Below are positions 1-64,000 of a stretch of 64,000 nt of DNA, one piece after another. Where the stretch lies: assembly GCA_016287245.1 (NCBI GenBank), contig JAEEWG010000003.1, positions 62,001 to 126,000 on the forward strand, read 5' to 3'. The notes under the pieces are model-generated. The model made no database searches, was not told the origin of the DNA, and saw nothing but the letters and a program-made list of their open reading frames with translations. The stretch's first letter is position 1, and each line of letters opens with the position of its first letter. This stretch comes from Clostridia bacterium (lineage in GTDB: Bacteria > Bacillota > Clostridia > Saccharofermentanales > Saccharofermentanaceae). The translations under genes and the position numbers were made by a program.

Positions 1-2
1 CG

Positions 3-1316
3 CGAAAAGCACTGGCTGACAAGGACAATGCGCTCTATTCCCTTCTTTCGGACCTGCGCACCCTTTCGCTCTATGTAAATACGACGAAGTTTCTCTACGA
101 AACATTAAGTAAATACGAGCTTTCCTCCGAAGGTCTTCTCCGTCTTAGAAATGAGCTTAAGGCCATTACGGAGACAGAAGAATTCCAGGTGGCCGGTGAT
201 GATATCGACACCATGCTGAATGATCTTTCCGCGGTACAAAGTGCGGTCATCGGTGTCAACTTCACCTCGGATCTTACGATCGACGAGGTCGTCGCCGTCG
301 AGTTCCGCCCGTATCCCACACGCTCGAGATACCGCTTCTCCAATATCGCTGCCGCGATCAGTACGATCACCGTTTCCGGTCAGGGCGCGCAGCACGTCGG
401 CATGGCGCAGGTCAAGAGCATGAAGTACAATGACCCCGTCCTGATCGCACTTGCGCCGAAGCTGGAAAAGCAGTTCAAAGGACATATCTCGGCCATGAAG
501 CAGATCATGATCAAGTACACCAAACTCGACGCGCACTTCATCACGGATATGTACGAAGGTCTCATCTTCTATCTCGCCTCGGCACGATTCGCCTCGTATC
601 TCAAAGATCACGGCTACGAATACTGCATGCCGCAGATCGAAAACACCGATGTGCATTATCTGGAGATCCAAAACTTTTATAATCTCCGTCTTGCGATCCG
701 CGGTGCAAAAGAGATCGTCAAAAACGACTTTACTTTCAAAGAAGACGAGCGTCTCTTCATTCTGACAGGCCCGAACCGCGGCGGCAAGACGATCCTCGAG
801 CAGGGTCTCGGCCTTATCTCCCTGATGGCTTCCATCGGTCTTTTCGTCACGGCCGGATCGTGCAAAGGAATGCCCTTCCGCAACATCCTGACGCACTTCC
901 CGATCGATGAGAACCTCACCATGAACTACGGCCGTCTCGGTGAAGAAGCCAAGCGCGTACGCGACATTTTACAGGACACCGATGACCGGACACTGGTTCT
1001 TTTCAATGAGACATATTCGACGACATCTTCGACCGACGGCCTCTATCTGTCGCTCGATCTTCTTCATATCCTGAAGGAAAAAGGCGCAGCCGTGATCTTC
1101 AACACCCACATTCATGATCTGGCAAAAAATACGGAGACCATGAATGCCTGGGAAGGAAAGAGTCAGGTCGTAAGTCTCGTCATGGAGATCATCAACAACG
1201 TCAATACATTCAAGGTGAAAAGAAGCGCTCCGGATACCACTTCCTACGCACGCAACATCGCGATGAAATACGGGATCACGTACGAACAGATGAAAGAGTC
1301 TTCGGCAAGCACATAA
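3..1316 (+). CDS. MutS-family ATPase, N terminus cut by window edge
   Basis: The frame is open from base 3, so the true start lies outside; about 437 residues are visible, ending in TAA at 1314-1316. The C-terminal part is the MutS ABC-type ATPase domain: Walker A GPNRGGKT at 768-791, then LVLFNET followed by an STTSSTDG stretch (Walker B and the dimer signature region), then NTHIHDLA as a switch histidine. The usual Walker B DE reads NE here. The upstream part is helical, as in MutS lever and clamp regions, but the mismatch-reading N-terminal domain cannot be judged. It fits the short MutS-related proteins of Firmicutes better than classical MutS1. The exact DNA substrate is unknown. Confidence 0.8.
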   Translation, partial: RKALADKDNALYSLLSDLRTLSLYVNTTKFLYETLSKYELSSEGLLRLRNELKAITETEEFQVAGDDIDTMLNDLSAVQSAVIGVNFTSDLTIDEVVAVEFRPYPTRSRYRFSNIAAAISTITVSGQGAQHVGMAQVKSMKYNDPVLIALAPKLEKQFKGHISAMKQIMIKYTKLDAHFITDMYEGLIFYLASARFASYLKDHGYEYCMPQIENTDVHYLEIQNFYNLRLAIRGAKEIVKNDFTFKEDERLFILTGPNRGGKTILEQGLGLISLMASIGLFVTAGSCKGMPFRNILTHFPIDENLTMNYGRLGEEAKRVRDILQDTDDRTLVLFNETYSTTSSTDGLYLSLDLLHILKEKGAAVIFNTHIHDLAKNTETMNAWEGKSQVVSLVMEIINNVNTFKVKRSAPDTTSYARNIAMKYGITYEQMKESSAST

Positions 1317-1330
1317 CAGTTCAAAATATC

Positions 1331-1359
1331 GACACATATACTCCACATTTATATGTGTC
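1331..1359. promoter_or_regulatory. Perfect 10-bp inverted repeat upstream of pilT
   Basis: GACACATATA (1331-1340) and TATATGTGTC (1350-1359) are exact reverse complements separated by 9 nt. There is no T-run after it, so it is a poor terminator for the preceding gene. It abuts the -35 position of the likely pilT promoter (TATAAT at 1379-1384), which makes an operator for a dimeric repressor the better reading. Confidence 0.5.
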
Positions 1360-1378
1360 AAAGGAAATTGTTTTAATG

Positions 1379-1384
1379 TATAAT
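1379..1384 (+). promoter_or_regulatory. Probable -10 element of pilT promoter
   Basis: Exact TATAAT 30 nt before the chosen pilT start. The -35 region, 17 nt upstream (TGTCAA at 1356-1361), is weak and overlaps the right arm of the inverted repeat, suggesting regulated transcription. Confidence 0.5.
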
Positions 1385-1414
1385 AAGAACATAACTAATT
1401 TCGGAGGTGTTCTT

Positions 1415-2485
1415 ATGACTTTTGAGCAATTAATGGATTATGCCATTGAACAAGATTGTTCCGACGTGCATATTACCGTAGGTACGAATCTTGCCGTTAG
1501 AAGATATGGCGTTCTTCACATTCTGGACGAGCGTCCGACAGCTGAAGAATCTTTAGCAATGATCTACACGATCCTTTCGGATGAAGAGATCCGTCGTGTA
1601 GAAGCCGGCGAGGATATCGACCTTGGTCTTATGATCGACAACGAGATCAGAATCCGTGCTAATGTTTATCATCAGCGTAACAATCTCGCATGCAGCATCC
1701 GTCTCCTTATGGCTCAGATCCCGGATTTCGAAGATCTCGGTCTTCCGGAAGTCGTTAAGACGATGGCCTCTGGTAAAAGCGGTATCATCCTGGTAACCGG
1801 TCCTACGGGTTCCGGTAAGACCACGACGATGTCTGCTATCGTTGACTACATCAACAAGAACGAAGCAAAGCACGTTATCACGATCGAAGACCCGATCGAG
1901 TACATCTACCCGCACAACCGTGCTATGATCCATCAGCGTGAACTCCACCGTGATACCGATTCTTTCGCAAAGGCTCTCACATCTTCTCTGCGTGAAGACC
2001 CGGATATCATCTTCGTTGGTGAGATGCGTGACTTCGAGACTATCGCAGCCGCTATCACAGCTGCTGAGACAGGCCACCTCGTTCTCTCCACACTCCACAC
2101 CGTAGGTGCGGCTCAGACGATCAACCGTATCATCGACGGTTCTCCTGCTGACAAGCAGGCGATCATCCGCCAGCAGTTCGCGACGAACATCCGCGGCGTT
2201 ATTTCCCAGCAGCTCCTGCCGATCAAGGATGGCACCGGCCGTATCCTTGCAACAGAGATCATGATCGGTACTAACGCGATCAAGAACCTCATCCTTGAGG
2301 AGAAGATCCAGATGATCCCGGGTACCATGCAGTCCGGACGTTCCCTCGGCATGCACACCCTCAACGAGGATCTCATCCGTCTTTATAAGGAAGGCTTCCT
2401 GAGCTATCAGACCATCGCTGATGCGACATACGATATTCAGGATCTTGAGAAGACACTTGGTCTTAATAAGCCGATTTCTTACTGA
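1415..2485 (+). CDS. pilT: PilT-type twitching-motility retraction ATPase
   Basis: Hexameric cytoplasmic ATPase of the type II/IV secretion superfamily that powers pilus depolymerisation. ATG at 1415 is chosen because GGAGGTG sits just upstream (1403-1409); the frame extends further up but without a ribosome site. About 356 residues, the usual PilT length. Visible: N-terminal PAS-like domain with the CSDVHITVG motif, Walker A GPTGSGKTTT, Asp box ITIEDPIE, Walker B DPDIIFVGEMRD, His box TGHLVLSTLHT, and AIKNLI near the end, matching the AIRNLI motif that separates PilT from PilB. No other pilus genes are in the window. It is followed by its own terminator, so it is monocistronic. Confidence 0.92.
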   Translation: MTFEQLMDYAIEQDCSDVHITVGTNLAVRRYGVLHILDERPTAEESLAMIYTILSDEEIRRVEAGEDIDLGLMIDNEIRIRANVYHQRNNLACSIRLLMAQIPDFEDLGLPEVVKTMASGKSGIILVTGPTGSGKTTTMSAIVDYINKNEAKHVITIEDPIEYIYPHNRAMIHQRELHRDTDSFAKALTSSLREDPDIIFVGEMRDFETIAAAITAAETGHLVLSTLHTVGAAQTINRIIDGSPADKQAIIRQQFATNIRGVISQQLLPIKDGTGRILATEIMIGTNAIKNLILEEKIQMIPGTMQSGRSLGMHTLNEDLIRLYKEGFLSYQTIADATYDIQDLEKTLGLNKPISY

Positions 2486-2506
2486 TAAGAAAAATGATTC
2501 TAAATC

Positions 2507-2541
2507 AAAAGATCCGTCTCATACGAGGCGGATCTTTTTTT
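2507..2541 (+). terminator. Rho-independent terminator after pilT
   Basis: AAAGATCCGTCTC pairs with GAGGCGGATCTTT around an ATAC loop, one G-U pair, followed by a T-run. It starts about 22 nt after the pilT stop. The A-rich left flank lets it also serve the convergent minus-strand kinase gene. Confidence 0.85.
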
Positions 2542-2560
2542 GTGCTGCAATAGCGCTTTT

Positions 2561-5311
2561 TTAGTTCTTCTTATCTTCCTTATCCTTTTCGCGAAGGAGC
2601 AGTCCGAAAGTTCCGGGGCCGCAGTTTACGGCGATGGCCGGAGATGCCTGCTGGAAGTAAACTTCGTCAAACTTGACCTTTCTGTTGATCTGCTCGCGGA
2701 TCCAGTCGAGATCTTTCTTGCTGATCCCTACATACGTGACAAAAAGCATCCTCGTATCGATCGGCTTATCGTTGCTAAGGCAGGTGTTGATATAGCTCTT
2801 CCACGCTCTCTTTCTCGAACCGAAATAGAGCATGCCGAGACCCATCTTTCCTTTCTTTAAGACGAGGACCGGTCTTCCCATGAGCGAGTTGACGAGATTA
2901 GCGATCCCTTTTCCGACCTGCTTGGCACGGGCCAGGAAGTCGAGATTGTCCACGATGAAGCTGGTATGTACTTTCTTCTTCAGTTTCTCGATACGGGCGA
3001 GGATCTCCTCCGGACTCTTTCCGGCTTCCGCCATACGGCAGGCTTCGATCGCCAGAAGTCCCTGACCGCTCGATAGATGACCGGTGTCGAAAACGAATAC
3101 GCTATCGAAGGATTTCGCCGCTTCCAGCGCAACCGGATAACCACTGTTCTCTACCTTACCGGAGATAGAAATATGAATGATGTTATTGGCTATAGATAAT
3201 TGTTTTGCGAAGAATTCCTCGACTTCTTTTACCGTAGGCGCGGTCGGCATCATCGTACTTTCGCTGTTCTCCATATACTTTAAGACGCCTCGGGTATCGA
3301 TCTCTTTTCCGTCCTTGAAAATACCCTCTGATGTACTTACTTTATGCGGGAGCACGGCGATACCGTACTTGGTGATGATATCCTGCGGAAGGTCAGCGAC
3401 ACTTTCCGTGGTGATGATGACTCTCTTTCTCTTTCTGTCACCATGCATCCAGGAGATCGTCTCTTCTGCGATCTCGGTGCGGTTGCCGGTAATGTGTACG
3501 ATCTCCTTCGGAAGGAGGCGATAGAGTTCATTTTCCAGATCATTTCCGCTTACAGGCTTGACGAGATAACCGTCGAAATTCTCTCTCATATAGAGCGCAC
3601 GGTTCTGTTCATCTGCGTTGGCGGTCAGGATCACGATCGAAGATTCACGCGAACGTCCGCCGGTCTGGTCGATGATCTTGTTTTTGCACTCGATACCATC
3701 CATCTCCGGCATCAGGTGGTCCATGAAGATCACATCGTACTTGATGTTCAGTGTCTTTCTCAGTGCTTCGGATCCGCTTAATGCCGTATCGATACGCACC
3801 TTCGTTCCGCGAAGGAGCTTCTGGACGACCATGAGGTTCGCTTCGTTATCATCGACGACGAGGACTCTGGCCTGCGGAGCTTCAAATCTCGGCAGATAAT
3901 CCTTATGCGTCGCCAGGCTCTTGGTCTTGTCAAAATCGTACTGACCCATCTTGGTCTGCGTCTCGACGATCTGCGGGATCTCGATGATGAAGGTACTGCC
4001 CTTGGTGTAGATACTGTTGACCGTCACTTTACCGCCCATGAGATCGACGAGCTGCTTGACGATCGAAAGGCCGAGGCCCGTTCCTTCGATATGCTTGTTG
4101 GTATCTTCATCGACACGTTTGAATGCCGAGAAAAGATACGGGATATCTTCCGGCTTGATGCCCACGCCGGTATCCGTTACGTTGTAGATCATATTGACGG
4201 TGTTTTCGTCGATCATCTCACTTTGTACGGAAAGCGATACGGAGCCTTCCTTCGTATATTTGATCGCGTTATTTAATACATTGATCAGGATCTGTTTGAT
4301 ACGCACCTCATCACCGACCACATCGTTCGGGATATCCGGAGAGACATCGACATGGAATTCGAGTTTCTTCTCCTTGGCACGGATCCACATCATGCCGACG
4401 AGGTCCGAGAGCATCTCACCCGTCTGATACGGTGCGTCGAGAAGCTGCATGCGTCCGGACTGGATCTTCGACATATCGAGGATATCGTTGATCAGGTTCA
4501 GAAGGAGCTTACCTGCCGACTTGATGTTGGCGGCATCCTCCATAACTTCTTCGCTGACATCTTCACGAAGGATCATCTCATTTAATCCGATGATCGTGTT
4601 GATCGGGGTACGGATCTCATGGCTCATGTTCGAAAAGAAACTGTTCTGGGCCTTGTTGAGGATCTCGATCTCGTGGTGCTGACGGATCTCGGTAACGATC
4701 TCCTTATGCAGGCAGTATTTGGTATAGAGCATGACAAGGCCCATCGCCAGCTGGAATACGGAGAATATGATGAAGTTCAGAAATTCATTCTTCTCCAGGA
4801 TCGCCCGCTCCGCGTAAGCGTAATAGACCATCGAGATCATGATACTGTCAGCCATGACCGCCATGAAAAGATATTCCATCGGATTGAGATAAAGGCAGAT
4901 CGGCACCAGAAGCGATACCGTCATGAAGAGCGTCGTATCCATGAAGTTATTGAACCGGAGATTGACGAAGCTAAGACCCAGTACAAACAGGTACATGACG
5001 ATGGCCAGTCCCGTATAGGCAAACGATATGATCCTGTAGCGGTGTTCTGACCCTTTGGCCATCTGCATCGTCACCAGATACCACAGGCTTCCGGACAGAA
5101 GGATCACCAGATACAGTGCCCGGTGATAAGGGAGGCTGTTCATAAAAAGCTTCGGCTCGATAAATGAATATACGAAGAATCCCATTCCAAACAGTACGAC
5201 AAAGAGCACCATGTAGTTGGTCGTTCTCAAAAGTCCGTCATAGATCGAATGGATCGTAGTCTTATCGTGTTTGGAAGGACGGAATAAATAGTCCAGAAGA
5301 TTCTTGATCAT
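2561..5311 (-). CDS. Hybrid histidine kinase with receiver and C-terminal DegV domain
   Basis: 916 residues. Order: about six membrane helices (residues 30-200), HisKA with SHEIRTP (His231), HATPase_c (N box VLNNAIKYTKEG, G1 DTGVGI, G2 GTGLGLS, to about 450), receiver (480-600, phosphoacceptor Asp531 in MDHLMPEMDG, Lys585), then from about residue 629 to the end a complete DegV/FakB-like fatty-acid-binding domain (ITTESVADLP, TSTAPT-like MMPTAPT, SISGKVENSG, VNCGPGTFG). The two neighbouring kinases have HPt domains where this one has DegV. Its start overlaps the end of the upstream gene by 4 bp, so it is the last gene of an operon. Inference: phosphorylation is coupled to binding of a lipid or fatty acid. 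No stop or frameshift separates the halves. Confidence 0.9.
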   Translation of the reverse strand: MIKNLLDYLFRPSKHDKTTIHSIYDGLLRTTNYMVLFVVLFGMGFFVYSFIEPKLFMNSLPYHRALYLVILLSGSLWYLVTMQMAKGSEHRYRIISFAYTGLAIVMYLFVLGLSFVNLRFNNFMDTTLFMTVSLLVPICLYLNPMEYLFMAVMADSIMISMVYYAYAERAILEKNEFLNFIIFSVFQLAMGLVMLYTKYCLHKEIVTEIRQHHEIEILNKAQNSFFSNMSHEIRTPINTIIGLNEMILREDVSEEVMEDAANIKSAGKLLLNLINDILDMSKIQSGRMQLLDAPYQTGEMLSDLVGMMWIRAKEKKLEFHVDVSPDIPNDVVGDEVRIKQILINVLNNAIKYTKEGSVSLSVQSEMIDENTVNMIYNVTDTGVGIKPEDIPYLFSAFKRVDEDTNKHIEGTGLGLSIVKQLVDLMGGKVTVNSIYTKGSTFIIEIPQIVETQTKMGQYDFDKTKSLATHKDYLPRFEAPQARVLVVDDNEANLMVVQKLLRGTKVRIDTALSGSEALRKTLNIKYDVIFMDHLMPEMDGIECKNKIIDQTGGRSRESSIVILTANADEQNRALYMRENFDGYLVKPVSGNDLENELYRLLPKEIVHITGNRTEIAEETISWMHGDRKRKRVIITTESVADLPQDIITKYGIAVLPHKVSTSEGIFKDGKEIDTRGVLKYMENSESTMMPTAPTVKEVEEFFAKQLSIANNIIHISISGKVENSGYPVALEAAKSFDSVFVFDTGHLSSGQGLLAIEACRMAEAGKSPEEILARIEKLKKKVHTSFIVDNLDFLARAKQVGKGIANLVNSLMGRPVLVLKKGKMGLGMLYFGSRKRAWKSYINTCLSNDKPIDTRMLFVTYVGISKKDLDWIREQINRKVKFDEVYFQQASPAIAVNCGPGTFGLLLREKDKEDKKN

Positions 5312-7953
5312 ACTTGTCCTCCTTCCTCATCCACAGGGTTGAACTCGAGGATCTCATCGTCCCCGCCTCCTTCAGACAGATCATCTGTCTTTCCGGGATC
5401 GTCCGGTCCCTTAGGATCCGCTTCTTCAGCTTTTTCTTCTTTTGCTTTCCGGATCTCCTCCGAAAGGATCGAAGAAAGCCCTTTCGTCAGGCGGGAATAA
5501 TCACTCATCAGTTTGTAGTGGTTCTCGGTGATAAACTCATCGCGGTTTTCTTTCGCGGCCATTTCCAGAGCTTTTGCCGACTCGGAAAGATCTGTGGCAC
5601 CGATCATCTTGGAGGTGCTCTTCAGTGCGTGCACCAATATCTCATAATCGTGCCAGTCACTGGATTCATAATACCTTTCCATCTGCGGAGCTTTTTCTTC
5701 CGACTCTATCGCAAACTGCACCAGCAGCGACTTATAAAACGGCATATCACCCGCGCAGTATTTCATGCCGACATCCAGATCTACGGAATATGCTTTCAGC
5801 TGCTCCTTGAGAGAAGCTTTCGCCACCTTCGGAGACGGCTCTGTGCGAACAGGCTCGAATTCGTCGTCTGTCTGTTCCACGGCCCCCGGTTCTTCCATCG
5901 TGATCGCGGATTTCGGAAGGACCTGTTTCATAACACGTTCGAGTTCTTCGATCTCGATCGGCTTACTTACAAATCCGTCAAAGCCTTCCGACAGGAACAT
6001 CTGCTTGGCGGAACTCATGGCGTTCGCCGTAAGTGCGACGATCGGCGTTTCGCTGTTCTTGCCCGCCACATCCGCACGGATGCGCTTCATCGCTTCGACA
6101 CCGTCCATTCCACTCATCATGTGATCCATGAAGATGATGTCAAAGGCTTTCTCTCTGCAGATATCGATGGATTCCTGACCGCTTAAGACGGTCGAGACTT
6201 CCATGCCGTATCTGCGGAAGATGCTCTTTCCCACGACCAGATTCATCGGTTCGTCATCGACGACCAGGGCCTTTACGCCGCGGCAGTAAAGCTTCTTGCC
6301 GATATCCTGCTTGTCATGCACACTCGTATTGAGGATAGAGACGACCGGGAAGCAGTAGAACGGTTTTTCCATGACTCTTGCACCGGAGCCTTCCGGGAGC
6401 TTGAAGTCTTCGTTTGCGACGACGACGACGAGGACTTCCTTGGCCAGTTCCTCGATGAATTCCATATTGGAAGAATACTCTTCCTGCGCGATGAAAAGAT
6501 GCGTCATGTGGATCGAGCTGTGCAGAAGCTGCAGGTCCTCCGAATTGTTTACACGGTGCATCTGAACACCCAGGCCCTTAACGATGTTGAGGACCATGGA
6601 ATTATAGTAATCACGTACAGCCGGGTTGGAGTATTTCTCGAAGTGCAGATATCCGCCGAGGCAGATCTGATCCGGATGAGCGACCGACATGCAGCTCGTC
6701 GGATCGACGACTTTCTGCGGGAGACTGACGTTCACCGTCGTCCCGATCTCCGGTTTGCTGCTGATCGTCATGAAGCCGCCGAGGAGAGAAACGAAACCGG
6801 AAACGATCGCCAGACCAAGGCCGAGGCCTCCGCCCATTCTCGATCTTCCCGAATCCGCCTGGTAGAAATTATCATATACTTTCTCAAGTTCATATTCCGT
6901 CATGCCGATACCGGTATCGGTAACTTCGATACAGAGATTGACGCCATAGCTTTGTGCTTCACTTGCGATCCTGACATATACGCCGCCTTTTCTGGTGTAC
7001 TTAAGGCCATTACTGATCAGTGCCCTAAGGATCTTCTTCAGTTTGGAAACATCGGAATTCATGACCGCCGGGATCGAGGGATCGACATCGATAATGAGCT
7101 CCAGATCCTTCGGCTTCTCATGGCGGATCTCCGTAACAAGATCGTGAAGGACAGAAGAAAGCATATAGTCTTCGTTGTTGCTGACGGCCTTGCCACGGTC
7201 GAGCTCGGAGTAATCGAGGATATCGCTGATCTGATCTGCGACTCTCCGGCCGGCATCACGTACGGCGATCAGATCTTCGTGGATCTCTCTGTTCTGTGAT
7301 TTTTCGATACATATGCTCGTCAGACCGATGACGGCATTTACCGGGGTACGGATCTCATGGGAGACATTGGCCAGGAAGTCATTGAGTCTCTCTGTCGCCT
7401 CAGTCAGCTGCGTGACTTCTTCCTGCGTTCCGGAAAGGACCTGCGTCCACTTGTCGATGATGATCTTTCCGAACCAGCCGATAAAGAAGATCATGATCAG
7501 ATGGAGTGCGGATCTGGTGAGCATCAGACCGTCGAACTTTTCTCCATTGGAGATCATGATCCCGAAATCATAGGCCATTGTGATATAGTAGGTAACCTGA
7601 CAGAGCGTGATCAGCGATTTTTTGCCTGTCATGGTCATCAGCATGATCAGAGACGACATGATGATCGCCAGGTCAAAGGTACTCGTCGGATGGATACCAT
7701 AGAAAAAGGCCGTACACATCATGAGCACGGCGTAGATGCGGACACGGACGACCGGGGTCGTGTCCTGACGGAAATGCATGATCCAGCAGATGATCACAGC
7801 GACCGAGACGAGAAGGACCACCCATTTTTCCCATCCCATCAGGAATGTCTCGCCGATCAGGGCCACCACAAAAGCGGTGTATGTGATAAGCAGCATCAGA
7901 TGTGAAGACTGATACAGTTCATTTCTTTCATTCTGATCATTCGAATTATTCAT
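5308..7953 (-). CDS. Hybrid histidine kinase: 7TM-like, HisKA, HATPase, pseudo-receiver, receiver, HPt
   Basis: 881 residues. Hydrophobic helices cover residues 20-165, with no obvious extracellular sensor. HisKA carries SHEIRTP (His199), then HATPase_c (GTGIGMT-type G1; GGGLGLGLA G2). Residues 430-545 look like a receiver fold that lost its acidic residues (ends in EKPF). A true receiver follows (VVDDEP, phosphoacceptor Asp610 in MDHMMSGMDG), then an HPt domain with His775 in LVHALKSTSKMIGA. The tail is acidic and low-complexity. The ATG at 7951-7953 has AAGGAGAG before it, embedded in the last codons of the upstream gene, whose stop it overlaps by 8 bp. Probably a complete phosphorelay in one chain; its ligand is unknown. 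Confidence 0.9.
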   Translation of the reverse strand: MNNSNDQNERNELYQSSHLMLLITYTAFVVALIGETFLMGWEKWVVLLVSVAVIICWIMHFRQDTTPVVRVRIYAVLMMCTAFFYGIHPTSTFDLAIIMSSLIMLMTMTGKKSLITLCQVTYYITMAYDFGIMISNGEKFDGLMLTRSALHLIMIFFIGWFGKIIIDKWTQVLSGTQEEVTQLTEATERLNDFLANVSHEIRTPVNAVIGLTSICIEKSQNREIHEDLIAVRDAGRRVADQISDILDYSELDRGKAVSNNEDYMLSSVLHDLVTEIRHEKPKDLELIIDVDPSIPAVMNSDVSKLKKILRALISNGLKYTRKGGVYVRIASEAQSYGVNLCIEVTDTGIGMTEYELEKVYDNFYQADSGRSRMGGGLGLGLAIVSGFVSLLGGFMTISSKPEIGTTVNVSLPQKVVDPTSCMSVAHPDQICLGGYLHFEKYSNPAVRDYYNSMVLNIVKGLGVQMHRVNNSEDLQLLHSSIHMTHLFIAQEEYSSNMEFIEELAKEVLVVVVANEDFKLPEGSGARVMEKPFYCFPVVSILNTSVHDKQDIGKKLYCRGVKALVVDDEPMNLVVGKSIFRRYGMEVSTVLSGQESIDICREKAFDIIFMDHMMSGMDGVEAMKRIRADVAGKNSETPIVALTANAMSSAKQMFLSEGFDGFVSKPIEIEELERVMKQVLPKSAITMEEPGAVEQTDDEFEPVRTEPSPKVAKASLKEQLKAYSVDLDVGMKYCAGDMPFYKSLLVQFAIESEEKAPQMERYYESSDWHDYEILVHALKSTSKMIGATDLSESAKALEMAAKENRDEFITENHYKLMSDYSRLTKGLSSILSEEIRKAKEEKAEEADPKGPDDPGKTDDLSEGGGDDEILEFNPVDEEGGQV

Positions 7954-10333
7954 CGTCTCTCTCCTTCTTCTGCAAGTCTTTATCTTCTTTCATGATGGAG
8001 ATCATGATATCTGCAAATTTCGGATCGAACTGGGTCCCCCTGCCGCCGGTCAGCTGTTCGATGATCTTCTCCTCACTGAGCTTTCCGCGGTAGCTTCTGT
8101 CGCTCGACATCGCATCGAAGGCATCAGCCACGGCGATGATCCTGGCGACCTCCGGAATGTCAAAGCCTGAAAGTCCGTCCGGATAGCCTTTTCCGTCGAA
8201 TCTTTCGTGATGGAACTTGGCCGCGATGGTCAGTTCCGGATCTTCCTTTATGTTTTCGAGGATCTGCGCTCCCATACCCGGGTGCTTCTTGATCACAGCG
8301 AATTCCTCATCGGTCAGCGATGCCGGCTTGTTGATGATGCTGTTTGGAACACCGATCTTGCCGACATCATGGAGAAGGCCCATCATGTAGACCTCTTCCT
8401 GACGGAACTCGGAATATCCGGCATGCTTGGCGATCCTTCTTGCATATTCGGCCACACGTCCCGAATGACCTCTCGTATAGATGTCCTTTGTATCGATCGC
8501 GGCCGCCAGGGACTCGACGACGTGGATCAGGAGCATACGGTTCTCCTGTGTCTTCATCTTCACTTCATAGCTCAGCTGGTTCTGAAGAGTCACGAGCTCG
8601 ATGATGTGCTGGACGCGAAGAGATAACACCTCCGGCACGAACGGCTTCCGGATAAAGTCCATCGCGCCGAGCGAAAGACCCCTGCTCTCTGTCCCCGAGC
8701 TCTCATCCGCCGTCAGGAATACGACCGGGATCTTCGCCGCGGCCGAAGAGATCAGACGCAGTCTTCTAAGCGCCTCAAAGCCATCCATCTCCGGCATCTT
8801 TACATCAAGAAGGATAAGATCCGGATACTGGTGATGGTTCGTCCCTTCAATATAATCGAGCAGTGCTTTTCCCGAACGGAGCGCCGTAACGCGGATGCCG
8901 GCGGAGCTTAAGATCTTGCCCGCGACCTGAAGATTCATATTATCGTCGTCGACGATGAGGACACTTCTGGATTTCTTCTTATTAAAATTCTTCTCGTAAT
9001 CGTTGCCCAGAAATTCACTTTCTTTACTGATGACGAGCTTATTTCCCATCTGACTGACCCAGGTATCCGTGATGTGGTCGATGACCTTATTCGTGGAGTC
9101 TTCGCGGATATCCGTCAGGAATACGAAATACTGGTTCTTTCTATATCTCATCAGGATGTCGGTCTTTCGGAGCGACTGGCGGATATGGTTGCCGAACTCG
9201 TCAAGAAGATCGATATATTCCTGACCGTCAACTCCTTCCGCCGGAGAAAGCGAGAATAGCACCTTGCAGGCGCTGATGCGGTTTCGGGTCATATAGCGGA
9301 TGACATATCTGTATACCGGTGCAAAAGAATCCTTATCGAGCTGAAGGGCTACATCCGGGATCGTTCTTTCGCCGAGGATACCGGAGATCGAACGGATATC
9401 GGGCACCGTCACATCATCTTCGTCGTCATCAAAGGATTCCGCACTGTAAAGGCTGTAGCCGTGCTTGCCGTTTTTCTTTACGTTATAAAGAGATTTGTCG
9501 GCGAGTTTGATCAGGGTATTGTAATCGTTGCCGTGACGGGGAACGTAGATGGCGCCGACCGAAGCACCGAGCGGAATATCCATATCCTCGCCCATCAGGT
9601 CTTTGGCCATCGCGACGACCTTGTCGTTGAGTTTTCCGGTGATCTCGGCGACCACTTCATCGGTCACGACACCTTTGGCAAAGGCCACGAACTCGTCGCC
9701 GCCTAATCGTCCGCAGGTACTTCCTTCCGGAACAGAGCTTTTCACGATCTGGGCAAATCCCAGAAGGACCTTATCGCCCATGTCGTGGCCGTAGATATCG
9801 TTTACGGGCTTAAAAGAGTCGAGGTCGATCATCATCAGGCAGCCGGTAGTGTTGGCACATACCTTCGACAGTTCCGCTTCACTGGCACCCTTGTTCAGAA
9901 AGCCCGTCAGTTTGTCGATCGAGGCTTCGCTCTTAAGATTCTGCATCTCCGAGCGGCTCGACATGACGTTGTCGATTCGGCGCATGAGAACATCCGGATT
10001 GAAGGGTTTGCGGACAAAGTCGGAAACGCCCATCTCAAAACCCCGGGTCTCGGTATTCGTATCTTCATCAGCAGTCAGGAAAATGACCGGAGTCTTCTCC
10101 GCATTTACGGATTCTTCATAGGATCGGAGCTGTTTTAAAGTTTCAAACCCGTCCATCTCGGGCATCTTGATATCTAAAAGGATAAGATCCGGAAAACCCT
10201 TGTCCGGAATATAATCCAGAAGTGCCTGTCCCGACTTTAAAGCGGTGACACGCATATTGTTACGGCTCAAGATGTGTCCCGCCATTTTCAGATTTGCGGT
10301 ATCATCATCTACGACCATTATCCACTTCGCCAT
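7946..10333 (-). CDS. Dual-receiver c-di-GMP protein: REC-GGDEF-degenerate GGDEF-REC-HD-GYP
   Basis: 795 residues, soluble. REC1 1-125 (Asp54). GGDEF domain 140-295 with intact GGDEF at 211-215 and no RxxD inhibitory site upstream, so a probable diguanylate cyclase without product inhibition. Residues 315-435 match a second GGDEF fold in which the signature is replaced by RKNQY (398-402). REC2 457-575 (Asp510). HD-GYP phosphodiesterase 600-780 with HD at 655-656, HH at 708-709 and GYP at 716-718. Thus synthesis and hydrolysis of c-di-GMP sit on one chain, each behind a receiver that the flanking hybrid kinases could phosphorylate. Strong ribosome site GGGGGGAGG. First gene of the three-gene overlapping operon. 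Confidence 0.9.
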   Translation of the reverse strand: MAKWIMVVDDDTANLKMAGHILSRNNMRVTALKSGQALLDYIPDKGFPDLILLDIKMPEMDGFETLKQLRSYEESVNAEKTPVIFLTADEDTNTETRGFEMGVSDFVRKPFNPDVLMRRIDNVMSSRSEMQNLKSEASIDKLTGFLNKGASEAELSKVCANTTGCLMMIDLDSFKPVNDIYGHDMGDKVLLGFAQIVKSSVPEGSTCGRLGGDEFVAFAKGVVTDEVVAEITGKLNDKVVAMAKDLMGEDMDIPLGASVGAIYVPRHGNDYNTLIKLADKSLYNVKKNGKHGYSLYSAESFDDDEDDVTVPDIRSISGILGERTIPDVALQLDKDSFAPVYRYVIRYMTRNRISACKVLFSLSPAEGVDGQEYIDLLDEFGNHIRQSLRKTDILMRYRKNQYFVFLTDIREDSTNKVIDHITDTWVSQMGNKLVISKESEFLGNDYEKNFNKKKSRSVLIVDDDNMNLQVAGKILSSAGIRVTALRSGKALLDYIEGTNHHQYPDLILLDVKMPEMDGFEALRRLRLISSAAAKIPVVFLTADESSGTESRGLSLGAMDFIRKPFVPEVLSLRVQHIIELVTLQNQLSYEVKMKTQENRMLLIHVVESLAAAIDTKDIYTRGHSGRVAEYARRIAKHAGYSEFRQEEVYMMGLLHDVGKIGVPNSIINKPASLTDEEFAVIKKHPGMGAQILENIKEDPELTIAAKFHHERFDGKGYPDGLSGFDIPEVARIIAVADAFDAMSSDRSYRGKLSEEKIIEQLTGGRGTQFDPKFADIMISIMKEDKDLQKKERDDE

Positions 10334-10416
10334 AAGTACCTCCCCCCAGGTGACTTAAAGTTCTTTTTGCTTATTAACTACTAATACCTTCTATTGCCTT
10401 CCACGACCTACCATCG

Positions 10417-10425
10417 ATTATAACA
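10417..10425 (-). promoter_or_regulatory. Extended -10 promoter for the three-gene signalling operon
   Basis: On the minus strand the last codons of the Cache kinase read as TGTTATAAT, an extended -10 motif about 84 nt before the REC-GGDEF gene. The -35 is poor. It would let this operon be transcribed apart from the Cache kinase gene. Confidence 0.35.
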
Positions 10426-13123
10426 CGTCATCGGGTCCTTCCGGGAGGAATTCGAAGATCTCCTCCTCATCCACGATGCTCGATTCCACGACGCCGAGAT
10501 CTTCTTCGATCACCGATACGATCTCCTTATAAAGCTGCATCACTTTCGCGTGCCCGTCCCGGATGATGAGTTCATCCCCTCGTCCGGCCGCATCTTCCAG
10601 ATCTGCAGCCAGTTCAGACAGTCTTTTCGCGCCGATCGTCTTACTGGTACTCTTTAACGAGTGCACATGGATCTCGTAATTCTTCCAGTCGGACCTGTCA
10701 AAACAGTCCGTAAGATGCTGCGACTTGATCTTCTGTTCTGCGCAGTACTCGGAAAGGATCGCCTTATACATCTCCTCATCGTTCTGGCAGAAAAACATAC
10801 CCGTCTTCGTATCCACGCCTGCTTTGGCAAGCGCAGCGAAGAGGGCTGCATTCTTCCCTTCCTTCGACATATTCTCTTCCTCCGATTCTTCCGAGAGGAT
10901 GATCTTTTCCTTCGGAAGATACTTGAGAAGAAGACGTTCCAGTTCTCCGGCGTCAACAGGTTTGGTGAGGTAATCGTCGTAACCCTCGGCCAGATATCTT
11001 TCCCGTGCTCCCTGGATCACATCCGCCGTCAGGCAGATAAAGGGAGTCTCCTCATTCAGTTTATTGCCAAGATCCCGAATTTTACTCATGGTTTCTGTTC
11101 CATCCATGCCGGGCATCCTCTGATCCATGAGGATCAGGTCGAACGCCGTGTCGGAAGCAAGGCGCACCGCCTCAGCTCCGCTCTTTGCCGTACTGATCCT
11201 GACTTTCGTTTTCTTCAGGTAATTAACGGTCACAAGGATATTCATCTTCGTATCATCGACGACGAGGATATGCGCGGAGGGCGCCTGGAAAGACTCCTTA
11301 TACTCCGCCTCGGTCTGCTCCTCGGCAATGGCCATCTTCCAGTCGCCGAGAGGTTCTTCGTTTTCGATCCCCTGCCATACATCGAACCAGAAAGTCGAGC
11401 CTTCGCCGTAGGTACTCTCCACCTTAAGCTCGCTGTCCATGAGTGAAAGGAGCTTGGTCGTAACGGAGATGCCGAGACCCGTTCCCTCGATATTTCTGTT
11501 TCTTTCGACATCAAGCCTTTCGTAGGATTCGAAAAGCTTCTCCATATCTTCCTTCTTGATACCGATGCCGGTATCCTTGACCTCGACATGCATAAGGACG
11601 GACCTTTGGGGAAGATCCCTTCTCTCCTTTGCCTTGACGACCATCGTCACCGTACCTTTTTCCGTATATTTCACGGCATTGGTCAGAAGATTCATCATGA
11701 TCTCGTTGATGCGCATATTATCGCCATAGAGCTCTGACGGAAGTTCGGGATCGATATCGATCTCAAGCTTCAGGGACTTGCTCTTTGCCCGCTCGGCAAT
11801 GGCGTTCATGATATAAACGATCTGGGACTGTACGATATATCTTCCCGGGACGATCTCCATCTTCCCGTTTTCGATCTTCGAAAAGTCGAGGATACTGTTG
11901 ACGAGCTGAAGAAGATTCTGTCCGGACTGGCGGATATTCCTCGAATAGCCCATGATCTCCCGGCTGTCGGTCTCGCGGCTGATCATCTCGTTCATGCCGA
12001 GGATCGCGTTGATCGGTGTGCGTATCTCATGGGACATATCGGCCAGGAACCGGCTCTTGGCATTGCTCGCCTCGTCGGCCGCCTGCTTTTCGAGCTTTAA
12101 TACCTGCTCTTCATATTCCTGCTGCTGGGTCCGAAGCTTATCGAGCACATGCGCAAGGAATACGGCGAAGATCCCGCCGATGATGACCGCAACACCCATG
12201 GCGATCAAAAATCCCCGTACAAGTCCGCTTAAGCCCTGGAGCATCTCGGAACGGCTCGTCGCGATACCGACATACCATCCGGTGTTGGGCATTTTCGAAA
12301 TGGCGATACCACGGGTGATGCCGTCGTAGTCCTTCACATATATGGTCTTTTCATTTCCCGAGACGATGGCATCGATGACTTCAGCGTAAGGCGCATCCGG
12401 GACCGACACGAGACCTTTGGGATCGCTGTCGAAAGCATAGGCCGGATCCGGGTGGGCGATCACGCCCATGTCCCTGTCGATCAGGAAGGCGTAGCTGTCC
12501 GCCGCCACCTCCGCACTGTTGATGATCTGTACCAGCGTATCGACGAAAATATCCGCCGCCAGGACGCCCTCCAGGACGCCGTCTTTATACACCGCCTTAG
12601 AGATCGTGATGATCGGTTTTTTCGTATCCGAATCCAGATACGGACTCGAATAGTATAGTTCCTTTGTCTCGACGGCCGTCGTGTACCACACGCGGTCATG
12701 TACATAGTCCACCGAACCGTCGGTGACGAAATCCGAGGCACAGGCCATCGTATTATCCGGGAACGTGAAATAAAAATCGTAGATATTGCCGTCGGCATTC
12801 AGACTGTCGTACGATTCTTTTAAATAAGAATGGAATGCGTCTCTTTCTTCCTCGAATATCCCGCTGATCCGGATATCTGCCGCCATCGTATCGATCATGG
12901 TGGCGTTGGTGTTGATCCACGCGGTCAATTCCTGTGCATACTTATCTGCCGCCACACGGTAATTCTCTTCGGACTGGGAAACTACGCTGCTTTTGGCACG
13001 GCGGTAACTGATCACGGAAAGAAGGCCGGAACTTATAAGCACGACCAGCACGATCATCACCGTCATTTTGACACGGAAACTCTTCATACCCTCTACCGGA
13101 ATATGCAGGCCTGCCTTCTGCAT
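10418..13123 (-). CDS. Cache-domain hybrid histidine kinase with receiver and HPt
   Basis: 901 residues. TM1 about 18-40, a double-Cache extracellular sensor about 45-295 (YDFYFTFPDNTMACAS, YSSPYLDSDTKKPIITISKAVY, GVIAHPDP), TM2 about 302-325, a short coiled coil, HisKA with SHEIRTP (His365), HATPase_c to about 590, receiver 615-735 (VVDDTK, Asp667 in MDQRMPGMDG, Lys721), HPt 755-880 (His821 in HVHSLKSTSKTIGA). Such Cache domains bind small extracellular metabolites; the ligand is unknown. It lies 84 nt upstream of the c-di-GMP operon in the same direction, so it is the likely sensor for it. ATG at 13123 could be replaced by the internal Met13 (MKSFRVKMT). Confidence 0.92.
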   Translation of the reverse strand: MQKAGLHIPVEGMKSFRVKMTVMIVLVVLISSGLLSVISYRRAKSSVVSQSEENYRVAADKYAQELTAWINTNATMIDTMAADIRISGIFEEERDAFHSYLKESYDSLNADGNIYDFYFTFPDNTMACASDFVTDGSVDYVHDRVWYTTAVETKELYYSSPYLDSDTKKPIITISKAVYKDGVLEGVLAADIFVDTLVQIINSAEVAADSYAFLIDRDMGVIAHPDPAYAFDSDPKGLVSVPDAPYAEVIDAIVSGNEKTIYVKDYDGITRGIAISKMPNTGWYVGIATSRSEMLQGLSGLVRGFLIAMGVAVIIGGIFAVFLAHVLDKLRTQQQEYEEQVLKLEKQAADEASNAKSRFLADMSHEIRTPINAILGMNEMISRETDSREIMGYSRNIRQSGQNLLQLVNSILDFSKIENGKMEIVPGRYIVQSQIVYIMNAIAERAKSKSLKLEIDIDPELPSELYGDNMRINEIMMNLLTNAVKYTEKGTVTMVVKAKERRDLPQRSVLMHVEVKDTGIGIKKEDMEKLFESYERLDVERNRNIEGTGLGISVTTKLLSLMDSELKVESTYGEGSTFWFDVWQGIENEEPLGDWKMAIAEEQTEAEYKESFQAPSAHILVVDDTKMNILVTVNYLKKTKVRISTAKSGAEAVRLASDTAFDLILMDQRMPGMDGTETMSKIRDLGNKLNEETPFICLTADVIQGARERYLAEGYDDYLTKPVDAGELERLLLKYLPKEKIILSEESEEENMSKEGKNAALFAALAKAGVDTKTGMFFCQNDEEMYKAILSEYCAEQKIKSQHLTDCFDRSDWKNYEIHVHSLKSTSKTIGAKRLSELAADLEDAAGRGDELIIRDGHAKVMQLYKEIVSVIEEDLGVVESSIVDEEEIFEFLPEGPDDVL

Positions 13124-13146
13124 CTTCCTCTACTTTCTAACCCCCT

Positions 13147-13175
13147 GCTCCGAAACGACGCCTGAAGGCTTTTCG
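13147..13175 (-). terminator. Hairpin between MocR-like gene and Cache kinase
   Basis: CCGAAAAGCC and its partner GGC...TTTCGG form a stem with a nested GCC-TTCA-GGC hairpin. There is no clear T-run, so it is either a weak terminator or a leader hairpin of the kinase mRNA. Confidence 0.35.
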
Positions 13176-13188
13176 GAACACATGAGTT

Positions 13189-13218
13189 ATTTTATCAGAA
13201 AAGAACCGTGCTTTCCAA
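13189..13218 (-). promoter_or_regulatory. Promoter of Cache kinase gene
   Basis: On the minus strand TTGGAA (13218-13213), an 18-nt spacer, then TAAAAT (13194-13189) with an upstream TG giving an extended -10. It lies about 66 nt before the kinase start. Confidence 0.45.
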
Positions 13219-13272
13219 CACTCTCAAGATAATCTTAGCAAGAGGAATCGGGAGATCTTTACGCTTTCGATC

Positions 13273-14349
13273 CTATTTCCTTCTTCTTCGGCGCATCCGG
13301 TTGATATGACGCTCGAAGTCTCCGCTTCTTAGGAGCTCGGAAAGGACATACTGTTCGAAGATCGGAACGGTGCAGGAATAAAAGCCCAGTTTCTCTTCAA
13401 ACGGCTTTACCAGATCTTCCGGCAGGATCATGTAACCGATACGCATCGAAGGCGCCAGGGTCCTCGAAAAGGTATTGAGATAGATCACATCCACCTCCGG
13501 ATCCATTGAGAAGAGCGGATCCTCGGCTTTTTTCGAGATTGTCAGTTCCGAGTCGTAATTATCCTCTATCAGGATCCCGTTTCTTTTTTTCGCCCAGCGG
13601 AGATACTCGAGTTTTTTACTGATGCCTGCCGTTACGCCCGACGGAAAACTGTGGAAAGGCGTGACATGAAGGACTTTCGCCTTCGTCTTTTTGAGCGCCT
13701 CCGACGAAATGCCGTCCGCCATCAGCGGCAGAGGATCGCAGGTGATGCCCATCGCTTCATAGACGGCGCGGATCTTTTTATACGAGGGATCCTCGATGGC
13801 GAACAGTTTCACCGAGCCCAGAAGCTGGGCGATGAGGCCGTAAAGATACTCGGAGCCGGAGCCCACGATGACCTGGGACGGCTCGATACTGATGCCTCGG
13901 CTTCTTCTAAGATAAAGGCAGATCTCGTTTCGAAGCTCCGCACAGCCGTGGTTCGGGGACTTGATCAGGATATTCTCGCCGTGGTCGAGGAGGACTTTTC
14001 GCATCGTCTTCGACAGCACCGAGAACGGAAACTCGCCGAAGTCTAAAGACGGCTCATCCTTTTCGAGCGCGACCGGAAGGACCTTGGCCGTATCTCCGAG
14101 GAAATCCTCGCCCCGATAGGTCACGAAGACCCCGCTCCTCTGGCGGCTTTCGACATAGCCTTCATCGGAAAGAAGCGTCAGTGTGTGCTCGACGGTAATG
14201 ACGCTGACGCCGGTCTCATCGGCGATCACGCGCTTGCTCGGGAGCCTGGTTCCATAAGGATAGATGCCCTCGGTGATATCTTTTACGAAGTAATGATACA
14301 GCTGCAGATATTGTGGTTCGGAAGAATTCTTATCTGTTTTATAGTTCAT
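13273..14349 (-). CDS. MocR-type GntR/aminotransferase-like regulator, shortened and without PLP lysine
   Basis: 358 residues; MocR proteins are normally about 450-500. Residues 10-80 are an intact GntR winged helix (LPSKRVIADETGVSVITVEHTL). Residues 105-350 are the fold-type I aminotransferase-like domain (SGSEYLYGLIAQLL, IEDPSYKKIR, VTPFHSFPSG, IEDNYDSEL). The lysine that holds PLP, in the SKTLAP motif, is Arg296 (codon AGG at 13462-13464). The chain stops at HINRMRRRRRK, where relatives continue for about 100 more residues. It is divergently transcribed from an ECF S component. Inference: formerly a PdxR-like B6 regulator, now a PLP-free repressor or a decaying gene. Confidence 0.8.
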   Translation of the reverse strand: MNYKTDKNSSEPQYLQLYHYFVKDITEGIYPYGTRLPSKRVIADETGVSVITVEHTLTLLSDEGYVESRQRSGVFVTYRGEDFLGDTAKVLPVALEKDEPSLDFGEFPFSVLSKTMRKVLLDHGENILIKSPNHGCAELRNEICLYLRRSRGISIEPSQVIVGSGSEYLYGLIAQLLGSVKLFAIEDPSYKKIRAVYEAMGITCDPLPLMADGISSEALKKTKAKVLHVTPFHSFPSGVTAGISKKLEYLRWAKKRNGILIEDNYDSELTISKKAEDPLFSMDPEVDVIYLNTFSRTLAPSMRIGYMILPEDLVKPFEEKLGFYSCTVPIFEQYVLSELLRSGDFERHINRMRRRRRK

Positions 14350-14442
14350 CTGGTTATATTATTTTCTCCTATTTTGGTCATTTCGATATGTTCAGACTCA
14401 TGATACTCTTTTCCAGAAAGCAAGTAAAGGAGACTTTTTCAC

Positions 14443-15003
14443 ATGAACAAGGGAAGGTATAACGCAACAATCCGCATCACGATCACCGCACTTTTTATGG
14501 CGATGACCATCGCACTGGCCTCACAGGGCATCCCCGTCCCGGGCGGACATCTTTATCTCTGTGATGTCGCCATCTGTCTGGCCGCGATCCTTTTAAATCC
14601 GTACGAGGCATTCGTCGTCGGCGGTCTGGGATCTTTCTTCGGAGACATGATCTTCTACCCGCTCCCGATGTTCGTATCTCTTGTGACTCACGGACTTCAG
14701 GCCGTCGTGATCTCCCTGATCTCTCATAAGACATTTAAATCACACCCGAAGATCGCTTCCGGTATCGGTGTTTCCGTCGGCGCCGTCATCATGGTCACCG
14801 GCTATACACTCGGCAAGATCTTCGTCTACAGCACTTTCGAATACGCCATGATGAAGCTTCCCTACGAGATCGCCCAGGGCGTCCTCGGCGCCGTGCTCGG
14901 CATGGTACTGTGCTGGACATTCGGGATCCAAAAGCTCTTCACAAATCTCGTGGAGAGAAATCACGCCGCCACAAAAGAAGAGAAAAAAGAGGACCTCACT
15001 TAA
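14443..15003 (+). CDS. ECF transporter S component (vitamin uptake, possibly B6)
   Basis: 186 residues, six hydrophobic segments, in the ECF-ribofla_trS/PdxU-like family: ALFMAMTIALASQGIPVPGGH at the N terminus, then DVAICLAAILLNPYEAFVVGGLGSFFGD, the conserved substrate-pocket region. It binds one vitamin in the membrane and needs a shared ECF energising module, which is not in this window. AAAGGAGA precedes ATG 14443. The divergent MocR-type gene suggests pyridoxine or a related compound as substrate, since MocR/PdxR regulators often sit beside B6 genes; other vitamins are possible. The last 8 bp overlap the convergent bioY end. Confidence 0.8.
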   Translation: MNKGRYNATIRITITALFMAMTIALASQGIPVPGGHLYLCDVAICLAAILLNPYEAFVVGGLGSFFGDMIFYPLPMFVSLVTHGLQAVVISLISHKTFKSHPKIASGIGVSVGAVIMVTGYTLGKIFVYSTFEYAMMKLPYEIAQGVLGAVLGMVLCWTFGIQKLFTNLVERNHAATKEEKKEDLT

Positions 15004-15574
15004 GTACCGGACGCACTCTATTTGAAAGGATCACCGCCAGAAAGAGTTTTATAAGATCCGGCAGGATAAACGGAAATACACACCAGGACAGGACCGCCGA
15101 AAGGCCGACTGTCCCGGTGTTTTTCATATATACATACATGAACCATGCGGTCCCGAAAGAATAGCAGACGAAAAGGCCCAGAAGAAGAGATACGATCGAC
15201 AGGATCATTTTCCTTACGAAAAGATCCGACGAACTGATCTTTTCGAAAAGAAGGAAGATCAGCCCCATGAAGATAAATCCCAGGATATAACCGCCGGTGT
15301 TGCCGAGAAGGACTCCTGCCCCGCCCGTAAAATTCGAAAATACCGGAAGTCCGATGGCTCCGAGGAGAATATAGGTCAAAATCGAGAGCGTGCCTCTCTT
15401 CCCGCCGAGAAGAAGCAGGACCGAAAAGACCGCAAATGTCTGAAGTGTAAAAGGAACGGCGCCCGGGATACTGATCCATGAGCAGAGGCAGATCAGAGCC
15501 GCACCGATCGCGATATAGGTAAGATCAAGAGTTTTCCGTCTGTTTTTACGTTCCGCTGTGCTTTTATTTTCCAT
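14996..15574 (-). CDS. bioY: Biotin transporter BioY
   Basis: 192 residues, six membrane helices, the S component for biotin. Family features: IPGAVPFTLQTFAVFSVLLLLGGKRG, LLGAIGLPVFSNFTGGAGVLLGNTGGYILGF, and a late hydrophobic pair with PDLIKLFLA. The start at 15574 is chosen for AAGGTG upstream; the frame extends 20 codons further but crosses the promoter. Expression should respond to biotin through the BirA-like operator at 15622-15653, which covers the -35. It may work with a shared ECF module or alone. Confidence 0.93.
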   Translation of the reverse strand: MENKSTAERKNRRKTLDLTYIAIGAALICLCSWISIPGAVPFTLQTFAVFSVLLLLGGKRGTLSILTYILLGAIGLPVFSNFTGGAGVLLGNTGGYILGFIFMGLIFLLFEKISSSDLFVRKMILSIVSLLLGLFVCYSFGTAWFMYVYMKNTGTVGLSAVLSWCVFPFILPDLIKLFLAVILSNRVRPVLK

Positions 15575-15599
15575 CGTTTCACCTTCTTTTCGGAAAACG

Positions 15600-15628
15600 A
15601 ATTTACCATAACGGGGAAATGTTGTCAA
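15600..15628 (-). promoter_or_regulatory. bioY promoter
   Basis: Minus strand: consensus TTGACA (15628-15623), exactly 17 nt, then TAAATT (15605-15600). The start codon is about 26 nt after the -10. The -35 lies inside the operator half-site. Confidence 0.7.
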
Positions 15629-15653
15629 CCACATTTTGACACAAGGTTAACTA
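15622..15653. promoter_or_regulatory. BirA-like biotin operator
   Basis: Half-sites TTGTCAACC (15622-15630) and GGTTAACTA (15645-15653), 14 nt apart, match the Firmicute biotin repressor operator, known as TTGTTAACC-N14/15-GGTTAACAA, at most positions. Binding of BirA with biotinyl-AMP would block the bioY -35. Confidence 0.75.
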
Positions 15654-15710
15654 TAGTCTTTTTTCTGATTTTACTTTTTCCGAAAGTCCTAGAAATGTGC
15701 GCATTTTCCA

Positions 15711-15719
15711 TGCTATAAT
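15711..15719 (+). promoter_or_regulatory. Extended -10 promoter for the 15755 gene
   Basis: TGCTATAAT, a full extended -10, 36 nt before the ATG; no good -35 is visible, as expected for this class. Confidence 0.55.
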
Positions 15720-15754
15720 CAGAGCAGAAACACATTTTGTCAGGAGGGGTTGCC

Positions 15755-16336
15755 ATGAAGAAATTCGAGATCACTGCCGTACTGGAAGAAGCCTGCCGTC
15801 AGACGCTTCTGTGTCACATGTTTCTGAAGGCGGATCCGAACTGCTACAGCTGTTTCCCCATCAAATCCAGCGAGGATCTTTTCCTTTATATGGACGAGCA
15901 GGATTTCCGTCTGGACGGCTATGTCGTAAGAAGACTGAAGGACATCGTCGAGATCAACTCGAAGACGGACCTGACGAACGATATCCTCGAGAGCGAAGGC
16001 GTGACAGCACAGGTCGAGAGGATCGATATGGATCTTTCCTCCTGGGAAGGCGTACTGTCGTATCTTTCCCATAACCGCCTGAATGCGATCTTCGAGTCCG
16101 AAGACCGAAACAGCGGGAATATCGATTACGTGATCGGACGCATCGAGAAAAGAGATGACCGTTATCTTTATGTGCGGGCCTTCGATACGAACGGCAACTG
16201 GGAAGAAAAAGCCACGAGGATCGCTTTTTCCGAGCTCGTCTCCATCTCCTTCGGCACAAGATATGTCGATATATTCAGTAAATACCTGCCACCCTGCCCG
16301 GTCGAGCGCGATATCTCGATCCTGCCCAAACTATAA
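15755..16336 (+). CDS. Uncharacterised soluble protein
   Basis: 193 residues from ATG 15755, which follows CAGGAGGGG. I recognise no family. The chain has no membrane segment or signal peptide; it starts with a helix (EITAVLEEACRQTLLCH), and around residue 45-60 has a DGYVVRRLKDIVEI strand pattern that recurs later (GRIEKRDDRYLYVRAFD), suggesting two related beta modules, perhaps WYL- or Sm-like. The last third is rich in aromatic residues. A TSCPD protein follows 49 nt later on the same strand, so the two are probably co-transcribed from the extended -10 promoter upstream. Confidence 0.65.
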   Translation: MKKFEITAVLEEACRQTLLCHMFLKADPNCYSCFPIKSSEDLFLYMDEQDFRLDGYVVRRLKDIVEINSKTDLTNDILESEGVTAQVERIDMDLSSWEGVLSYLSHNRLNAIFESEDRNSGNIDYVIGRIEKRDDRYLYVRAFDTNGNWEEKATRIAFSELVSISFGTRYVDIFSKYLPPCPVERDISILPKL

Positions 16337-16385
16337 ATTTCCCCGGCAAATTCGCCGAAAGAATATCAGGAGGACAAGAAACACT

Positions 16386-16643
16386 ATGCACTATACTTAT
16401 CGTACCAGCGGAACATGCGCATCGAAGATCGATTTTGAGATCAACGACGGCGTGATCTCGGATGTTGTTTTCACCAATGGATGTAACGGAAATCTCAAAG
16501 CGATCAGCAAACTCGTAGATGGATGGACAGCTGACGACATCGCCGGCAAACTCCTCGGAAACACCTGCGGATTTAAGTCCACATCCTGTGCGGATCAGCT
16601 GGCAAAAGCCGTACTTGCCGCCAGGGACGAAGAAACGAAGTAA
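16386..16643 (+). CDS. TSCPD domain protein (TIGR03905 type)
   Basis: 85 residues from ATG 16386 with CAGGAGG upstream. It is nearly all a TSCPD domain: SGTCASKIDFEINDGVISDV, FTNGCNGNLKAISKLVDG, and the closing GFKSTSCADQLAKAV with conserved cysteines, as found at the C terminus of vitamin B12-dependent ribonucleotide reductases and as stand-alone clostridial proteins. Its role is unknown; the paired cysteines suggest metal or redox chemistry. It ends 7 bp before the convergent transglutaminase gene. Confidence 0.85.
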   Translation: MHYTYRTSGTCASKIDFEINDGVISDVVFTNGCNGNLKAISKLVDGWTADDIAGKLLGNTCGFKSTSCADQLAKAVLAARDEETK

Positions 16644-16650
16644 GACTTCA

Positions 16651-19092
16651 TCACTTATCCCATTTCTCTTCTTCAGTTGAGACCTCAAGGAGATTTTTCA
16701 CGAGCAGCCTTTTATACCAGGGCTGGTTTTTGCGCAGCCTTTCGATCCTCTCCGCGCCCTGCTCGATCATCGTATCGAGTTCTTCTTCGGAGATGCCTTC
16801 CTCACTGAAAGCCGCCTTCTGGGCAAGTATCGTCATGCGTCTTCCCGGACGCGCGCCGTACTTTTTCAGCACCATGTTAAAGTACCGGTAGTAGGCACTG
16901 GCACGCTCTTTGACCTCTTCGCTGTGGAAGCCCCTTTTCCAGAATCGGATATAAAGGAAGCGCAGAAGCAGGGCGAAAAGGATCAGCACGAAGAGCGGGA
17001 GGAGTTTTTTAAGGATCTTCCCGATCGCAAGGAACACTTTTTCAATATTTGCTCCGATACCATTTCCGCCATCTGAACCGGACTTCGGATCTTTTCCGGA
17101 AGGAACCGGCGTCGTTTTTCCGGAAGGCTGGGTAACTGAACCTGTCGGCGTTGTCGAAGACGGAGCCGGTGTCGTCGAAGAGGACGAGGACGGAGTAGGT
17201 GTTCTTGTAGAAGGCGCAGGCGTCACGCTCGGGATATTACGGTTATCCGGAAGTTCCTGCTTTTCAATACCATATACATCCATGATGTGATCTACGCAGA
17301 AAGCACTGGCTGCAGTTTCGTTTCCCGGTGTCGGATCGCCCATGATCCAGCCGTAGTCGGGATCGAAATACTCGAACCACGCATGTGCATCCTTGGATCT
17401 GATCGACATCGGGTCATCGTCGTGGATGTAGTCGGCCATATAGCCGGAAACATAGCGGGACGGAACGCCGAGCATGCGAAGGAGGATAACAGCAGTCGTG
17501 GCATAATGCACACAGAATCCGGTCTCGGATTCCGTCATGAACCAGACCACAAAGTCCGCACCGGACGGCGGGAACGACGTGGCTTCATCGTACGGATGCA
17601 GCCCACTGACAAATTCCCTGACCGCGCGGACCTTCTCCATATCCGACATCTCCACATTCCCGTAATACACGTCGAAATACCACTGCGGCAGAACTCCGCT
17701 GGCAAGGACATTCTCTCTCGTTGAATCAGGCACCTGAAGCGCCGTTTTATTCACATATTCCAGATACTCCTCTGACCAGGCATCTTCGAGCTTGCACGGG
17801 ATATCGTTTACCGGCAGCTGGTAGGAGGAACGATCACCTGTATTCTTCGTCCGGAGGAGCACATTATAGTTCCTCGCCGCATTCTTACCCGAAAGCTTGA
17901 AATGATCCGTGTAGTTCGGAACCATGATCACTTCGCTGGTCATTTCCGCCTCGACATCCAGAATATAGCGGGCTTCAGATGTCGGATATACGAAATCTTC
18001 GTCATAGATTTCCGATGCCTTTGGTTCATCGTCCGAGCGCTCCCATTTTCCCGGGCTATAGACATCCATCGATGTCGACTTTAAGTAAAGGTACCAGGTG
18101 CCGTCGTCCTTTTCCACATAATCGGGGTTCTTCGAACGCGTGATCCGGAATACTTCAAAATCCGGTGGATCAAAGTTTCCAACCAGATTAAAGCTTTCGC
18201 TGTCCGGGGTCACGGACGCGACGCTCTTTCCAATTCTGTCCTTCATGGCGCGACCCATATAGGTATCTCCGAGGGCATTGCCCACCTTCTTTACGATCGG
18301 AGCCTTGGCCATGTCCTGCGCGGTCTTTTCGAGATGAAGGTTCCTGATCAGAGAAGAAAAGAATTGTACCTGGTCATTAGCCACATCTTCATAGTCATAT
18401 GTCTTCTGCGGATACAAAAGACCCACACCGAAGACCAGAACGAGCGCCGGGATGACCAGGATCAGGGTCTTCTTATCTGTCTCTTTCTTATCCCCTTTTC
18501 GGATATTCTGGAAAAAGCACAGGACGATGATGCCGGCAAAGGCGAGCTCGCACCAGATCTGTGAAGGGAACATGTAGTTTAATGCTACGGAGCACACAAA
18601 GTACGGCACGTAGAATATGAGCGCGATAAACACATTCTTTTTCTTCACGATCACCCACGTGGTGAACATGACCGGAACAATACAAAGGATAATGAAAAGC
18701 GTGGTGAAGCCCATCGCTTCGGCATATTTTCTCTCAAGTTCCAGCGGCATGGCGCGAAAGGACAGTTCCTTCAGGGTAAACAGGAAATCGTTGAATCCGG
18801 CTCCGCTCGAGCCGATATCCAGGAAGATCAAAAGTGCAGCCAGTAACGGCGAACTGATCCGTCCTATCAGGCTCGGGATCCTGCTTTTCCGTGCATGGAG
18901 GAATGTCGCTCCCAAAGCCATCAGCAGGATCGCCACCGCAACGAAAGGCATATAGATCTCGATCTCATAGGTGCTCGTGAGCATGAAAGTAAAGCCCATT
19001 CCAAGGAGCATGGTCACAAGTACCGACACCACATACGTAAGGAAGGTCGGAGACGATTCTTGTGCTTTTATCGTTATCGTCTTACGTCTCAT
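16651..19092 (-). CDS. Membrane transglutaminase-like protein (TgpA/DUF4129 type)
   Basis: 813 residues. Five or six N-terminal helices (20-240), an extracellular region, a transglutaminase core with Cys in GFCVHYATTAVILLRMLGVPS, His in DAHAWFEYFD and the following Asp, then a Ser/Thr/Pro linker of about 55 residues, one TM helix, and a cytoplasmic DUF4129-like helical tail. This architecture belongs to the MoxR/DUF58/transglutaminase locus, whose known members act on the cell envelope; the substrate here is unknown. The start overlaps the DUF58 gene by 11 bp, with AAGGAG upstream. Last gene of a four-gene operon. Confidence 0.9.
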   Translation of the reverse strand: MRRKTITIKAQESSPTFLTYVVSVLVTMLLGMGFTFMLTSTYEIEIYMPFVAVAILLMALGATFLHARKSRIPSLIGRISSPLLAALLIFLDIGSSGAGFNDFLFTLKELSFRAMPLELERKYAEAMGFTTLFIILCIVPVMFTTWVIVKKKNVFIALIFYVPYFVCSVALNYMFPSQIWCELAFAGIIVLCFFQNIRKGDKKETDKKTLILVIPALVLVFGVGLLYPQKTYDYEDVANDQVQFFSSLIRNLHLEKTAQDMAKAPIVKKVGNALGDTYMGRAMKDRIGKSVASVTPDSESFNLVGNFDPPDFEVFRITRSKNPDYVEKDDGTWYLYLKSTSMDVYSPGKWERSDDEPKASEIYDEDFVYPTSEARYILDVEAEMTSEVIMVPNYTDHFKLSGKNAARNYNVLLRTKNTGDRSSYQLPVNDIPCKLEDAWSEEYLEYVNKTALQVPDSTRENVLASGVLPQWYFDVYYGNVEMSDMEKVRAVREFVSGLHPYDEATSFPPSGADFVVWFMTESETGFCVHYATTAVILLRMLGVPSRYVSGYMADYIHDDDPMSIRSKDAHAWFEYFDPDYGWIMGDPTPGNETAASAFCVDHIMDVYGIEKQELPDNRNIPSVTPAPSTRTPTPSSSSSTTPAPSSTTPTGSVTQPSGKTTPVPSGKDPKSGSDGGNGIGANIEKVFLAIGKILKKLLPLFVLILFALLLRFLYIRFWKRGFHSEEVKERASAYYRYFNMVLKKYGARPGRRMTILAQKAAFSEEGISEEELDTMIEQGAERIERLRKNQPWYKRLLVKNLLEVSTEEEKWDK

Positions 19093-19984
19093 CGGCCAGC
19101 TCCTTCGGGATCTTCAGATGCAGGATACGGATCATGGCGGTATCCAGGTCTCTCTGGGATTGTATGTCAAAAGCGCGTTCTCTCTTCATCGGAGGGAGCA
19201 CACGGATCTTATGCGGGATCTCTTTTTTCAGAAAATAGTTGGACGTAAACAGCATCTCTCCGAGCCTCTGGTCGAAAAGATCTCTGTCGTCACTTATGGA
19301 CAGGAATACACGGGCATGTCCGAACACTTCCTCCTGCGGCTCTTTGATCAATGTCTTATCCTTCTTCGCGGAAGCCTTCCAGTGGATGTTCTTGACCGGA
19401 TCCCCCGGCATGTAATCACGCACATCGTAGATCTCGGAATACGGAGACCGCGAGCGTTTCAGGCTTTTCGCCTTGAATCCGTTCGCATCCGGCATGATCT
19501 CCGGGATCTTCGGGACCGGATGGATGATGACTTCCCCCACCGACTGTTTTTTCCTCGTATAGTGGAAAAGGCCGAAAAGATCATAGACACGGATCTTTTC
19601 GATACGATACGTCATCGAGCCGCAGTGCTTCGTATTGACCGGCACGCGGGCCGTATCCGAACCATGGGAGATCGCCTTCAGGCGGCGGGATCCATCCGTC
19701 ATGTTATCGATCTCTGAAAGAAAGATATAGCAGAACGAAAAGAACGAGAAATACTTCCCGTACGGGCGTATCAGGACATCTGCCGCTTCTCCTGTCCTTA
19801 CCGTTTTCGGCACCTCAAGGGTATATCTTGCAGAGCGCAGCGAAAGAAGGCACATCACAAGCGCGATCGGCGGGATCAAAAGGAGCAGCACGATACAGTA
19901 CCAGGCAAACCACATCTGATAAAACAGAAAGAACACCACGGAACCGATCAGTGTGAGTATGTAGATACACCAGTTCTTAAGCAT
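19082..19984 (-). CDS. DUF58 domain protein
   Basis: 300 residues. Two N-terminal TM helices (10-50), a beta-rich part, then the DUF58 signature VRDYMPGDPVKNIHWKASAKKDKTLIKEPQEE (split here into its core GDPVKNIHWKASAKK) around residues 180-215. DUF58 proteins partner a MoxR AAA+ ATPase and a transglutaminase-like protein, exactly the neighbours here. It is thought to present or assemble envelope proteins in a metal-linked VWA-like fold. Expression is coupled: the MoxR gene ends 18 bp before it and its end overlaps the transglutaminase start. Confidence 0.9.
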   Translation of the reverse strand: MLKNWCIYILTLIGSVVFFLFYQMWFAWYCIVLLLLIPPIALVMCLLSLRSARYTLEVPKTVRTGEAADVLIRPYGKYFSFFSFCYIFLSEIDNMTDGSRRLKAISHGSDTARVPVNTKHCGSMTYRIEKIRVYDLFGLFHYTRKKQSVGEVIIHPVPKIPEIMPDANGFKAKSLKRSRSPYSEIYDVRDYMPGDPVKNIHWKASAKKDKTLIKEPQEEVFGHARVFLSISDDRDLFDQRLGEMLFTSNYFLKKEIPHKIRVLPPMKRERAFDIQSQRDLDTAMIRILHLKIPKELADET

Positions 19985-20002
19985 ACGCCGGATTTTCCCT
20001 CT

Positions 20003-20935
20003 TTATGCTTTCGGAGACTTGACGGTCTTTAATATCTCGCGGGTCACATCCGCCGTTCTCTTCTCGTTGACTTCCGCTTCCGGCGTCAGGAGGAGACGGT
20101 GGCACATAACGGCCGGGAATACGGCCTGCACGTCACCCGGAACCACATAATTCCTATGGAAAAGATACGCATACGCTTTTGCCATCGCGGTCAGGGACAG
20201 TGTCGCACGCGGGCTTGCGCCTCGCTCGAGATCCTTATGGCTTCTCGTCTTTGTCACCAGTTCGATGATGTAGTCAAGGATCTTATCGTCCACGAAGACG
20301 TGGTTGACTTCTTCCTGCATAAGAAGAAGTTCCTGGGCACTGCTTAAACAGTTTACTGTCGACATCGGGTTGCCGCCGTCTTTTCTCGTCTCGAGCATGG
20401 CTTTCTCATCGGCAGCCGACGGATAGCCCATAGAGATACGGATCGCAAAACGGTCCATCTGCGAGTCCGGAAGAAGCGAGGTTCCGGATGCGCCCGAAGG
20501 GTTCTGGGTCGCAAATACCGTAAACGGCTTCGGCAGAAGATAGGTGTTGCCATCGACGGTCACCTGGCCTTCTTCCATGGCCTCGAGAAGCGCGGACTGC
20601 GTCCGGCTTGAGGCACGGTTCAGTTCGTCCGCGAGGAAGAGGTTATGGAAGATCGCGCCCTGCTGGTACTTCATGGCACCGGCATGCTTATCGTAGATCG
20701 AAAAGCCCGTAATATCCGAAGGCAGTACGTCCGGGGTGAACTGGACACGTCCGTAGTCCAGACCCAGGGTCCTCGAAAACGCGAGAGCCATCGTGGTCTT
20801 TCCGACACCCGGCACATCCTCGATCAGGACATGGCCGCCGGAAAGGATACCCGCAAATGCCTGCAGGATCACGAAATCCTTACCGCAGATGACTTTCTTC
20901 ACTTCACTGATGATCGCATTGGTCTTTTCACTCAT
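20003..20935 (-). CDS. MoxR-family AAA+ ATPase
   Basis: 310 residues. Walker A EDVPGVGKTTMA (about residue 38-50), Walker B NLFLADELNRASSRTQSALLEAMEE, sensor 1 FATQNP, sensor 2 GASPRATLSL, C-terminal lid. MoxR proteins act as chaperone-like ATPases that insert metals or assemble complexes; here the clients are likely the DUF58 and transglutaminase proteins encoded next. The ribosome site AGAGG overlaps the stop of the upstream deacetylase (4-nt gap), so the two are translated together. Confidence 0.93.
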   Translation of the reverse strand: MSEKTNAIISEVKKVICGKDFVILQAFAGILSGGHVLIEDVPGVGKTTMALAFSRTLGLDYGRVQFTPDVLPSDITGFSIYDKHAGAMKYQQGAIFHNLFLADELNRASSRTQSALLEAMEEGQVTVDGNTYLLPKPFTVFATQNPSGASGTSLLPDSQMDRFAIRISMGYPSAADEKAMLETRKDGGNPMSTVNCLSSAQELLLMQEEVNHVFVDDKILDYIIELVTKTRSHKDLERGASPRATLSLTAMAKAYAYLFHRNYVVPGDVQAVFPAVMCHRLLLTPEAEVNEKRTADVTREILKTVKSPKA

Positions 20936-20939
20936 CTTC

Positions 20940-22790
20940 TTAACCTCTCATGGAAAAATATGCTTTGCCGTTTTCCATCTGTACTTTCTTATATTCAGCC
21001 AGTTCACTTATGGTCACCAGCGTATAGCCTGCTTCGATAAGCGCCGGCACGATAGTCTCCACTGCCGTCGCCGTCGACTCATAAAGGTCATGCATCAGGA
21101 CGATATCTCCGTCCTTTACATAGTTCAGCACTTCGTTAATAACGTGCTGGCTGTCCTTATACTTCCAGTCGTTCGTATCGATCGACCAGATGATCATGGG
21201 CATGCCCACGTTATTGGATACGGTCGTGTTGTAAGAACCGCCGACCGGACGCATCACGTGCGGATAGATACCGGTCAGGTTATATACGGTGCTGGCACAG
21301 TCGCCGATCTGGCTCTGCACACCATCTGCGGAAAGTTTCGTCAGTGTCTGGTGGCTCCAGGTATGGTCGCCGATCTCGCAGCCCATGTTGGTCGCGCGGA
21401 TCACGCACTCCTTATAGTTACCGACACGGTTGCCGACCACGAAGAAAGTGGCATGCGCACCATACGGCTCCAGTGCATCCAGGATCCGCATCGTGACGGG
21501 AGTATACGGGCCGTCGTCAAAGGTCAGTGCGATGACCTTCTCGGGAACGACCGGCTCGACATGGGTATCGATCCCGTACTCACTCATCTTCTCATCAAAA
21601 GCCGGATCCTTAAGGATCTCCGAAAGAACTCTTTCTCTCGTGATCCCGTGAGACAGGCCGATCTTATAGGACTCGACCTTTTCAGACGAAGGCTCGTGGC
21701 CGTAGAAGACTTCAAATACTGCAGAAAGGAAATCGTCATCCGAAGAAAGGAGCGCCTGGCTCTCCGGATCCGAGAACATCTCCGTGATCGCATCTCTTAC
21801 TTTCGACGGATCTTCGATCGTGCCTTCGACATAGGAATTGAGGTCTTCCCCGCTCGGACGGTTCCCGGAAAAACGGGTATAAAGTCTTGTCAGGAAAGAC
21901 GTAAGTTCATAGTTCATATCACGCGGCTCGGAAAGCTCCACTTCGCCCGGCACCATGCCGAGGCTTTCACAGCGGCTTTTAAATTCCGGAGTCTTTGCGA
22001 TCAGAGAGGTGACATAACTGATCGATACGCCGTTATTTAATACTTCCGCATACTGCTCTTTTTCCGAAGCATTGGCTTCTCTTCCGAGCATCACGCGGCA
22101 GAGGGAATCGACGACCTGCTCATCGGAATGCGCCTTCGAAGCATATCCGGAAGTCGTCACGATCTTATTTAAGAAAGGTGCGACACTGTCGCCGCAAAGA
22201 AGTCCTGAACTCCAGGAATTCAGCTCCTGGGCACTGGCCTTTGTGCCGTTGAATTCTTCGTACATCTCGCCGACGAATACTGTCGCCTCCGGGTTCTGAT
22301 CTCTGGCTTCCAGATTCGTGATCTTACCCGGGTTCACTTTATATCTGGCGCACAGCGCCGTAAACTCCTGCGATCCGGACATATCGGAAAGAAGGCAGCG
22401 GTACGTCACGCCGTTATTTAAGTAGCGGAGATAGTTCTCTTTTACGGAAGCGGAAGGTTCCTTTTCCGTCATGAGACGGCAGATCACATCGATGGTCTGC
22501 TCATCCGTATAGTTCTTCTGCTGGTATTCAAAGCTCTGCATCAGCATATCGATCATCTCGACTGCTGAGGTATTCCCCTCTTTCAGATTGTTGTACCAGA
22601 AGCTGAACCGCTCCCCTTCGCAACTCTTCTGGAAAAGGACCTGATAGGTCCTGTCGATAAATGCCGCCGACGGATCCTCGGAGATCTTTTTTCTCGACGG
22701 GATCGTGCAGGAAACCACAAGGACCGCTGCTGTAAGCAGCATGGAAACCAGTCTTAATGTGAAACGAACAGCCCGTGACACACTCTTCAT
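20940..22790 (-). CDS. DUF4214-repeat polysaccharide deacetylase lipoprotein
   Basis: 616 residues from ATG 22790 (AGAGGTG upstream; 19 further in-frame codons are ignored). Lipoprotein signal with lipobox VVSC near residue 29. Residues 45-390 hold three or four DUF4214-like repeats, each a helix pair around phrases like RTYQVLF / LCRVMLGREA, known in extracellular and S-layer-associated proteins. Residues 400-616 are a NodB deacetylase: TFDDGPYTP, GDHTWSH (metal His pair), RPVGGSYN where RPPYG is usual, IWSIDTNDW, IVLMHD. It probably de-N-acetylates peptidoglycan or a surface glycan at the cell exterior. First gene of the MoxR operon. Confidence 0.88.
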   Translation of the reverse strand: MKSVSRAVRFTLRLVSMLLTAAVLVVSCTIPSRKKISEDPSAAFIDRTYQVLFQKSCEGERFSFWYNNLKEGNTSAVEMIDMLMQSFEYQQKNYTDEQTIDVICRLMTEKEPSASVKENYLRYLNNGVTYRCLLSDMSGSQEFTALCARYKVNPGKITNLEARDQNPEATVFVGEMYEEFNGTKASAQELNSWSSGLLCGDSVAPFLNKIVTTSGYASKAHSDEQVVDSLCRVMLGREANASEKEQYAEVLNNGVSISYVTSLIAKTPEFKSRCESLGMVPGEVELSEPRDMNYELTSFLTRLYTRFSGNRPSGEDLNSYVEGTIEDPSKVRDAITEMFSDPESQALLSSDDDFLSAVFEVFYGHEPSSEKVESYKIGLSHGITRERVLSEILKDPAFDEKMSEYGIDTHVEPVVPEKVIALTFDDGPYTPVTMRILDALEPYGAHATFFVVGNRVGNYKECVIRATNMGCEIGDHTWSHQTLTKLSADGVQSQIGDCASTVYNLTGIYPHVMRPVGGSYNTTVSNNVGMPMIIWSIDTNDWKYKDSQHVINEVLNYVKDGDIVLMHDLYESTATAVETIVPALIEAGYTLVTISELAEYKKVQMENGKAYFSMRG

Positions 22791-22847
22791 AGATACACCT
22801 CTATACATAAAAATCCACAATATCAGTATATAGTACGCGCGTAACAA

Positions 22848-23046
22848 TAAAATGACATATGTGACATTTTCTCATTACGACGGAAGATTTTTTCAATAAT
22901 ACGCCTGATTGCGAAAAATTGTTATACTTTTCGGGACAATAATTGTTGGTGTCAAAGGCCAAAAGAAGCTATATTATTGGTGAATAGGTTAAGAAGAGCG
23001 AATGGATGGTTTCAGATTCGTCATCAGATGACGCTCGAAAAAAAGC
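22848..23046. other. Intergenic region, no gene seen
   Basis: Between the deacetylase gene and the terminator/palindrome cluster. On the plus strand TTGGTG-18-TATATT (about 22948-22977) followed by the terminator at 23047 could drive a short RNA of about 100 nt; this rests on weak hexamers only. No convincing ORF or riboswitch fold was found. Confidence 0.25.
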
Positions 23047-23087
23047 AGGAGTTGGTTTATGTGTTTCCCAGCTCCTGTGTTTTTTTG
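23047..23087. terminator. Bidirectional terminator
   Basis: CAGGAG (23046-23051) pairs with CTCCTG (23072-23077), with GTTGG/CCAGC extending the stem, and T-runs on both strands (23080-23086 and the A-run 23039-23044). It would stop transcripts leaving the AT-rich island on the minus strand. Confidence 0.6.
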
Positions 23088-23208
23088 CTCAAACGAAATG
23101 AAAACGCTAAAAGGTAAATCTTCGGCACGCTGGTCCTCGACGCTTTGCGTCTGCGGAGGCGTACCTCACGATTTCCTTTTAGCGTTTTTCTTTGAGCAAA
23201 AACAGGAG
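23072..23208 (-). repeat. Palindromic element copy A (left of AT-rich island)
   Basis: Long imperfect inverted repeat: arms 23072-23120 and 23170-23208 pair almost fully (CTCCTG, TTTGCTCAAA, AAAACGCTAAAAGG, AAATC blocks). The 23121-23169 centre, read on the minus strand, carries TCCGCAG, a hairpin GACGC-AAA-GCGTC and CGAGGACCAGCG, shared with copies at 27324-27423 and 51139-51246. The arms are not shared with the other copies. It lies just after the stop of the 23225 gene. Confidence 0.8.
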
Positions 23209-23224
23209 CCGGTGGGGGGGGGCT

Positions 23225-23977
23225 TTATCCTAGAAATAAGAAGAGTGCTAACAATAGTACTAAAGAGATCGACGCCAGACAAATCATTCCAAGCTTACGT
23301 CTCAAACTGTGCAAAAGAATTGAAATACAAGTCATTGTAAACAGTATTGCAATAAAGGTAATGTAAAGTATTGTCTTAACAGGGAAATGATCTATCACTC
23401 TCCACTCTTCATCGATATTCGTTTTTGATGAAGGTAACGGTGGAAGATAAGATTTGAAAGCAATGCTCCCCTCATATCTGCCTTCCACTGCAACACTAAA
23501 CTCTTTGGGCAGAAAAGCAGAGCTTTCACTGTCTCCGGCCACACTAAAGACTTCTATAGGGATATCTTCTATACAAATTCTCAAATTTTCGGCTGGAACT
23601 ACTCCCGCACAATAATCAGACAAAAGCGTGCAAAGCTCAGTATCACTCAAAACATGATGGTCATTCTTAAATGTATCTTGTATCTCTGTTTGATCAAAAG
23701 ACACATACGCTTGACACCGCTGCTCAAAGAACACCATTTTATCTTCGCGCTTGACTACATATTCTTCACGAATGATTTCCCAAGACAACTGTTTGGAATC
23801 GATAACATGCACACCTATCAGCGGGGCTGAAAGCTCGACCCTTATATCAGGATACATATATTCTCGCTTTACCTCAGGCACTACAAATACGCAGGTCATC
23901 ATCAATAACCAAACTATCCCTAAGCATATTGAGAAAACATATACCGATTTAAATTGCTTTTTCTTATTATCACTCAT
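23225..23977 (-). CDS. Two-TM membrane protein of unknown function, AT-rich island
   Basis: About 250 residues from ATG 23977 (MSDNKKKQFKSV), 2 nt after the stop of the giant gene upstream, so translation is probably coupled. One TM near the N terminus (about 15-35), an extracellular domain of about 150 residues with three cysteines (RCQAY, LCTLL, RICIED), and two TM helices at the end (about 190-250). I recognise no family. Base composition is visibly more AT-rich than the genes on either side. It may anchor, process or export the large secreted protein. It ends next to palindrome copy A, after a G9-10 run at about 23214-23222. Confidence 0.7.
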   Translation of the reverse strand: MSDNKKKQFKSVYVFSICLGIVWLLMMTCVFVVPEVKREYMYPDIRVELSAPLIGVHVIDSKQLSWEIIREEYVVKREDKMVFFEQRCQAYVSFDQTEIQDTFKNDHHVLSDTELCTLLSDYCAGVVPAENLRICIEDIPIEVFSVAGDSESSAFLPKEFSVAVEGRYEGSIAFKSYLPPLPSSKTNIDEEWRVIDHFPVKTILYITFIAILFTMTCISILLHSLRRKLGMICLASISLVLLLALFLFLG

Positions 23978-23979
23978 TT

Positions 23980-26900
23980 TCAGTACTCTAACGGAGCAAA
24001 CCATTTGCCAATAATCCCAACATTTTCAATCGATACCGTGTTCTGCTCCGATTTATAAACAACGTATCTTCCTCTCACCGAATAATTATGTCCATACAAA
24101 TATTTGGTCTCATCTGTCCATGCATACACATTTTTAACTTTCTTCTTCCTAGCAAACTCAAGCGCTACACATGTCTCTCGATTTAACGAATGGCTAAATT
24201 GCATATCCCCACACGAACATGCTTGAATATCTAGCAATTCGATATTGCATGCTGGATAAATGCTGTTAACAATATACGAAAGATCAACTTGACCGTCTCC
24301 ATTTGGCGAAAACTCAAGAATATCATAGTTTCCATGCGCTATTATAATCATTTTATCTACAGAAGAGTACTTCTGTTTATTGGTTAGCGTATCAGCTCCA
24401 AGATCACATTTAAGAGCAGCAAAAGTGTAATAAACCATTTCGCGAGTAGAAATCTCAAGTCCCAATCTTTGTTTTATTTTCTGATAATATTCAGACCCTT
24501 CATAAATATCTAACACTATGACTTTCTCTTTGCATTTCTTAAATGCTTTTATGTATGGATTTCTAAGAGTCTCTAATGGATCCTCACCTTCTTTATCCTT
24601 TCCTATCAGAATGTAATTTATCGACTCGTTCTTCTTTTTCGGTGTTGCGTCTGAATCATCTAATGCACCATCTTTATCAGTATCCTCATCTTTCGGATTA
24701 GACTTTACCCCGTATATTGTCCATTTCCCTTTTCCAAATTGAGAGAAAGTCGAAGCAATATACATTTCGATTGAAAGAGGATCATTAACGTCTGTTATAT
24801 CTATTCCATTTAAGTATACTCGTTCATCACTATCTACTTCAATTTGTCGACAGATTCCCATTTCGGCTGCATCTGTCAAGTGATCATAATCTGAATCATC
24901 TGTTCGGGGATTCGAATAATAAAGATGTCCATTGGAACTCAGCATTCCCACTTCTTCGTAGATATCCCAAAGACCGTCTCCCGGTTCATCATCGGTAACG
25001 TTCACATCAAGATCCAGACCTTGTCTTTTGGCATATAGTGAGGAAAACTCATCGTATACCTCTTCTGCAGTTTTCCCCTCGCAATCGATAACACCCCCAC
25101 CGGAAGCAGTTTTCAACCATTTAAGCGAGACAGTTTCACTATCTCCGCTTGACAAAGTGAAGATATACGCTATCATCTCTGTCTTGCTTCGGTGATTTGA
25201 ACTATAGAAAAAGGAACGAATATCTGTAGAATTATGGAAAGCGATAACTACCATCTCGTTATTGGAATCCAGATCACGCGAAGTAGAAGCAATATTAAAT
25301 ATTTCAAGCGCATCAAGCCCTGTACCAAGCAGATCTGGGGTAGTAAAACTATATCCAACCCAACTATCGGTTTCGTTCCAAGGCCATTCAATCACCTGTT
25401 GTTTCAGGAGATCTTTATCGGTTGTATAATTGTAAACATAACTTCCCCCAGTATTATACCCACGTACAACCATTCGGTCACCCGACTGCATATTATCGAT
25501 TATTTTACAAGCAATAACATTCATCTCAGAGATATCTGTTTCTGTCATTGTGTTTACACACGGAATTTCAAGAACATAGTCTATTCCTGAATACCCCTCG
25601 TGAGATGGTCGAAGTTCACCTGAATACTTCATACTAGTCCAAAAATAATGCCAAATCGACATATCAACTACCATGTATTCACTAAAATGTGTTATGGAAC
25701 AAGAAACCGTATGTTTTTCCTCATCCACATCGGCTTCACAATCAATATACAACCCACTTTCTTCATCAAAATACAGTATTCCTAGAGACCGAGGATTTGT
25801 TTTATATCCCTTCTCAACAGGAAGATTGTCTGGGATAATCGCATTTGTTGAAGCTAATTCTATTTCATCGTAATAAAATGTCAGAATTGCACTGTCAAAA
25901 TCGCCATCGTATGAAATTTCTATAGGGGAGCCAACAAGGCCAACAAGCTCACTTGAATATATGTCTCTCCCATACATATTCTCTATAGACATATCCGAGT
26001 CCAAACAGCCTGTTCCATTGAGAGTTACTTCAACCTTATTGACCGCGGTTCGCTCTGAATCCGTAATCTCTTCTTCTCTCGTTTGAAGAAATCTCTCTTC
26101 TCCATCAGGAATACCATCAGCGTCACTATCAGGGAGCAACGGATTCGCGCCGATCTTTATTTCGTCGCCATCTTCGATTCCATCTCCATCCGTATCTTCA
26201 TTAAGTAAATCTGTTCCATACACATATATTTCATCGCCATCAGAAATACCATCCACATCGGTATCATCTGTCCAAGGGTATGATCCGAGGGATATTTCTT
26301 CACTAACTGTCAAGCCATCATTATCATCATCTTCTTGACTATCGAACACGCCATCTCCGTCAGAATCTTCAGAAAGAGGATCTAGACCCAACATCACTTC
26401 CTCGCCATCATTAATCCCATCTCCATCACTATCAGGAGACCGGGGATCCGTTCCAAGCTCTGATTCTATGTCATCGGGAATTCTGTCTCCATCAGAATCA
26501 AGTTCAGGATCTTGTATCAGTCCATTTATAAAATCGACATAGTCGTCAATCCCATTAAGATCCTTGTCTTCGTTTAAATGATACGCGCAAGTCATTGAGA
26601 AGAGAGACACATTTTCCAACGACATGCCACTGTCACCATAATTACAGTGTCCATTAATTGTCAAATTGATACTAGAATAAGATGGAATATTTTGATTAGT
26701 CCCATTGTTCGAAATCATATATTGATCCTTACAAAAAGAAATCTCGGCTCCAGCCACTTCTTCTATAGATCGTTTACAAGAAAAAGAAATCTGCCAATCC
26801 TCAATCGTTTGAGCGGATTTATTCGTTATATTGATTGCCCCATTATATCCAACTCCCCATTTCGAGTATTGTTGAAATGAGATATCGTAACAAGAGTGAT

Positions 26901-27105
26901 CAACAATCTTCTGTTTAGTGTTAAGAAGATAAAATGTCGGAAGATCGGCTATCGCTTCTTTCGTCATTGAAGACACAGTCATTCCAAATCGGATCGTTTC
27001 ACTAGGTGAAATATCCTGATTCCATCCAACATTTTTTATCGTGCAAACGCCAGCAGCAGTTTCATACACCTGAGCTCCCCAAATCCCTTCTATTATATAT
27101 GGCAA
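23980..27105 (-). CDS. Giant secreted CBM2-like / TSP3 / VWA-like / caspase-like protein
   Basis: 1041 residues in the open frame from TTG 27105. Residues 1-170: two modules resembling cellulose-binding CBM2 (VGWNQDISPSETIRFGM; INITNKSAQTIEDWQISFS). 178-345: about seven calcium-binding thrombospondin type 3 repeats (DSDGDGI-x-DGEE). 350-480: beta-sandwich. 505-690: VWA-like fold with no MIDAS motif (VLEIPCVN replaces DxSxS). 700-820: further TSP3-like repeats. 830-1041: domain with IIAHG (His924) and LDIQACSCG (Cys963), placed as in clan CD (caspase/CHAT) peptidases. A signal peptide exists upstream in another frame (27093-27215), so a frameshift seems to have detached it. Function unknown: perhaps a surface adhesin or peptidase. 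Confidence 0.75.
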   Translation of the reverse strand: MPYIIEGIWGAQVYETAAGVCTIKNVGWNQDISPSETIRFGMTVSSMTKEAIADLPTFYLLNTKQKIVDHSCYDISFQQYSKWGVGYNGAINITNKSAQTIEDWQISFSCKRSIEEVAGAEISFCKDQYMISNNGTNQNIPSYSSINLTINGHCNYGDSGMSLENVSLFSMTCAYHLNEDKDLNGIDDYVDFINGLIQDPELDSDGDRIPDDIESELGTDPRSPDSDGDGINDGEEVMLGLDPLSEDSDGDGVFDSQEDDDNDGLTVSEEISLGSYPWTDDTDVDGISDGDEIYVYGTDLLNEDTDGDGIEDGDEIKIGANPLLPDSDADGIPDGEERFLQTREEEITDSERTAVNKVEVTLNGTGCLDSDMSIENMYGRDIYSSELVGLVGSPIEISYDGDFDSAILTFYYDEIELASTNAIIPDNLPVEKGYKTNPRSLGILYFDEESGLYIDCEADVDEEKHTVSCSITHFSEYMVVDMSIWHYFWTSMKYSGELRPSHEGYSGIDYVLEIPCVNTMTETDISEMNVIACKIIDNMQSGDRMVVRGYNTGGSYVYNYTTDKDLLKQQVIEWPWNETDSWVGYSFTTPDLLGTGLDALEIFNIASTSRDLDSNNEMVVIAFHNSTDIRSFFYSSNHRSKTEMIAYIFTLSSGDSETVSLKWLKTASGGGVIDCEGKTAEEVYDEFSSLYAKRQGLDLDVNVTDDEPGDGLWDIYEEVGMLSSNGHLYYSNPRTDDSDYDHLTDAAEMGICRQIEVDSDERVYLNGIDITDVNDPLSIEMYIASTFSQFGKGKWTIYGVKSNPKDEDTDKDGALDDSDATPKKKNESINYILIGKDKEGEDPLETLRNPYIKAFKKCKEKVIVLDIYEGSEYYQKIKQRLGLEISTREMVYYTFAALKCDLGADTLTNKQKYSSVDKMIIIAHGNYDILEFSPNGDGQVDLSYIVNSIYPACNIELLDIQACSCGDMQFSHSLNRETCVALEFARKKKVKNVYAWTDETKYLYGHNYSVRGRYVVYKSEQNTVSIENVGIIGKWFAPLEY

Positions 27106-27215
27106 ATCAAATGTAAAGAATTCTCCATCGCATTAAGATCGCAGGGAAAACCAAAGAAGAGAATAATTAAAGACAGGACAAAACAAAAGCCTCTCTTGCA
27201 ACGATCAGCAGACAT
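27093..27215 (-). pseudogene. Detached signal-peptide leader of the giant island protein
   Basis: ATG 27215 has a good ribosome site (AGGAG, 6-nt spacing) and encodes a 40-residue peptide: basic MSADRCKRG, hydrophobic FCFVLSLIILFFGFP, cleavage-like DLNA. The frame then closes at TAA 27095-27093. The giant protein is open in the -1 frame from about 27135 on (DGEFFTFDLPY). One missing base near 27128-27131 would join the two precisely after the cleavage site. It reads as a 5' frameshift, a sequencing error, or less likely a programmed shift. Confidence 0.65.
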
Positions 27216-27323
27216 CGCACACTCCTTCCGAAGGATTCCTTAAGAAGTCTTCCATGATGTCATACCTTCAATAAATTTACAAACAACCCCTTGTTTTCTT
27301 CAGCGTATCATGCAGATGAATAA

Positions 27324-27423
27324 TTGTAAACAAAAAAACGCCGATGTGTTCCTCAAGGAGCGATTCCGCAGGCTTGTCCGAGGACCAGCGACGGAGGAAC
27401 AGTATCGGCGTTTTTTGTTTAAC
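27324..27423 (+). repeat. Palindromic element copy B (right of AT-rich island)
   Basis: Arms 27324-27354 and 27394-27423 pair (GTAAACAAAAAA, ACGCCGAT, TGTTCCTC). The centre holds GGAGCGATTCCGCAGGCT, then TGT, then CCGAGGACCAGCGACGG, identical to copy C apart from the 3-5 nt between the blocks. It begins 11 nt beyond the HIT gene stop and so could also terminate it (T-run on each strand). Confidence 0.8.
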
Positions 27424-27434
27424 TCAAATAGCTC

Positions 27435-27776
27435 TCAGATCATCTTCTCGGAAAGCTTTACGCCGCCGAGGATGTGGAAGTGTACGTGCTTTACGGTCTG
27501 ACCGCCGAACTCACGGCAGTTGTTGATGATACGGAAGCCTTCATCGATGCCGGTCGCCTTCACGACTTCCGGGACTGCGTCGAGGACATCACCCAGGGCC
27601 GCTTTTCCTTCTTCCGAGGATGCCATGTCCAGGATATCATCGAAATGCTTCTTCGGCACGATCAGGACGTGCACCGGGGTCGCCGGGTTGATGTCCTTGA
27701 ATGCCAGGACCTTGTCGTTCTCAAATACTTTGGTGGAAGGGATCTTGCCTTCTACGATATCACAGAATAAACACAT
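27435..27776 (-). CDS. HIT family nucleotide-binding hydrolase
   Basis: 113 residues, full length for the Hint/HinT branch. CxxC-like MCLFCDIVEGKIPS at the N terminus and the catalytic triad motif HVHFHILGG near the end (His-x-His-x-His). It hydrolyses AMP-lysine type phosphoramidates or dinucleotides; physiological substrate open. Transcribed after alaS with a 58-nt gap, a pairing that fits clearing of aminoacyl-adenylates. Confidence 0.93.
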   Translation of the reverse strand: MCLFCDIVEGKIPSTKVFENDKVLAFKDINPATPVHVLIVPKKHFDDILDMASSEEGKAALGDVLDAVPEVVKATGIDEGFRIINNCREFGGQTVKHVHFHILGGVKLSEKMI

Positions 27777-27834
27777 ACGTTTTTCCTCCTTATTCTCAGA
27801 TCTCCCCGCGCCGAAAAGCGCGGAAGATGTTCTA

Positions 27835-30525
27835 TCAGAGCATTTTCTCCAGTTCGGTCTTTACCGCCGCGAGAGCCTCGTCAATGCCTGCCGGGTTCTT
27901 ACCGCCGGCCTGTGCCATATTCGGGCGTCCGCCGCCGCCACCGCCGACGATCGGGGCAATTGCCTTGATGAGGTTACCGGCGTGTGCACCGGCCTTTACG
28001 GCACTGTCAGATGCCATGATGACGATATTGGCTTTTCCGTCGCAGGAAGAAAGGAGAGCGACAACGCCGTCACCGATCTTATCTCTGAGGGAGTCGCCGA
28101 GATCACGCAGAGAACCCATCTCGACGTTTTCGACCTTCGCTGCGAGAAGCTTCACGCCCTTGACGTCTTCGGTCTTTTCGAGTGAATCACCGAGCGCATC
28201 CTTGGCCGCCTGGGACTTCAGGGACTCGATCTCGGAGTTTGCGGTCTTTAAGTCTTTCTGCAGGTGCTCGATCTTGGAAATGATCTCAGACGGGTTGGAC
28301 TTCAGAAGCTTGGCCGCCTCGTTGAGAAGGTTCTCGAGATCTTTATAGTATGCGAGCACGCCGTCACCGGTAAGAGCCTCGATACGGCGTACGCCTGCGG
28401 CAACGCCGGACTCGGAAAGGATCTTGATGTGCTGGATCTGCGAAGTATTGCTGACGTGTGTACCACCGCAGAGCTCGACGGAGAAAGCTTCCTTAAAGTC
28501 AGCTTCGTTATTACCGGATGTGCCCTTGCCCATGCTGACAACACGGACGACATCGCCGTACTTTTCACCGAAAAGCGCCATGGCGCCGGTGGATACAGCC
28601 TCCTGCTGGCTCATCTCATCTGTGCGTACAGCAAGGGATGCTGCGATCTCTTTGTTTACGATCGCTTCTGCCTTTGCGATCTGCTCAGCCGTCATGGCCT
28701 GATCGTGAGAGAAGTCGAAACGCAGACGGTCCGGTGTTACGAGAGAACCCTTCTGCTCTACGTGGTCACCGAGAACGATCTTCAGTGCCTTCTGCAGAAG
28801 GTGCGTCGCGGAGTGGTTCTTGCATGTGTTGCTGCGGTTTTCTTCATCTACGAGGATGTCCGCAGTAGAACCGCTCTTGATCGTTCCCTTGGAAACATAA
28901 CCGGTATGACCGATGCGGCCATTAGAAAGGTGGATCGCCTCAGTTACGGTGAACTCACCGTCTGCGGTCTTGATGATACCCTTATCACCGACCTGACCAC
29001 CCATGGTGCCGTAGAAGGAAGTAATGTCTGTGATGACCGTACCCTTCTCGTTTTCGGAAAGGGAATCCTTCAGCGCTGCTTCATCTGCGATCGCAACGAT
29101 TTTACCTTCGGTATGGATTCCGTCGTAGCCGACGAACTTCGTCGTGATGCTCTCATCGAGGGCATCGAAGATACCTGCGGAAGCATTGAGCTTCGCGGAG
29201 AAGTTCTGGCTGTCACGGGCCTTCTGCTTCTGCTCTTCCATGGATACCTTAAAGCCTTCTTCGTCAACGGAAAGGCCTTCTTCCTCTGCAAGCTCGGTCG
29301 TAAGCTCGAGCGGGAAGCCGAATGTATCGTACAGATAGAAAGCGTCTTTACCTTCGATCTCTTTCTTTCCTTCGGAACGGGCGGTATCGAGGATCTTCTT
29401 AAATTCCTTCATGCCGTTCTCGAGGGTGCTCTCGAAACGCTCGATCTCCTTGGTCAGTTCATTCAGGATGAACTCACGGTTGGTGGTCAGGAGCGGATAG
29501 CTGTTCTTATAGATCTCATCGATAAAGATGGTAGCGATCTTCAGGATATCTTCCTTTTTGAGGTTCAGTGTTCTTGCGTGTCTTACCGCACGGCGGATCA
29601 GACGGCGGAGAACATAACCTGCGCCTGCGTTGGCCGGTACGAGCTTGGCAGCGTCACCGATGAGCATGACGGAGGTACGTGTGTGGTCGGCGAGGATACG
29701 CATGGAGCGTGTCATCTTCTCGTCCGCATTGTACTTCTGTCCGGAAACTTTCTCGATATAGGCGATGACCGGTGCGAACAGGTCGATCTGATATACATCA
29801 CGGGAACCGTTGAGGAAAGCGAGGATCCTCTCTAAGCCCCAGCCGGTATCTACGTTCTTCTGCTTCAGAGGAGTAAGGGTGCCGTCCTTGTGCTTTTCGT
29901 ACTGCATGAATACGTCGTTGCCAAGTTCGGTGTACTTGCCGCAGGAGCATCCCGGGCCGCAGTCCGGGCCACAGTCCGGGCGGTCTGCGATGTAGAACAT
30001 CTCGGAGTCAGGGCCGCACGGGCCATACTCTAAGCCCCACCAGTTATCGTCGGCACCGAGGTAGTAGATATTCTCTTTTTTGAAGCCGGAAGCGATACGA
30101 TATTGCGCGCCTTCTTCGTCACGCGGTGCATTCTCGTCACCTGCGAAAACGGTCGCGGCGAGGTGATCGGCATCGAAGCCGAAGACCTGTGTCAGAAGCT
30201 CAAAGCTCCACTGGCATCTTTCTTTCTTAAAATAGTCACCGAGGGACCACGAACCCATCATCTCGAAGAAGGTAACGTGGCTCTTATCACCTACGGAATC
30301 GATATCGTTTGTGCGGACGCAGCCCTGCACGTTGCAAAGTCTCGTACCGAGCGGGTGCTTCTGGCCGAGAAGATAAGGCATCAGCGGCTGCATGCCGGCG
30401 ACGTTGAACATAACGCCCGTCGAGCCGTCGGAAACCAGCGATACGGCACCGACATCCACATGTCCGCGGTCGATATAGAACTGCTTCCAGGTATTTCTCA
30501 ATTCATCTGAGGTAAACTGTCTCAT
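27835..30525 (-). CDS. alaS: Alanyl-tRNA synthetase
   Basis: 896 residues, full length. Class II catalytic core at the N terminus (FFEMMGSWSLGDYFKKE; VDTGWGLERI), a Cys-rich CGPDCGPGCSCG insert common in this family, the tRNA recognition helices (DHTRTSVMLIGD, AGYVLRRLIRRA), the editing domain with zinc ligands HSATHLL and CGGTHV, a coiled coil, and the C-Ala domain with GGGGGGRPNMAQAGG. Charges tRNA-Ala and deacylates misacylated Ser/Gly-tRNA. AAGGAG lies before ATG 30525. The leader contains a terminator-like hairpin but I could not find T-box features. Confidence 0.97.
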   Translation of the reverse strand: MRQFTSDELRNTWKQFYIDRGHVDVGAVSLVSDGSTGVMFNVAGMQPLMPYLLGQKHPLGTRLCNVQGCVRTNDIDSVGDKSHVTFFEMMGSWSLGDYFKKERCQWSFELLTQVFGFDADHLAATVFAGDENAPRDEEGAQYRIASGFKKENIYYLGADDNWWGLEYGPCGPDSEMFYIADRPDCGPDCGPGCSCGKYTELGNDVFMQYEKHKDGTLTPLKQKNVDTGWGLERILAFLNGSRDVYQIDLFAPVIAYIEKVSGQKYNADEKMTRSMRILADHTRTSVMLIGDAAKLVPANAGAGYVLRRLIRRAVRHARTLNLKKEDILKIATIFIDEIYKNSYPLLTTNREFILNELTKEIERFESTLENGMKEFKKILDTARSEGKKEIEGKDAFYLYDTFGFPLELTTELAEEEGLSVDEEGFKVSMEEQKQKARDSQNFSAKLNASAGIFDALDESITTKFVGYDGIHTEGKIVAIADEAALKDSLSENEKGTVITDITSFYGTMGGQVGDKGIIKTADGEFTVTEAIHLSNGRIGHTGYVSKGTIKSGSTADILVDEENRSNTCKNHSATHLLQKALKIVLGDHVEQKGSLVTPDRLRFDFSHDQAMTAEQIAKAEAIVNKEIAASLAVRTDEMSQQEAVSTGAMALFGEKYGDVVRVVSMGKGTSGNNEADFKEAFSVELCGGTHVSNTSQIQHIKILSESGVAAGVRRIEALTGDGVLAYYKDLENLLNEAAKLLKSNPSEIISKIEHLQKDLKTANSEIESLKSQAAKDALGDSLEKTEDVKGVKLLAAKVENVEMGSLRDLGDSLRDKIGDGVVALLSSCDGKANIVIMASDSAVKAGAHAGNLIKAIAPIVGGGGGGRPNMAQAGGKNPAGIDEALAAVKTELEKML

Positions 30526-30547
30526 TCGTTTTCGTCTCCTTACGTAA

Positions 30548-30585
30548 AAAGCGAGGCACGCGCCGTAGATTTCGCGTGCCCCGAT
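30548..30585 (-). terminator. GC-rich hairpin just upstream of alaS
   Basis: Minus strand GGCACGCG pairs with CGCGTGCC around a 10-nt loop, followed after three bases by TTTTT, ending 20 nt before the alaS start. It can terminate the WYL gene, but a possible -10 (TGTAAAAT) lies upstream of it, so it may be an attenuator inside the alaS leader. Confidence 0.55.
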
Positions 30586-30657
30586 ATTTTACACGATTTA
30601 GATAAGAAAATCTATAAAATATATAAAAAAGATTTCTTCGCGAAAAGACCCGTTCCG

Positions 30658-31659
30658 CTACGCCCTTTTCGCCTTTTCCAGATGCTCGAGATACCTGTCC
30701 CGTATGGCTTTGGGCCCACAGATGGAAAAACCGCCTTCGTACTGGAAGATCCAGGCGAAGAATGTCGGGCTGACATTGACGGTGACATTGGCCTGAAGAT
30801 AGCCCTCATCCTCCGGATCCTGCATGACCGACACATTCTGCTCAAAGCGGTCATAGAACTGCGTCAGAAGGTCTTTTCTGAAGCGGATCAGGACGGTTGC
30901 TTTTTCGCTTCCGTACATGCTGAAAGATTCCTCCATATGCTTGGCCACATCAAAGCCCTTCGGCGGCTTGACGAGATTTACTGATTCCAGGACTTCGACC
31001 TTCTTCATGCGGTCGATGCGGAAATGACGGAGCTTATCTTTTTCACCCTCTTCGCTCTGCTCCGGGCGCACACCGATACAGTAGTAAAAACCGTTGCTCC
31101 AGACCATGGCGAAAGGATGCAGGATATACTTCATGCCATCGTGTCGTAATACCTCGCCCTCACCAAAGCGGTAGTCGGTGTACTGGAAGCTCACCGGGTG
31201 TTTTCCGGCCATGGCGCGTCGAAGTGCGCTGACCGTATAGATGAAGTCGTTGTTGGTGGAGTGGTGTCTTCCGATATAGTGGATCTGCTCATTGAGCTCG
31301 TTGGCGCGCCCCGAAGAGGTCAGTCCCTTCAGTTTCTTGATGATGCCGGCCTTTTTCTTCTCCGTCATGAAACCCGCGGATTCCACGGCATCGATGAGGA
31401 TCATGATCTCTTCGATCTCGAAGTCTCGATCCTCGATATAGTATCTCGGCACTCTTCCTCCGGATTTTTCGACCGGGATCGAGGAATCCTCCAGCGCACG
31501 GAAATCTTCGTACAAGGTTTTGCGGTTTACCGGAAAGCCCGCCTCATCGAGCTTTGCGATCAGTTCCGCATTGGTAAGTCCATGTTCTGCATCCGTCTCC
31601 TTCTGCAGGATCTCTAAAAGACAAAGAAGCCTTCCGCGACCATTTTCCCGATTTGCCAT
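30658..31659 (-). CDS. HTH/WYL-domain transcriptional regulator
   Basis: 333 residues from ATG 31659, chosen for GGGGAGGTG upstream. Residues 10-70: winged helix DeoR-like HTH (LTNAELIAKLDEAGFPVNRKTLYEDFRAL). 120-235: WYL/Sm-like ligand domain (YILHPFAMVWSNGFYYCIG, RHFRIDRM). 240-330: WCX C-terminal extension. WYL proteins bind nucleic acid fragments or nucleotides to switch regulation. It is divergent from the DUF1015 operon with overlapping promoter space, so it may control that operon or itself. An extended -10 (TGTTATAGT) is at 31695-31703. Confidence 0.88.
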   Translation of the reverse strand: MANRENGRGRLLCLLEILQKETDAEHGLTNAELIAKLDEAGFPVNRKTLYEDFRALEDSSIPVEKSGGRVPRYYIEDRDFEIEEIMILIDAVESAGFMTEKKKAGIIKKLKGLTSSGRANELNEQIHYIGRHHSTNNDFIYTVSALRRAMAGKHPVSFQYTDYRFGEGEVLRHDGMKYILHPFAMVWSNGFYYCIGVRPEQSEEGEKDKLRHFRIDRMKKVEVLESVNLVKPPKGFDVAKHMEESFSMYGSEKATVLIRFRKDLLTQFYDRFEQNVSVMQDPEDEGYLQANVTVNVSPTFFAWIFQYEGGFSICGPKAIRDRYLEHLEKAKRA

Positions 31660-31756
31660 ACGCCCACCTCCCCATAAGGATAGTTCATACAATTACTATA
31701 ACACGCGCAAAGGAAAAAGCACATTTCAATATGCGTGAGATTTTTCATCGCGCGCG

Positions 31757-31765
31757 TGCTATAAT
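31757..31765 (+). promoter_or_regulatory. Extended -10 promoter of DUF1015 operon
   Basis: TGCTATAAT, 39 nt before ATG 31804. The same nonamer stands before the 15755 gene and the first DUF885 gene (minus strand), so extended -10 promoters are common here. A run of CGCGCGCG precedes it. Confidence 0.6.
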
Positions 31766-31803
31766 GTTATGGCTTATTTTTCAAACAGCATGGGAGGGTA
31801 TCC

Positions 31804-33105
31804 ATGAGTTCAATCTATAAAGACATCGCTGTCGCATCTCCGAAGATCCTTTTACCGAAGAAAGGAACGGATCTTTCGAAGTGGGCCGTGATCGCATGTG
31901 ACCAGTTTACATCCGAGCCGAAATACTGGGAGGATGTAGAAAACACCGTCGGAGAGGCACCGTCCACGCTCCGCATGTTCCTGCCGGAGGTATTCCTCGA
32001 AAAAGAGACACCTGAGCAGATCGACCAGCGTCTTTCCAATATCACCGCTTCTATCACGAAGTATATCGACGAGGGGATCCTGACCGAGCTTGATCCGGGA
32101 TTCATCCTTCTCGACAGAAAAACGAAGTATAACGATTCCCGAAAAGGCCTGATGCTCGCGCTCGATCTCGAGCAGTACGACTTCACGCCCGGCAACAAGA
32201 GCCGCATCCGCGCCACCGAAGGTACGGTACTTTCCCGTATTCCTCCGCGTGTCCGCATCCGTGAGCGTGCACCGATCGAGATGCCGCACATCATGGTGCT
32301 GATCAATGACCCGGAAATGACGGTCATCGAACCTGCTTTTGACGCGCTTTCCAAAGATTCCGCAAATCTCGTCTATGACACCGACCTCATGATGGAGGGC
32401 GGCCACATCAGAGGATTCTTCGCCAGGGAAGATTCCGACGTGGCAAATACGATCGTATCCGCACTTTCCGCTCTTCTTTCCGCATCCGAGGACGGATTCC
32501 TCTTCGCCGTCGGCGATGGAAACCATTCTCTGGCCACTGCCAAAAAGCACTGGGAGAATGTGCGTGAGACACTTCCCGAAAGTGAAAGAGAGACGCATCC
32601 GGCACGCTACTGTCTGGTCGAGATCGTGAACATCCACGACAACGGCCTGCAGTTTGAGCCGATCCACCGTGTCACCTTCGGTCTTACGAAGGAAAAACTG
32701 ATGGAAGAAGCGAAGGCTTACTTCTCTTCCCAGGAGATCGCATTTAAGGATGCCGGATCTTTTGCCAAGGAAGGAACTGCTGACGGATCACAGACGATCC
32801 TCGTCACGGACGGTTCCGAAGACTTCACCATGGTCATCGGAAAGCCTGCCCACACGCTGGCCGTCGGATCGCTTCAGGGCTTTTTAGATTCGATCGAATC
32901 CGAAAGCATCCACACCGACTACATTCACGGCGAAGATTCCGTAAGATCTCTCTCCGCTTCAGATAAACTCGGATTCCTCCTTCCGGATGTCTCGAAGAAT
33001 TCCTTCTTTGAGACCATCAGCAAGGAAGGCGTATTCCCGAGAAAGACCTTCTCCATGGGCGAAGCCGTCGAGAAGCGCTACTACCTGGAAGCAAAGAAGA
33101 TCTGA
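31804..33105 (+). CDS. DUF1015 family protein
   Basis: 433 residues, full length. Family hallmarks: KKGTDLSKWAVIACDQFTSEP at the N terminus, GDGNHSLATAK in the middle, DYIHGEDSVRSL near the end. It resembles ParB-like/SerK folds; some relatives sit with serine biosynthesis genes, here found 18 kb away (serA at 51 kb). The biochemical role in bacteria is unsettled, with a kinase or phosphatase fold suggested. First gene of a four-gene operon; the next starts 19 nt later. Confidence 0.85.
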   Translation: MSSIYKDIAVASPKILLPKKGTDLSKWAVIACDQFTSEPKYWEDVENTVGEAPSTLRMFLPEVFLEKETPEQIDQRLSNITASITKYIDEGILTELDPGFILLDRKTKYNDSRKGLMLALDLEQYDFTPGNKSRIRATEGTVLSRIPPRVRIRERAPIEMPHIMVLINDPEMTVIEPAFDALSKDSANLVYDTDLMMEGGHIRGFFAREDSDVANTIVSALSALLSASEDGFLFAVGDGNHSLATAKKHWENVRETLPESERETHPARYCLVEIVNIHDNGLQFEPIHRVTFGLTKEKLMEEAKAYFSSQEIAFKDAGSFAKEGTADGSQTILVTDGSEDFTMVIGKPAHTLAVGSLQGFLDSIESESIHTDYIHGEDSVRSLSASDKLGFLLPDVSKNSFFETISKEGVFPRKTFSMGEAVEKRYYLEAKKI

Positions 33106-33124
33106 TACTTTTCGGAGGAAGGAA

Positions 33125-34189
33125 ATGGAGGAAAAGATCTCGATCTGTGTTATCGGCGCCGGACTTTCCGGTCTGGTCTGTGCCTATAAGCTGGCGCAGG
33201 CCGGTTTCCGCGTGCAGGTCGTAGAGCAGCAGTCCACACCGGGCGGCATGCTGGCCTGTTCCCGTCTGGGCTCCGAGTACATCGAACTCCTTCCGCACCA
33301 CATCCGCAAATCCGACCGTGCGCTCATCTCCCTTCTTAAGGATCTGGGACTTTCCGATGAGCTTTCCTGGTACGATTCCCTCTGGTACGGAAAAGCGAGC
33401 CGCAAGAAGCTCGGATATCTCGATAACGGATTCCACTCTCTTCTTTCGGCGCTCGTTCAGGAGATCACGGACCGCGGCGGCATCATCCAGTACGGATATA
33501 CCGTATCCGACATTTCCCAGAGCGAAGATCCCGATCGTCCGAGATACCGCGTGCAGTGCGTACTTGCGGACTCTTCCTCGATCTTCCTCGAATGCGACAC
33601 GATCCTGTATACAGGCTCGTGCCGAAATCTCGTACATATCACGCATGCGCTCAACATGCCCACCGATTTCCGTGACTCCCTGATGGACGTGACCTATCAG
33701 GCGAATATGTGTCTTCTGATGCTCATGAAGGCCCCTTTCACGGAGTGCTACTCGCGCCAGATCCCGGGAGAGGATCCTTTCCAGCGCATCATCCAGCACA
33801 CGAGCATGGTCGGCGAACGCCGCTACGGCGGACATGTACTGTATCTTTCCGGAAGTTTTCTGACTTCTGCTCCCTTATGGACCGCTTCCGACGCGGATGT
33901 ATTTAAGGCTTTCTTTAAGAAGCTCCAGTACATGAACCCCAGCGTCACAAGAGGTTCGGTCCGTACCTGGCGTCTGACGCGTACGCGTTACGCCAAACCG
34001 TTAAATCACCCACTCGATGAATTTATCCAGCCGGTCGAAGGTCTTTACGTCTGCAGTCTTGCCATGACGCCGAGCCCGATCGAGGATTCCAAATTCCGCA
34101 TGGATGCCTGTGTATCACAGGCCAATGCCACAGTCGCGAAGATCAAGGAGGATTTTTCTCGTGAAAAAGAACTCGACAAAGAAGTCTGA
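33125..34189 (+). CDS. FAD-dependent oxidoreductase (amine oxidase/protoporphyrinogen oxidase-like)
   Basis: 354 residues from ATG 33125 after CGGAGGAAGG. Rossmann dinucleotide motif VIGAGLSGLVCAYKLAQAGFRVQVVEQ and GGMLA at the N terminus; a C-terminal SLAMTPSPIEDSKFRMDACVSQA region matches the FAD-closing part of this family. The shape is that of sterol/carotenoid desaturase-like or UDP-galactopyranose mutase-like flavoproteins; no haem pathway genes are nearby. Placed before DUF2298 and an acyltransferase, it may modify a lipid or sugar precursor for the envelope. Confidence 0.75.
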   Translation: MEEKISICVIGAGLSGLVCAYKLAQAGFRVQVVEQQSTPGGMLACSRLGSEYIELLPHHIRKSDRALISLLKDLGLSDELSWYDSLWYGKASRKKLGYLDNGFHSLLSALVQEITDRGGIIQYGYTVSDISQSEDPDRPRYRVQCVLADSSSIFLECDTILYTGSCRNLVHITHALNMPTDFRDSLMDVTYQANMCLLMLMKAPFTECYSRQIPGEDPFQRIIQHTSMVGERRYGGHVLYLSGSFLTSAPLWTASDADVFKAFFKKLQYMNPSVTRGSVRTWRLTRTRYAKPLNHPLDEFIQPVEGLYVCSLAMTPSPIEDSKFRMDACVSQANATVAKIKEDFSREKELDKEV

Positions 34190-37100
34190 CTCAAACAAGA
34201 AAGAATCGGTGCGTCCGGTCAGGAAAGTAACGGCCGCCGATCTGGCCTCTTCCGAAGAGCCATCACGCAATCTCCGCGAGAAGATCCACGACTCCCTTAC
34301 TGAATCCATCAACTACAAAGCCGTCATCCCGCGTCTCCTGCTTCTGCTGACGCCGGTGATGGTCGCTTTTCTTTGTTCCCCGCTCCTTAAGCGGGATCAG
34401 GCAGATTTCATCTACTGGTGGGGCATGCTCTACCTCTTCGGCTGGGCTGCCTTCCCGCTGACGGCCTATGTCTTCCGCGGATTCGTTTCCGCCGGATACG
34501 GCTTTGCCCGAAGCATCGGTCTTCTTGCGACGGCCGGCCCGCTGTGGCTCCTTTCCTATCTCGGGATCTGGAGATCCTTTAACCGCCCGATGACCTGGTT
34601 TATGTTCTTCCTTCTGATCATTATCAGCTGGGGCATGCCGAAGACACGTGATGCCGCAGTCAAAGCGCTTTCCATCAATTCCAACATCGGCCACATCATC
34701 TTTGAGGAAGTCCTCTTCACCGCAATACTGGTCGCATTTTGTTTCTGCAAAGGCATCGTCCCGAATATCAACGGTCAGGAAAAACTCATGAACTACGCCT
34801 TCATGAACTCCATGCTCCGTTACGACGGGCTTCCGGCCAAAGACCCGTGGATGGCCGGCGAGTCGATCAACTACTACTATTTCGGACAGTATCTTTTCAC
34901 CTATCTTACGAAGATGCTGAACATCACTCCCGGAGTGGCCTATAACCTTTCCATGTGTACCGCGATCGCGCTTCCTTTTGCTTCCGCCTTCTCCCTCGGC
35001 CAGCTCTTCATCGACGGACTTGGCCAGAAGAAAGACTGCCATGTCGCTCCGGCATATCTTCCTTTTGCCGGACTTCTTTCCGCTTTCTGCACCATGATCT
35101 TCGGTAACTCCCACTCCTTCTTCTACGATGAGCAGAGCTTCGGCAACAAAATGCTCTTTTGGAAGATCTGGGAAAAGCTGGGCATAGACGTTGGTAACAC
35201 CAGCGGATTCTTCTATCCGAACTCCACGCGTTTCATCGGTCATAATCCGGATATCGGCGACCATACGATCCATGAGTTCCCGTTCTATTCCTACCTGATC
35301 GGCGACCTTCACGCCCACGTCGTAAGCCTTACCGTGGTCCTTCTGATCATCGCCTTCATCTTCATCGCGATCTTCCGCGCGGAATTCCCGAAGCAGAAAC
35401 TCACATGCACCTACCGGTTCCGCGGTTTTATCAAGAATCTGGCTTCGGAGATGAAGCATATCTTCCGCCCCGAGTTCTTCGTCTGCGCCTGCCTCCTCGG
35501 CATCTCCCAGATGTGTAACTACTGGGACTTCCTGATCTACTTCATCTTTTGTTCCATGGGTCTTCTGGTCTATCACGCCAGGACGTCCACATATCTTGTC
35601 TCCTTCTCGAGCTTCCTTTGCTTCGGTATCGAAGTCGGCGCGATCTTAGGTGTATATCTGAAGTTCGGTGAAAACATCTTCCTGCACCTGTGTCTTCAGA
35701 TGCTGATCTTCGTTGTCGCCTACATCCTTTCGACTGTTTTTCCGTCCGCATTTTCACGGACAGGCACGAATATGGCGATGCTCTTTGCCCTTTCTTCGAC
35801 CATCGCCCTCTCCTTCAATTTCCACTTCGACATGATCTCCAACATGATCGCACTGGTCGACCGTCACACCTCGCTCTTCCAGTTCCTGATCGTCTGGCTC
35901 ATCCATATCCTGCTGCCGCTTGCGCTGGTGGTCCTGGTCGTATCGACCAAGCGTCACGCTTCTTCGAAGAGCAAGCTTCCGGTCCTTCCATCTCCGATCA
36001 GCCTGAAGCGTCCGGATATGGCCAAGGCCTATGGAGTGCGTATCGAAAAGACTGTTTCTAAAGAAAGAAAGCAGAAGAAAGAAGATGACGGATCTTTTGC
36101 CGAAGAAGACGAGACCGTCCTTATGCAGGATCCGGATACCGGCGAGGAGATCGCGGTCAGAAAAGAAAAGACTTCGGTCATCGAAAAGGCAGAGCCTTCT
36201 GACGAGATCTCCAAAGAAGATACAGCTGGGAAAGAGGAATCTTCCGAAGGATCCGGAGAAAAGCGTTCGCTTCCGCGTTTCCTCCTCATCCTCGGCACAT
36301 TCTTCGCACTTCTGGACTATCACTTCGCAAGATTCGGAGATATGCTCCTTTGCAAATTCTTCAGAAAGCGCTCGATCATCGATATCTTCATGGTCGGTAT
36401 GACCGTGGTCGGCGCACTTCTCCTTCTTGCACCGGAGATCATGTATGTACGCGATATCTACGGCTACGAGAGCCAGCGCTCCAATACCATGTTCAAGTTC
36501 ACCTTCGCAGGATTTGTGATCTTATCACTGGTGGTCGCCTATACCGTCTTCCGCTTTATGGGGCACCTGACACGCCAGGGCAGTCCTTCTTTCTGGGGAC
36601 TTACGGTCGCCGTCATCATGCTCATCCTGGTGATCGCGATCCCTGGTCACTACACGCTGCGTTCCCTTGAACAGCGCACCGGAGACATCAAATTATCCAC
36701 CTACATTGGTCTGGACGGAACAACGTATCTTCCGGATGCTGTCCCGACAGTTTACACCTATAACGATAAGAATAAAGAAGTGCCCGGTATGCTTAAGCCT
36801 TACGCGGAAGCCATCGACTGGATCAACGAGAATGTCGAAGGTTCCAGAAATATCTGCGAGGCATACGGCTACAGTTACACAGAGCGATGCATCGTCGCCG
36901 CCTACACAGGACTTCCGGATATCGTCGGCTGGCAGACCCACGAGAACCTCTGGCGTTTCCACGGCTGGATCAATCCGAAGACCGGCAAATTCGAAGATGA
37001 CCCGAATAACAGCGTCTTTACGAACTATATCAATCCGCGACATGACGATGTAAGAACGATCTACACCAGCACAGATGTCACCGAAGTCTTCCGGCTTCTG

Positions 37101-37244
37101 CATAAGTACGATGTAACCTATGTCATCTGCGGCTCCATGGAACTCGATGAGTTCAATCTCATCTTCTATCCGTGCCTCGACCAGCTCGGCGAGAAGGTTT
37201 TCACCTCCAGTGACGGAACGCTCTGCATCTATAAGGTACAGTAA
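34161..37244 (+). CDS. DUF2298 (YYY) membrane protein with charged cytoplasmic insert
   Basis: 1027 residues from GTG 34161, preceded by AAGGAGG and overlapping the upstream gene by 29 bp. A basic 45-residue N terminus, then some 15-18 TM helices. The DUF2298/chlor_Arch_YYY signature INYYYFGQYLFTYL lies near residue 240. A soluble, highly charged stretch of about 100 residues (KERKQKKEDDGSF ... SEGSGEKRS, near 640-720) interrupts the helices. C-terminal extracellular domain with RNICEAYGYSYTERC. DUF2298 proteins resemble oligosaccharyl- and mannosyl-transferases using lipid-linked sugars, so surface glycan transfer is likely but unproven. Confidence 0.82.
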   Translation: MKKNSTKKSDSNKKESVRPVRKVTAADLASSEEPSRNLREKIHDSLTESINYKAVIPRLLLLLTPVMVAFLCSPLLKRDQADFIYWWGMLYLFGWAAFPLTAYVFRGFVSAGYGFARSIGLLATAGPLWLLSYLGIWRSFNRPMTWFMFFLLIIISWGMPKTRDAAVKALSINSNIGHIIFEEVLFTAILVAFCFCKGIVPNINGQEKLMNYAFMNSMLRYDGLPAKDPWMAGESINYYYFGQYLFTYLTKMLNITPGVAYNLSMCTAIALPFASAFSLGQLFIDGLGQKKDCHVAPAYLPFAGLLSAFCTMIFGNSHSFFYDEQSFGNKMLFWKIWEKLGIDVGNTSGFFYPNSTRFIGHNPDIGDHTIHEFPFYSYLIGDLHAHVVSLTVVLLIIAFIFIAIFRAEFPKQKLTCTYRFRGFIKNLASEMKHIFRPEFFVCACLLGISQMCNYWDFLIYFIFCSMGLLVYHARTSTYLVSFSSFLCFGIEVGAILGVYLKFGENIFLHLCLQMLIFVVAYILSTVFPSAFSRTGTNMAMLFALSSTIALSFNFHFDMISNMIALVDRHTSLFQFLIVWLIHILLPLALVVLVVSTKRHASSKSKLPVLPSPISLKRPDMAKAYGVRIEKTVSKERKQKKEDDGSFAEEDETVLMQDPDTGEEIAVRKEKTSVIEKAEPSDEISKEDTAGKEESSEGSGEKRSLPRFLLILGTFFALLDYHFARFGDMLLCKFFRKRSIIDIFMVGMTVVGALLLLAPEIMYVRDIYGYESQRSNTMFKFTFAGFVILSLVVAYTVFRFMGHLTRQGSPSFWGLTVAVIMLILVIAIPGHYTLRSLEQRTGDIKLSTYIGLDGTTYLPDAVPTVYTYNDKNKEVPGMLKPYAEAIDWINENVEGSRNICEAYGYSYTERCIVAAYTGLPDIVGWQTHENLWRFHGWINPKTGKFEDDPNNSVFTNYINPRHDDVRTIYTSTDVTEVFRLLHKYDVTYVICGSMELDEFNLIFYPCLDQLGEKVFTSSDGTLCIYKVQ

Positions 37245-37249
37245 GAATA

Positions 37250-38356
37250 ATGCGCGAAAACTACAGCAGAAGAGACTCGGATACTCTTAAAGGGATCGCT
37301 GTCCTTCTGCTGCTTTTTCATCACTTTTTCTACCGGGGCTATCCTTTTTCTCTGTATCTGATCAAGGATCCGGACACGTATTTTCAGCCTGTTGTGAAGA
37401 TGGCCCGTGTCTGCGTATTCCTGTTTCTTTTTGTCAGCGGACTCGGGATGTACCGCGCCTTTGACAGCAGGATCAGGAAGAGTTCTCATGTCTTTAAGAC
37501 CACATTACGATTCGAAGCCTCCCATATTCTGAAGTTTTATCAGATGTTCTGGTTTATCTACCTGATCTTCGTACCTCTGGGATTTTTCTTCCACCGTTCC
37601 CCCGTCAAGGTGTATTCCGGACGGATCTCCCACATGCTCTTAGACTTCTTCGGGCTCTCGTATCTTACCGAACACCCCACATTCGTAGGATCTTGGTGGT
37701 TTAACGGGATCCTCCTTTTCGTCTACGTACTTCTCCCGATTATTTATCTTCTGCTGAAAAAGCTTCCCCGACTGATCACTCTGCCGCTTCTTTTATGCCT
37801 CATAACAGCAGCCACAGTGGTCCCCGGCACAAGGCGGCTCTCCTATATCGTAGATATCCTGCCATTTATCCTGGGTGCATATGCCGGCCGATATGAGTGG
37901 ATGGAAAAAGCGCGCGACTTCCTGTCAGGAGGCAGGAAGTCTCAATCTTTCAGGCTTCTCCTTCTTCTTTCCCTCATGACGGGCTATATTGTCTTGCGCA
38001 TCCTTTTCCTCGAGAAAAGATCCCTTTCCTATCGCATGGACTGGATCCCGATGTTCCTGATCGCTTTTGCCGCCGATGAGTATCTTCCGAAAAAGGAAAA
38101 TGCTGCTTCAACCTTTCTTCAGACCCTCGGAAGCAACAGCGGGAATATATACCTCTTCCACGGATTCCTTTATTCTCTCTATTTCAAAGACTACTTCTAC
38201 TTTTTGAAATATGCCCCGCTGGTATATGTCTTCGGCATCGCTCTTTGTCTTCTTTTAAGCAGGATCCTCGAATCCCTAAAAGACCTGACAGGCTACAACA
38301 AGGCATTTAAAAGCCTCCACCGAAAACTCGATGGAGGCCGGAATAAAAACTGCTAA
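37250..38356 (+). CDS. Membrane acyltransferase (Acyl_transf_3 / OafA-like)
   Basis: 368 residues, about ten TM helices. Starts with TLKGIAVLLLLFHHFFYRG, the conserved histidine region of acyltransferase family 3, and ends with a basic tail. These enzymes O-acetylate sugars or peptidoglycan at the membrane. It is 5 nt after the DUF2298 gene, so both likely decorate the same surface polymer. Its stop overlaps the end of the convergent Fn3-like gene by 4 bp. Confidence 0.85.
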   Translation: MRENYSRRDSDTLKGIAVLLLLFHHFFYRGYPFSLYLIKDPDTYFQPVVKMARVCVFLFLFVSGLGMYRAFDSRIRKSSHVFKTTLRFEASHILKFYQMFWFIYLIFVPLGFFFHRSPVKVYSGRISHMLLDFFGLSYLTEHPTFVGSWWFNGILLFVYVLLPIIYLLLKKLPRLITLPLLLCLITAATVVPGTRRLSYIVDILPFILGAYAGRYEWMEKARDFLSGGRKSQSFRLLLLLSLMTGYIVLRILFLEKRSLSYRMDWIPMFLIAFAADEYLPKKENAASTFLQTLGSNSGNIYLFHGFLYSLYFKDYFYFLKYAPLVYVFGIALCLLLSRILESLKDLTGYNKAFKSLHRKLDGGRNKNC

Positions 38357-39564
38357 AGAGCTCTGCCGTATGTATACTTGCCCGTCTTTCCTACGATCAT
38401 CTTTCCGTTACTGTCCTTAAAGTACGGGAATACCCAGTAGTAGTTATACTGCGTTTTAGAAGCTGTCTTGTCTGTAAATGCCGTCCCCTTTGTCGTCATG
38501 CCGACATAACCATATGGCTTTCCATCCACGATCCCATAAACGAGATAGCCTTCCGCGCCAGATACGGAATTCCAGGAAAGCTTCACGCCGCCTTTAATAG
38601 AAGAAGCCTTGAGGTTTTCTGCTGCAGGCAGAGTTCCGCCCGTCGCATACACATATTTCATACAATAGCCTGTTACAAGCTTTGTGCTTGGATATGTGAT
38701 ATATGGGAAAACCCAATAGTAATTATATTCGCCGGGAACCGCTTTCGTGTCGGTAAATGTGGTGTTTCCTCTCGTCATTCCGACATATCCGTACGAGCCG
38801 CCTCTGATTCCGTAGATGAGGTATCCTTCCGCTCCCTGGGATTCTTTCCATGTCAATTTGACTTGCCTGAAATTACCACCTGTCGCGCTTAAACCGTTAG
38901 TGTACAAACTATTTACACACTGATCCAAAGCAGAGCGGGACAAAGTAGTTTCATCCTGTCGGCAGAAATGTGTGATCGGACATATCGAGCCGTGATCAGA
39001 AACGATAAAATATAGGTCCCACATACTGAATGGTTCGCCAGCATGATACTCATGCATATTCCAATCCGCAATCAGCGTTCCGTCTTCGCAAAAACAGAAA
39101 TCCAGCTTGCGATAAGATCCATCTGTATCTTTAAAATCTTCTGCATAGATTGGTGTTCCTGCCGCAAAAGTCTCAGATCCGAGCTTGTATGCGATCTGAG
39201 GAGTGATTACTGATTCTTCAGTTATATAGGCCACAGTAGTGCCTTCTCCTACGGAAGCACCTTTATAGACATTCTCAATATCAATGACCATATTCGGAAA
39301 CCTGTAGAACATGGAATAGCTGACAAAATCTAATACATCATTCAGATCTTCCGGCTTTTGGTCGGTCCATGCATTACAATCCTTCTCGCCGCATATCCAT
39401 CCGACGGCATCCGTATCTCTCACCCACATATGATCGTGATCAATTACATTACCATCGGCCTTCAGAGATTTATTTGCAGAGCAGGGGAAAACCATTCCAC
39501 CTGTTACGATCATTACTACTGACATGATTCCAGTCAGCAGTTTTCTACTCACTAATCTTCTCAT
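38353..39564 (-). CDS. Secreted Cys-containing protein with two Fn3-like repeats
   Basis: 403 residues from ATG 39564 (GGGAGGG upstream; about 100 further in-frame codons have no start signal and are AT-rich leader). Signal peptide RKLLTGIMSVVMIVTGGMVFPCSA. Residues 35-250 are an unrecognised domain with CGEKDCNAW and SICPITHFCRQ cysteines. Residues 255-335 and 338-403 are paired Fn3-like modules sharing KLTW/KLSW-x-GAEGYLIYGI-GYVGMT-YNYYWVFPY. Similar repeats appear in clostridial surface proteins. No anchor is visible, so it is probably released. Confidence 0.72.
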   Translation of the reverse strand: MRRLVSRKLLTGIMSVVMIVTGGMVFPCSANKSLKADGNVIDHDHMWVRDTDAVGWICGEKDCNAWTDQKPEDLNDVLDFVSYSMFYRFPNMVIDIENVYKGASVGEGTTVAYITEESVITPQIAYKLGSETFAAGTPIYAEDFKDTDGSYRKLDFCFCEDGTLIADWNMHEYHAGEPFSMWDLYFIVSDHGSICPITHFCRQDETTLSRSALDQCVNSLYTNGLSATGGNFRQVKLTWKESQGAEGYLIYGIRGGSYGYVGMTRGNTTFTDTKAVPGEYNYYWVFPYITYPSTKLVTGYCMKYVYATGGTLPAAENLKASSIKGGVKLSWNSVSGAEGYLVYGIVDGKPYGYVGMTTKGTAFTDKTASKTQYNYYWVFPYFKDSNGKMIVGKTGKYTYGRAL

Positions 39565-39893
39565 AACGATCCCTCCCTTTATGTGTATCATGCTGTCTGC
39601 GAATTCAATCTTTTTACTATATACATCAACAAATGATACTTTCCCGCTACTACTTTCAATAAATTCTTTCCGAATGGCAATCAGAAATGATAACAATACT
39701 TTTCTTTTCATTAGACCAAATCCATTTACAACAACAAATTCCTTAAAAAATTTATAGCAGAAAGCAAGCAAGAAAAATACCATAAATAAAAGAAGTTTAC
39801 AATTTATACACAAAAACACCTTCTGAAGGACCATTCGGAACAAATTCCAAAGGTTTTGCAAGAAGGTGTTTTTGATTTTTCTAATTTGATTGA
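39565..39893. other. AT-rich intergenic region
   Basis: Leader of the secreted protein plus a terminator. No gene is supported. The hairpin ACAAAAACACCTTCT with AGAAGGTGTTTTTG (39812-39826 / 39863-39876) has a loop of about 35 nt and T-runs on both strands. The promoter of the secreted protein should be here, but I could not pick a clear one. Confidence 0.4.
39812..39876 (-). terminator. Large-loop bidirectional terminator beyond nagB
   Basis: Stem of about 14 bp (CAAAAACACCTTCT / AGAAGGTGTTTTTG) closing a 36-nt loop that itself can pair (GGAAC with ATTCC). It lies 18 nt downstream of the nagB stop on the minus strand. Confidence 0.6.
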
Positions 39894-40625
39894 TTACTCG
39901 ATGTAACCGATCTCCTGTGCGAGCTTCTTTTCAAGCACTACGGTCGCATCTCTGTGCATTCTCATGAACGTCGCCGGGCACATCGGATCGATCACGTCCT
40001 GCATGAGAAGCTTCGTGGCAGCTTCTTTCTTGTTGCCGTTGATGATCATGAGGAGAGACTTCGCTCTCATGATGTTGCCCATACCCATGGTAACTGCGTA
40101 ACGCGGTACTTCGTCACGGGAAGCGAAGAAACGGGCATTGGCATCGATCGTGGACTCATCAAGGAATTCCTTGTGTGCGCCATCGAAAAGAACCGGACCC
40201 GGTTCGTTGAAGCCGAGGTGTCCATCCGGACCTACGCCGAGAACCTGGATCTCGATCTCCGTCTTATCAAGAACTTCGTTGAACTCCTTGATGTTCTCGT
40301 CTACATCACCGATTCCCTTGGCTACATAGGTGTTGGCCTTGTCGATGTTGATGTGATCGAAGAGATTTGTGTCCATGAAGTAACGGTAGCTCTGGTTGTG
40401 TGTTGGCTCAAGTCCTACATACTCGTCCAGGTTTACCGAGTGAATCTGAGAAAAGTCCAGACCCTCTTCCTTGCAGCGGCGGGCAAGTTCCTGATACATA
40501 CCTACCGGGCTGGATCCTGTAGCCAGACCGATGGTGCATGTCGGCTTCTCACGGATGATCTTCTCCATGATATCCGCGGCCTTCTTGCTGCCATCCTGAT
40601 AGTTCTCTGCGATAATGACCTTCAT
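39894..40625 (-). CDS. nagB: Glucosamine-6-phosphate deaminase
   Basis: 243 residues, full length. Signatures: GLATGSSPVGMYQELARR (phosphate loop), VNLDEYVGLEPTHNQSYRYFM (catalytic Asp region), GVGPDGHLGFNEPG (ring-opening His). Converts glucosamine-6-P to fructose-6-P and ammonia. GGAGGTG precedes ATG 40625. It is the third gene in a minus-strand unit with glmM and a beta-helix protein, combining amino-sugar breakdown with UDP-GlcNAc synthesis. Confidence 0.96.
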   Translation of the reverse strand: MKVIIAENYQDGSKKAADIMEKIIREKPTCTIGLATGSSPVGMYQELARRCKEEGLDFSQIHSVNLDEYVGLEPTHNQSYRYFMDTNLFDHINIDKANTYVAKGIGDVDENIKEFNEVLDKTEIEIQVLGVGPDGHLGFNEPGPVLFDGAHKEFLDESTIDANARFFASRDEVPRYAVTMGMGNIMRAKSLLMIINGNKKEAATKLLMQDVIDPMCPATFMRMHRDATVVLEKKLAQEIGYIE

Positions 40626-40662
40626 AAAAGCACCTCCATTGGTATTTTATTGGTATTTCTAT

Positions 40663-41337
40663 TTATTTTTTCTCGATGATAATGGATCTTTCTCTCTTAT
40701 CCTTGTAAATGCTGTTGGCCGGAACGACACCACGCACACAGGAAGTCGGATAGACATTGCTGTTTCTTCCGATCACGGTACCCGGATTCAGAACGCTGTT
40801 GCAGCCTACTTCTACATAGTCACCGAGCATGGCACCGACTTTCTTTCTACCGGTATCACATTCCTCTTCCCCGTTCTTGATCACGACCGGGAGCTTATCG
40901 CTCTTGACGTTACTGGTGATGGAACCTGCGCCCATGTGGGACTTGTAACCGAGGATAGAGTCGCCTACGTAGTTATAGTGCGGGACCTGTACAGAATTAA
41001 AGAGGATAACGTTTTTGAGCTCAGTAGAGTTTCCGACGACGCAGCCTTCACCGACCAGAGCGCTTCCTCTTACGAATGCGCACTGACGGACTTCGGTCTT
41101 GTGGCCGATGATGCAGGGGCCACCGAGATAAGCTGTGGCGAAGACCTTGGCATCTTTTGCGATCCATACGTCTTCGGACGGATGATCGAATTCATCTTCC
41201 GGAAGGCTCTTGCCGATCTCGAGGATCAGGTCGGAGATACCGGCCAGGGCTTCCCAGGGATATGTAAACTTGGACAGGTATTCTTTTACCTGAGGATACG
41301 TCTGAGAAAGATCATAAAGGTCGTTAATGGTGTACAT
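40663..41337 (-). CDS. Left-handed beta-helix acyltransferase-like protein (GlmU C-terminal type)
   Basis: 224 residues; the ATG shares its A with the glmM stop (TAATG), and GGAGGTG lies within glmM. Residues 70-200 hold hexapeptide repeats (VWIAKDAKVFATAYLGGPCIIGH; GEGCVVGNSTELKNVILFNS; HYNYVGDSILGYKSHMGAGS), as in the acetyltransferase half of GlmU. There is no pyrophosphorylase domain. With glmM upstream, a stand-alone glucosamine-1-P N-acetyltransferase is a plausible role, though the catalytic His alignment was not verified. Confidence 0.8.
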   Translation of the reverse strand: MYTINDLYDLSQTYPQVKEYLSKFTYPWEALAGISDLILEIGKSLPEDEFDHPSEDVWIAKDAKVFATAYLGGPCIIGHKTEVRQCAFVRGSALVGEGCVVGNSTELKNVILFNSVQVPHYNYVGDSILGYKSHMGAGSITSNVKSDKLPVVIKNGEEECDTGRKKVGAMLGDYVEVGCNSVLNPGTVIGRNSNVYPTSCVRGVVPANSIYKDKRERSIIIEKK

Positions 41338-42713
41338 TATTTCTTCACCTCCACCAGATGGCCGCTCTTTTCCATAGAAGCGATGATCGCATCTACCTGC
41401 TTCTCGCACTCTTCAAGAGAACCGGCCTCAGACATGACACGGAGTACCGGCTCTGTGCCGCTCTTACGAAGAAGAACACGTCCGTTCTCGCCGAGTTCCT
41501 TCGTGCAGGCTTCCACCTGTTCCTTAACGGCTTCATCGGCAAGGGTTCCGTCCTTATCGTCAACAACGACATTCTTCAGTACCTGCGGATACATGGTGCA
41601 GCCGCTGGCCAGAACAGAAAGCGGAAGGTTGGTCGCCAGAAGGACTTCCATGACCATGATGGCGGTAATGATACCGTCACCGGTATGGGCGAACTTTCTG
41701 AAGATAACGTGACCGGACTGTTCGCCGCCGATCGTGTGACCGTTCTCCTTCATGTTCTCATATACATAACGGTCACCAACAGCTGTCTTTTCGTAGGCAA
41801 TACCTGCCTCGTCCAGCGCCTTGTAAAGACCGAAGTTACTCATGATGGTCGTTACTACCGTATTGTTGCTGAGGTGACCCTTTTCCTTTAAGTACTTCGC
41901 GCAGATGTACATGATCTTGTCGCCGTTTACAACATTACCGAGTTCATCGACAGCCAGACATCTGTCTGCGTCACCGTCAAAAGCAAATCCGACATCGAGC
42001 TTGTTATCCACAACATACTTCTGCAGTCCTTCGATGTGGGTGGAACCGCAGCCGGTGTTGATGTTGACACCATCCGGGGTGTTGTTGATGACATAGGTCT
42101 TGGCACCGAGTGCATCGAATACGGAGCGGCCGATCATCCAGGAACTGCCGTTTGCGCAGTCTAGGCCCACCTTGTGCTTCTCGTAGGACTTGGTGGCCAG
42201 GCCGACCAGATAGCCGATATAGCGGTTTCTGCCGGAATAGAAGTCAACGGTCTTACCGATCTTATCTTCAGATGCGAACGGGATCTCTTCGATCTCTCCG
42301 TCGATGTACTTTTCGACCTGATCCTGCAGATCGTCGTCCATCTTCTCACCCTCAAAGTTCATCAGTTTGATACCGTTGTCATAATACGGGTTATGGCTGG
42401 CGGAGATCATGACGCCACAGTCAAAATCTTCCGTTCTGGTGATGTAACTGACACACGGTGTGGTCGTTACATGTAACAAATAGGCATCAGCGCCCGAAGA
42501 CGTGATGCCTGCTGCTAAAGCGTTCTCGTACATATAAGAAGAACGGCGAGTGTCTTTGCCGATCACGATTTTCGCCGGCTCATTCTTACCGGACGTAATG
42601 TGCTGCTGAGAATAGTACCAACCGAGGAAACGGCCGGTCTTGAAAGCATGTTCTGCTGTAAGCACTACACCGGCTTTGCCACGGAAACCGTCTGTTCCGA
42701 AATACTTGCCCAT
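41337..42713 (-). CDS. glmM: Phosphoglucosamine mutase
   Basis: 458 residues. N-terminal MGKYFGTDGFRGKAG, phosphoserine loop MISASHNPYYDNGIKL (Ser102 region), metal loop FAFDGDADRCLAVDE, sugar-binding GGEQSGHVIF, and phosphate-binding RKSGTEPVLRVM near the end. Interconverts glucosamine-6-P and glucosamine-1-P for peptidoglycan and UDP-GlcNAc. First gene of the operon, with GGGAGGAA before the ATG. Confidence 0.97.
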   Translation of the reverse strand: MGKYFGTDGFRGKAGVVLTAEHAFKTGRFLGWYYSQQHITSGKNEPAKIVIGKDTRRSSYMYENALAAGITSSGADAYLLHVTTTPCVSYITRTEDFDCGVMISASHNPYYDNGIKLMNFEGEKMDDDLQDQVEKYIDGEIEEIPFASEDKIGKTVDFYSGRNRYIGYLVGLATKSYEKHKVGLDCANGSSWMIGRSVFDALGAKTYVINNTPDGVNINTGCGSTHIEGLQKYVVDNKLDVGFAFDGDADRCLAVDELGNVVNGDKIMYICAKYLKEKGHLSNNTVVTTIMSNFGLYKALDEAGIAYEKTAVGDRYVYENMKENGHTIGGEQSGHVIFRKFAHTGDGIITAIMVMEVLLATNLPLSVLASGCTMYPQVLKNVVVDDKDGTLADEAVKEQVEACTKELGENGRVLLRKSGTEPVLRVMSEAGSLEECEKQVDAIIASMEKSGHLVEVKK

Positions 42714-42829
42714 TAGAAAATTCCTCCCAGTTTGTGTTTACTGGTAAAATTTTACACTTATGGTTCTTTCTTGAAAATACTTTTTCGCGCATTTTTTCTG
42801 TACGAAATAACGAAAAATCGGAAAAGGCA

Positions 42830-42876
42830 GAAAAAACAGGGCGCAAAAATCAGGCCTTTTTGTCTCTTTTTTGCGC
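42830..42876 (-). terminator. Terminator overlapping the end of the zinc-ribbon gene
   Basis: GCGCAAAAA (plus 42841-42849) with TTTTTGCGC (42868-42876) forms the stem; on the minus strand it is followed by CCTGTTTTTT. It includes the last codons and stop of the gene at 42850. Confidence 0.55.
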
Positions 42877-43368
42877 TATACGAGGCATTCCGGGGCGATG
42901 ACGGGAAGATCCGCAATCCACCTTGATCCCGCGGAGAAGATCGCGCTCAAATGCCTTGATCTGGCGGCCACAGCTGCAGCGGCAGTACCACTGGAGGTTC
43001 TTTCCGCTTTTGATGCCTGTCATCTTCTCAACAGTCAGTTCTCCGAACACCTGTCCCGTGATGTCTTCCATCGCGGCGGAACAACGGCGTGTATCTCCGG
43101 AGAAATCCTCTTCTTTCAATACTTTTCTGGTGGTATCACGATACGGGCAGTTCTCATCAAAGCAGTTACTGATCTCTGTGTGGAGAAGTCTGTGGGAAGT
43201 GATCTTGATGATGTTTCCGCAATCGCAGCGGCACAGCCAGATGACCTTGCCATTAAATCTCTCCGGTGTCTCTTCGATCGCAACTAAATGACCAAATCTC
43301 TCGTCCTTGATGTCTTTGACTTTTCGCCCTCTGTTCTCGATTTTTTTGTTCCTGATAATCGTCGGCAT
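42850..43368 (-). CDS. Tandem zinc-ribbon-like protein, phage/AP2-associated type
   Basis: 172 residues from ATG 43368; the ribosome site is weak (AAGAG). Two similar modules: GHLVAIEETPERFNGKVIW LCRCDCGN ... C-x4-C at 25-75, and GELTVEKMTGIKSGKNLQW YCRCSCGR ... CGSSRH at 110-155. This CRCDCG pattern is common in phage and mobile proteins, linked to AP2 DNA-binding and HNH homing endonucleases, but neither AP2 nor HNH is present here. Highly basic, so probably nucleic-acid binding. No phage neighbours; likely a domesticated remnant. Confidence 0.68.
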   Translation of the reverse strand: MPTIIRNKKIENRGRKVKDIKDERFGHLVAIEETPERFNGKVIWLCRCDCGNIIKITSHRLLHTEISNCFDENCPYRDTTRKVLKEEDFSGDTRRCSAAMEDITGQVFGELTVEKMTGIKSGKNLQWYCRCSCGRQIKAFERDLLRGIKVDCGSSRHRPGMPRIAQKRDKKA

Positions 43369-43515
43369 ATCTCTTAAAACAACCCCTTGTTTCGTTCTTT
43401 TCGGGTAACACAAACCCAATATATACCCATTCTACCCATGGCATTTGAGAATATCAAGATAAAAATTCTTGACGTGATTAACCATACTTGGGAACTGTTC
43501 TTTTCCCAAAGTAAT

Positions 43516-43560
43516 AACAGGGGAAAACCACATTTTGCCGCTTTCCCCTGTTTTATTTAT
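43516..43560. terminator. Terminator beyond the ABC exporter genes
   Basis: AACAGGGGAAA with TTTCCCCTGTT around a loop of about 17 nt, with T-rich sequence on the plus side and TTATTA on the minus side. A second small hairpin, TTGGGAA with TTCCCAA, lies at 43488-43509. Both sit between the exporter operon and the zinc-ribbon gene. Confidence 0.65.
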
Positions 43561-43597
43561 TATCTGTTTTTGCCCGTTAAGTGTAGGCAGGACCGGC

Positions 43598-45565
43598 TTA
43601 CTCGAGTTCAAATGCACCCGTATAGAGCTGATAGTACTTGCCCTTGTCGGCAATGAGGGACTGGTGGTCACCTCTTTCGATGATGTGACCGTTTTCAAGT
43701 ACCATGATCGCCTTACTGTTCTGCACCGTGGACAGGCGGTGGGCGATAACGAATACCGTACGGTTCTCCATCAGGGCATCCATACCGCGCTGTACGATTG
43801 CTTCGGTTCGGGTATCGATGGAGGAAGTCGCTTCATCGAGGATCATGACCGGCGGGTCGGCAACCGCAGCACGTGCGATAGCGATCAGCTGGCGCTGACC
43901 CTGCGAAAGCTCGGCACCGTTTGCCGTCAGCACTGTATCGTAACCGTTCGGGAGTTTGCTGATGAAGTCATGCGCGTTGGCAAGTTTGGCGGCTTCGATG
44001 CACTCCTCATCCGTGGCCTTGAGGTTACCGTAGCGGATATTCTCCATTACAGAACCCGTGAAGAGGTTCGTATCCTGAAGAACGATACCCAGGGAGTGAC
44101 GAAGATCCGCCTTCTTGATCTTATTGATATTGATGTCATCATAACGGATCTTGCCGTCCGCGATGTCATAGAAGCGGTTGATGAGGTTCGTGATCGTTGT
44201 CTTACCTGCACCGGTCGCACCTACAAAGGCGATCTTCTGGCCCGGCTTGGCGTAGAGCGATACATCGAAAAGTACCTGCTTCTTACCATCGTAACTAAAG
44301 TCGACATCGAAGAGACGGACGTCGCCCTTTACCTCGGCATAGGTCAGCGTACCATCCTGATGCGGATGCTTCCATGCCCAGACATACGAGGTCGTCCCGT
44401 CGGATTCTTTTCCGTTATGTGCACGCTTGAAAGAAAGCGCTTCCTCTTCAGGCACTTCGGTCAGTTCGTCACCGGTCTTTTTGCAGTGGACAAGGGTGAC
44501 ATATCCATCGTCAGCCTCCGGTTTTTCATCAAGGAGCTTGAAGATACGGTCGGCACCGGCCATTGCCATGATGATGGCATTCATCTGCTGGGACACCTGG
44601 GATACCGGCATGACGAAGGACTTCGTCAGCTGCAGGAAAGATCCGATAACACCGAGCGTGATGACGTCGGAAAGTCCGCACTGGATCGCCAGGAAACCGC
44701 CGATAAAGGCCACGAGTACATAAAGCACATTACCGATGTTGCCCATGATCGGCATCAGGATATTGGCGAAGATATTCGCGGAAGTCGCATTGTTGCAGAG
44801 TTCCTCGTTCTTCTGGTCAAAGGTGACCTTTGCACGGTCTTCGTAGGTGAATACCTTAACGACCTTCTGGCCGTTGACCATCTCTTCGATATAACCATTG
44901 ACATCACCGAGGGAAGCCTGCTGTTTCATGAAGAAGGTGGCACTCTTTCCGCCGATCTTACCCATCAGGAAGATCATGGTGAAGGTTCCCAGGAGTACGA
45001 CGATCGTCAGCTGCCAGGAAGTGTAGATCATCGCGGCAAGCGTCGCAACGATCGTGATGCCCGAGGACATCATCGACGGGAAGCTCTGCGAGATCATCTG
45101 ACGGAGAGTATCTACATCGTTGGTGTAGTGGCTCATGACATCACCATGCGAGTGCGTGTCGAAGTAGGAGATCGGCAGCGTCTGCATGTGCTTAAACATG
45201 TCGTCACGGACATTTCTCAGGACGTTATTGGAGATTACGAGCATGATCTGTCCCTGGAAGAAGTTCGCGATAACGCCAAACACGAAGAGTATCGCGACGG
45301 TACGGATCCAGTTCGCAAGGCCCGAGAAGTCCTTGTCTCCGCTTGCAAGAAGCGGCTCGATATAGTCGTCGATCAGGTTTTTGATGAACATGTTTCCCAG
45401 AACAGACGTGACGGATGCCACGATGATGCAGAAGAAAACGATGCCCAGAAGTACCTTGTATTTGCCTGTCAGGTAGGAAAGGAGTCTCTTGACCAGGCCT
45501 TTGGAGATCGGATTTTTCTTAAAGTCCTCCCGATTCATCGGACGTGCTCCTCTCGGCGGCGGCAT
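43598..45565 (-). CDS. ABC exporter half-transporter with canonical catalytic site
   Basis: 655 residues. Six-TM exporter domain to about residue 345, a divergent insertion of about 60 residues (about 345-410, acidic, with YVWAWKHPHQDG) before the nucleotide-binding domain, Walker A GATGAGKTT, Q-loop, LSQGQRQ signature, Walker B VMILDEATSSID with the catalytic Glu, and H-loop IAHRLST. Its start is in TAATG with the partner's stop. Heterodimeric multidrug-type exporters have one proficient and one degenerate site; this subunit provides the intact Glu. Confidence 0.93.
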   Translation of the reverse strand: MPPPRGARPMNREDFKKNPISKGLVKRLLSYLTGKYKVLLGIVFFCIIVASVTSVLGNMFIKNLIDDYIEPLLASGDKDFSGLANWIRTVAILFVFGVIANFFQGQIMLVISNNVLRNVRDDMFKHMQTLPISYFDTHSHGDVMSHYTNDVDTLRQMISQSFPSMMSSGITIVATLAAMIYTSWQLTIVVLLGTFTMIFLMGKIGGKSATFFMKQQASLGDVNGYIEEMVNGQKVVKVFTYEDRAKVTFDQKNEELCNNATSANIFANILMPIMGNIGNVLYVLVAFIGGFLAIQCGLSDVITLGVIGSFLQLTKSFVMPVSQVSQQMNAIIMAMAGADRIFKLLDEKPEADDGYVTLVHCKKTGDELTEVPEEEALSFKRAHNGKESDGTTSYVWAWKHPHQDGTLTYAEVKGDVRLFDVDFSYDGKKQVLFDVSLYAKPGQKIAFVGATGAGKTTITNLINRFYDIADGKIRYDDININKIKKADLRHSLGIVLQDTNLFTGSVMENIRYGNLKATDEECIEAAKLANAHDFISKLPNGYDTVLTANGAELSQGQRQLIAIARAAVADPPVMILDEATSSIDTRTEAIVQRGMDALMENRTVFVIAHRLSTVQNSKAIMVLENGHIIERGDHQSLIADKGKYYQLYTGAFELE

Positions 45566-47292
45566 TACTCCTCACCTCCCTTCTTCTGTGATTCATATAC
45601 TTCCTTATAGATCTCATTGTCTTTCAGGAGTTCATCGTGGGTACCGATCGCATTGATCTTACCGTTATCTATAACGATGATGCGGTCTGCATTCTCAACG
45701 GAAGAGATACGCTGTGCGATGATGAGCTTGGTGGTACCCGGGATATACTCGGCAAATCCTTTCTGGATCTGCGCGTCCGTCGCGGTATCGACGGCACTGG
45801 TACTGTCATCGAGGATCAGGATCTTTGGCTTTTTCAGGAGCGCTCTGGCGATGCAGAGTCTCTGCTTCTGTCCGCCGGATACGTTCGAACCACCCTGCTC
45901 GATATAGGTGTCATACCCTTCCGGGAAAGCGCTTATAAACGAGTCTGCCTGCGCGATCTTACAAGCCTGGATCATCTCTTCGTCCGTTGCTTCCGGATTG
46001 CCCCAGCGGAGGTTCTCTTTAATGGTTCCGGAGAAGAGGACATTTTTCTGAAGCACCATAGCCACGTTGTCACGGATAACGTCGAGATCATAGTTTCTGA
46101 CATCGATCCCTCCGACCTTGATGTCGCCGTCGGTGACATCGTAAAGACGCGGGATCAGCTGTACGAAGGACGACTTACCGCTTCCGGTACCGCCGATAAT
46201 GCCGATGGTCTCACCGGACTTGATGTGAAGATCGAAATCCAGAAGGCAGCTCTTTTCCTTCTCCTTGGAATAGCTGAAGAAAACATGGTCAAAATCGATC
46301 GATCCGTCTTTGACTTCCATGACCGGATTTTCCGGATTCGTGATGTCCGGCGTCTCATCGAGAAGCTCGGAGATACGCTCCGCGGAAGTCTTGGAGATGA
46401 CGAGCATAACGATGATCATGGAGACCATCATGAGGCTCATCAGGATCTGCATGGTATATGAGAACATACTGGTCAGCTGGCCGGTCGTCATTTCCTCGTT
46501 AACCACGAGTTTTGCGCCGATCCAGGAGATCAGGAGCATCGCCGTATAGACGCTGGCCATCATGAGCGGAGCATTGCAGTTGATCGCACGCTCGGCCTTG
46601 ACCGCATCGTTTCGGATCGCATTGGAGACTTCGGTGAACTTCTCGATCTCGTGGTCTTCTCTTACGAAAGACTTGACCACGCGGATTCCTCTTACATTCT
46701 CCTGTACGACATTGTTCATGAGGTCGAATCTCTTGAACATGCGGACGAAGATCGGGTGCGCGTAGCGGAATACGATGATCAGTCCGAGCAGAAGGATCGG
46801 AGCGATACCGAGAAGGATCAGCGCAACTTTCGGATTGACGTAGAAGCTCGCACACATCGCGAAGATCAGCATGATCGGGGCTCTTACCGCAATACGGATC
46901 ACCATCTGATAGGAGTTCTGCACGTTCGTAACGTCTGTGGTCAGTCTCGTAATGATACTGCTCGTCTTAAACTTATCGATGTTCGAAAAGGAGAACGTCT
47001 GCAGGTTATGGAACATGTCGTGGCGTAAGTTCTTCGCAAAACCTGCGCTGGCCTTGGCCGCTTCTCTTCCCGAGAGGGCACCGAATGCCATCGAGATGAA
47101 CATGCACACCAGAAGCAGCGATCCCACGATCCATACATAGTTCATGTCGCTCTTGTCGATACCGTTGTCGATCAGCTTACTCATCAGAAGAGGCATCAAC
47201 ACCTCCATGACGACTTCGCAGGAAACGAGCACCGGAGACAGGATCGACGGCTTTTTGTACTCTCGTACTGATTTCAGTAGTCGTTTGATCAT
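45565..47292 (-). CDS. ABC exporter half-transporter with degenerate catalytic site
   Basis: 575 residues. Six TM helices then NBD: Walker A GGTGSGKSS, signature VSGGQKQR, Walker B ILILDDSTSAVD in which Asp replaces the catalytic Glu, and IAQRISS where the H-loop His is Gln. These two changes mark the regulatory site of heterodimeric exporters such as BmrCD/LmrCD/TM287-288, so it should pair with the 43598 product. It starts in an ATGA overlap with the MarR gene. Confidence 0.93.
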   Translation of the reverse strand: MIKRLLKSVREYKKPSILSPVLVSCEVVMEVLMPLLMSKLIDNGIDKSDMNYVWIVGSLLLVCMFISMAFGALSGREAAKASAGFAKNLRHDMFHNLQTFSFSNIDKFKTSSIITRLTTDVTNVQNSYQMVIRIAVRAPIMLIFAMCASFYVNPKVALILLGIAPILLLGLIIVFRYAHPIFVRMFKRFDLMNNVVQENVRGIRVVKSFVREDHEIEKFTEVSNAIRNDAVKAERAINCNAPLMMASVYTAMLLISWIGAKLVVNEEMTTGQLTSMFSYTMQILMSLMMVSMIIVMLVISKTSAERISELLDETPDITNPENPVMEVKDGSIDFDHVFFSYSKEKEKSCLLDFDLHIKSGETIGIIGGTGSGKSSFVQLIPRLYDVTDGDIKVGGIDVRNYDLDVIRDNVAMVLQKNVLFSGTIKENLRWGNPEATDEEMIQACKIAQADSFISAFPEGYDTYIEQGGSNVSGGQKQRLCIARALLKKPKILILDDSTSAVDTATDAQIQKGFAEYIPGTTKLIIAQRISSVENADRIIVIDNGKINAIGTHDELLKDNEIYKEVYESQKKGGEE

Positions 47293-47777
47293 TTTTCCAA
47301 ATTCCTTCTCATTTTTTCTGTCAGTTCGATATATGTCCTGATCTCTTCATCAGAAAGTCCCTTGACCAATCTTTTTTCCACACCATCGATCGTACTGTCG
47401 ACGAGTTTTTTTGTCTGAAGCGCTTTTTCCGTGACCAGGATCCTCTTCAATCTGGCGTCAGACTTCTCGCTCTCGCGGCGGATCGATCCCCGCTGTTCTA
47501 AGAGCTTTAAGATCCCGGTAGCTGTGCTTCTCTGAATGTGGAAGACCTGTTCTATATCCTTCTGATACACGACATTCCCGAGTTCATGCTGCATGTTGAG
47601 ATATCCCATAACATGCGCCTGCACCGACGTAAGCCGGCTCTGTCCGGACGCAGAAAATTCCTTATCCAGCGCCTCATCGATCGAGATACGGATCGACTTG
47701 CTAAGGTGCCGGACATAAGGACCGATATGGGTATCTTTCCCGGAATTTCGGCCGGAAAGGCCTTTGGGATCATGCAT
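47289..47777 (-). CDS. MarR-family repressor of the ABC exporter
   Basis: 162 residues. Winged helix about 50-115 (VVYQKDIEQVFHIQRSTATGILKLLEQRGSIRRE; basic wing SDARLKRILVT), dimerisation helices at both ends. Genes of this type next to exporter pairs sense the exported toxic compound. An inverted repeat over its own -10 suggests autorepression of the whole three-gene operon. The start is somewhat uncertain: GGGGAG is 14 nt upstream of the chosen ATG. Confidence 0.9.
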   Translation of the reverse strand: MHDPKGLSGRNSGKDTHIGPYVRHLSKSIRISIDEALDKEFSASGQSRLTSVQAHVMGYLNMQHELGNVVYQKDIEQVFHIQRSTATGILKLLEQRGSIRRESEKSDARLKRILVTEKALQTKKLVDSTIDGVEKRLVKGLSDEEIRTYIELTEKMRRNLEK

Positions 47778-47832
47778 AGGATTTGTTTGGCTCCCCTTTT
47801 CACATCACACAAAAAAGTGCCCCAGCAAATTT

Positions 47833-47854
47833 AATTGTTAGGACGCTAACAATT
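47833..47854. promoter_or_regulatory. MarR operator
   Basis: AATTGTTAG (47833-47841), 4-nt spacer, CTAACAATT (47846-47854): a perfect inverted repeat covering the downstream part of the -10 of the marR-ABC promoter. Confidence 0.8.
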
Positions 47855-47880
47855 ATAGCGATTCGCACACTTGAAGTCAA
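47852..47880 (-). promoter_or_regulatory. marR-ABC exporter promoter
   Basis: Minus strand TTGACT (47880-47875), 17 nt, TATAAT (47857-47852). Nearly consensus, overlapped by the operator. Confidence 0.8.
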
Positions 47881-47884
47881 TCAG

Positions 47885-47910
47885 GAAATGTATGATTTTC
47901 TTTACATTTC
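47885..47910. promoter_or_regulatory. Inverted repeat upstream of the lipoprotein gene
   Basis: GAAATGTA (47885-47892) and TACATTTC (47903-47910), perfect, 10-nt spacer. It lies in the divergent region about 55 nt before the lipoprotein start; possible operator, not assigned. Confidence 0.35.
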
Positions 47911-47962
47911 AGGTCGAAAATGATACCCTTGCATATAGAAAAAAAGCATATTGGAGGGACAT

Positions 47963-49711
47963 ATGAAACGCTGTATTTCTATCCTTCTGACCTCGGCCAT
48001 GATCCTTTCCTTAATGGGATGCGCCAAGGAAACAGAAGAGACGAAAAAGAAGAAAAAGAAAAAGACGACAACAACAGAGGTGACCGAGACGGAGGCTCCC
48101 GACACATCTGAAACAGAAGACACCTCCGAGACCGAAGATTCTTCGGAAACGGAAGATACCTCAGAAACAGAAGCACCCACAGAGACAGAAGCGAGCTCTT
48201 CCGAAACGGAAGATTCTTCCGCTACAGGTTCTTCCGGAAACGCATCGGATCCTTCTTCTGTTAAACTCACCCACGATCTTGAGCTTCTTACCCTGATCGA
48301 AGACAGTGAATCTCACGCTTATGCAGAAGCTGCTGATCCGGATACGCCGGTCTTCATGATCTCCTCCTACTGCAATTCCTTTGAGATCGCAAATCCCGGA
48401 TATGCCGAACTGAAAAAAGAGATCGGCCAGCAGTTCGAGAGTAATATCCGAGATACCGAAGAAGCCTATAACACCCTTCTCGATTCTTTCTCCGACAACA
48501 AAGCCAATGCAGCCCCGGACGATTATTTCGCCAAGGATCAGAGCATCTCCACCACGATAGAGATCATGCGCGCGGACAGCAAGGTCTTCTCTTACGAAAG
48601 TAGCGTATATACGTGGCTGGCAAAAGACGGCTATAGTTTCACTTCGACCTGTTACAACTATGACCCGAATACGGGTGACCTTATAGAGCTTAAAGACATC
48701 ATCACCGACAAGTCCGCTTTTGCTGACGCCGTGATGGCCTACTGTCCGAAAGACGATCCGCAGATCCAGGAAGAGGTCGACACCATCAAGGCCATGGCCG
48801 ACACGATCCGGAACGGTTCTTTTGAAGTGGATTTTCTTATTTATCAGAACAGCATCCTTCTGAAAAAGAAAGGCGGAGAGGAAGGCTACGAGCAGACCTA
48901 TACCTGCGCTGTTTCCGTCATGGAGCTCGGCAACTGTGTAGATCTTAGTTATTTCACATCCACCCCACGGGACTATGCTCTGATGTCGGATTATTCCAAC
49001 GGATTCTCCTGGGATTTCGACGGCGACGGTAAACTTGACCGTCTCGAATTCGAAGGCACCGGCTGGGGCAGCACGCTGAAAGCAACATACAACGGTACGA
49101 CTACGGATCTCGGCAACCTCGAATCTGACCTCGATGGTTATGACAGTGTCATCTCGATCTACATGATCTCTATCGACGATAATTACTTTGTTTATCTGTC
49201 CTGTTCCACAGAAGACCCGACACTTCACACTTTAGTTTTCCGTTTGAATAACGGCAAACTCGAAAAAACAGGAACCTTCTCCCAGTTCAGTGATTACCCC
49301 TATAACCCGAACAATCTTGGCGTTGATATCCGCGGCGATCTTCTCGGCACCGGCATTTTTGAAAAAGAATGCTACCTGAGCAGCGACAATGGTTTGCCGC
49401 TCGAATACACCGGCTTCTATGAAAAAGAAGGAATCGGCGCGACCAAGCGCAAGATGACTCTGGGTCTCTTCGATGAGGACGGAAACCCGACAGGCAAATC
49501 CATCACGATCCCTGCCAACACCTGCGTCAAGCTCATCGGTATCGATATAGAAAAGGAACTCGCGTATTTCGTTACGCTCAATAAGGATGAGTCCAAGAAC
49601 CAGGAGTTCCAGATGGTCATCCGCAAGGATCCGGATTTCGAATACTTCGATGTCACCTTCGACGGAGAAAGCTCCTACGAACTCTTCTACGGATGTACGT
49701 ATTACGACTGA
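47963..49711 (+). CDS. Lipoprotein with lysine/threonine linker and DUF3298-like domain
   Basis: 582 residues from ATG 47963 after GGAGGG. Signal with lipobox LMGC near residue 19, then EETKKKKKKK-TTTT and repeated SETEDTSETE over about 60 residues, a hydrophilic spacer across the wall. Residues 85-290 resemble the PdaC/DUF3298 extracellular domains (VFSYESSVYTW, NYDPNTGDLIELKDIITD). The C-terminal half has beta-propeller-like phrases (WDFDGDGKLDRLEFEG). No catalytic motif was seen. The K/T linker recurs in the 59792 DUF885 lipoprotein. Confidence 0.78.
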   Translation: MKRCISILLTSAMILSLMGCAKETEETKKKKKKKTTTTEVTETEAPDTSETEDTSETEDSSETEDTSETEAPTETEASSSETEDSSATGSSGNASDPSSVKLTHDLELLTLIEDSESHAYAEAADPDTPVFMISSYCNSFEIANPGYAELKKEIGQQFESNIRDTEEAYNTLLDSFSDNKANAAPDDYFAKDQSISTTIEIMRADSKVFSYESSVYTWLAKDGYSFTSTCYNYDPNTGDLIELKDIITDKSAFADAVMAYCPKDDPQIQEEVDTIKAMADTIRNGSFEVDFLIYQNSILLKKKGGEEGYEQTYTCAVSVMELGNCVDLSYFTSTPRDYALMSDYSNGFSWDFDGDGKLDRLEFEGTGWGSTLKATYNGTTTDLGNLESDLDGYDSVISIYMISIDDNYFVYLSCSTEDPTLHTLVFRLNNGKLEKTGTFSQFSDYPYNPNNLGVDIRGDLLGTGIFEKECYLSSDNGLPLEYTGFYEKEGIGATKRKMTLGLFDEDGNPTGKSITIPANTCVKLIGIDIEKELAYFVTLNKDESKNQEFQMVIRKDPDFEYFDVTFDGESSYELFYGCTYYD

Positions 49712-49745
49712 TATCCACAATAGGAAACCAGACGAACATAATTGA

Positions 49746-49778
49746 GGGTGTGCTCAAAACGATGAGCACACCCTTTTC
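49746..49778 (+). terminator. Terminator of the lipoprotein gene
   Basis: GGGTGTGCTC and GAGCACACCC, perfect 10-bp stem, 8-nt loop, then TTTTC. Confidence 0.9.
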
Positions 49779-49848
49779 ATTTTCACGAGAATGCAAAAAA
49801 GCATTCATATATCCCAGGAATCAGGAAAAATCCCCATGATTCAAAATG

Positions 49849-49880
49849 AAGAGGCTGCCTCTTGCGAGACAGCCTCTTGA
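49849..49880 (-). terminator. Terminator of the 4-TM gene
   Basis: Minus strand AGAGGCTG pairs with CAGCCTCT around a loop containing TCTCGCAAGAGG, followed by TTCATTTT. Confidence 0.8.
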
Positions 49881-49911
49881 CATTTCTACAATTCAATTAG
49901 ATGCGGAGCTC

Positions 49912-50430
49912 TTATGCCTCAGGAGCAGCCGGTGCAGCAGGAGCAGCTACAGCGCCATCGTCCTGGCCGATAAAGTAAGCAAGCACACCCTGTCCGATCA
50001 CGAGAAGCAGCCAGATGAACCACAGGAAATTCGGCTTCATCTTTGTGTCTTCGATCTTGATACCCAATCCCATAATGAACAGGCAGATGAGTTCAACAGC
50101 ACTTACGCCAATAAGGACCTTGGTGATGAGAGCCTTAGGCCCCTTGAGGAAGAACCATACAACAAGTCCGATCGCTGCCAGTACGCAGAGCAGGAAAAGA
50201 ATTCCCGACAGACGTGCTCCACCGCCAATACCTGCTGTGTTTGTCATTGTCTGACCCAGTGCAGACGCGGTCGCTTTATTCGTCACGATCTGCCAAGGAG
50301 TCATGGTGACTTTCATTGTCATTCCATAAGCCTTCTCGGAATACTGTACGATCTTCAGGAATAAGCTGATGAACATCAGACCTGCAATACCCGCAAGGAT
50401 AAACGGAAAAAACTTCACTTTGTCTTTCAT
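49912..50430 (-). CDS. 4-TM small membrane protein, paralog of 50600 product
   Basis: 172 residues from ATG 50430 (GAGGTT upstream). Four TM helices, a loop after TM1 with YGMTMKVTMTPWQIVTNKATAS, a later KIEDTKMKPNFLWFIWLLL, and an Ala/Pro-rich tail. The divergent neighbour has the same landmarks (LGIKMEASMTPFNIMATQATMS; KIQGTKLNPTINFFIL), so the two arose by duplication. No known family recognised. On the minus strand TTGACA at about 50480 lies in its leader. Confidence 0.72.
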   Translation of the reverse strand: MKDKVKFFPFILAGIAGLMFISLFLKIVQYSEKAYGMTMKVTMTPWQIVTNKATASALGQTMTNTAGIGGGARLSGILFLLCVLAAIGLVVWFFLKGPKALITKVLIGVSAVELICLFIMGLGIKIEDTKMKPNFLWFIWLLLVIGQGVLAYFIGQDDGAVAAPAAPAAPEA

Positions 50431-50541
50431 AATAACCTCCCACACAAATATAACAATAATTTAAGCCTGTCAAAAAAAGACAGAATCTAATTTGATTATA
50501 ACAATACTAAAGAAAAAAGAAAATCATTCGTTAAGAAGTTT

Positions 50542-50570
50542 TTGTCTTTTGTGGAAAACCCTGTTACAAT
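50542..50570 (+). promoter_or_regulatory. Promoter of the 50600 gene
   Basis: TTGTCT (50542-50547), 17 nt, TACAAT (50565-50570), 30 nt before the start, with GGAGG between. Confidence 0.65.
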
Positions 50571-50599
50571 CGTGATGGGGATGGCATAAGGAGGTTGTT

Positions 50600-51082
50600 A
50601 TGGACAGTAGGTCAAAGATGTATTCGTGGATCATTAAGGGGCTGATCATCATCATGATGGGATGCTTGTTCTTCCCTGTCGTCAGTAATTCCGTAAAGTA
50701 CCTGGGCATTAAGATGGAGGCTTCCATGACGCCGTTTAACATCATGGCTACCCAGGCGACTATGAGCGTTGGCGGAGAGAGCGAGACGGTGAAGCTTCCG
50801 GGATTTTTATTCGCACAGTTCCCGGCAGTTGTCCTTCTGCTCTCAATCATCGCATTAGGGGTACTTTCCGTCGTTCTCGACAAGGTCTTCGATAAAGCAA
50901 AGATCGCACTTTTCATCATGGGCATCGCCATACTTTCCCTCGGCATGGCGATCCTTATGGAGTTCACGGTCAAGATCCAGGGAACGAAACTGAATCCGAC
51001 CATCAACTTCTTCATCCTGTGTATCGTGGCACTCGCCACAGCCGTCATGGGATTCCTGTACTTCCGAAACGAAAAAGTATAA
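50600..51082 (+). CDS. 4-TM small membrane protein, paralog of 49912 product
   Basis: 160 residues, four TM helices, starting MDSRSKMYSWIIKG after AAGGAGG. The post-TM1 loop (LGIKMEASMTPFNIMATQATMS) and the TM3-TM4 loop (KIQGTKLNPTINFFIL) match the divergent gene at 49912 position by position. It lacks that protein's Ala/Pro tail. Function unknown; the conserved extracytoplasmic MTP motif may be functional. Confidence 0.75.
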   Translation: MDSRSKMYSWIIKGLIIIMMGCLFFPVVSNSVKYLGIKMEASMTPFNIMATQATMSVGGESETVKLPGFLFAQFPAVVLLLSIIALGVLSVVLDKVFDKAKIALFIMGIAILSLGMAILMEFTVKIQGTKLNPTINFFILCIVALATAVMGFLYFRNEKV

Positions 51083-51138
51083 ATCACCCCCGCGCCTCCG
51101 CGAAAAACACGCACAAGCGACTTCATCTAAGGCGCTCA

Positions 51139-51246
51139 TCAATAAAAAAGAAATGGACGTATAAGAAATCCCCCGGAGCGATTCCGCAGGCTGAAAGCCG
51201 AGGACCAGCGACGGGGGATTTACTTATACGTCTATTGTTTGATTAT
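51139..51246 (+). repeat. Palindromic element copy C
   Basis: Arms of about 35 nt (AATAAAAAAGAAATGGACGT, ATAAGAAATCCCC at left; GGGGATTTACTTATACGTCT, ATTGTTTGATT at right) pair. The centre has GGAGCGATTCCGCAGGCT, GAAAG, CCGAGGACCAGCGACGG, matching copy B. It lies between two converging genes (50600 product and serA) and could end both transcripts. Confidence 0.8.
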
Positions 51247-51256
51247 TCGGAGCGTC

Positions 51257-52861
51257 TCAGAAGAAGAGCTGTGTTACGCGGAGCACGCCATCGATCGCAC
51301 GAAGCTCTGTGAGCACATCCTCACCGAGTTCTTCGCTGACACCAAGGAAGGACTGAGCCTTATTGGAATTCGGCTTCACGCCCCAGTGCATGCTGTTGAT
51401 GTTGATGTTGGCATCGCCGATCTTGGTTGCGATCTTACCGATGATGCCCGGCTTATCTTCGTTCTGCATAGCGATCACGATCGGAGCCAGAGCGAAGTCT
51501 GCCTGATAACCGAAGAAGCTTACGAGAACTTCTGTGTCGTCACCGACGATCGTACCGGAAACAGAAAGCTCGCGGCCTTCTTCCGTTACGAAGTTAACAA
51601 CGATCATGCTGCCGTAACGCTCGCACTGTGCGCTCTTGCTCTCAACAACTTCGATGCCGTGAGACTCAACGCCCTGACGAACGTTAACGAAGCTTACGCG
51701 TCCGTCGGAATGAGCGGAGAGGAAACCCTTCAGAACAGAGAGTGTCAGGATACCTGTTTCCTGCTCAGCGAGAGCGCCTCTGAATTCGACCTCGATCTTC
51801 TTGACCGGAGCTTCTTCTGCCTGATAGTAGATCTTACCGAGCTTCTCAGCAAGGTCGGCATACGGACGGATGGCCGCCATATCGCCGCTGAAGGAAGGCA
51901 TGTTGATCGCAGCAACGAGCTCGCCGCGAAGTGCTTTTGCAACGAGAGATGTAACTGCGGAACCTACGTTGTGGTTAGCTTCCTGAGTAGATGCACCGAG
52001 GTGAGGTGTAACTACGCAGTTCGGAAGTGTAAGGAGCGGGTTCTCATAGTGCTGCTCGCCCGGAGCCTTATCGTAGGACGGCTCCTTATCGAATACGTCG
52101 ATCGCTGCGGCAGCAACCTGACCGGACTTGAGAGCTTCATAGAGAGCCGCCTCATTTACGAGACCACCGCGGGCTGCGTTTACGATACGGACGCCCTTCT
52201 TGCACTTGGCAAGCTCGTCAGCGCCGACCATGCCGACGGTCTCCTTGTTCTTCGGAGTGTGGAATGTGATGAGGTCAGCTACAGCGAGGAGATCCTCGAG
52301 CTTCGCGCAGCGCTTAACGCCTACTGTGTCGAACTTCTCCTGTGTGATATACGGGTCGTAAGCAACGACTGTCATACCGATACCCTTGAGCTTTCTGGCT
52401 ACGATGGAACCGATACGGCCGAGACCGATGATACCTGCGGTCTTGCCCTCGAGCTCGTTACCGATCATCTGGGCACGGCGGAAATCGTCGTTATGAGCTG
52501 CCTCGTTCGCGTGGCAGAGATTTCTGAAAATGGAGAATGCATGAGCAACAGCAAGCTCACCGGCTGCCATGATGTTGGCTTCCGGAGTGTTGACTGCGAT
52601 GATGCCCTTCTCTGTGCAGGCGGCAACGTCGATGTTGTCGATACCGTTGCCGGCACGGCCGACGACCTTGAGGTTCTTCGCGTTCTCGAGGAGGTCCTTG
52701 TTGACCTGTGTTACGGAACGTACGATGAGCGCATCGTAATCACCAATGAAACCCTTGATCTCGTCCTGGGAGCAACCTAATCTCTCGTCTACTTCAAAAC
52801 CTTCGTCCTTCAGATACTGGATTGCATCTGCAGCGATCTTTTCTGCAACTAAAATCTTCAT
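51257..52861 (-). CDS. serA: D-3-phosphoglycerate dehydrogenase
   Basis: 534 residues, long type with a substrate-binding/ASB domain and a C-terminal ACT domain. NAD motif GLGRIGSIVARKLKGIGM, catalytic RIVNAARGGLVNE (Arg), ... TPHLGASTQEA (His). The ACT domain (EDKPGIIGKIATKIGDANININSM) may sense serine. Oxidises 3-phosphoglycerate in the first serine-biosynthesis step. It is 19 nt downstream of the class V aminotransferase gene, same operon. Confidence 0.97.
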   Translation of the reverse strand: MKILVAEKIAADAIQYLKDEGFEVDERLGCSQDEIKGFIGDYDALIVRSVTQVNKDLLENAKNLKVVGRAGNGIDNIDVAACTEKGIIAVNTPEANIMAAGELAVAHAFSIFRNLCHANEAAHNDDFRRAQMIGNELEGKTAGIIGLGRIGSIVARKLKGIGMTVVAYDPYITQEKFDTVGVKRCAKLEDLLAVADLITFHTPKNKETVGMVGADELAKCKKGVRIVNAARGGLVNEAALYEALKSGQVAAAAIDVFDKEPSYDKAPGEQHYENPLLTLPNCVVTPHLGASTQEANHNVGSAVTSLVAKALRGELVAAINMPSFSGDMAAIRPYADLAEKLGKIYYQAEEAPVKKIEVEFRGALAEQETGILTLSVLKGFLSAHSDGRVSFVNVRQGVESHGIEVVESKSAQCERYGSMIVVNFVTEEGRELSVSGTIVGDDTEVLVSFFGYQADFALAPIVIAMQNEDKPGIIGKIATKIGDANININSMHWGVKPNSNKAQSFLGVSEELGEDVLTELRAIDGVLRVTQLFF

Positions 52862-52880
52862 GTTCGTGTTCCTCCCTAAC

Positions 52881-53978
52881 TTATGCGTTCTGAGCCTTAA
52901 GCTCTGCTACTACTTCGTCGAGATCCTTAAGCATGGCCTTGATCTCATCAATGGTCGTATCTGCCATATGTGCGATACGGAATGTGGTCTCCTTCAGAGC
53001 ACCGTAGCCGCCGGACAGGAGATATCCTCTCTCGCCCATCTTCTTGTTGATCTCGGCAAACGGGATGCCCAGTGTGTTCTTGATACAGGTGACTGTAACG
53101 GACAGATTGTCCGGATCGGAATAAAGCTCCGCGTTCTTTCTTGCCCAGTCACGGACGAGCTCTGCCATCTCGCAGTGTCTCTTATAGCGGTTCTCCACGC
53201 CCTCAGCAAGGATGCAGTCGAGCTGGTAGTCGAGAGCAAACATGTGTGCTTCAGACGGAGTGGACGGATACTGGAACGGCTTCTCGTGTACGAACTTGGC
53301 AAGCTCGACATAGTCGAAGTAAAGTCCACGGTTCGGGATCGTCTTCGCCTTCTCAAGTGCACGGTCGGAAACCGATGCGATGGACATTCCCGGAGGAAGT
53401 CCGAGACACTTCTGTGTAGAAGTGATGCATACGTCGATGCCCCACTCATCTACCGGAATGAAGTCACCGCCCATGGAACTTACCGTATCCACGCAGAGAA
53501 TGACATCCGGATACTTCGCTTTAAGGACCTCGGAGATCTTACCGACAGGATTATGGATACCTGTGGATGTCTCGTTGTGCGTGATGGTGATCATGTCGTA
53601 CTCGCCGGAAGAGAGAGCCTCGTCCACCATCTCAGGAGTAGTGATTCTACCCAGTTCGGAACGGAATATATCTGCCGGAACACCATTAGAGGTCGCCATC
53701 TTATACCAGCGCTCACCAAATGCTCCGATGGAGAAGATCGCTGCTTTCTTCGCAGTGAAACATCGTACGGCGCCTTCCATCAGACCGCTTCCTGATGAAG
53801 TGGAAAGAATGATAGTGTTCTTCGTACCCATGACCTTCTGCAGTTTCTCGGAAATTCCCTGCTGCAGAGCAGATGCATCTTTGGTACGGTGGCCGATCAT
53901 CGGCGTAGCCATCTTTTCCAGAACTTCATCACGGACTTCTACCGGACCCGGAATGAAAAGCTTCTTGTGCGTACTCAT
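52881..53978 (-). CDS. Class V aminotransferase, serine biosynthesis (alternative SerC)
   Basis: 365 residues, alanine-glyoxylate/serine-pyruvate aminotransferase group. Signatures: LFIPGPVEVRDEV, MIGHRTKDASAL, SSSGSGLMEGAVR-type loop, HNETSTGIHNP, DTVSSMGGDFIPVDEWGIDVC, and the PLP lysine in STQKCLGLPPG. In several anaerobes a protein of this group replaces SerC beside serA. The placement with serA supports the phosphoserine step, but direct alanine/glyoxylate transamination cannot be excluded. GGAGG before ATG 53978. Confidence 0.87.
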   Translation of the reverse strand: MSTHKKLFIPGPVEVRDEVLEKMATPMIGHRTKDASALQQGISEKLQKVMGTKNTIILSTSSGSGLMEGAVRCFTAKKAAIFSIGAFGERWYKMATSNGVPADIFRSELGRITTPEMVDEALSSGEYDMITITHNETSTGIHNPVGKISEVLKAKYPDVILCVDTVSSMGGDFIPVDEWGIDVCITSTQKCLGLPPGMSIASVSDRALEKAKTIPNRGLYFDYVELAKFVHEKPFQYPSTPSEAHMFALDYQLDCILAEGVENRYKRHCEMAELVRDWARKNAELYSDPDNLSVTVTCIKNTLGIPFAEINKKMGERGYLLSGGYGALKETTFRIAHMADTTIDEIKAMLKDLDEVVAELKAQNA

Positions 53979-54189
53979 GATAATCCCTCCAAGTTTACCT
54001 ATTATTACATACCGTACTATTGTAGTCGCAAATTCCCTATTTTTCTAGTACAAAAACTCTGTCTTTTACATTTTCGGCATTTTATCAAAAAAAGTGCTTC
54101 CCGAAGCGCTTCATCAAACAAAATGACCATTTGAAGAGCCAAATGATTTTTATTCGAAGCTTCTTTCCGAAAAGACCCCTTCTGAGGAA
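53979..54189. other. AT-rich intergenic region
   Basis: Leader of the aminotransferase operon and the space beyond the PP2C-like gene. Possible minus-strand -10 motifs near 54001-54025; no gene, repeat or riboswitch recognised. Confidence 0.3.
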
Positions 54190-54221
54190 CAAAAAAGGAG
54201 CTGCCCGGTAAGGCAGCCCCT
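54190..54221 (-). terminator. Terminator of the PP2C-like gene
   Basis: Minus strand GGGGCTGCC, TTACCG loop, GGCAGCTCC, then TTTTTT. Confidence 0.88.
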
Positions 54222-54245
54222 TGATACGCTAAGTTATTCGTCCGG

Positions 54246-57200
54246 TCATGTTGTGGTCTTCTTCGGAAGCATGTCCGGCGGCGGGAGCAGGATCTGGTCT
54301 CCGGCCTTTGGTGTGTAGGAGGAATCCTTGCTGTTGTATGTAAGGATCGTCGTTACACAGGCGTCGGTCTCGGAATCGATCTTGATGCCGTATACGTGGT
54401 AGAAGAGATCCCACCATGTGCGGCAGCCGCTCTTGTCGGAGAAGGTATATACACCGATCGGAGCATCCGGTGCCGGTGCTGTAGTTTCAGTCGTCGGCGG
54501 TACGGTGGTCTCTGTCACAGACGGATCGGAAGGATCGCCGGAAACATCTGTGACCGCCGTATCGGAAACTGTTGTTTCCGGGCTCTTCTTATCACTGCCG
54601 CAGGACTTCGCGATGAGCACGATGATGATGATCAGGCAGATCAGGGAGACCGCTGCCAGAACGAACGGCAGGTAGCTTACGCCCGGCTCGTCATCGCCAT
54701 TATCGAATCCATCATCGATGGTATCCATCTTACGTCTTGCCGGCTGGGTATTCGGACGGTTGCCCGGACGTGTCGCCTGCTGCGGACGTCTCGGAACACC
54801 CGGAACAGCACCCGGACGGACTGTCTCGCCCTGCTGCATGTATGCCGGTACAGAAGATACCTGCGGCTGCGGATCCGGAGCGATCGGACCTGTGCTGAAA
54901 TCAAACAGGTCAGCAACAGCCGGCGGCGGGTTATCAAAATCGTACTGCGGCTCAGCGGCCACCTGCTCAGGCTGGCCATATGCTGTATCGTATGCGTAAT
55001 CAGCCGGGACCGGCGGGATCTCCTGCGTCGGTTCATCGTAGCTCGACTGCATATCCACACCACCGAAGGAAGGCTGATCCATGTTTACAAACGGAGATAC
55101 CGGAGCCGGAGCCGGGGCCGGTACAACGTACGGAGAAGCAGAAGGTGCTGCCTCATCTTCATCTACTGTGTAGGAACCGCGGGCATATACGCCTGTATCT
55201 TCGTAACCTACCGGAGTATCGCTGTTGGTCGGATACGTCGGCGGTACATATGTCGGAGCCTCATAAAGGGGCATCTGCGGTACATCGTCTGCGGATGCGG
55301 TCGCATTGGCAGGAGCGTCATTCGAAGCGAACGGGATCACGAACTCATCGGAACCGGTGGCCGCCTCTTCGGGCTGGCCGGCGCCTCCTTCTGCCGGAGC
55401 GTTTTCTGCATCACCGAAGAAAAGCGGTGTCTCGTCGAATTCTTTTGGATCATTGGAATACTCGGGCTCATCATTCATAGGCGTTTTCACCTCACTGTCC
55501 GCTTCGAAAACAAGCGGGGCGTCCTCGTCTGTTTCCGCAACAGATGCCGAAGCTGCGCCGGAAGGTGCCGCTGCGGATACCTGTTCAGTTCCTGCCAAGT
55601 TCTCCTTTTCGGCCGGTGCCGCCGGTGCGGCTGTGCCGAAGACCTCATCACCAATATAGAGCGGTGCGCCGCCGGAAACCGGGGCCGGAGCCGCTTCCAC
55701 TACTCCTTCTACTTCCTTCGCGGCAGCTGCTGCCTTCGGGATGATCTCCTCAGGGATCACCGTACCTGCAACAGGCGCCTTCGGGACGATCTCTTCCGGG
55801 ATCGGCTTGCTCTGTGCCTGAAGAGCCGCTTTCGCAAACGGATTATCTGCATTCTTTACAGCTACGAACGGTTCGTCCTTCTTCTCAGGAACGGCCGGGG
55901 CCGGTGCAGGCTGGACGAACGGGCTGACCGGAGCTGCCGGAGATTCTGCCTTCACAGCACTTTCTGTCTTCGCATCGAGTTCTGCAGCGGCCTTATCAAA
56001 GCTGTTGACGAAAGGCACGACCTTCGTCTCCTCGAGATTCTCGGGTTCTTTCTTCTCTCCGCCCTCTTCCTTCATCAGATCAGAGATATCACCGAAGGAA
56101 AGCGGCGGTTCCGGTACCGGAGTATTGATCGCGGCATCGACGGCGGCATCAGCTGCGGACTTGGCAGCGGTAGATGCGGCTGTCTCTGCGCCCAGGGAAG
56201 CGATCGCGGCCGCGGCACTGCCTGCCGCCGGAACGACCATAGTGGTCTCGAGCGGCTTCGGTGTGGATGCCTTCGGAAGATCATCGCCAAACAGCATGGC
56301 ATCCTTCGGGAGCGGTTCTTCTTCCTTCTCCGGAGATTCCAGCGGGACCTGCGGAGCTACATTGTAATCATCATCGTAATCCTCTTCGACGACCTTCTTC
56401 TTCTTTCTGCCGAAACCGAAGAATCCGCCTCTGTCGCTGGAGGTGATGTCTTCTACGAAGGAGATCATGAACTGCAGCGGGACGCCCGGAAGCTTCGCTG
56501 CGGCTTCTGTGATAACGACGCTGGCGGCATCGCTCTGATCCTCGGCATCGTAGAGGATGCGGAGGAGCTCCTGCTGACCTAAAGCCTCATAGACTTCGCG
56601 GTTGCAGAGGATGATGCAGTCATCGAGTTTCAGCTGGGCGATGTTCGAGCAAAGCGCCGGAGCTGTCTTCGTGGCACAGAAGTTATAGAAATTCTCCACC
56701 TTCTGGCGGGCGGTGTTGATCGCATCGATGCGGATATCAGTCGCCGTCATCGGGTAAAGTGTGTCATCACGATAGAGGAAGGCCAGACCTTTTCCGATGG
56801 TGGAAGCAAACGCCTCACCGTCCTTGACCATAACGCCGGCAAAGAAAGGCGCACGGCTGTTATCCTGCTGGATCTTCATCTTCCCTGTGATGGAAACGGC
56901 GGTATTTACCATCTCTCCGATGGAATCATCAAGAGAGCGTCTTCCGGTCTTCAGTTCCGTGCCGAGACGGCGGAGGATCGGCTCATACGGCGGCAGGGCG
57001 TTGGGGTCCTGATCCGCGATGGTCTGGTGGGAAAATACGGAGAAGAAGAATCCACGGTCTTCTTTATCGTTCGTAAGATCTGCCGAACGGGCTACGGTCT
57101 TGCTGGTCACACGACCATCCATATAGAATGCGTCAGTCAATTCTGCTGTAGGAAAATATCTTGCCGTCAGAGTGGTTGCAAGCCGAGTCTGCTTTGCCAT
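54246..57200 (-). CDS. Bitopic protein: PP2C-like cytoplasmic domain, disordered linker, TM, LysM-like end
   Basis: 984 residues. Residues 1-265 follow a PP2C phosphatase-like fold (FFAGVMVKDGEAFASTIGKGLAFLYRDDTLYPMT; LDDCIILCNREVYEALGQQELLRIL; SDAASVVITEAA) but the acidic metal residues of true PP2C (DG, DN pairs) are mostly gone. About 290-830 is a Pro/Ala/Glu-rich low-complexity linker with SFGD- and FGDA-like repeats. TM at about 843-866, a Ser/Thr-rich stem, and a LysM-like end at about 914-975 (TWWDLFYHVYGIKI ... YTPKAGDQILLPP). Inference: it connects a cytoplasmic pseudophosphatase to peptidoglycan. AGGAACTGAG before the ATG is weak. Confidence 0.72.
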   Translation of the reverse strand: MAKQTRLATTLTARYFPTAELTDAFYMDGRVTSKTVARSADLTNDKEDRGFFFSVFSHQTIADQDPNALPPYEPILRRLGTELKTGRRSLDDSIGEMVNTAVSITGKMKIQQDNSRAPFFAGVMVKDGEAFASTIGKGLAFLYRDDTLYPMTATDIRIDAINTARQKVENFYNFCATKTAPALCSNIAQLKLDDCIILCNREVYEALGQQELLRILYDAEDQSDAASVVITEAAAKLPGVPLQFMISFVEDITSSDRGGFFGFGRKKKKVVEEDYDDDYNVAPQVPLESPEKEEEPLPKDAMLFGDDLPKASTPKPLETTMVVPAAGSAAAAIASLGAETAASTAAKSAADAAVDAAINTPVPEPPLSFGDISDLMKEEGGEKKEPENLEETKVVPFVNSFDKAAAELDAKTESAVKAESPAAPVSPFVQPAPAPAVPEKKDEPFVAVKNADNPFAKAALQAQSKPIPEEIVPKAPVAGTVIPEEIIPKAAAAAKEVEGVVEAAPAPVSGGAPLYIGDEVFGTAAPAAPAEKENLAGTEQVSAAAPSGAASASVAETDEDAPLVFEADSEVKTPMNDEPEYSNDPKEFDETPLFFGDAENAPAEGGAGQPEEAATGSDEFVIPFASNDAPANATASADDVPQMPLYEAPTYVPPTYPTNSDTPVGYEDTGVYARGSYTVDEDEAAPSASPYVVPAPAPAPVSPFVNMDQPSFGGVDMQSSYDEPTQEIPPVPADYAYDTAYGQPEQVAAEPQYDFDNPPPAVADLFDFSTGPIAPDPQPQVSSVPAYMQQGETVRPGAVPGVPRRPQQATRPGNRPNTQPARRKMDTIDDGFDNGDDEPGVSYLPFVLAAVSLICLIIIIVLIAKSCGSDKKSPETTVSDTAVTDVSGDPSDPSVTETTVPPTTETTAPAPDAPIGVYTFSDKSGCRTWWDLFYHVYGIKIDSETDACVTTILTYNSKDSSYTPKAGDQILLPPPDMLPKKTTT

Positions 57201-57251
57201 ATTCTCAGTTCCTCCAAAATATGGGACTATTATCCCTAAGACTTCTAGTTA

Positions 57252-57257
57252 ATTATA
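57252..57257 (-). promoter_or_regulatory. Probable -10 of the PP2C-like gene
   Basis: Minus strand TATAAT about 52 nt before the start, in an AT-rich segment with TTGTAT some 15 nt further up. Weak but the only strong -10 in the leader. Confidence 0.4.
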
Positions 57258-57357
57258 ACATAATGTTTTTTCATACAAGTATTTGGTAAGGACTTTTTGC
57301 TACATTTTCATGACAATTGAAAAACAGCGGTATTGCACCATTTGAGAAGTTGCGAAA

Positions 57358-57392
57358 ATCGGCACTTTCCGAAAAACTCGGAAAATGCCGAC
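57358..57392 (-). terminator. Hairpin downstream of first DUF885 gene
   Basis: CGGCA and TTTCCGA pair with TCGGAAA and TGCCG around AAAAC; on the minus strand ATTTTCG follows. It is about 60 nt after the stop. Confidence 0.5.
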
Positions 57393-57451
57393 TGTTGCAC
57401 GGGTATTACGATATGGGATTTTCGGAAAAACTGTTAAGGAACCCTGACCGG

Positions 57452-59293
57452 TCAGCCTTTTTTCTCCTTAACGAACTTCTCCATATCCTCGGACAGGACT
57501 TCAAACGGAGCGCATCCCAGATCGAGATAGGCCTTCAGGACTTCTTCCTGTGTGCAGATGCCGTCGAGTTCCTTCATGGCGCTTTCCAGGATCTGTGAGG
57601 TAAAGAGCAGACCGAAGGCATATTCCACGCTGTAGCACTGGGTGGCGGTGATCCGGTTCCAGTATTCGTCCAGCACCTCTTTTTTGTCCTGATGGTAGTG
57701 GTTGAGATAAGCGGCACAGTCGTCACGGGTCCAGCCCTGATAGTCCACGCCGATACTCATCCTGGCCGCGATATATGTCGAGTACAGAAACTGCGCCATC
57801 AGGGCGTTTTCCGCCGGTTCTTTCTCAAAAGGCGCGTAGTGGATCATGAGCCACTCGGAATACTCGGCCCAGCCCTCTGCATAAGGGATCGATGTGTTGA
57901 ATACCTGATACTTGCTGGTCAGATTCTCCGCCTGATACTGGTGCTGGTAAAGATGCCCCGGGTACATCTCGTGCGAAACGAGGGTAAACATGTCATAGTT
58001 CGGGCTGTTGAGCATACCGCGGTTGAGCCAGACCGTATGCTTCGTGTAGTAGTCGATCGGCGAGGAATAATATCTTGCCGGCTGCATGGATTCAGAAAAC
58101 TTTTCCGGGACATTATACACATTCAGCTCGTTATCCATGATCTTCGGGAAGTGCTCTCCCGTAAAGCGTTTGCACCATTCGCAGGCCTGATCGAAATCAA
58201 GTCCGCCGAACGTGAAGTAATTGCCCGAAGAAGTCCATCTCGGATAATATTCTTCGAACACAGATTCGATCTTCTCATCGAGAAGCCGGATCGCATCCTC
58301 GACGGAAAGCGTCGTACCGCTCTTTTCATGAAAAAGCGCCTCATAGTATTCTTTTCCCTCCGGAGTATAGGCCAGATACTTCTTGTCGTTGCAGGCACCC
58401 TTGAGCGCCTCAAGTTTTTCGATCAGCATCTCCATCGTCGGATAATAGACAGTATCGAGAAGCTCCTGATTTCTCTTGATGAGGTCGCTGGTCTCCTGAT
58501 CGGAAAGGTGCAGTGCGCCGACCTTACTGTCGAAGGTCGTCTTCATGAAGTTGATATCGCGATCCTCCTGCATTTTCGTGCAGTCTTCGATGATGCGGTC
58601 GAGATTCTCATCATCCCAGCCGATGCCCATCTCGCTCCTCTTCTTCTCGATCTCGACGATCGCGGAGAAAAACTCATAGTAATCCTCGAGGATCTTAAAG
58701 TAGCGCAGCACATCGTCCCTGCTTTTAAACTGGATCAGTGACGTCAGGAACGGATAGACGATCTGTTTTCCGCCCATTGGATAAAGCTGCGGGATATAGT
58801 AAAAATGCCGGTAGGTCTCCGCCATGTATGTGAAATCGTAGCACATATCTGCGATGGCGCGGTTCTGTGCCGCGGTCAGCTCCTCCGGATCGAGGGCGGA
58901 GAGCTCGTCCGCGTACTTGGTATAGGCATCTGCAGCGGTCTTATACGCCTCTTCCGTGGGGATCATCAGACCCTTTTCCGGCCAGTCCGAGTAGTAATTC
59001 TTCGGATCGTCGAAGGCATAGTAGGCCGACAGGATATCAGAAGAGCCGACAAAGAGCCCCACATCGTAGTACCGGAACGTCTTGGCCGCTTCTGTCGTCT
59101 GGGAGTCTGTCGCACTGGCCCCCGCCCACTGAATGGCGTCAGGATCCTTCTGTCCGCTTTCATTCGTCGAGGCGACCGGCGGCTTCGGGATATTCTCGGC
59201 GTTCATCGTTTTCGAGCATGCCGAAAGCGGTGAGCTGAAGATCGCGCAAGCCGTGATGAACGTAAGTGTTTTTATCAAGCGTGAATGTTTCAT
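57452..59293 (-). CDS. DUF885 lipoprotein, putative metallopeptidase (copy 1)
   Basis: 613 residues. Lipoprotein signal ending LSACSK (Cys about 26). Mostly helical, like M32-type carboxypeptidases; HEMYPGH at residues 441-447 is the DUF885 version of a zinc HExxH motif, with PYAEGWAEYSEW about 50 residues later supplying the third ligand region. Probably an extracellular or surface peptidase for small peptides. It is a paralog of the 59792 product (same order: KAADAYTKYADEL-type helices, STPIDDY-like motif, HExxPGHLYQ). An extended -10 TGCTATAAT at 59323-59331 lies in its leader. Confidence 0.85.
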   Translation of the reverse strand: MKHSRLIKTLTFITACAIFSSPLSACSKTMNAENIPKPPVASTNESGQKDPDAIQWAGASATDSQTTEAAKTFRYYDVGLFVGSSDILSAYYAFDDPKNYYSDWPEKGLMIPTEEAYKTAADAYTKYADELSALDPEELTAAQNRAIADMCYDFTYMAETYRHFYYIPQLYPMGGKQIVYPFLTSLIQFKSRDDVLRYFKILEDYYEFFSAIVEIEKKRSEMGIGWDDENLDRIIEDCTKMQEDRDINFMKTTFDSKVGALHLSDQETSDLIKRNQELLDTVYYPTMEMLIEKLEALKGACNDKKYLAYTPEGKEYYEALFHEKSGTTLSVEDAIRLLDEKIESVFEEYYPRWTSSGNYFTFGGLDFDQACEWCKRFTGEHFPKIMDNELNVYNVPEKFSESMQPARYYSSPIDYYTKHTVWLNRGMLNSPNYDMFTLVSHEMYPGHLYQHQYQAENLTSKYQVFNTSIPYAEGWAEYSEWLMIHYAPFEKEPAENALMAQFLYSTYIAARMSIGVDYQGWTRDDCAAYLNHYHQDKKEVLDEYWNRITATQCYSVEYAFGLLFTSQILESAMKELDGICTQEEVLKAYLDLGCAPFEVLSEDMEKFVKEKKG

Positions 59294-59322
59294 TTTCCCT
59301 TTTCCTTTTCACAATCACGCCT

Positions 59323-59331
59323 ATTATAGCA
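59323..59331 (-). promoter_or_regulatory. Extended -10 promoter of first DUF885 gene
   Basis: Minus strand TGCTATAAT, about 30 nt before the start. Confidence 0.6.
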
Positions 59332-59403
59332 TGAGCGGGAGCACCCGTCACAGAAGGGTGGAAAACAGAGGGAGAACAGATCTTTTCGAAAAGAACAGGG
59401 AGA

Positions 59404-59592
59404 TTATTTGCCGGAAGTCTTTTTCGGAGCAGGATGGCAGGTGCCGCGCATGGCGCAGTTACTGCAGCCGCAGCCACAGGAGGACTTGCCCTTTTTCTTG
59501 TCGCGCACTATCTTTACGATGATCAGTGCCACGATCAGGACGAGAACGGCGGAGATCACGATCGTACCCAGATTGTCCGTAAGCCAGCCCAT
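59404..59592 (-). CDS. FeoB-associated Cys-rich membrane protein
   Basis: 62 residues. One TM helix (LGTIVISAVLVLIVALIIVKIV), a KKKGK stop-transfer, then SSCGCGCSNCAMRGTC, the pattern of the FeoB-associated Cys-rich family (PF12669). It normally accompanies the Feo ferrous-iron transporter, which is not within this window. Its promoter has a palindrome in the spacer, suggesting control by an iron- or metal-dependent repressor. AGGAG precedes the ATG. Confidence 0.85.
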   Translation of the reverse strand: MGWLTDNLGTIVISAVLVLIVALIIVKIVRDKKKGKSSCGCGCSNCAMRGTCHPAPKKTSGK

Positions 59593-59628
59593 GAAATGAC
59601 GCTCCTTTTTTCAGAATTTTCTAACGAC

Positions 59629-59657
59629 AGTATAGTTAGCAAAAGCTAACATGTCAA
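59629..59657 (-). promoter_or_regulatory. Promoter with palindromic operator in the spacer
   Basis: Minus strand TTGACA (59657-59652), 17 nt, TATACT (59634-59629). The spacer holds the perfect palindrome GTTAGC-TTTT-GCTAAC (59650-59635). A dimeric repressor, such as a DtxR/Fur-type metal regulator, would fit, since the gene is iron-linked. Confidence 0.75.
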
Positions 59658-59711
59658 TAGCAGATTCAGGCCGCAAAATGCCGAGGAACCGGCTGATCTG
59701 CGAAAGAGAGC

Positions 59712-59745
59712 GGCGTCCGGCACTTCGCAGGAAATGCCGAACGCC
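59712..59745. terminator. Strong hairpin beyond second DUF885 gene
   Basis: GGCGTCCGGCACTT pairs with AAATGCCGAACGCC with one C/A-type mismatch. On the minus strand only a short T-rich stretch follows, so termination is uncertain. Confidence 0.45.
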
Positions 59746-59791
59746 ACCCGTTCGTAATTGATTTCATATTCCGCTCATCCGGAAGATCCGT

Positions 59792-61732
59792 TTACTTCTG
59801 CTTCTCCAGGTAAACCGGCATATACTTCTGCAGGAGTTCAAAGGTACTCGGACCCATGTCGAGGTATGCCGCGTGGATCTGCTTCATGGAATACTCATTG
59901 CCGTACTTGGCTGCCGCATCGTTAATGATCTTGCAGCAGTAGTAGTTGCCGAAGCAGTAAGGTGTCACGTAGCAGGGGATCTCGATCACGCGGTCATAGA
60001 AAGCATCTGCGACCATTCTTCCGGAGCCCGGTCCGAGGATATCGTCGAAAACAGCAGCGATCTCATCCTTGCCGTAGCCGTTATAGTGCACAAGGATATC
60101 GACATATGCATTTACTGCATAGTTGAAGAACAGGTACGTGTAAACATAATTGGCACGATACGGATTATATTCGTAGTCGGACAGCTTCATGATATAGTCC
60201 TCACAGTAGGTGGACCAGCCCTCTTTATAGGCTGTGGTGCCGCCTTTCTGGTAGTAGTTGTTCATGTGGATCATGTGGTAGACTGCCTCATAAAGATGTC
60301 CCGGGAATGCCTCGTGACCTACAGTCGTTAACATGTCGGAAAGTCCGTCGCTGTAATCGTTGATCAGCAGTACGTTTCTGTTGATATCATCGATCGGGGT
60401 GGACATATACGCCGCCGGCGAGAAGAAATCCGCCATCTCCTGCGGGAGATGATATACGGAATATTTCACGTCGCCGATATCCGGGAAGTCATCCTTGATC
60501 GCCTTTTTACAGAATTCGATATCTTTTTCAAAAGAACCTGTGGTGTAATTACTATCTCCGCCGCCGATGCCCGCCTGCTGCTGCGGTGTCAGACCCTGGT
60601 AGAGGGTAGCAAACTCCATAAGGTACTGGTTCATCATATCCTCGAGGACATGTTCTGCCTCTTCGATCGTGAGATCCGTGCCGGAACGGTACTGGAAATA
60701 CTTCTCGTAGAATTCTTTACCGCCTTCCATCTCGCAGATCTTGCCGGAAGTCTTCGCCGTTCCCTTGATGGTCTGCATGTTCTTGGAAAGTTTCTCGTAT
60801 GCCGGGAAGAAAGAATTGTCCAGGACTTCTTTATTCCTCTTGATCAGATCCGCCTTCGTCTTATCGTCGATATCCAGGGCATTTACACGGTCTTCAAAAG
60901 TGGTGTACATGTAATTGCCTTCGTGATCTTTATACACGGCATCGAGGGATGCGATGATCTGGTCGATGAACTCATCCGGATAGGATCTTCCGAGTTCGGC
61001 ACGCTTCTTCTCATATGCGAAAAGGGAGTCATAGTATTCATCGATATCGTCGATCATCTGAAGATATCTCTCCGCATCTGCCTGATCGTCGAAATTGAGG
61101 GTAGCAAACACTACTGGGAGCTCTACGTTAGTACCGGTCAGAGAATTGAATACGCTCGTATAGTAGTCCATACCATAGAGGGAAACGGACAGTTCATAGT
61201 CACGCATCATGGTCTCGTAGAGGATCTGATCCTCTACCTCAAGAGAATCGAAATCGATCTCATCGAGTGCCTCTAAGACATGGAGGTCGAATTCATGGCC
61301 TTCCTCTTCATCTTCCGGGGAATAGGGCTCGATTCCCTTCTCCGGCCATTCAAGTCCGAGTTTGGTCGGATCCTCTATATCGAAAACGATAGAGATGATG
61401 TCTTCTTCCATCCCTCTCTTAAAGATCTCTTCGTCGAGTTCGTGAAGCTTCTTCCCCGCTTCTTCCTGGAAGTAGATCGGCTGTTTCTTCTGACGGGTCG
61501 TCTCCGTCTGGGTAGGCTGGGAAGTCGGATCAGTCTCCGTCGGGTCAGTTTCCGTCGGATCAGAAGACTCTGAAGGTTCATCCGTTGTCTCTGTGATCTC
61601 TGTTGTCGTCTTTTTTGTCTTTTTCTTCTTCTTTTTCGTTTCTTCTGTTTTGCCGCACGCGCTCAGGAGAATAGCGAAAGAAAGTATAATACACCCGAAA
61701 ACGCGGAGCAGATGACTGATTCTTTTATTCAT
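59792..61732 (-). CDS. DUF885 lipoprotein, putative metallopeptidase (copy 2)
   Basis: 646 residues. Lipoprotein signal with ILLSACGK (Cys about 26), then EETKKKKKKTKKTTTEITET and PTETDPTETDPT, a wall-spanning linker like that of the 47963 lipoprotein. Helical domain with HEAFPGH at 473-479 and AYKEGWSTYCED some 30 residues later, as in the 57452 paralog. Probably surface peptidase. AAGGAG precedes ATG 61732. Confidence 0.86.
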   Translation of the reverse strand: MNKRISHLLRVFGCIILSFAILLSACGKTEETKKKKKKTKKTTTEITETTDEPSESSDPTETDPTETDPTSQPTQTETTRQKKQPIYFQEEAGKKLHELDEEIFKRGMEEDIISIVFDIEDPTKLGLEWPEKGIEPYSPEDEEEGHEFDLHVLEALDEIDFDSLEVEDQILYETMMRDYELSVSLYGMDYYTSVFNSLTGTNVELPVVFATLNFDDQADAERYLQMIDDIDEYYDSLFAYEKKRAELGRSYPDEFIDQIIASLDAVYKDHEGNYMYTTFEDRVNALDIDDKTKADLIKRNKEVLDNSFFPAYEKLSKNMQTIKGTAKTSGKICEMEGGKEFYEKYFQYRSGTDLTIEEAEHVLEDMMNQYLMEFATLYQGLTPQQQAGIGGGDSNYTTGSFEKDIEFCKKAIKDDFPDIGDVKYSVYHLPQEMADFFSPAAYMSTPIDDINRNVLLINDYSDGLSDMLTTVGHEAFPGHLYEAVYHMIHMNNYYQKGGTTAYKEGWSTYCEDYIMKLSDYEYNPYRANYVYTYLFFNYAVNAYVDILVHYNGYGKDEIAAVFDDILGPGSGRMVADAFYDRVIEIPCYVTPYCFGNYYCCKIINDAAAKYGNEYSMKQIHAAYLDMGPSTFELLQKYMPVYLEKQK

Positions 61733-61814
61733 AGCACTTTCATCTCCTTCTCAAGGATATTTAATCATAAACAGGAGGCAAATAAAAGGAGACCCGCCCA
61801 AAATGACAAAACGC

Positions 61815-62978
61815 TTATATTCTGACCTTTTCGCTCTTATACGAAAGAAGTGTGACCACTAAAGTCGCCACCGCCAGGACTAAAAGTGAAAGGGCGACCA
61901 TAAGCATGTTTCCCATCTTCGCCCGGGCATTTAAAAGATCCTGGAAAATGAGGCAGATATTATACACCGGGATCAGATAGTGGGACTTCGGGGAGATTCC
62001 TAGGCGGAACATGGACATCATGGAGGCCAGGGTGCAAAGCAGCGTGACCGGGATCTGCGCGGTCTGGGCCTGGTTGACGTCTTTGCAGAACAGCGAGATC
62101 AGCACCCCGAGGTTGGCGAACAGATAGCAAAGGAGCACCGCATAAAGCAGGATCAGCAGGATCTGCGGTGTGCTGACATGAACGCCGGCAAACCCGAAGG
62201 CGTCCTTGATGCCGAGGCTTTCACATATCCGGCTTCCCAGGACATCGCAGCCGATATAGACGCCGCTGCTGATCAGGCTTATGAGGCTGACCGACAGGAT
62301 CTTGCCCATAATGAGACTGATCGGCGGGACCGGCGAGAGCATGACCTGATAGAAGGTGCCCCGTGCCTTATCTCCCGCGACCGTATCGCCCGCGAAGTTC
62401 GCGATATTGGCGGTCAGCGGCAGGATGAGCATATACGGGAGCAGCATGGCGATCATGCGGTTCGTATCGTCCTTCTGCTTGATATCTTCTGTGGAAAGCG
62501 GGCGGAAAGTGATGTCGGGGAACATATCCTTATAGATCTCCTCGTAGGACTGGCGTACGAAGGACTCGGCGCTCATCTTGAGGTAGGAAGAGACATCATC
62601 GCTCTCGAAGTAGTAGATCCTGACGTTTTTGATATCCGAATAATCCACGAGGACATCGCAGCGGTTAAAGTCCCCGGATTTCATGAATTCTTCGGGGTCA
62701 TCCTTTACCGGCTCGATCCAGATCTCTTTTTCGTCCATCGTTCCGATGTTGTAGCTGTCGATCTCCAGACCGTAGAAATACATGCGGTATGCCTCCGCCG
62801 TCTGCGGATCCTTCGGCTGAAGCATGGAGATACCGACCGTCATGAGCAGCATGATCACAGGAAGGACGATAAAGCCGAAAAGCAGGCTCTTTTCCTTCAT
62901 TATCTTACGCATCTCATGCGAAAAGATCTGGTGCATCCCGTGCAGTATTTTATTTACCGACGATGGCTTTTTCCTCAT
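61815..62978 (-). CDS. ABC-2 type permease (NatB-like)
   Basis: 387 residues. One TM near the N terminus (SLLFGFIVLPVIMLLMTVGIS), an extracytoplasmic part of about 130 residues, then five helices with VAGDKARGTFYQVMLSPVPP, the typical ABC-2 export loop. Paired with the ATPase whose gene overlaps it by 29 bp. Likely exports sodium, antibiotics or lipids, as NatAB systems do; the substrate cannot be told. Start ATG 62978 is backed by AAGGAGA. Confidence 0.87.
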   Translation of the reverse strand: MRKKPSSVNKILHGMHQIFSHEMRKIMKEKSLLFGFIVLPVIMLLMTVGISMLQPKDPQTAEAYRMYFYGLEIDSYNIGTMDEKEIWIEPVKDDPEEFMKSGDFNRCDVLVDYSDIKNVRIYYFESDDVSSYLKMSAESFVRQSYEEIYKDMFPDITFRPLSTEDIKQKDDTNRMIAMLLPYMLILPLTANIANFAGDTVAGDKARGTFYQVMLSPVPPISLIMGKILSVSLISLISSGVYIGCDVLGSRICESLGIKDAFGFAGVHVSTPQILLILLYAVLLCYLFANLGVLISLFCKDVNQAQTAQIPVTLLCTLASMMSMFRLGISPKSHYLIPVYNICLIFQDLLNARAKMGNMLMVALSLLVLAVATLVVTLLSYKSEKVRI

Positions 62979-63702
62979 GGTTCTCCTTATAAAGCTTGAT
63001 GAATGCTTCTTCCAGTGTGTTTACGCCCTGCGCCTGCGGAAGCTCCTCCACGGTGCCGCAGAAGACGCTTTTTCCGTCGACGATGACCCCGACGCGGTCG
63101 GCCATGCGGCTCACCAGGTCCAGGATGTGGGTCGACAGGATGATGCACTTGCCCTCGGATTTTAATCTCAGAAGGTATTCCTCGATCAGGTGCTGGGTCA
63201 GAATATCCAGGCCGTTCGTCGGCTCGTCGAAGATGATGGTATCCGGATCATGCAGAAGGCAGATCGCGAGCGACGTCTTCTGTTTCATGCCGGTAGAAAA
63301 GGTCTCGTATCTTCTGTCGCGGAACTCGCTGATACCGAAATAATCGAAGAGCTTGTCACGGTTCTTCTCGATCTGCTCCTTCGTCATCTCGTAAAGACGG
63401 CCGTAGTAATCCGCCAGCTCATCGGGCGTGAACTGCCCGTCGAGACGGATCTCGTTGGTCAGAAATGCGATGCGCCGCCTGATGTCCACGTCGCTCTGTT
63501 CGAGGAGTTTTCCGTCGTAGCGGATCGTGCCGGCGGTCGGATCCAGAAGTGTCGAGAGCATCCTCATCGTGGTGGTCTTGCCGGCACCGTTCGGGCCAAG
63601 GAGCGCGAAGATCTGGCCGTCATGGATCTCCAGAGAGACGTCTTTTACGGCCTCGACCTTATTCTTTTTAAATGTCTTTTTCAGGTGTTCGATCGTGATC
63701 AT
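62950..63702 (-). CDS. ABC transporter ATP-binding protein (NatA-like)
   Basis: 250 residues from ATG 63702 (AAAGGA upstream). Walker A GPNGAGKTTT, Q-loop LTNEIRLDG, signature FSTGMKQKTSLA, Walker B TIIFDEPTNGLD, H-loop STHI. Drives ABC-2 export with the permeases at 61815 and 63699. Starts in an ATGA overlap with the partial permease gene, so the three form one operon. Confidence 0.94.
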   Translation of the reverse strand: MITIEHLKKTFKKNKVEAVKDVSLEIHDGQIFALLGPNGAGKTTTMRMLSTLLDPTAGTIRYDGKLLEQSDVDIRRRIAFLTNEIRLDGQFTPDELADYYGRLYEMTKEQIEKNRDKLFDYFGISEFRDRRYETFSTGMKQKTSLAICLLHDPDTIIFDEPTNGLDILTQHLIEEYLLRLKSEGKCIILSTHILDLVSRMADRVGVIVDGKSVFCGTVEELPQAQGVNTLEEAFIKLYKENHEEKAIVGK

Positions 63703-64000
63703 TCGGAAGTCCTTTCCCATAATCCTGTGGACAGGATCATGCTGATGCATAGGAGCGCGGCGGAAATCAGAAGCGCCACTAGAAGCGGAACGAAGTGTAT
63801 GTCATGGCGGCAGATGTCAAGGATCGAGGGCGTCCAGTTCGCCATGGGGATATACTTGACGAGATCTGTCGTAAGAAATGTCGGAAGCATCGCGGCAACG
63901 GAAACGATGACCATGCCGGCCGAAGAAAAGAGCGAGGCTTTTTTCGTCTGGGAAAACGCCGAACCGATAAAGGTAAAGATCGCCGTGACCGCCATCGTGA
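63699..64000 (-). CDS. ABC-2 permease, N terminus beyond the window
   Basis: About 99 codons to the edge, open towards it; the visible Met at 63995 need not be the start. Contains two or three hydrophobic segments (AGMVIVSVAAMLPTFL; FVPLLVALLISAALLCISM). The position before the NatA-like gene and the helix pattern suggest a second ABC-2 permease subunit of the same exporter. Confidence 0.6.
   Translation of the reverse strand, partial: TMAVTAIFTFIGSAFSQTKKASLFSSAGMVIVSVAAMLPTFLTTDLVKYIPMANWTPSILDICRHDIHFVPLLVALLISAALLCISMILSTGLWERTSE

Follow-up and report, generated by a model that had tools for sequence, protein, structure and literature searches.

The two genes at positions 23,225 to 27,105 of the window, the whole 64,000-nucleotide stretch of Clostridia DNA analysed here, are likely to form one locus (WIN) of a family of Sec-exported polymorphic toxins and immunity proteins, in which a clan-CD-like peptidase would serve as a warhead acting outside the membrane; the window copy is a probably disarmed member. 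The initial annotation had proposed an undescribed surface peptidase, toxin or contact system. Among these, comparative evidence favors a toxin with cognate immunity, whereas a working surface protein is improbable for this copy because its export signal is out of frame. Comparison with relative loci (L-numbers) and genomes (G-numbers) adds that the C-terminal domain, or tip, is one of many that are swapped, that the partner is tip-specific, and that the 5′ end of the toxin gene is damaged. Both open reading frames lie on the minus strand exactly where they had been placed, and the locus divides into the following parts:

23980..27105, minus strand: toxin-like ORF, 1041 aa, TTG start, without an in-frame signal peptide
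27093..27215, minus strand: ORF of a remnant signal peptide (MSADRCKRGFCFVLSLIILFFGFPCDLNAMEN...), out of frame with the toxin and with a stop at its end; matches residues 1-24 of intact paralogues
26962..27105, minus strand: C-terminal half only of the first CBM2 module, by comparison with intact paralogues
26638..26883, minus strand: second CBM2 module, residues 75-156 (Pfam CBM_2)
26086..26568, minus strand: TSP3 / DxDxDG repeats for calcium binding, arrayed over residues ~180-340 (Pfam TSP3_bac and motif count)
25006..25653, minus strand: VWA-like domain that lacks MIDAS, spanning residues 485-700 (hhalign Prob 93 with E=2.8e-7)
24661..25005, minus strand: second TSP3-like segment, residues ~701-815, ahead of the swap junction
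23983..24651, minus strand: variable C-terminal domain, putative caspase/clan-CD-like peptidase, residues 819-1041
24334..24336, minus strand: codon of His924, predicted catalytic, H-G at a strand end, invariant 28/28
24217..24219, minus strand: codon of Cys963, predicted nucleophile, in QACSCG, invariant 28/28
23225..24004, minus strand: cognate partner in the membrane, 259 aa (250 aa from the ATG at 23977), a predicted immunity protein

The modular composition read earlier from the sequence is borne out in each of its parts. The seven calcium-binding repeats are recovered with the strict motif [DE]x[DN]x[DN]Gxx[D] at residues 180, 225, 247, 281, 304, 326 and 808, accompanied by looser motifs at residues 203 and 737 and by a Pfam match to TSP3_bac (E=5e-11); in NCBIfam the ORF matches only CglD/MtsD, and these matches reflect the TSP3 repeats and fall far under the cut-offs. 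The carbohydrate-binding-like modules correspond to CBM_2 in two stretches (Pfam, E=6.9e-12), the first of which is a C-terminal half only. Alignment to real VWA domains supports the VWA-like fold, and since the columns of the MIDAS motif DxSGS read PCVNT, its description as lacking MIDAS is correct. The positions given for His924 and Cys963 are exact, and both residues are invariant in all 28 related C-termini at a median pairwise identity of 22%, much more than chance would give, the Gly following His being nearly so, as would be expected for a conserved, catalytic-looking dyad. The partner has the three helices attributed to it (predicted at ~23-41, 213-231 and 234-252), arranged as one N-terminal helix, a predicted extracytoplasmic domain and two C-terminal helices. 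Its likelier start is the ATG at 23977 (MSDNKKK), two bases past the toxin stop, while the ATG at 24004 would give a 25-base overlap. The partner has no match in Pfam or NCBIfam, libraries that may not include models for Imm36 and Imm57, and searches of Pfam, NCBIfam, PHROGs and PADLOC with tip or partner returned nothing meaningful. The two genes do co-occur: at least four genomes, drawn from two genera, have homologous pairs side by side, and in one further genome the partner adjoins a toxin fragment.

Intact members of the family share a constant order of signal peptide, two CBM2 modules, TSP3 stalk with MIDAS-less VWA-like domain, second TSP3 segment and C-terminal tip, and most full-length relatives have an N-terminal hydrophobic signal segment (L077, L078 and L083 have none in the called ORF). 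The WIN-type tip occurs in 34 of the 115 genomes searched from the bacterial family, in two genera, and a survey of the whole order (34/188 genomes) found none outside this one family. At least four stalk loci are present in the genome of the window itself. Searching viral contigs with the stalk alignment yielded no relative, and GTDB contigs yielded only TSP3-level matches. The tips carried on the shared stalk are caspase-like (the commonest, with many subtypes), papain/C39-like (L043/L044, by motif and a weak Pfam match), DUF4474 (L058, E=1.9e-9) and REase-like (L056/L060). The last are assigned by motif only, VD...ESK...Q, which is the E/D/ExK/Q pattern given for Tox-REase families (PMC3482391). 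At L050 and L056 a stalk variant was also observed in which no VWA domain was detected and a domain of the C-type lectin kind is present (Pfam Lectin_C, best E 2.5e-15).

Tips have been swapped between stalks. WIN and L045 are 61% identical over 847 aa of stalk and their tips have no detectable similarity; L083 and L087 agree at 75% in the stalk and 27% in the tip. Conversely, the WIN tip shares 42-44% identity with tips found in the other genus. In the stalk tree WIN is sister to L045, and in the tip tree it groups with the other-genus tips (98% SH-aLRT). Forcing the tips onto the stalk tree is rejected (AU p=5e-6), as is forcing the stalks onto the tip tree (AU p=1.6e-59).

The partners follow the tips. 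Most relatives carry their own partner gene downstream, and 30 of the 31 similarities between partners link loci of the same tip type; shuffling gave a mean of 3.7, and none of 20,000 shuffles reached 30. Within the same tip clade L046, L076 and L080 nevertheless have unrelated partners; for that of L046, a comparison as a divergent relative of the WIN partner was suggestive only (hhalign Prob 21). No partner was found at L053, L059 and L085, among others. Partners that accompany peptidase tips bear either a membrane helix or a signal peptide (at L007 it is the longer ORF that includes it), and those of DUF4474 and C39-like tips are lipoprotein-like. The partners of the two REase-like tips are soluble, with neither membrane helix nor signal peptide, and only these two toxins have a very strong hydrophobic segment ahead of the tip. 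This pattern, read from simple hydropathy, fits peptidase tips that would act outside the membrane and REase-like tips that would act inside the cell. Separately, the toxin or its fragment is followed by two partner-like genes in tandem at L083, L088 and L092, an arrangement resembling poly-immunity arrays.

Partners also outlive toxins. In the sister species G009 most of the toxin is gone at two sites, the orthologues of WIN and of L006, as read from a draft assembly. At the WIN orthologue, residues 107-1013 are deleted in frame and the partner is 100% identical to that of the window. Together the two G009 partners show no nonsynonymous and five synonymous changes, too few for a formal test of selection. 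Loci L092, L093, L094 and L118 are truncated cassettes, each a truncated tip with an intact partner, and genomes with such tips include G017, G009 and G002; L093 is a deletion remnant and not a donor. In G103 the partner adjoins a fragment of the toxin. Partners stand alone at loci such as L113, L115 and L116; genomes with solitary homologues of the partner are G068, G119 and G105, to which G034, G001 and G126 add copies at contig ends. More divergent solitary relatives of the WIN partner (L119, L120 at 4152-4931, L121 and L122; E 4.5e-14 to 6e-9) include one on contig C45 of the genome that contains the window.

The likeness of the tip to clan CD peptidases is distant. No tip match to Peptidase_C14, CHAT or DUF4347 lies above the curated Pfam cut-off. 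A profile search of the PDB returned a DUF4347 protein (9qpe_G) first, at E=0.01, with the HG, the C and the following VYA motif aligned. When all tips were compared with C14 members (hhalign), the score was 27.5 and the H and the C of the two sets fell in the same columns; controls gave at most 13.9 for shuffled and 10.9 for reversed sequences, and C14 against C11, an accepted clan-CD pair, scored 25.1 in the same set-up. Tip subtype B alone against C14 gave Prob 66 and P 5.5e-5, and type A tips alone gave no profile signal against C14 or C11. Because the VWA slice also reached 22.6 against C14, the tip score is support and no proof. References for DUF4347 and CHAT, sought across the phylum, had too few members for a profile, and a single-sequence AlphaFold model of residues 819-1041 was unusable (pLDDT 33) and was discarded. 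From these comparisons, which are supportive and not decisive, we infer a caspase fold for the last domain of WIN.

A mechanism consistent with these observations begins with export of the intact members, presumably by Sec, and tethering of the toxin by its CBM2 modules to glycans of cell surfaces or of the fibre matrix. The calcium-rigid stalk would then hold the warhead out to neighboring cells, a form of contact delivery, and the clan-CD-like peptidase (His924/Cys963 in WIN) would cut a protein on the outer face of the neighbor's membrane, with a presumably toxic outcome. On the surface of the producer, the helix-anchored extracytoplasmic domain of the tip-specific immunity protein would block the matching peptidase and so protect the cell. 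More generally, and with something short of even confidence, we suggest that these are a new, lineage-restricted class of Sec-exported, glycan-tethered, calcium-stalked toxins whose main warheads, caspase-like peptidases, may strike membrane-exposed targets from outside without translocation, immunity being provided by a membrane ectodomain or a lipoprotein, and that entry into the cytoplasm would be the way of a rarer variant, which has an REase-like tip, an added hydrophobic segment ahead of it and a soluble partner.

Whether the window copy itself still takes part in such a mechanism depends on how its 5′ end is read. The signal peptide (27215..27093) is out of frame with the toxin ORF and ~50 residues of the first CBM2 module are absent, similarity to intact relatives picking up again in the frame of the large ORF after this gap; intact g1 relatives with a WIN-type stalk all extend ~80-90 residues further at the N-terminus. 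The frame break is unlikely to stem from a sequencing or assembly error, since the sister genome G009 has the identical sequence. As its signal peptide is in the wrong frame and its first CBM2 module is reduced to a half, WIN is most likely a disarmed toxin whose immunity gene has been kept. A working gene, with its signal peptide linked to the body through a frameshift or with a product that is not exported and acts within the cell, would fit the 1041 codons that still read through, a surprise in a gene long dead, as well as the intact His/Cys dyad and the same 5′ arrangement in two species. It is unlikely all the same, as residues of the first CBM2 module are missing on top of the change of frame and the copy in the sister species has lost nearly the entire body. 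The longest ORFs at L077, L078 and L083 likewise have no signal peptide in frame, and there may thus be more toxins in decay.

Two other readings concern the family as a whole. An exported caspase-like enzyme could cleave the membrane protein encoded with it, which would be its substrate or receptor in kin recognition or surface sensing, with both genes swapped together; cognate partners with ectodomains, translational coupling and co-swapping suit such a protease-substrate pair equally well. The persistence of partners alone while toxins decay at two sites argues against signaling of this kind, and the soluble partners of REase-like tips and the lipoprotein-like partners of DUF4474 and C39-like tips are not predicted by a common scheme for it, which leaves it distinctly unlikely. 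Secreted degradative proteins often have CBM2 and TSP3 modules, and protease inhibitor genes frequently adjoin protease genes, features that would suit a secreted, calcium-stabilized, glycan-bound protease with a nutritional or host-directed role and a partner acting as export chaperone or inhibitor. However, such a role would hardly account for unrelated enzyme classes, REase-like ones included, as tips on one stalk, or for the existence of solitary partners, and we regard it as very unlikely.

The preferred reading, a toxin with cognate immunity, places the family beside the polymorphic toxin systems described by Zhang et al. 2012 (PMC3482391), which it resembles in its constant N-terminal region for export and presentation, exchanged C-termini, small tip-specific linked gene, truncated cassettes and solitary immunity-like genes. 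Their defining features were found here wherever they could be examined, donor cassettes not being clearly seen; the partner gene is adjacent and specific to the toxin type, and its immunity role is predicted. In contrast, the CBM2/TSP3/VWA-like stalk is absent from the text of that paper and was not found in the literature searched, which suggests a new variant of polymorphic toxin. The MafB-N and Microscilla-N stalks (PMC3482391) likewise are Sec-exported, lineage-restricted constant N-termini bearing polymorphic tips, but they comprise other domains, and the caspase-like tips here are limited to two genera of one family. Tox-Caspase domains, for which a toxin function was predicted from their extreme C-terminal position (PMC3482391), share that position and the His and Cys with the present tips. 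The latter differ in having no Pfam match and in having membrane proteins or lipoproteins as partners, which are not assigned to Imm36 or Imm57. DUF4347 (PF14252), the domain of the best PDB profile match of the tips, occurs in PA0256, a putative T6SS antibacterial effector (PMC8262886); here the difference lies in the modest E-value and in the delivery of PA0256 by T6SS. With the clan CD peptidases C14 and C11 the tips share H-G followed by C in the same order and spacing, whereas their similarity to them is under family level. The family would extend the polymorphic toxins by a stalk of new architecture and by several toxin-partner families not seen before, from a lineage outside the usual models. 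Its many natural pairs of predicted caspase-like enzymes and inhibitors offer material on peptidase toxins that may kill from outside the membrane, and the two orthologous sites provide a snapshot of toxin decay with immunity retained.

Several other elements were also observed. Long hairpins with variable outer stems and a conserved apex (CGCTGGTCCTCG - small hairpin - CTGCGGAATCGC) have no Rfam match, and ~7 of 10 exact genome matches to the 12-mer have the hairpin form. Two of the hairpins flank the toxin locus. Their positions are:

23082-23202, 27326-27423 and 51140-51260: hairpins in the window, the copy at 23082-23202 only a partial match
C9:23546, C9:47370, C12:29609 and C22:22862: hairpins elsewhere in the genome

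An ORF of 984 aa at 54246-57200 (minus strand) has no Pfam match at E <= 0.001. At 2561-5311, also on the minus strand, the window encodes a hybrid histidine kinase (HisKA, HATPase and receiver) fused to a DegV lipid-binding domain.
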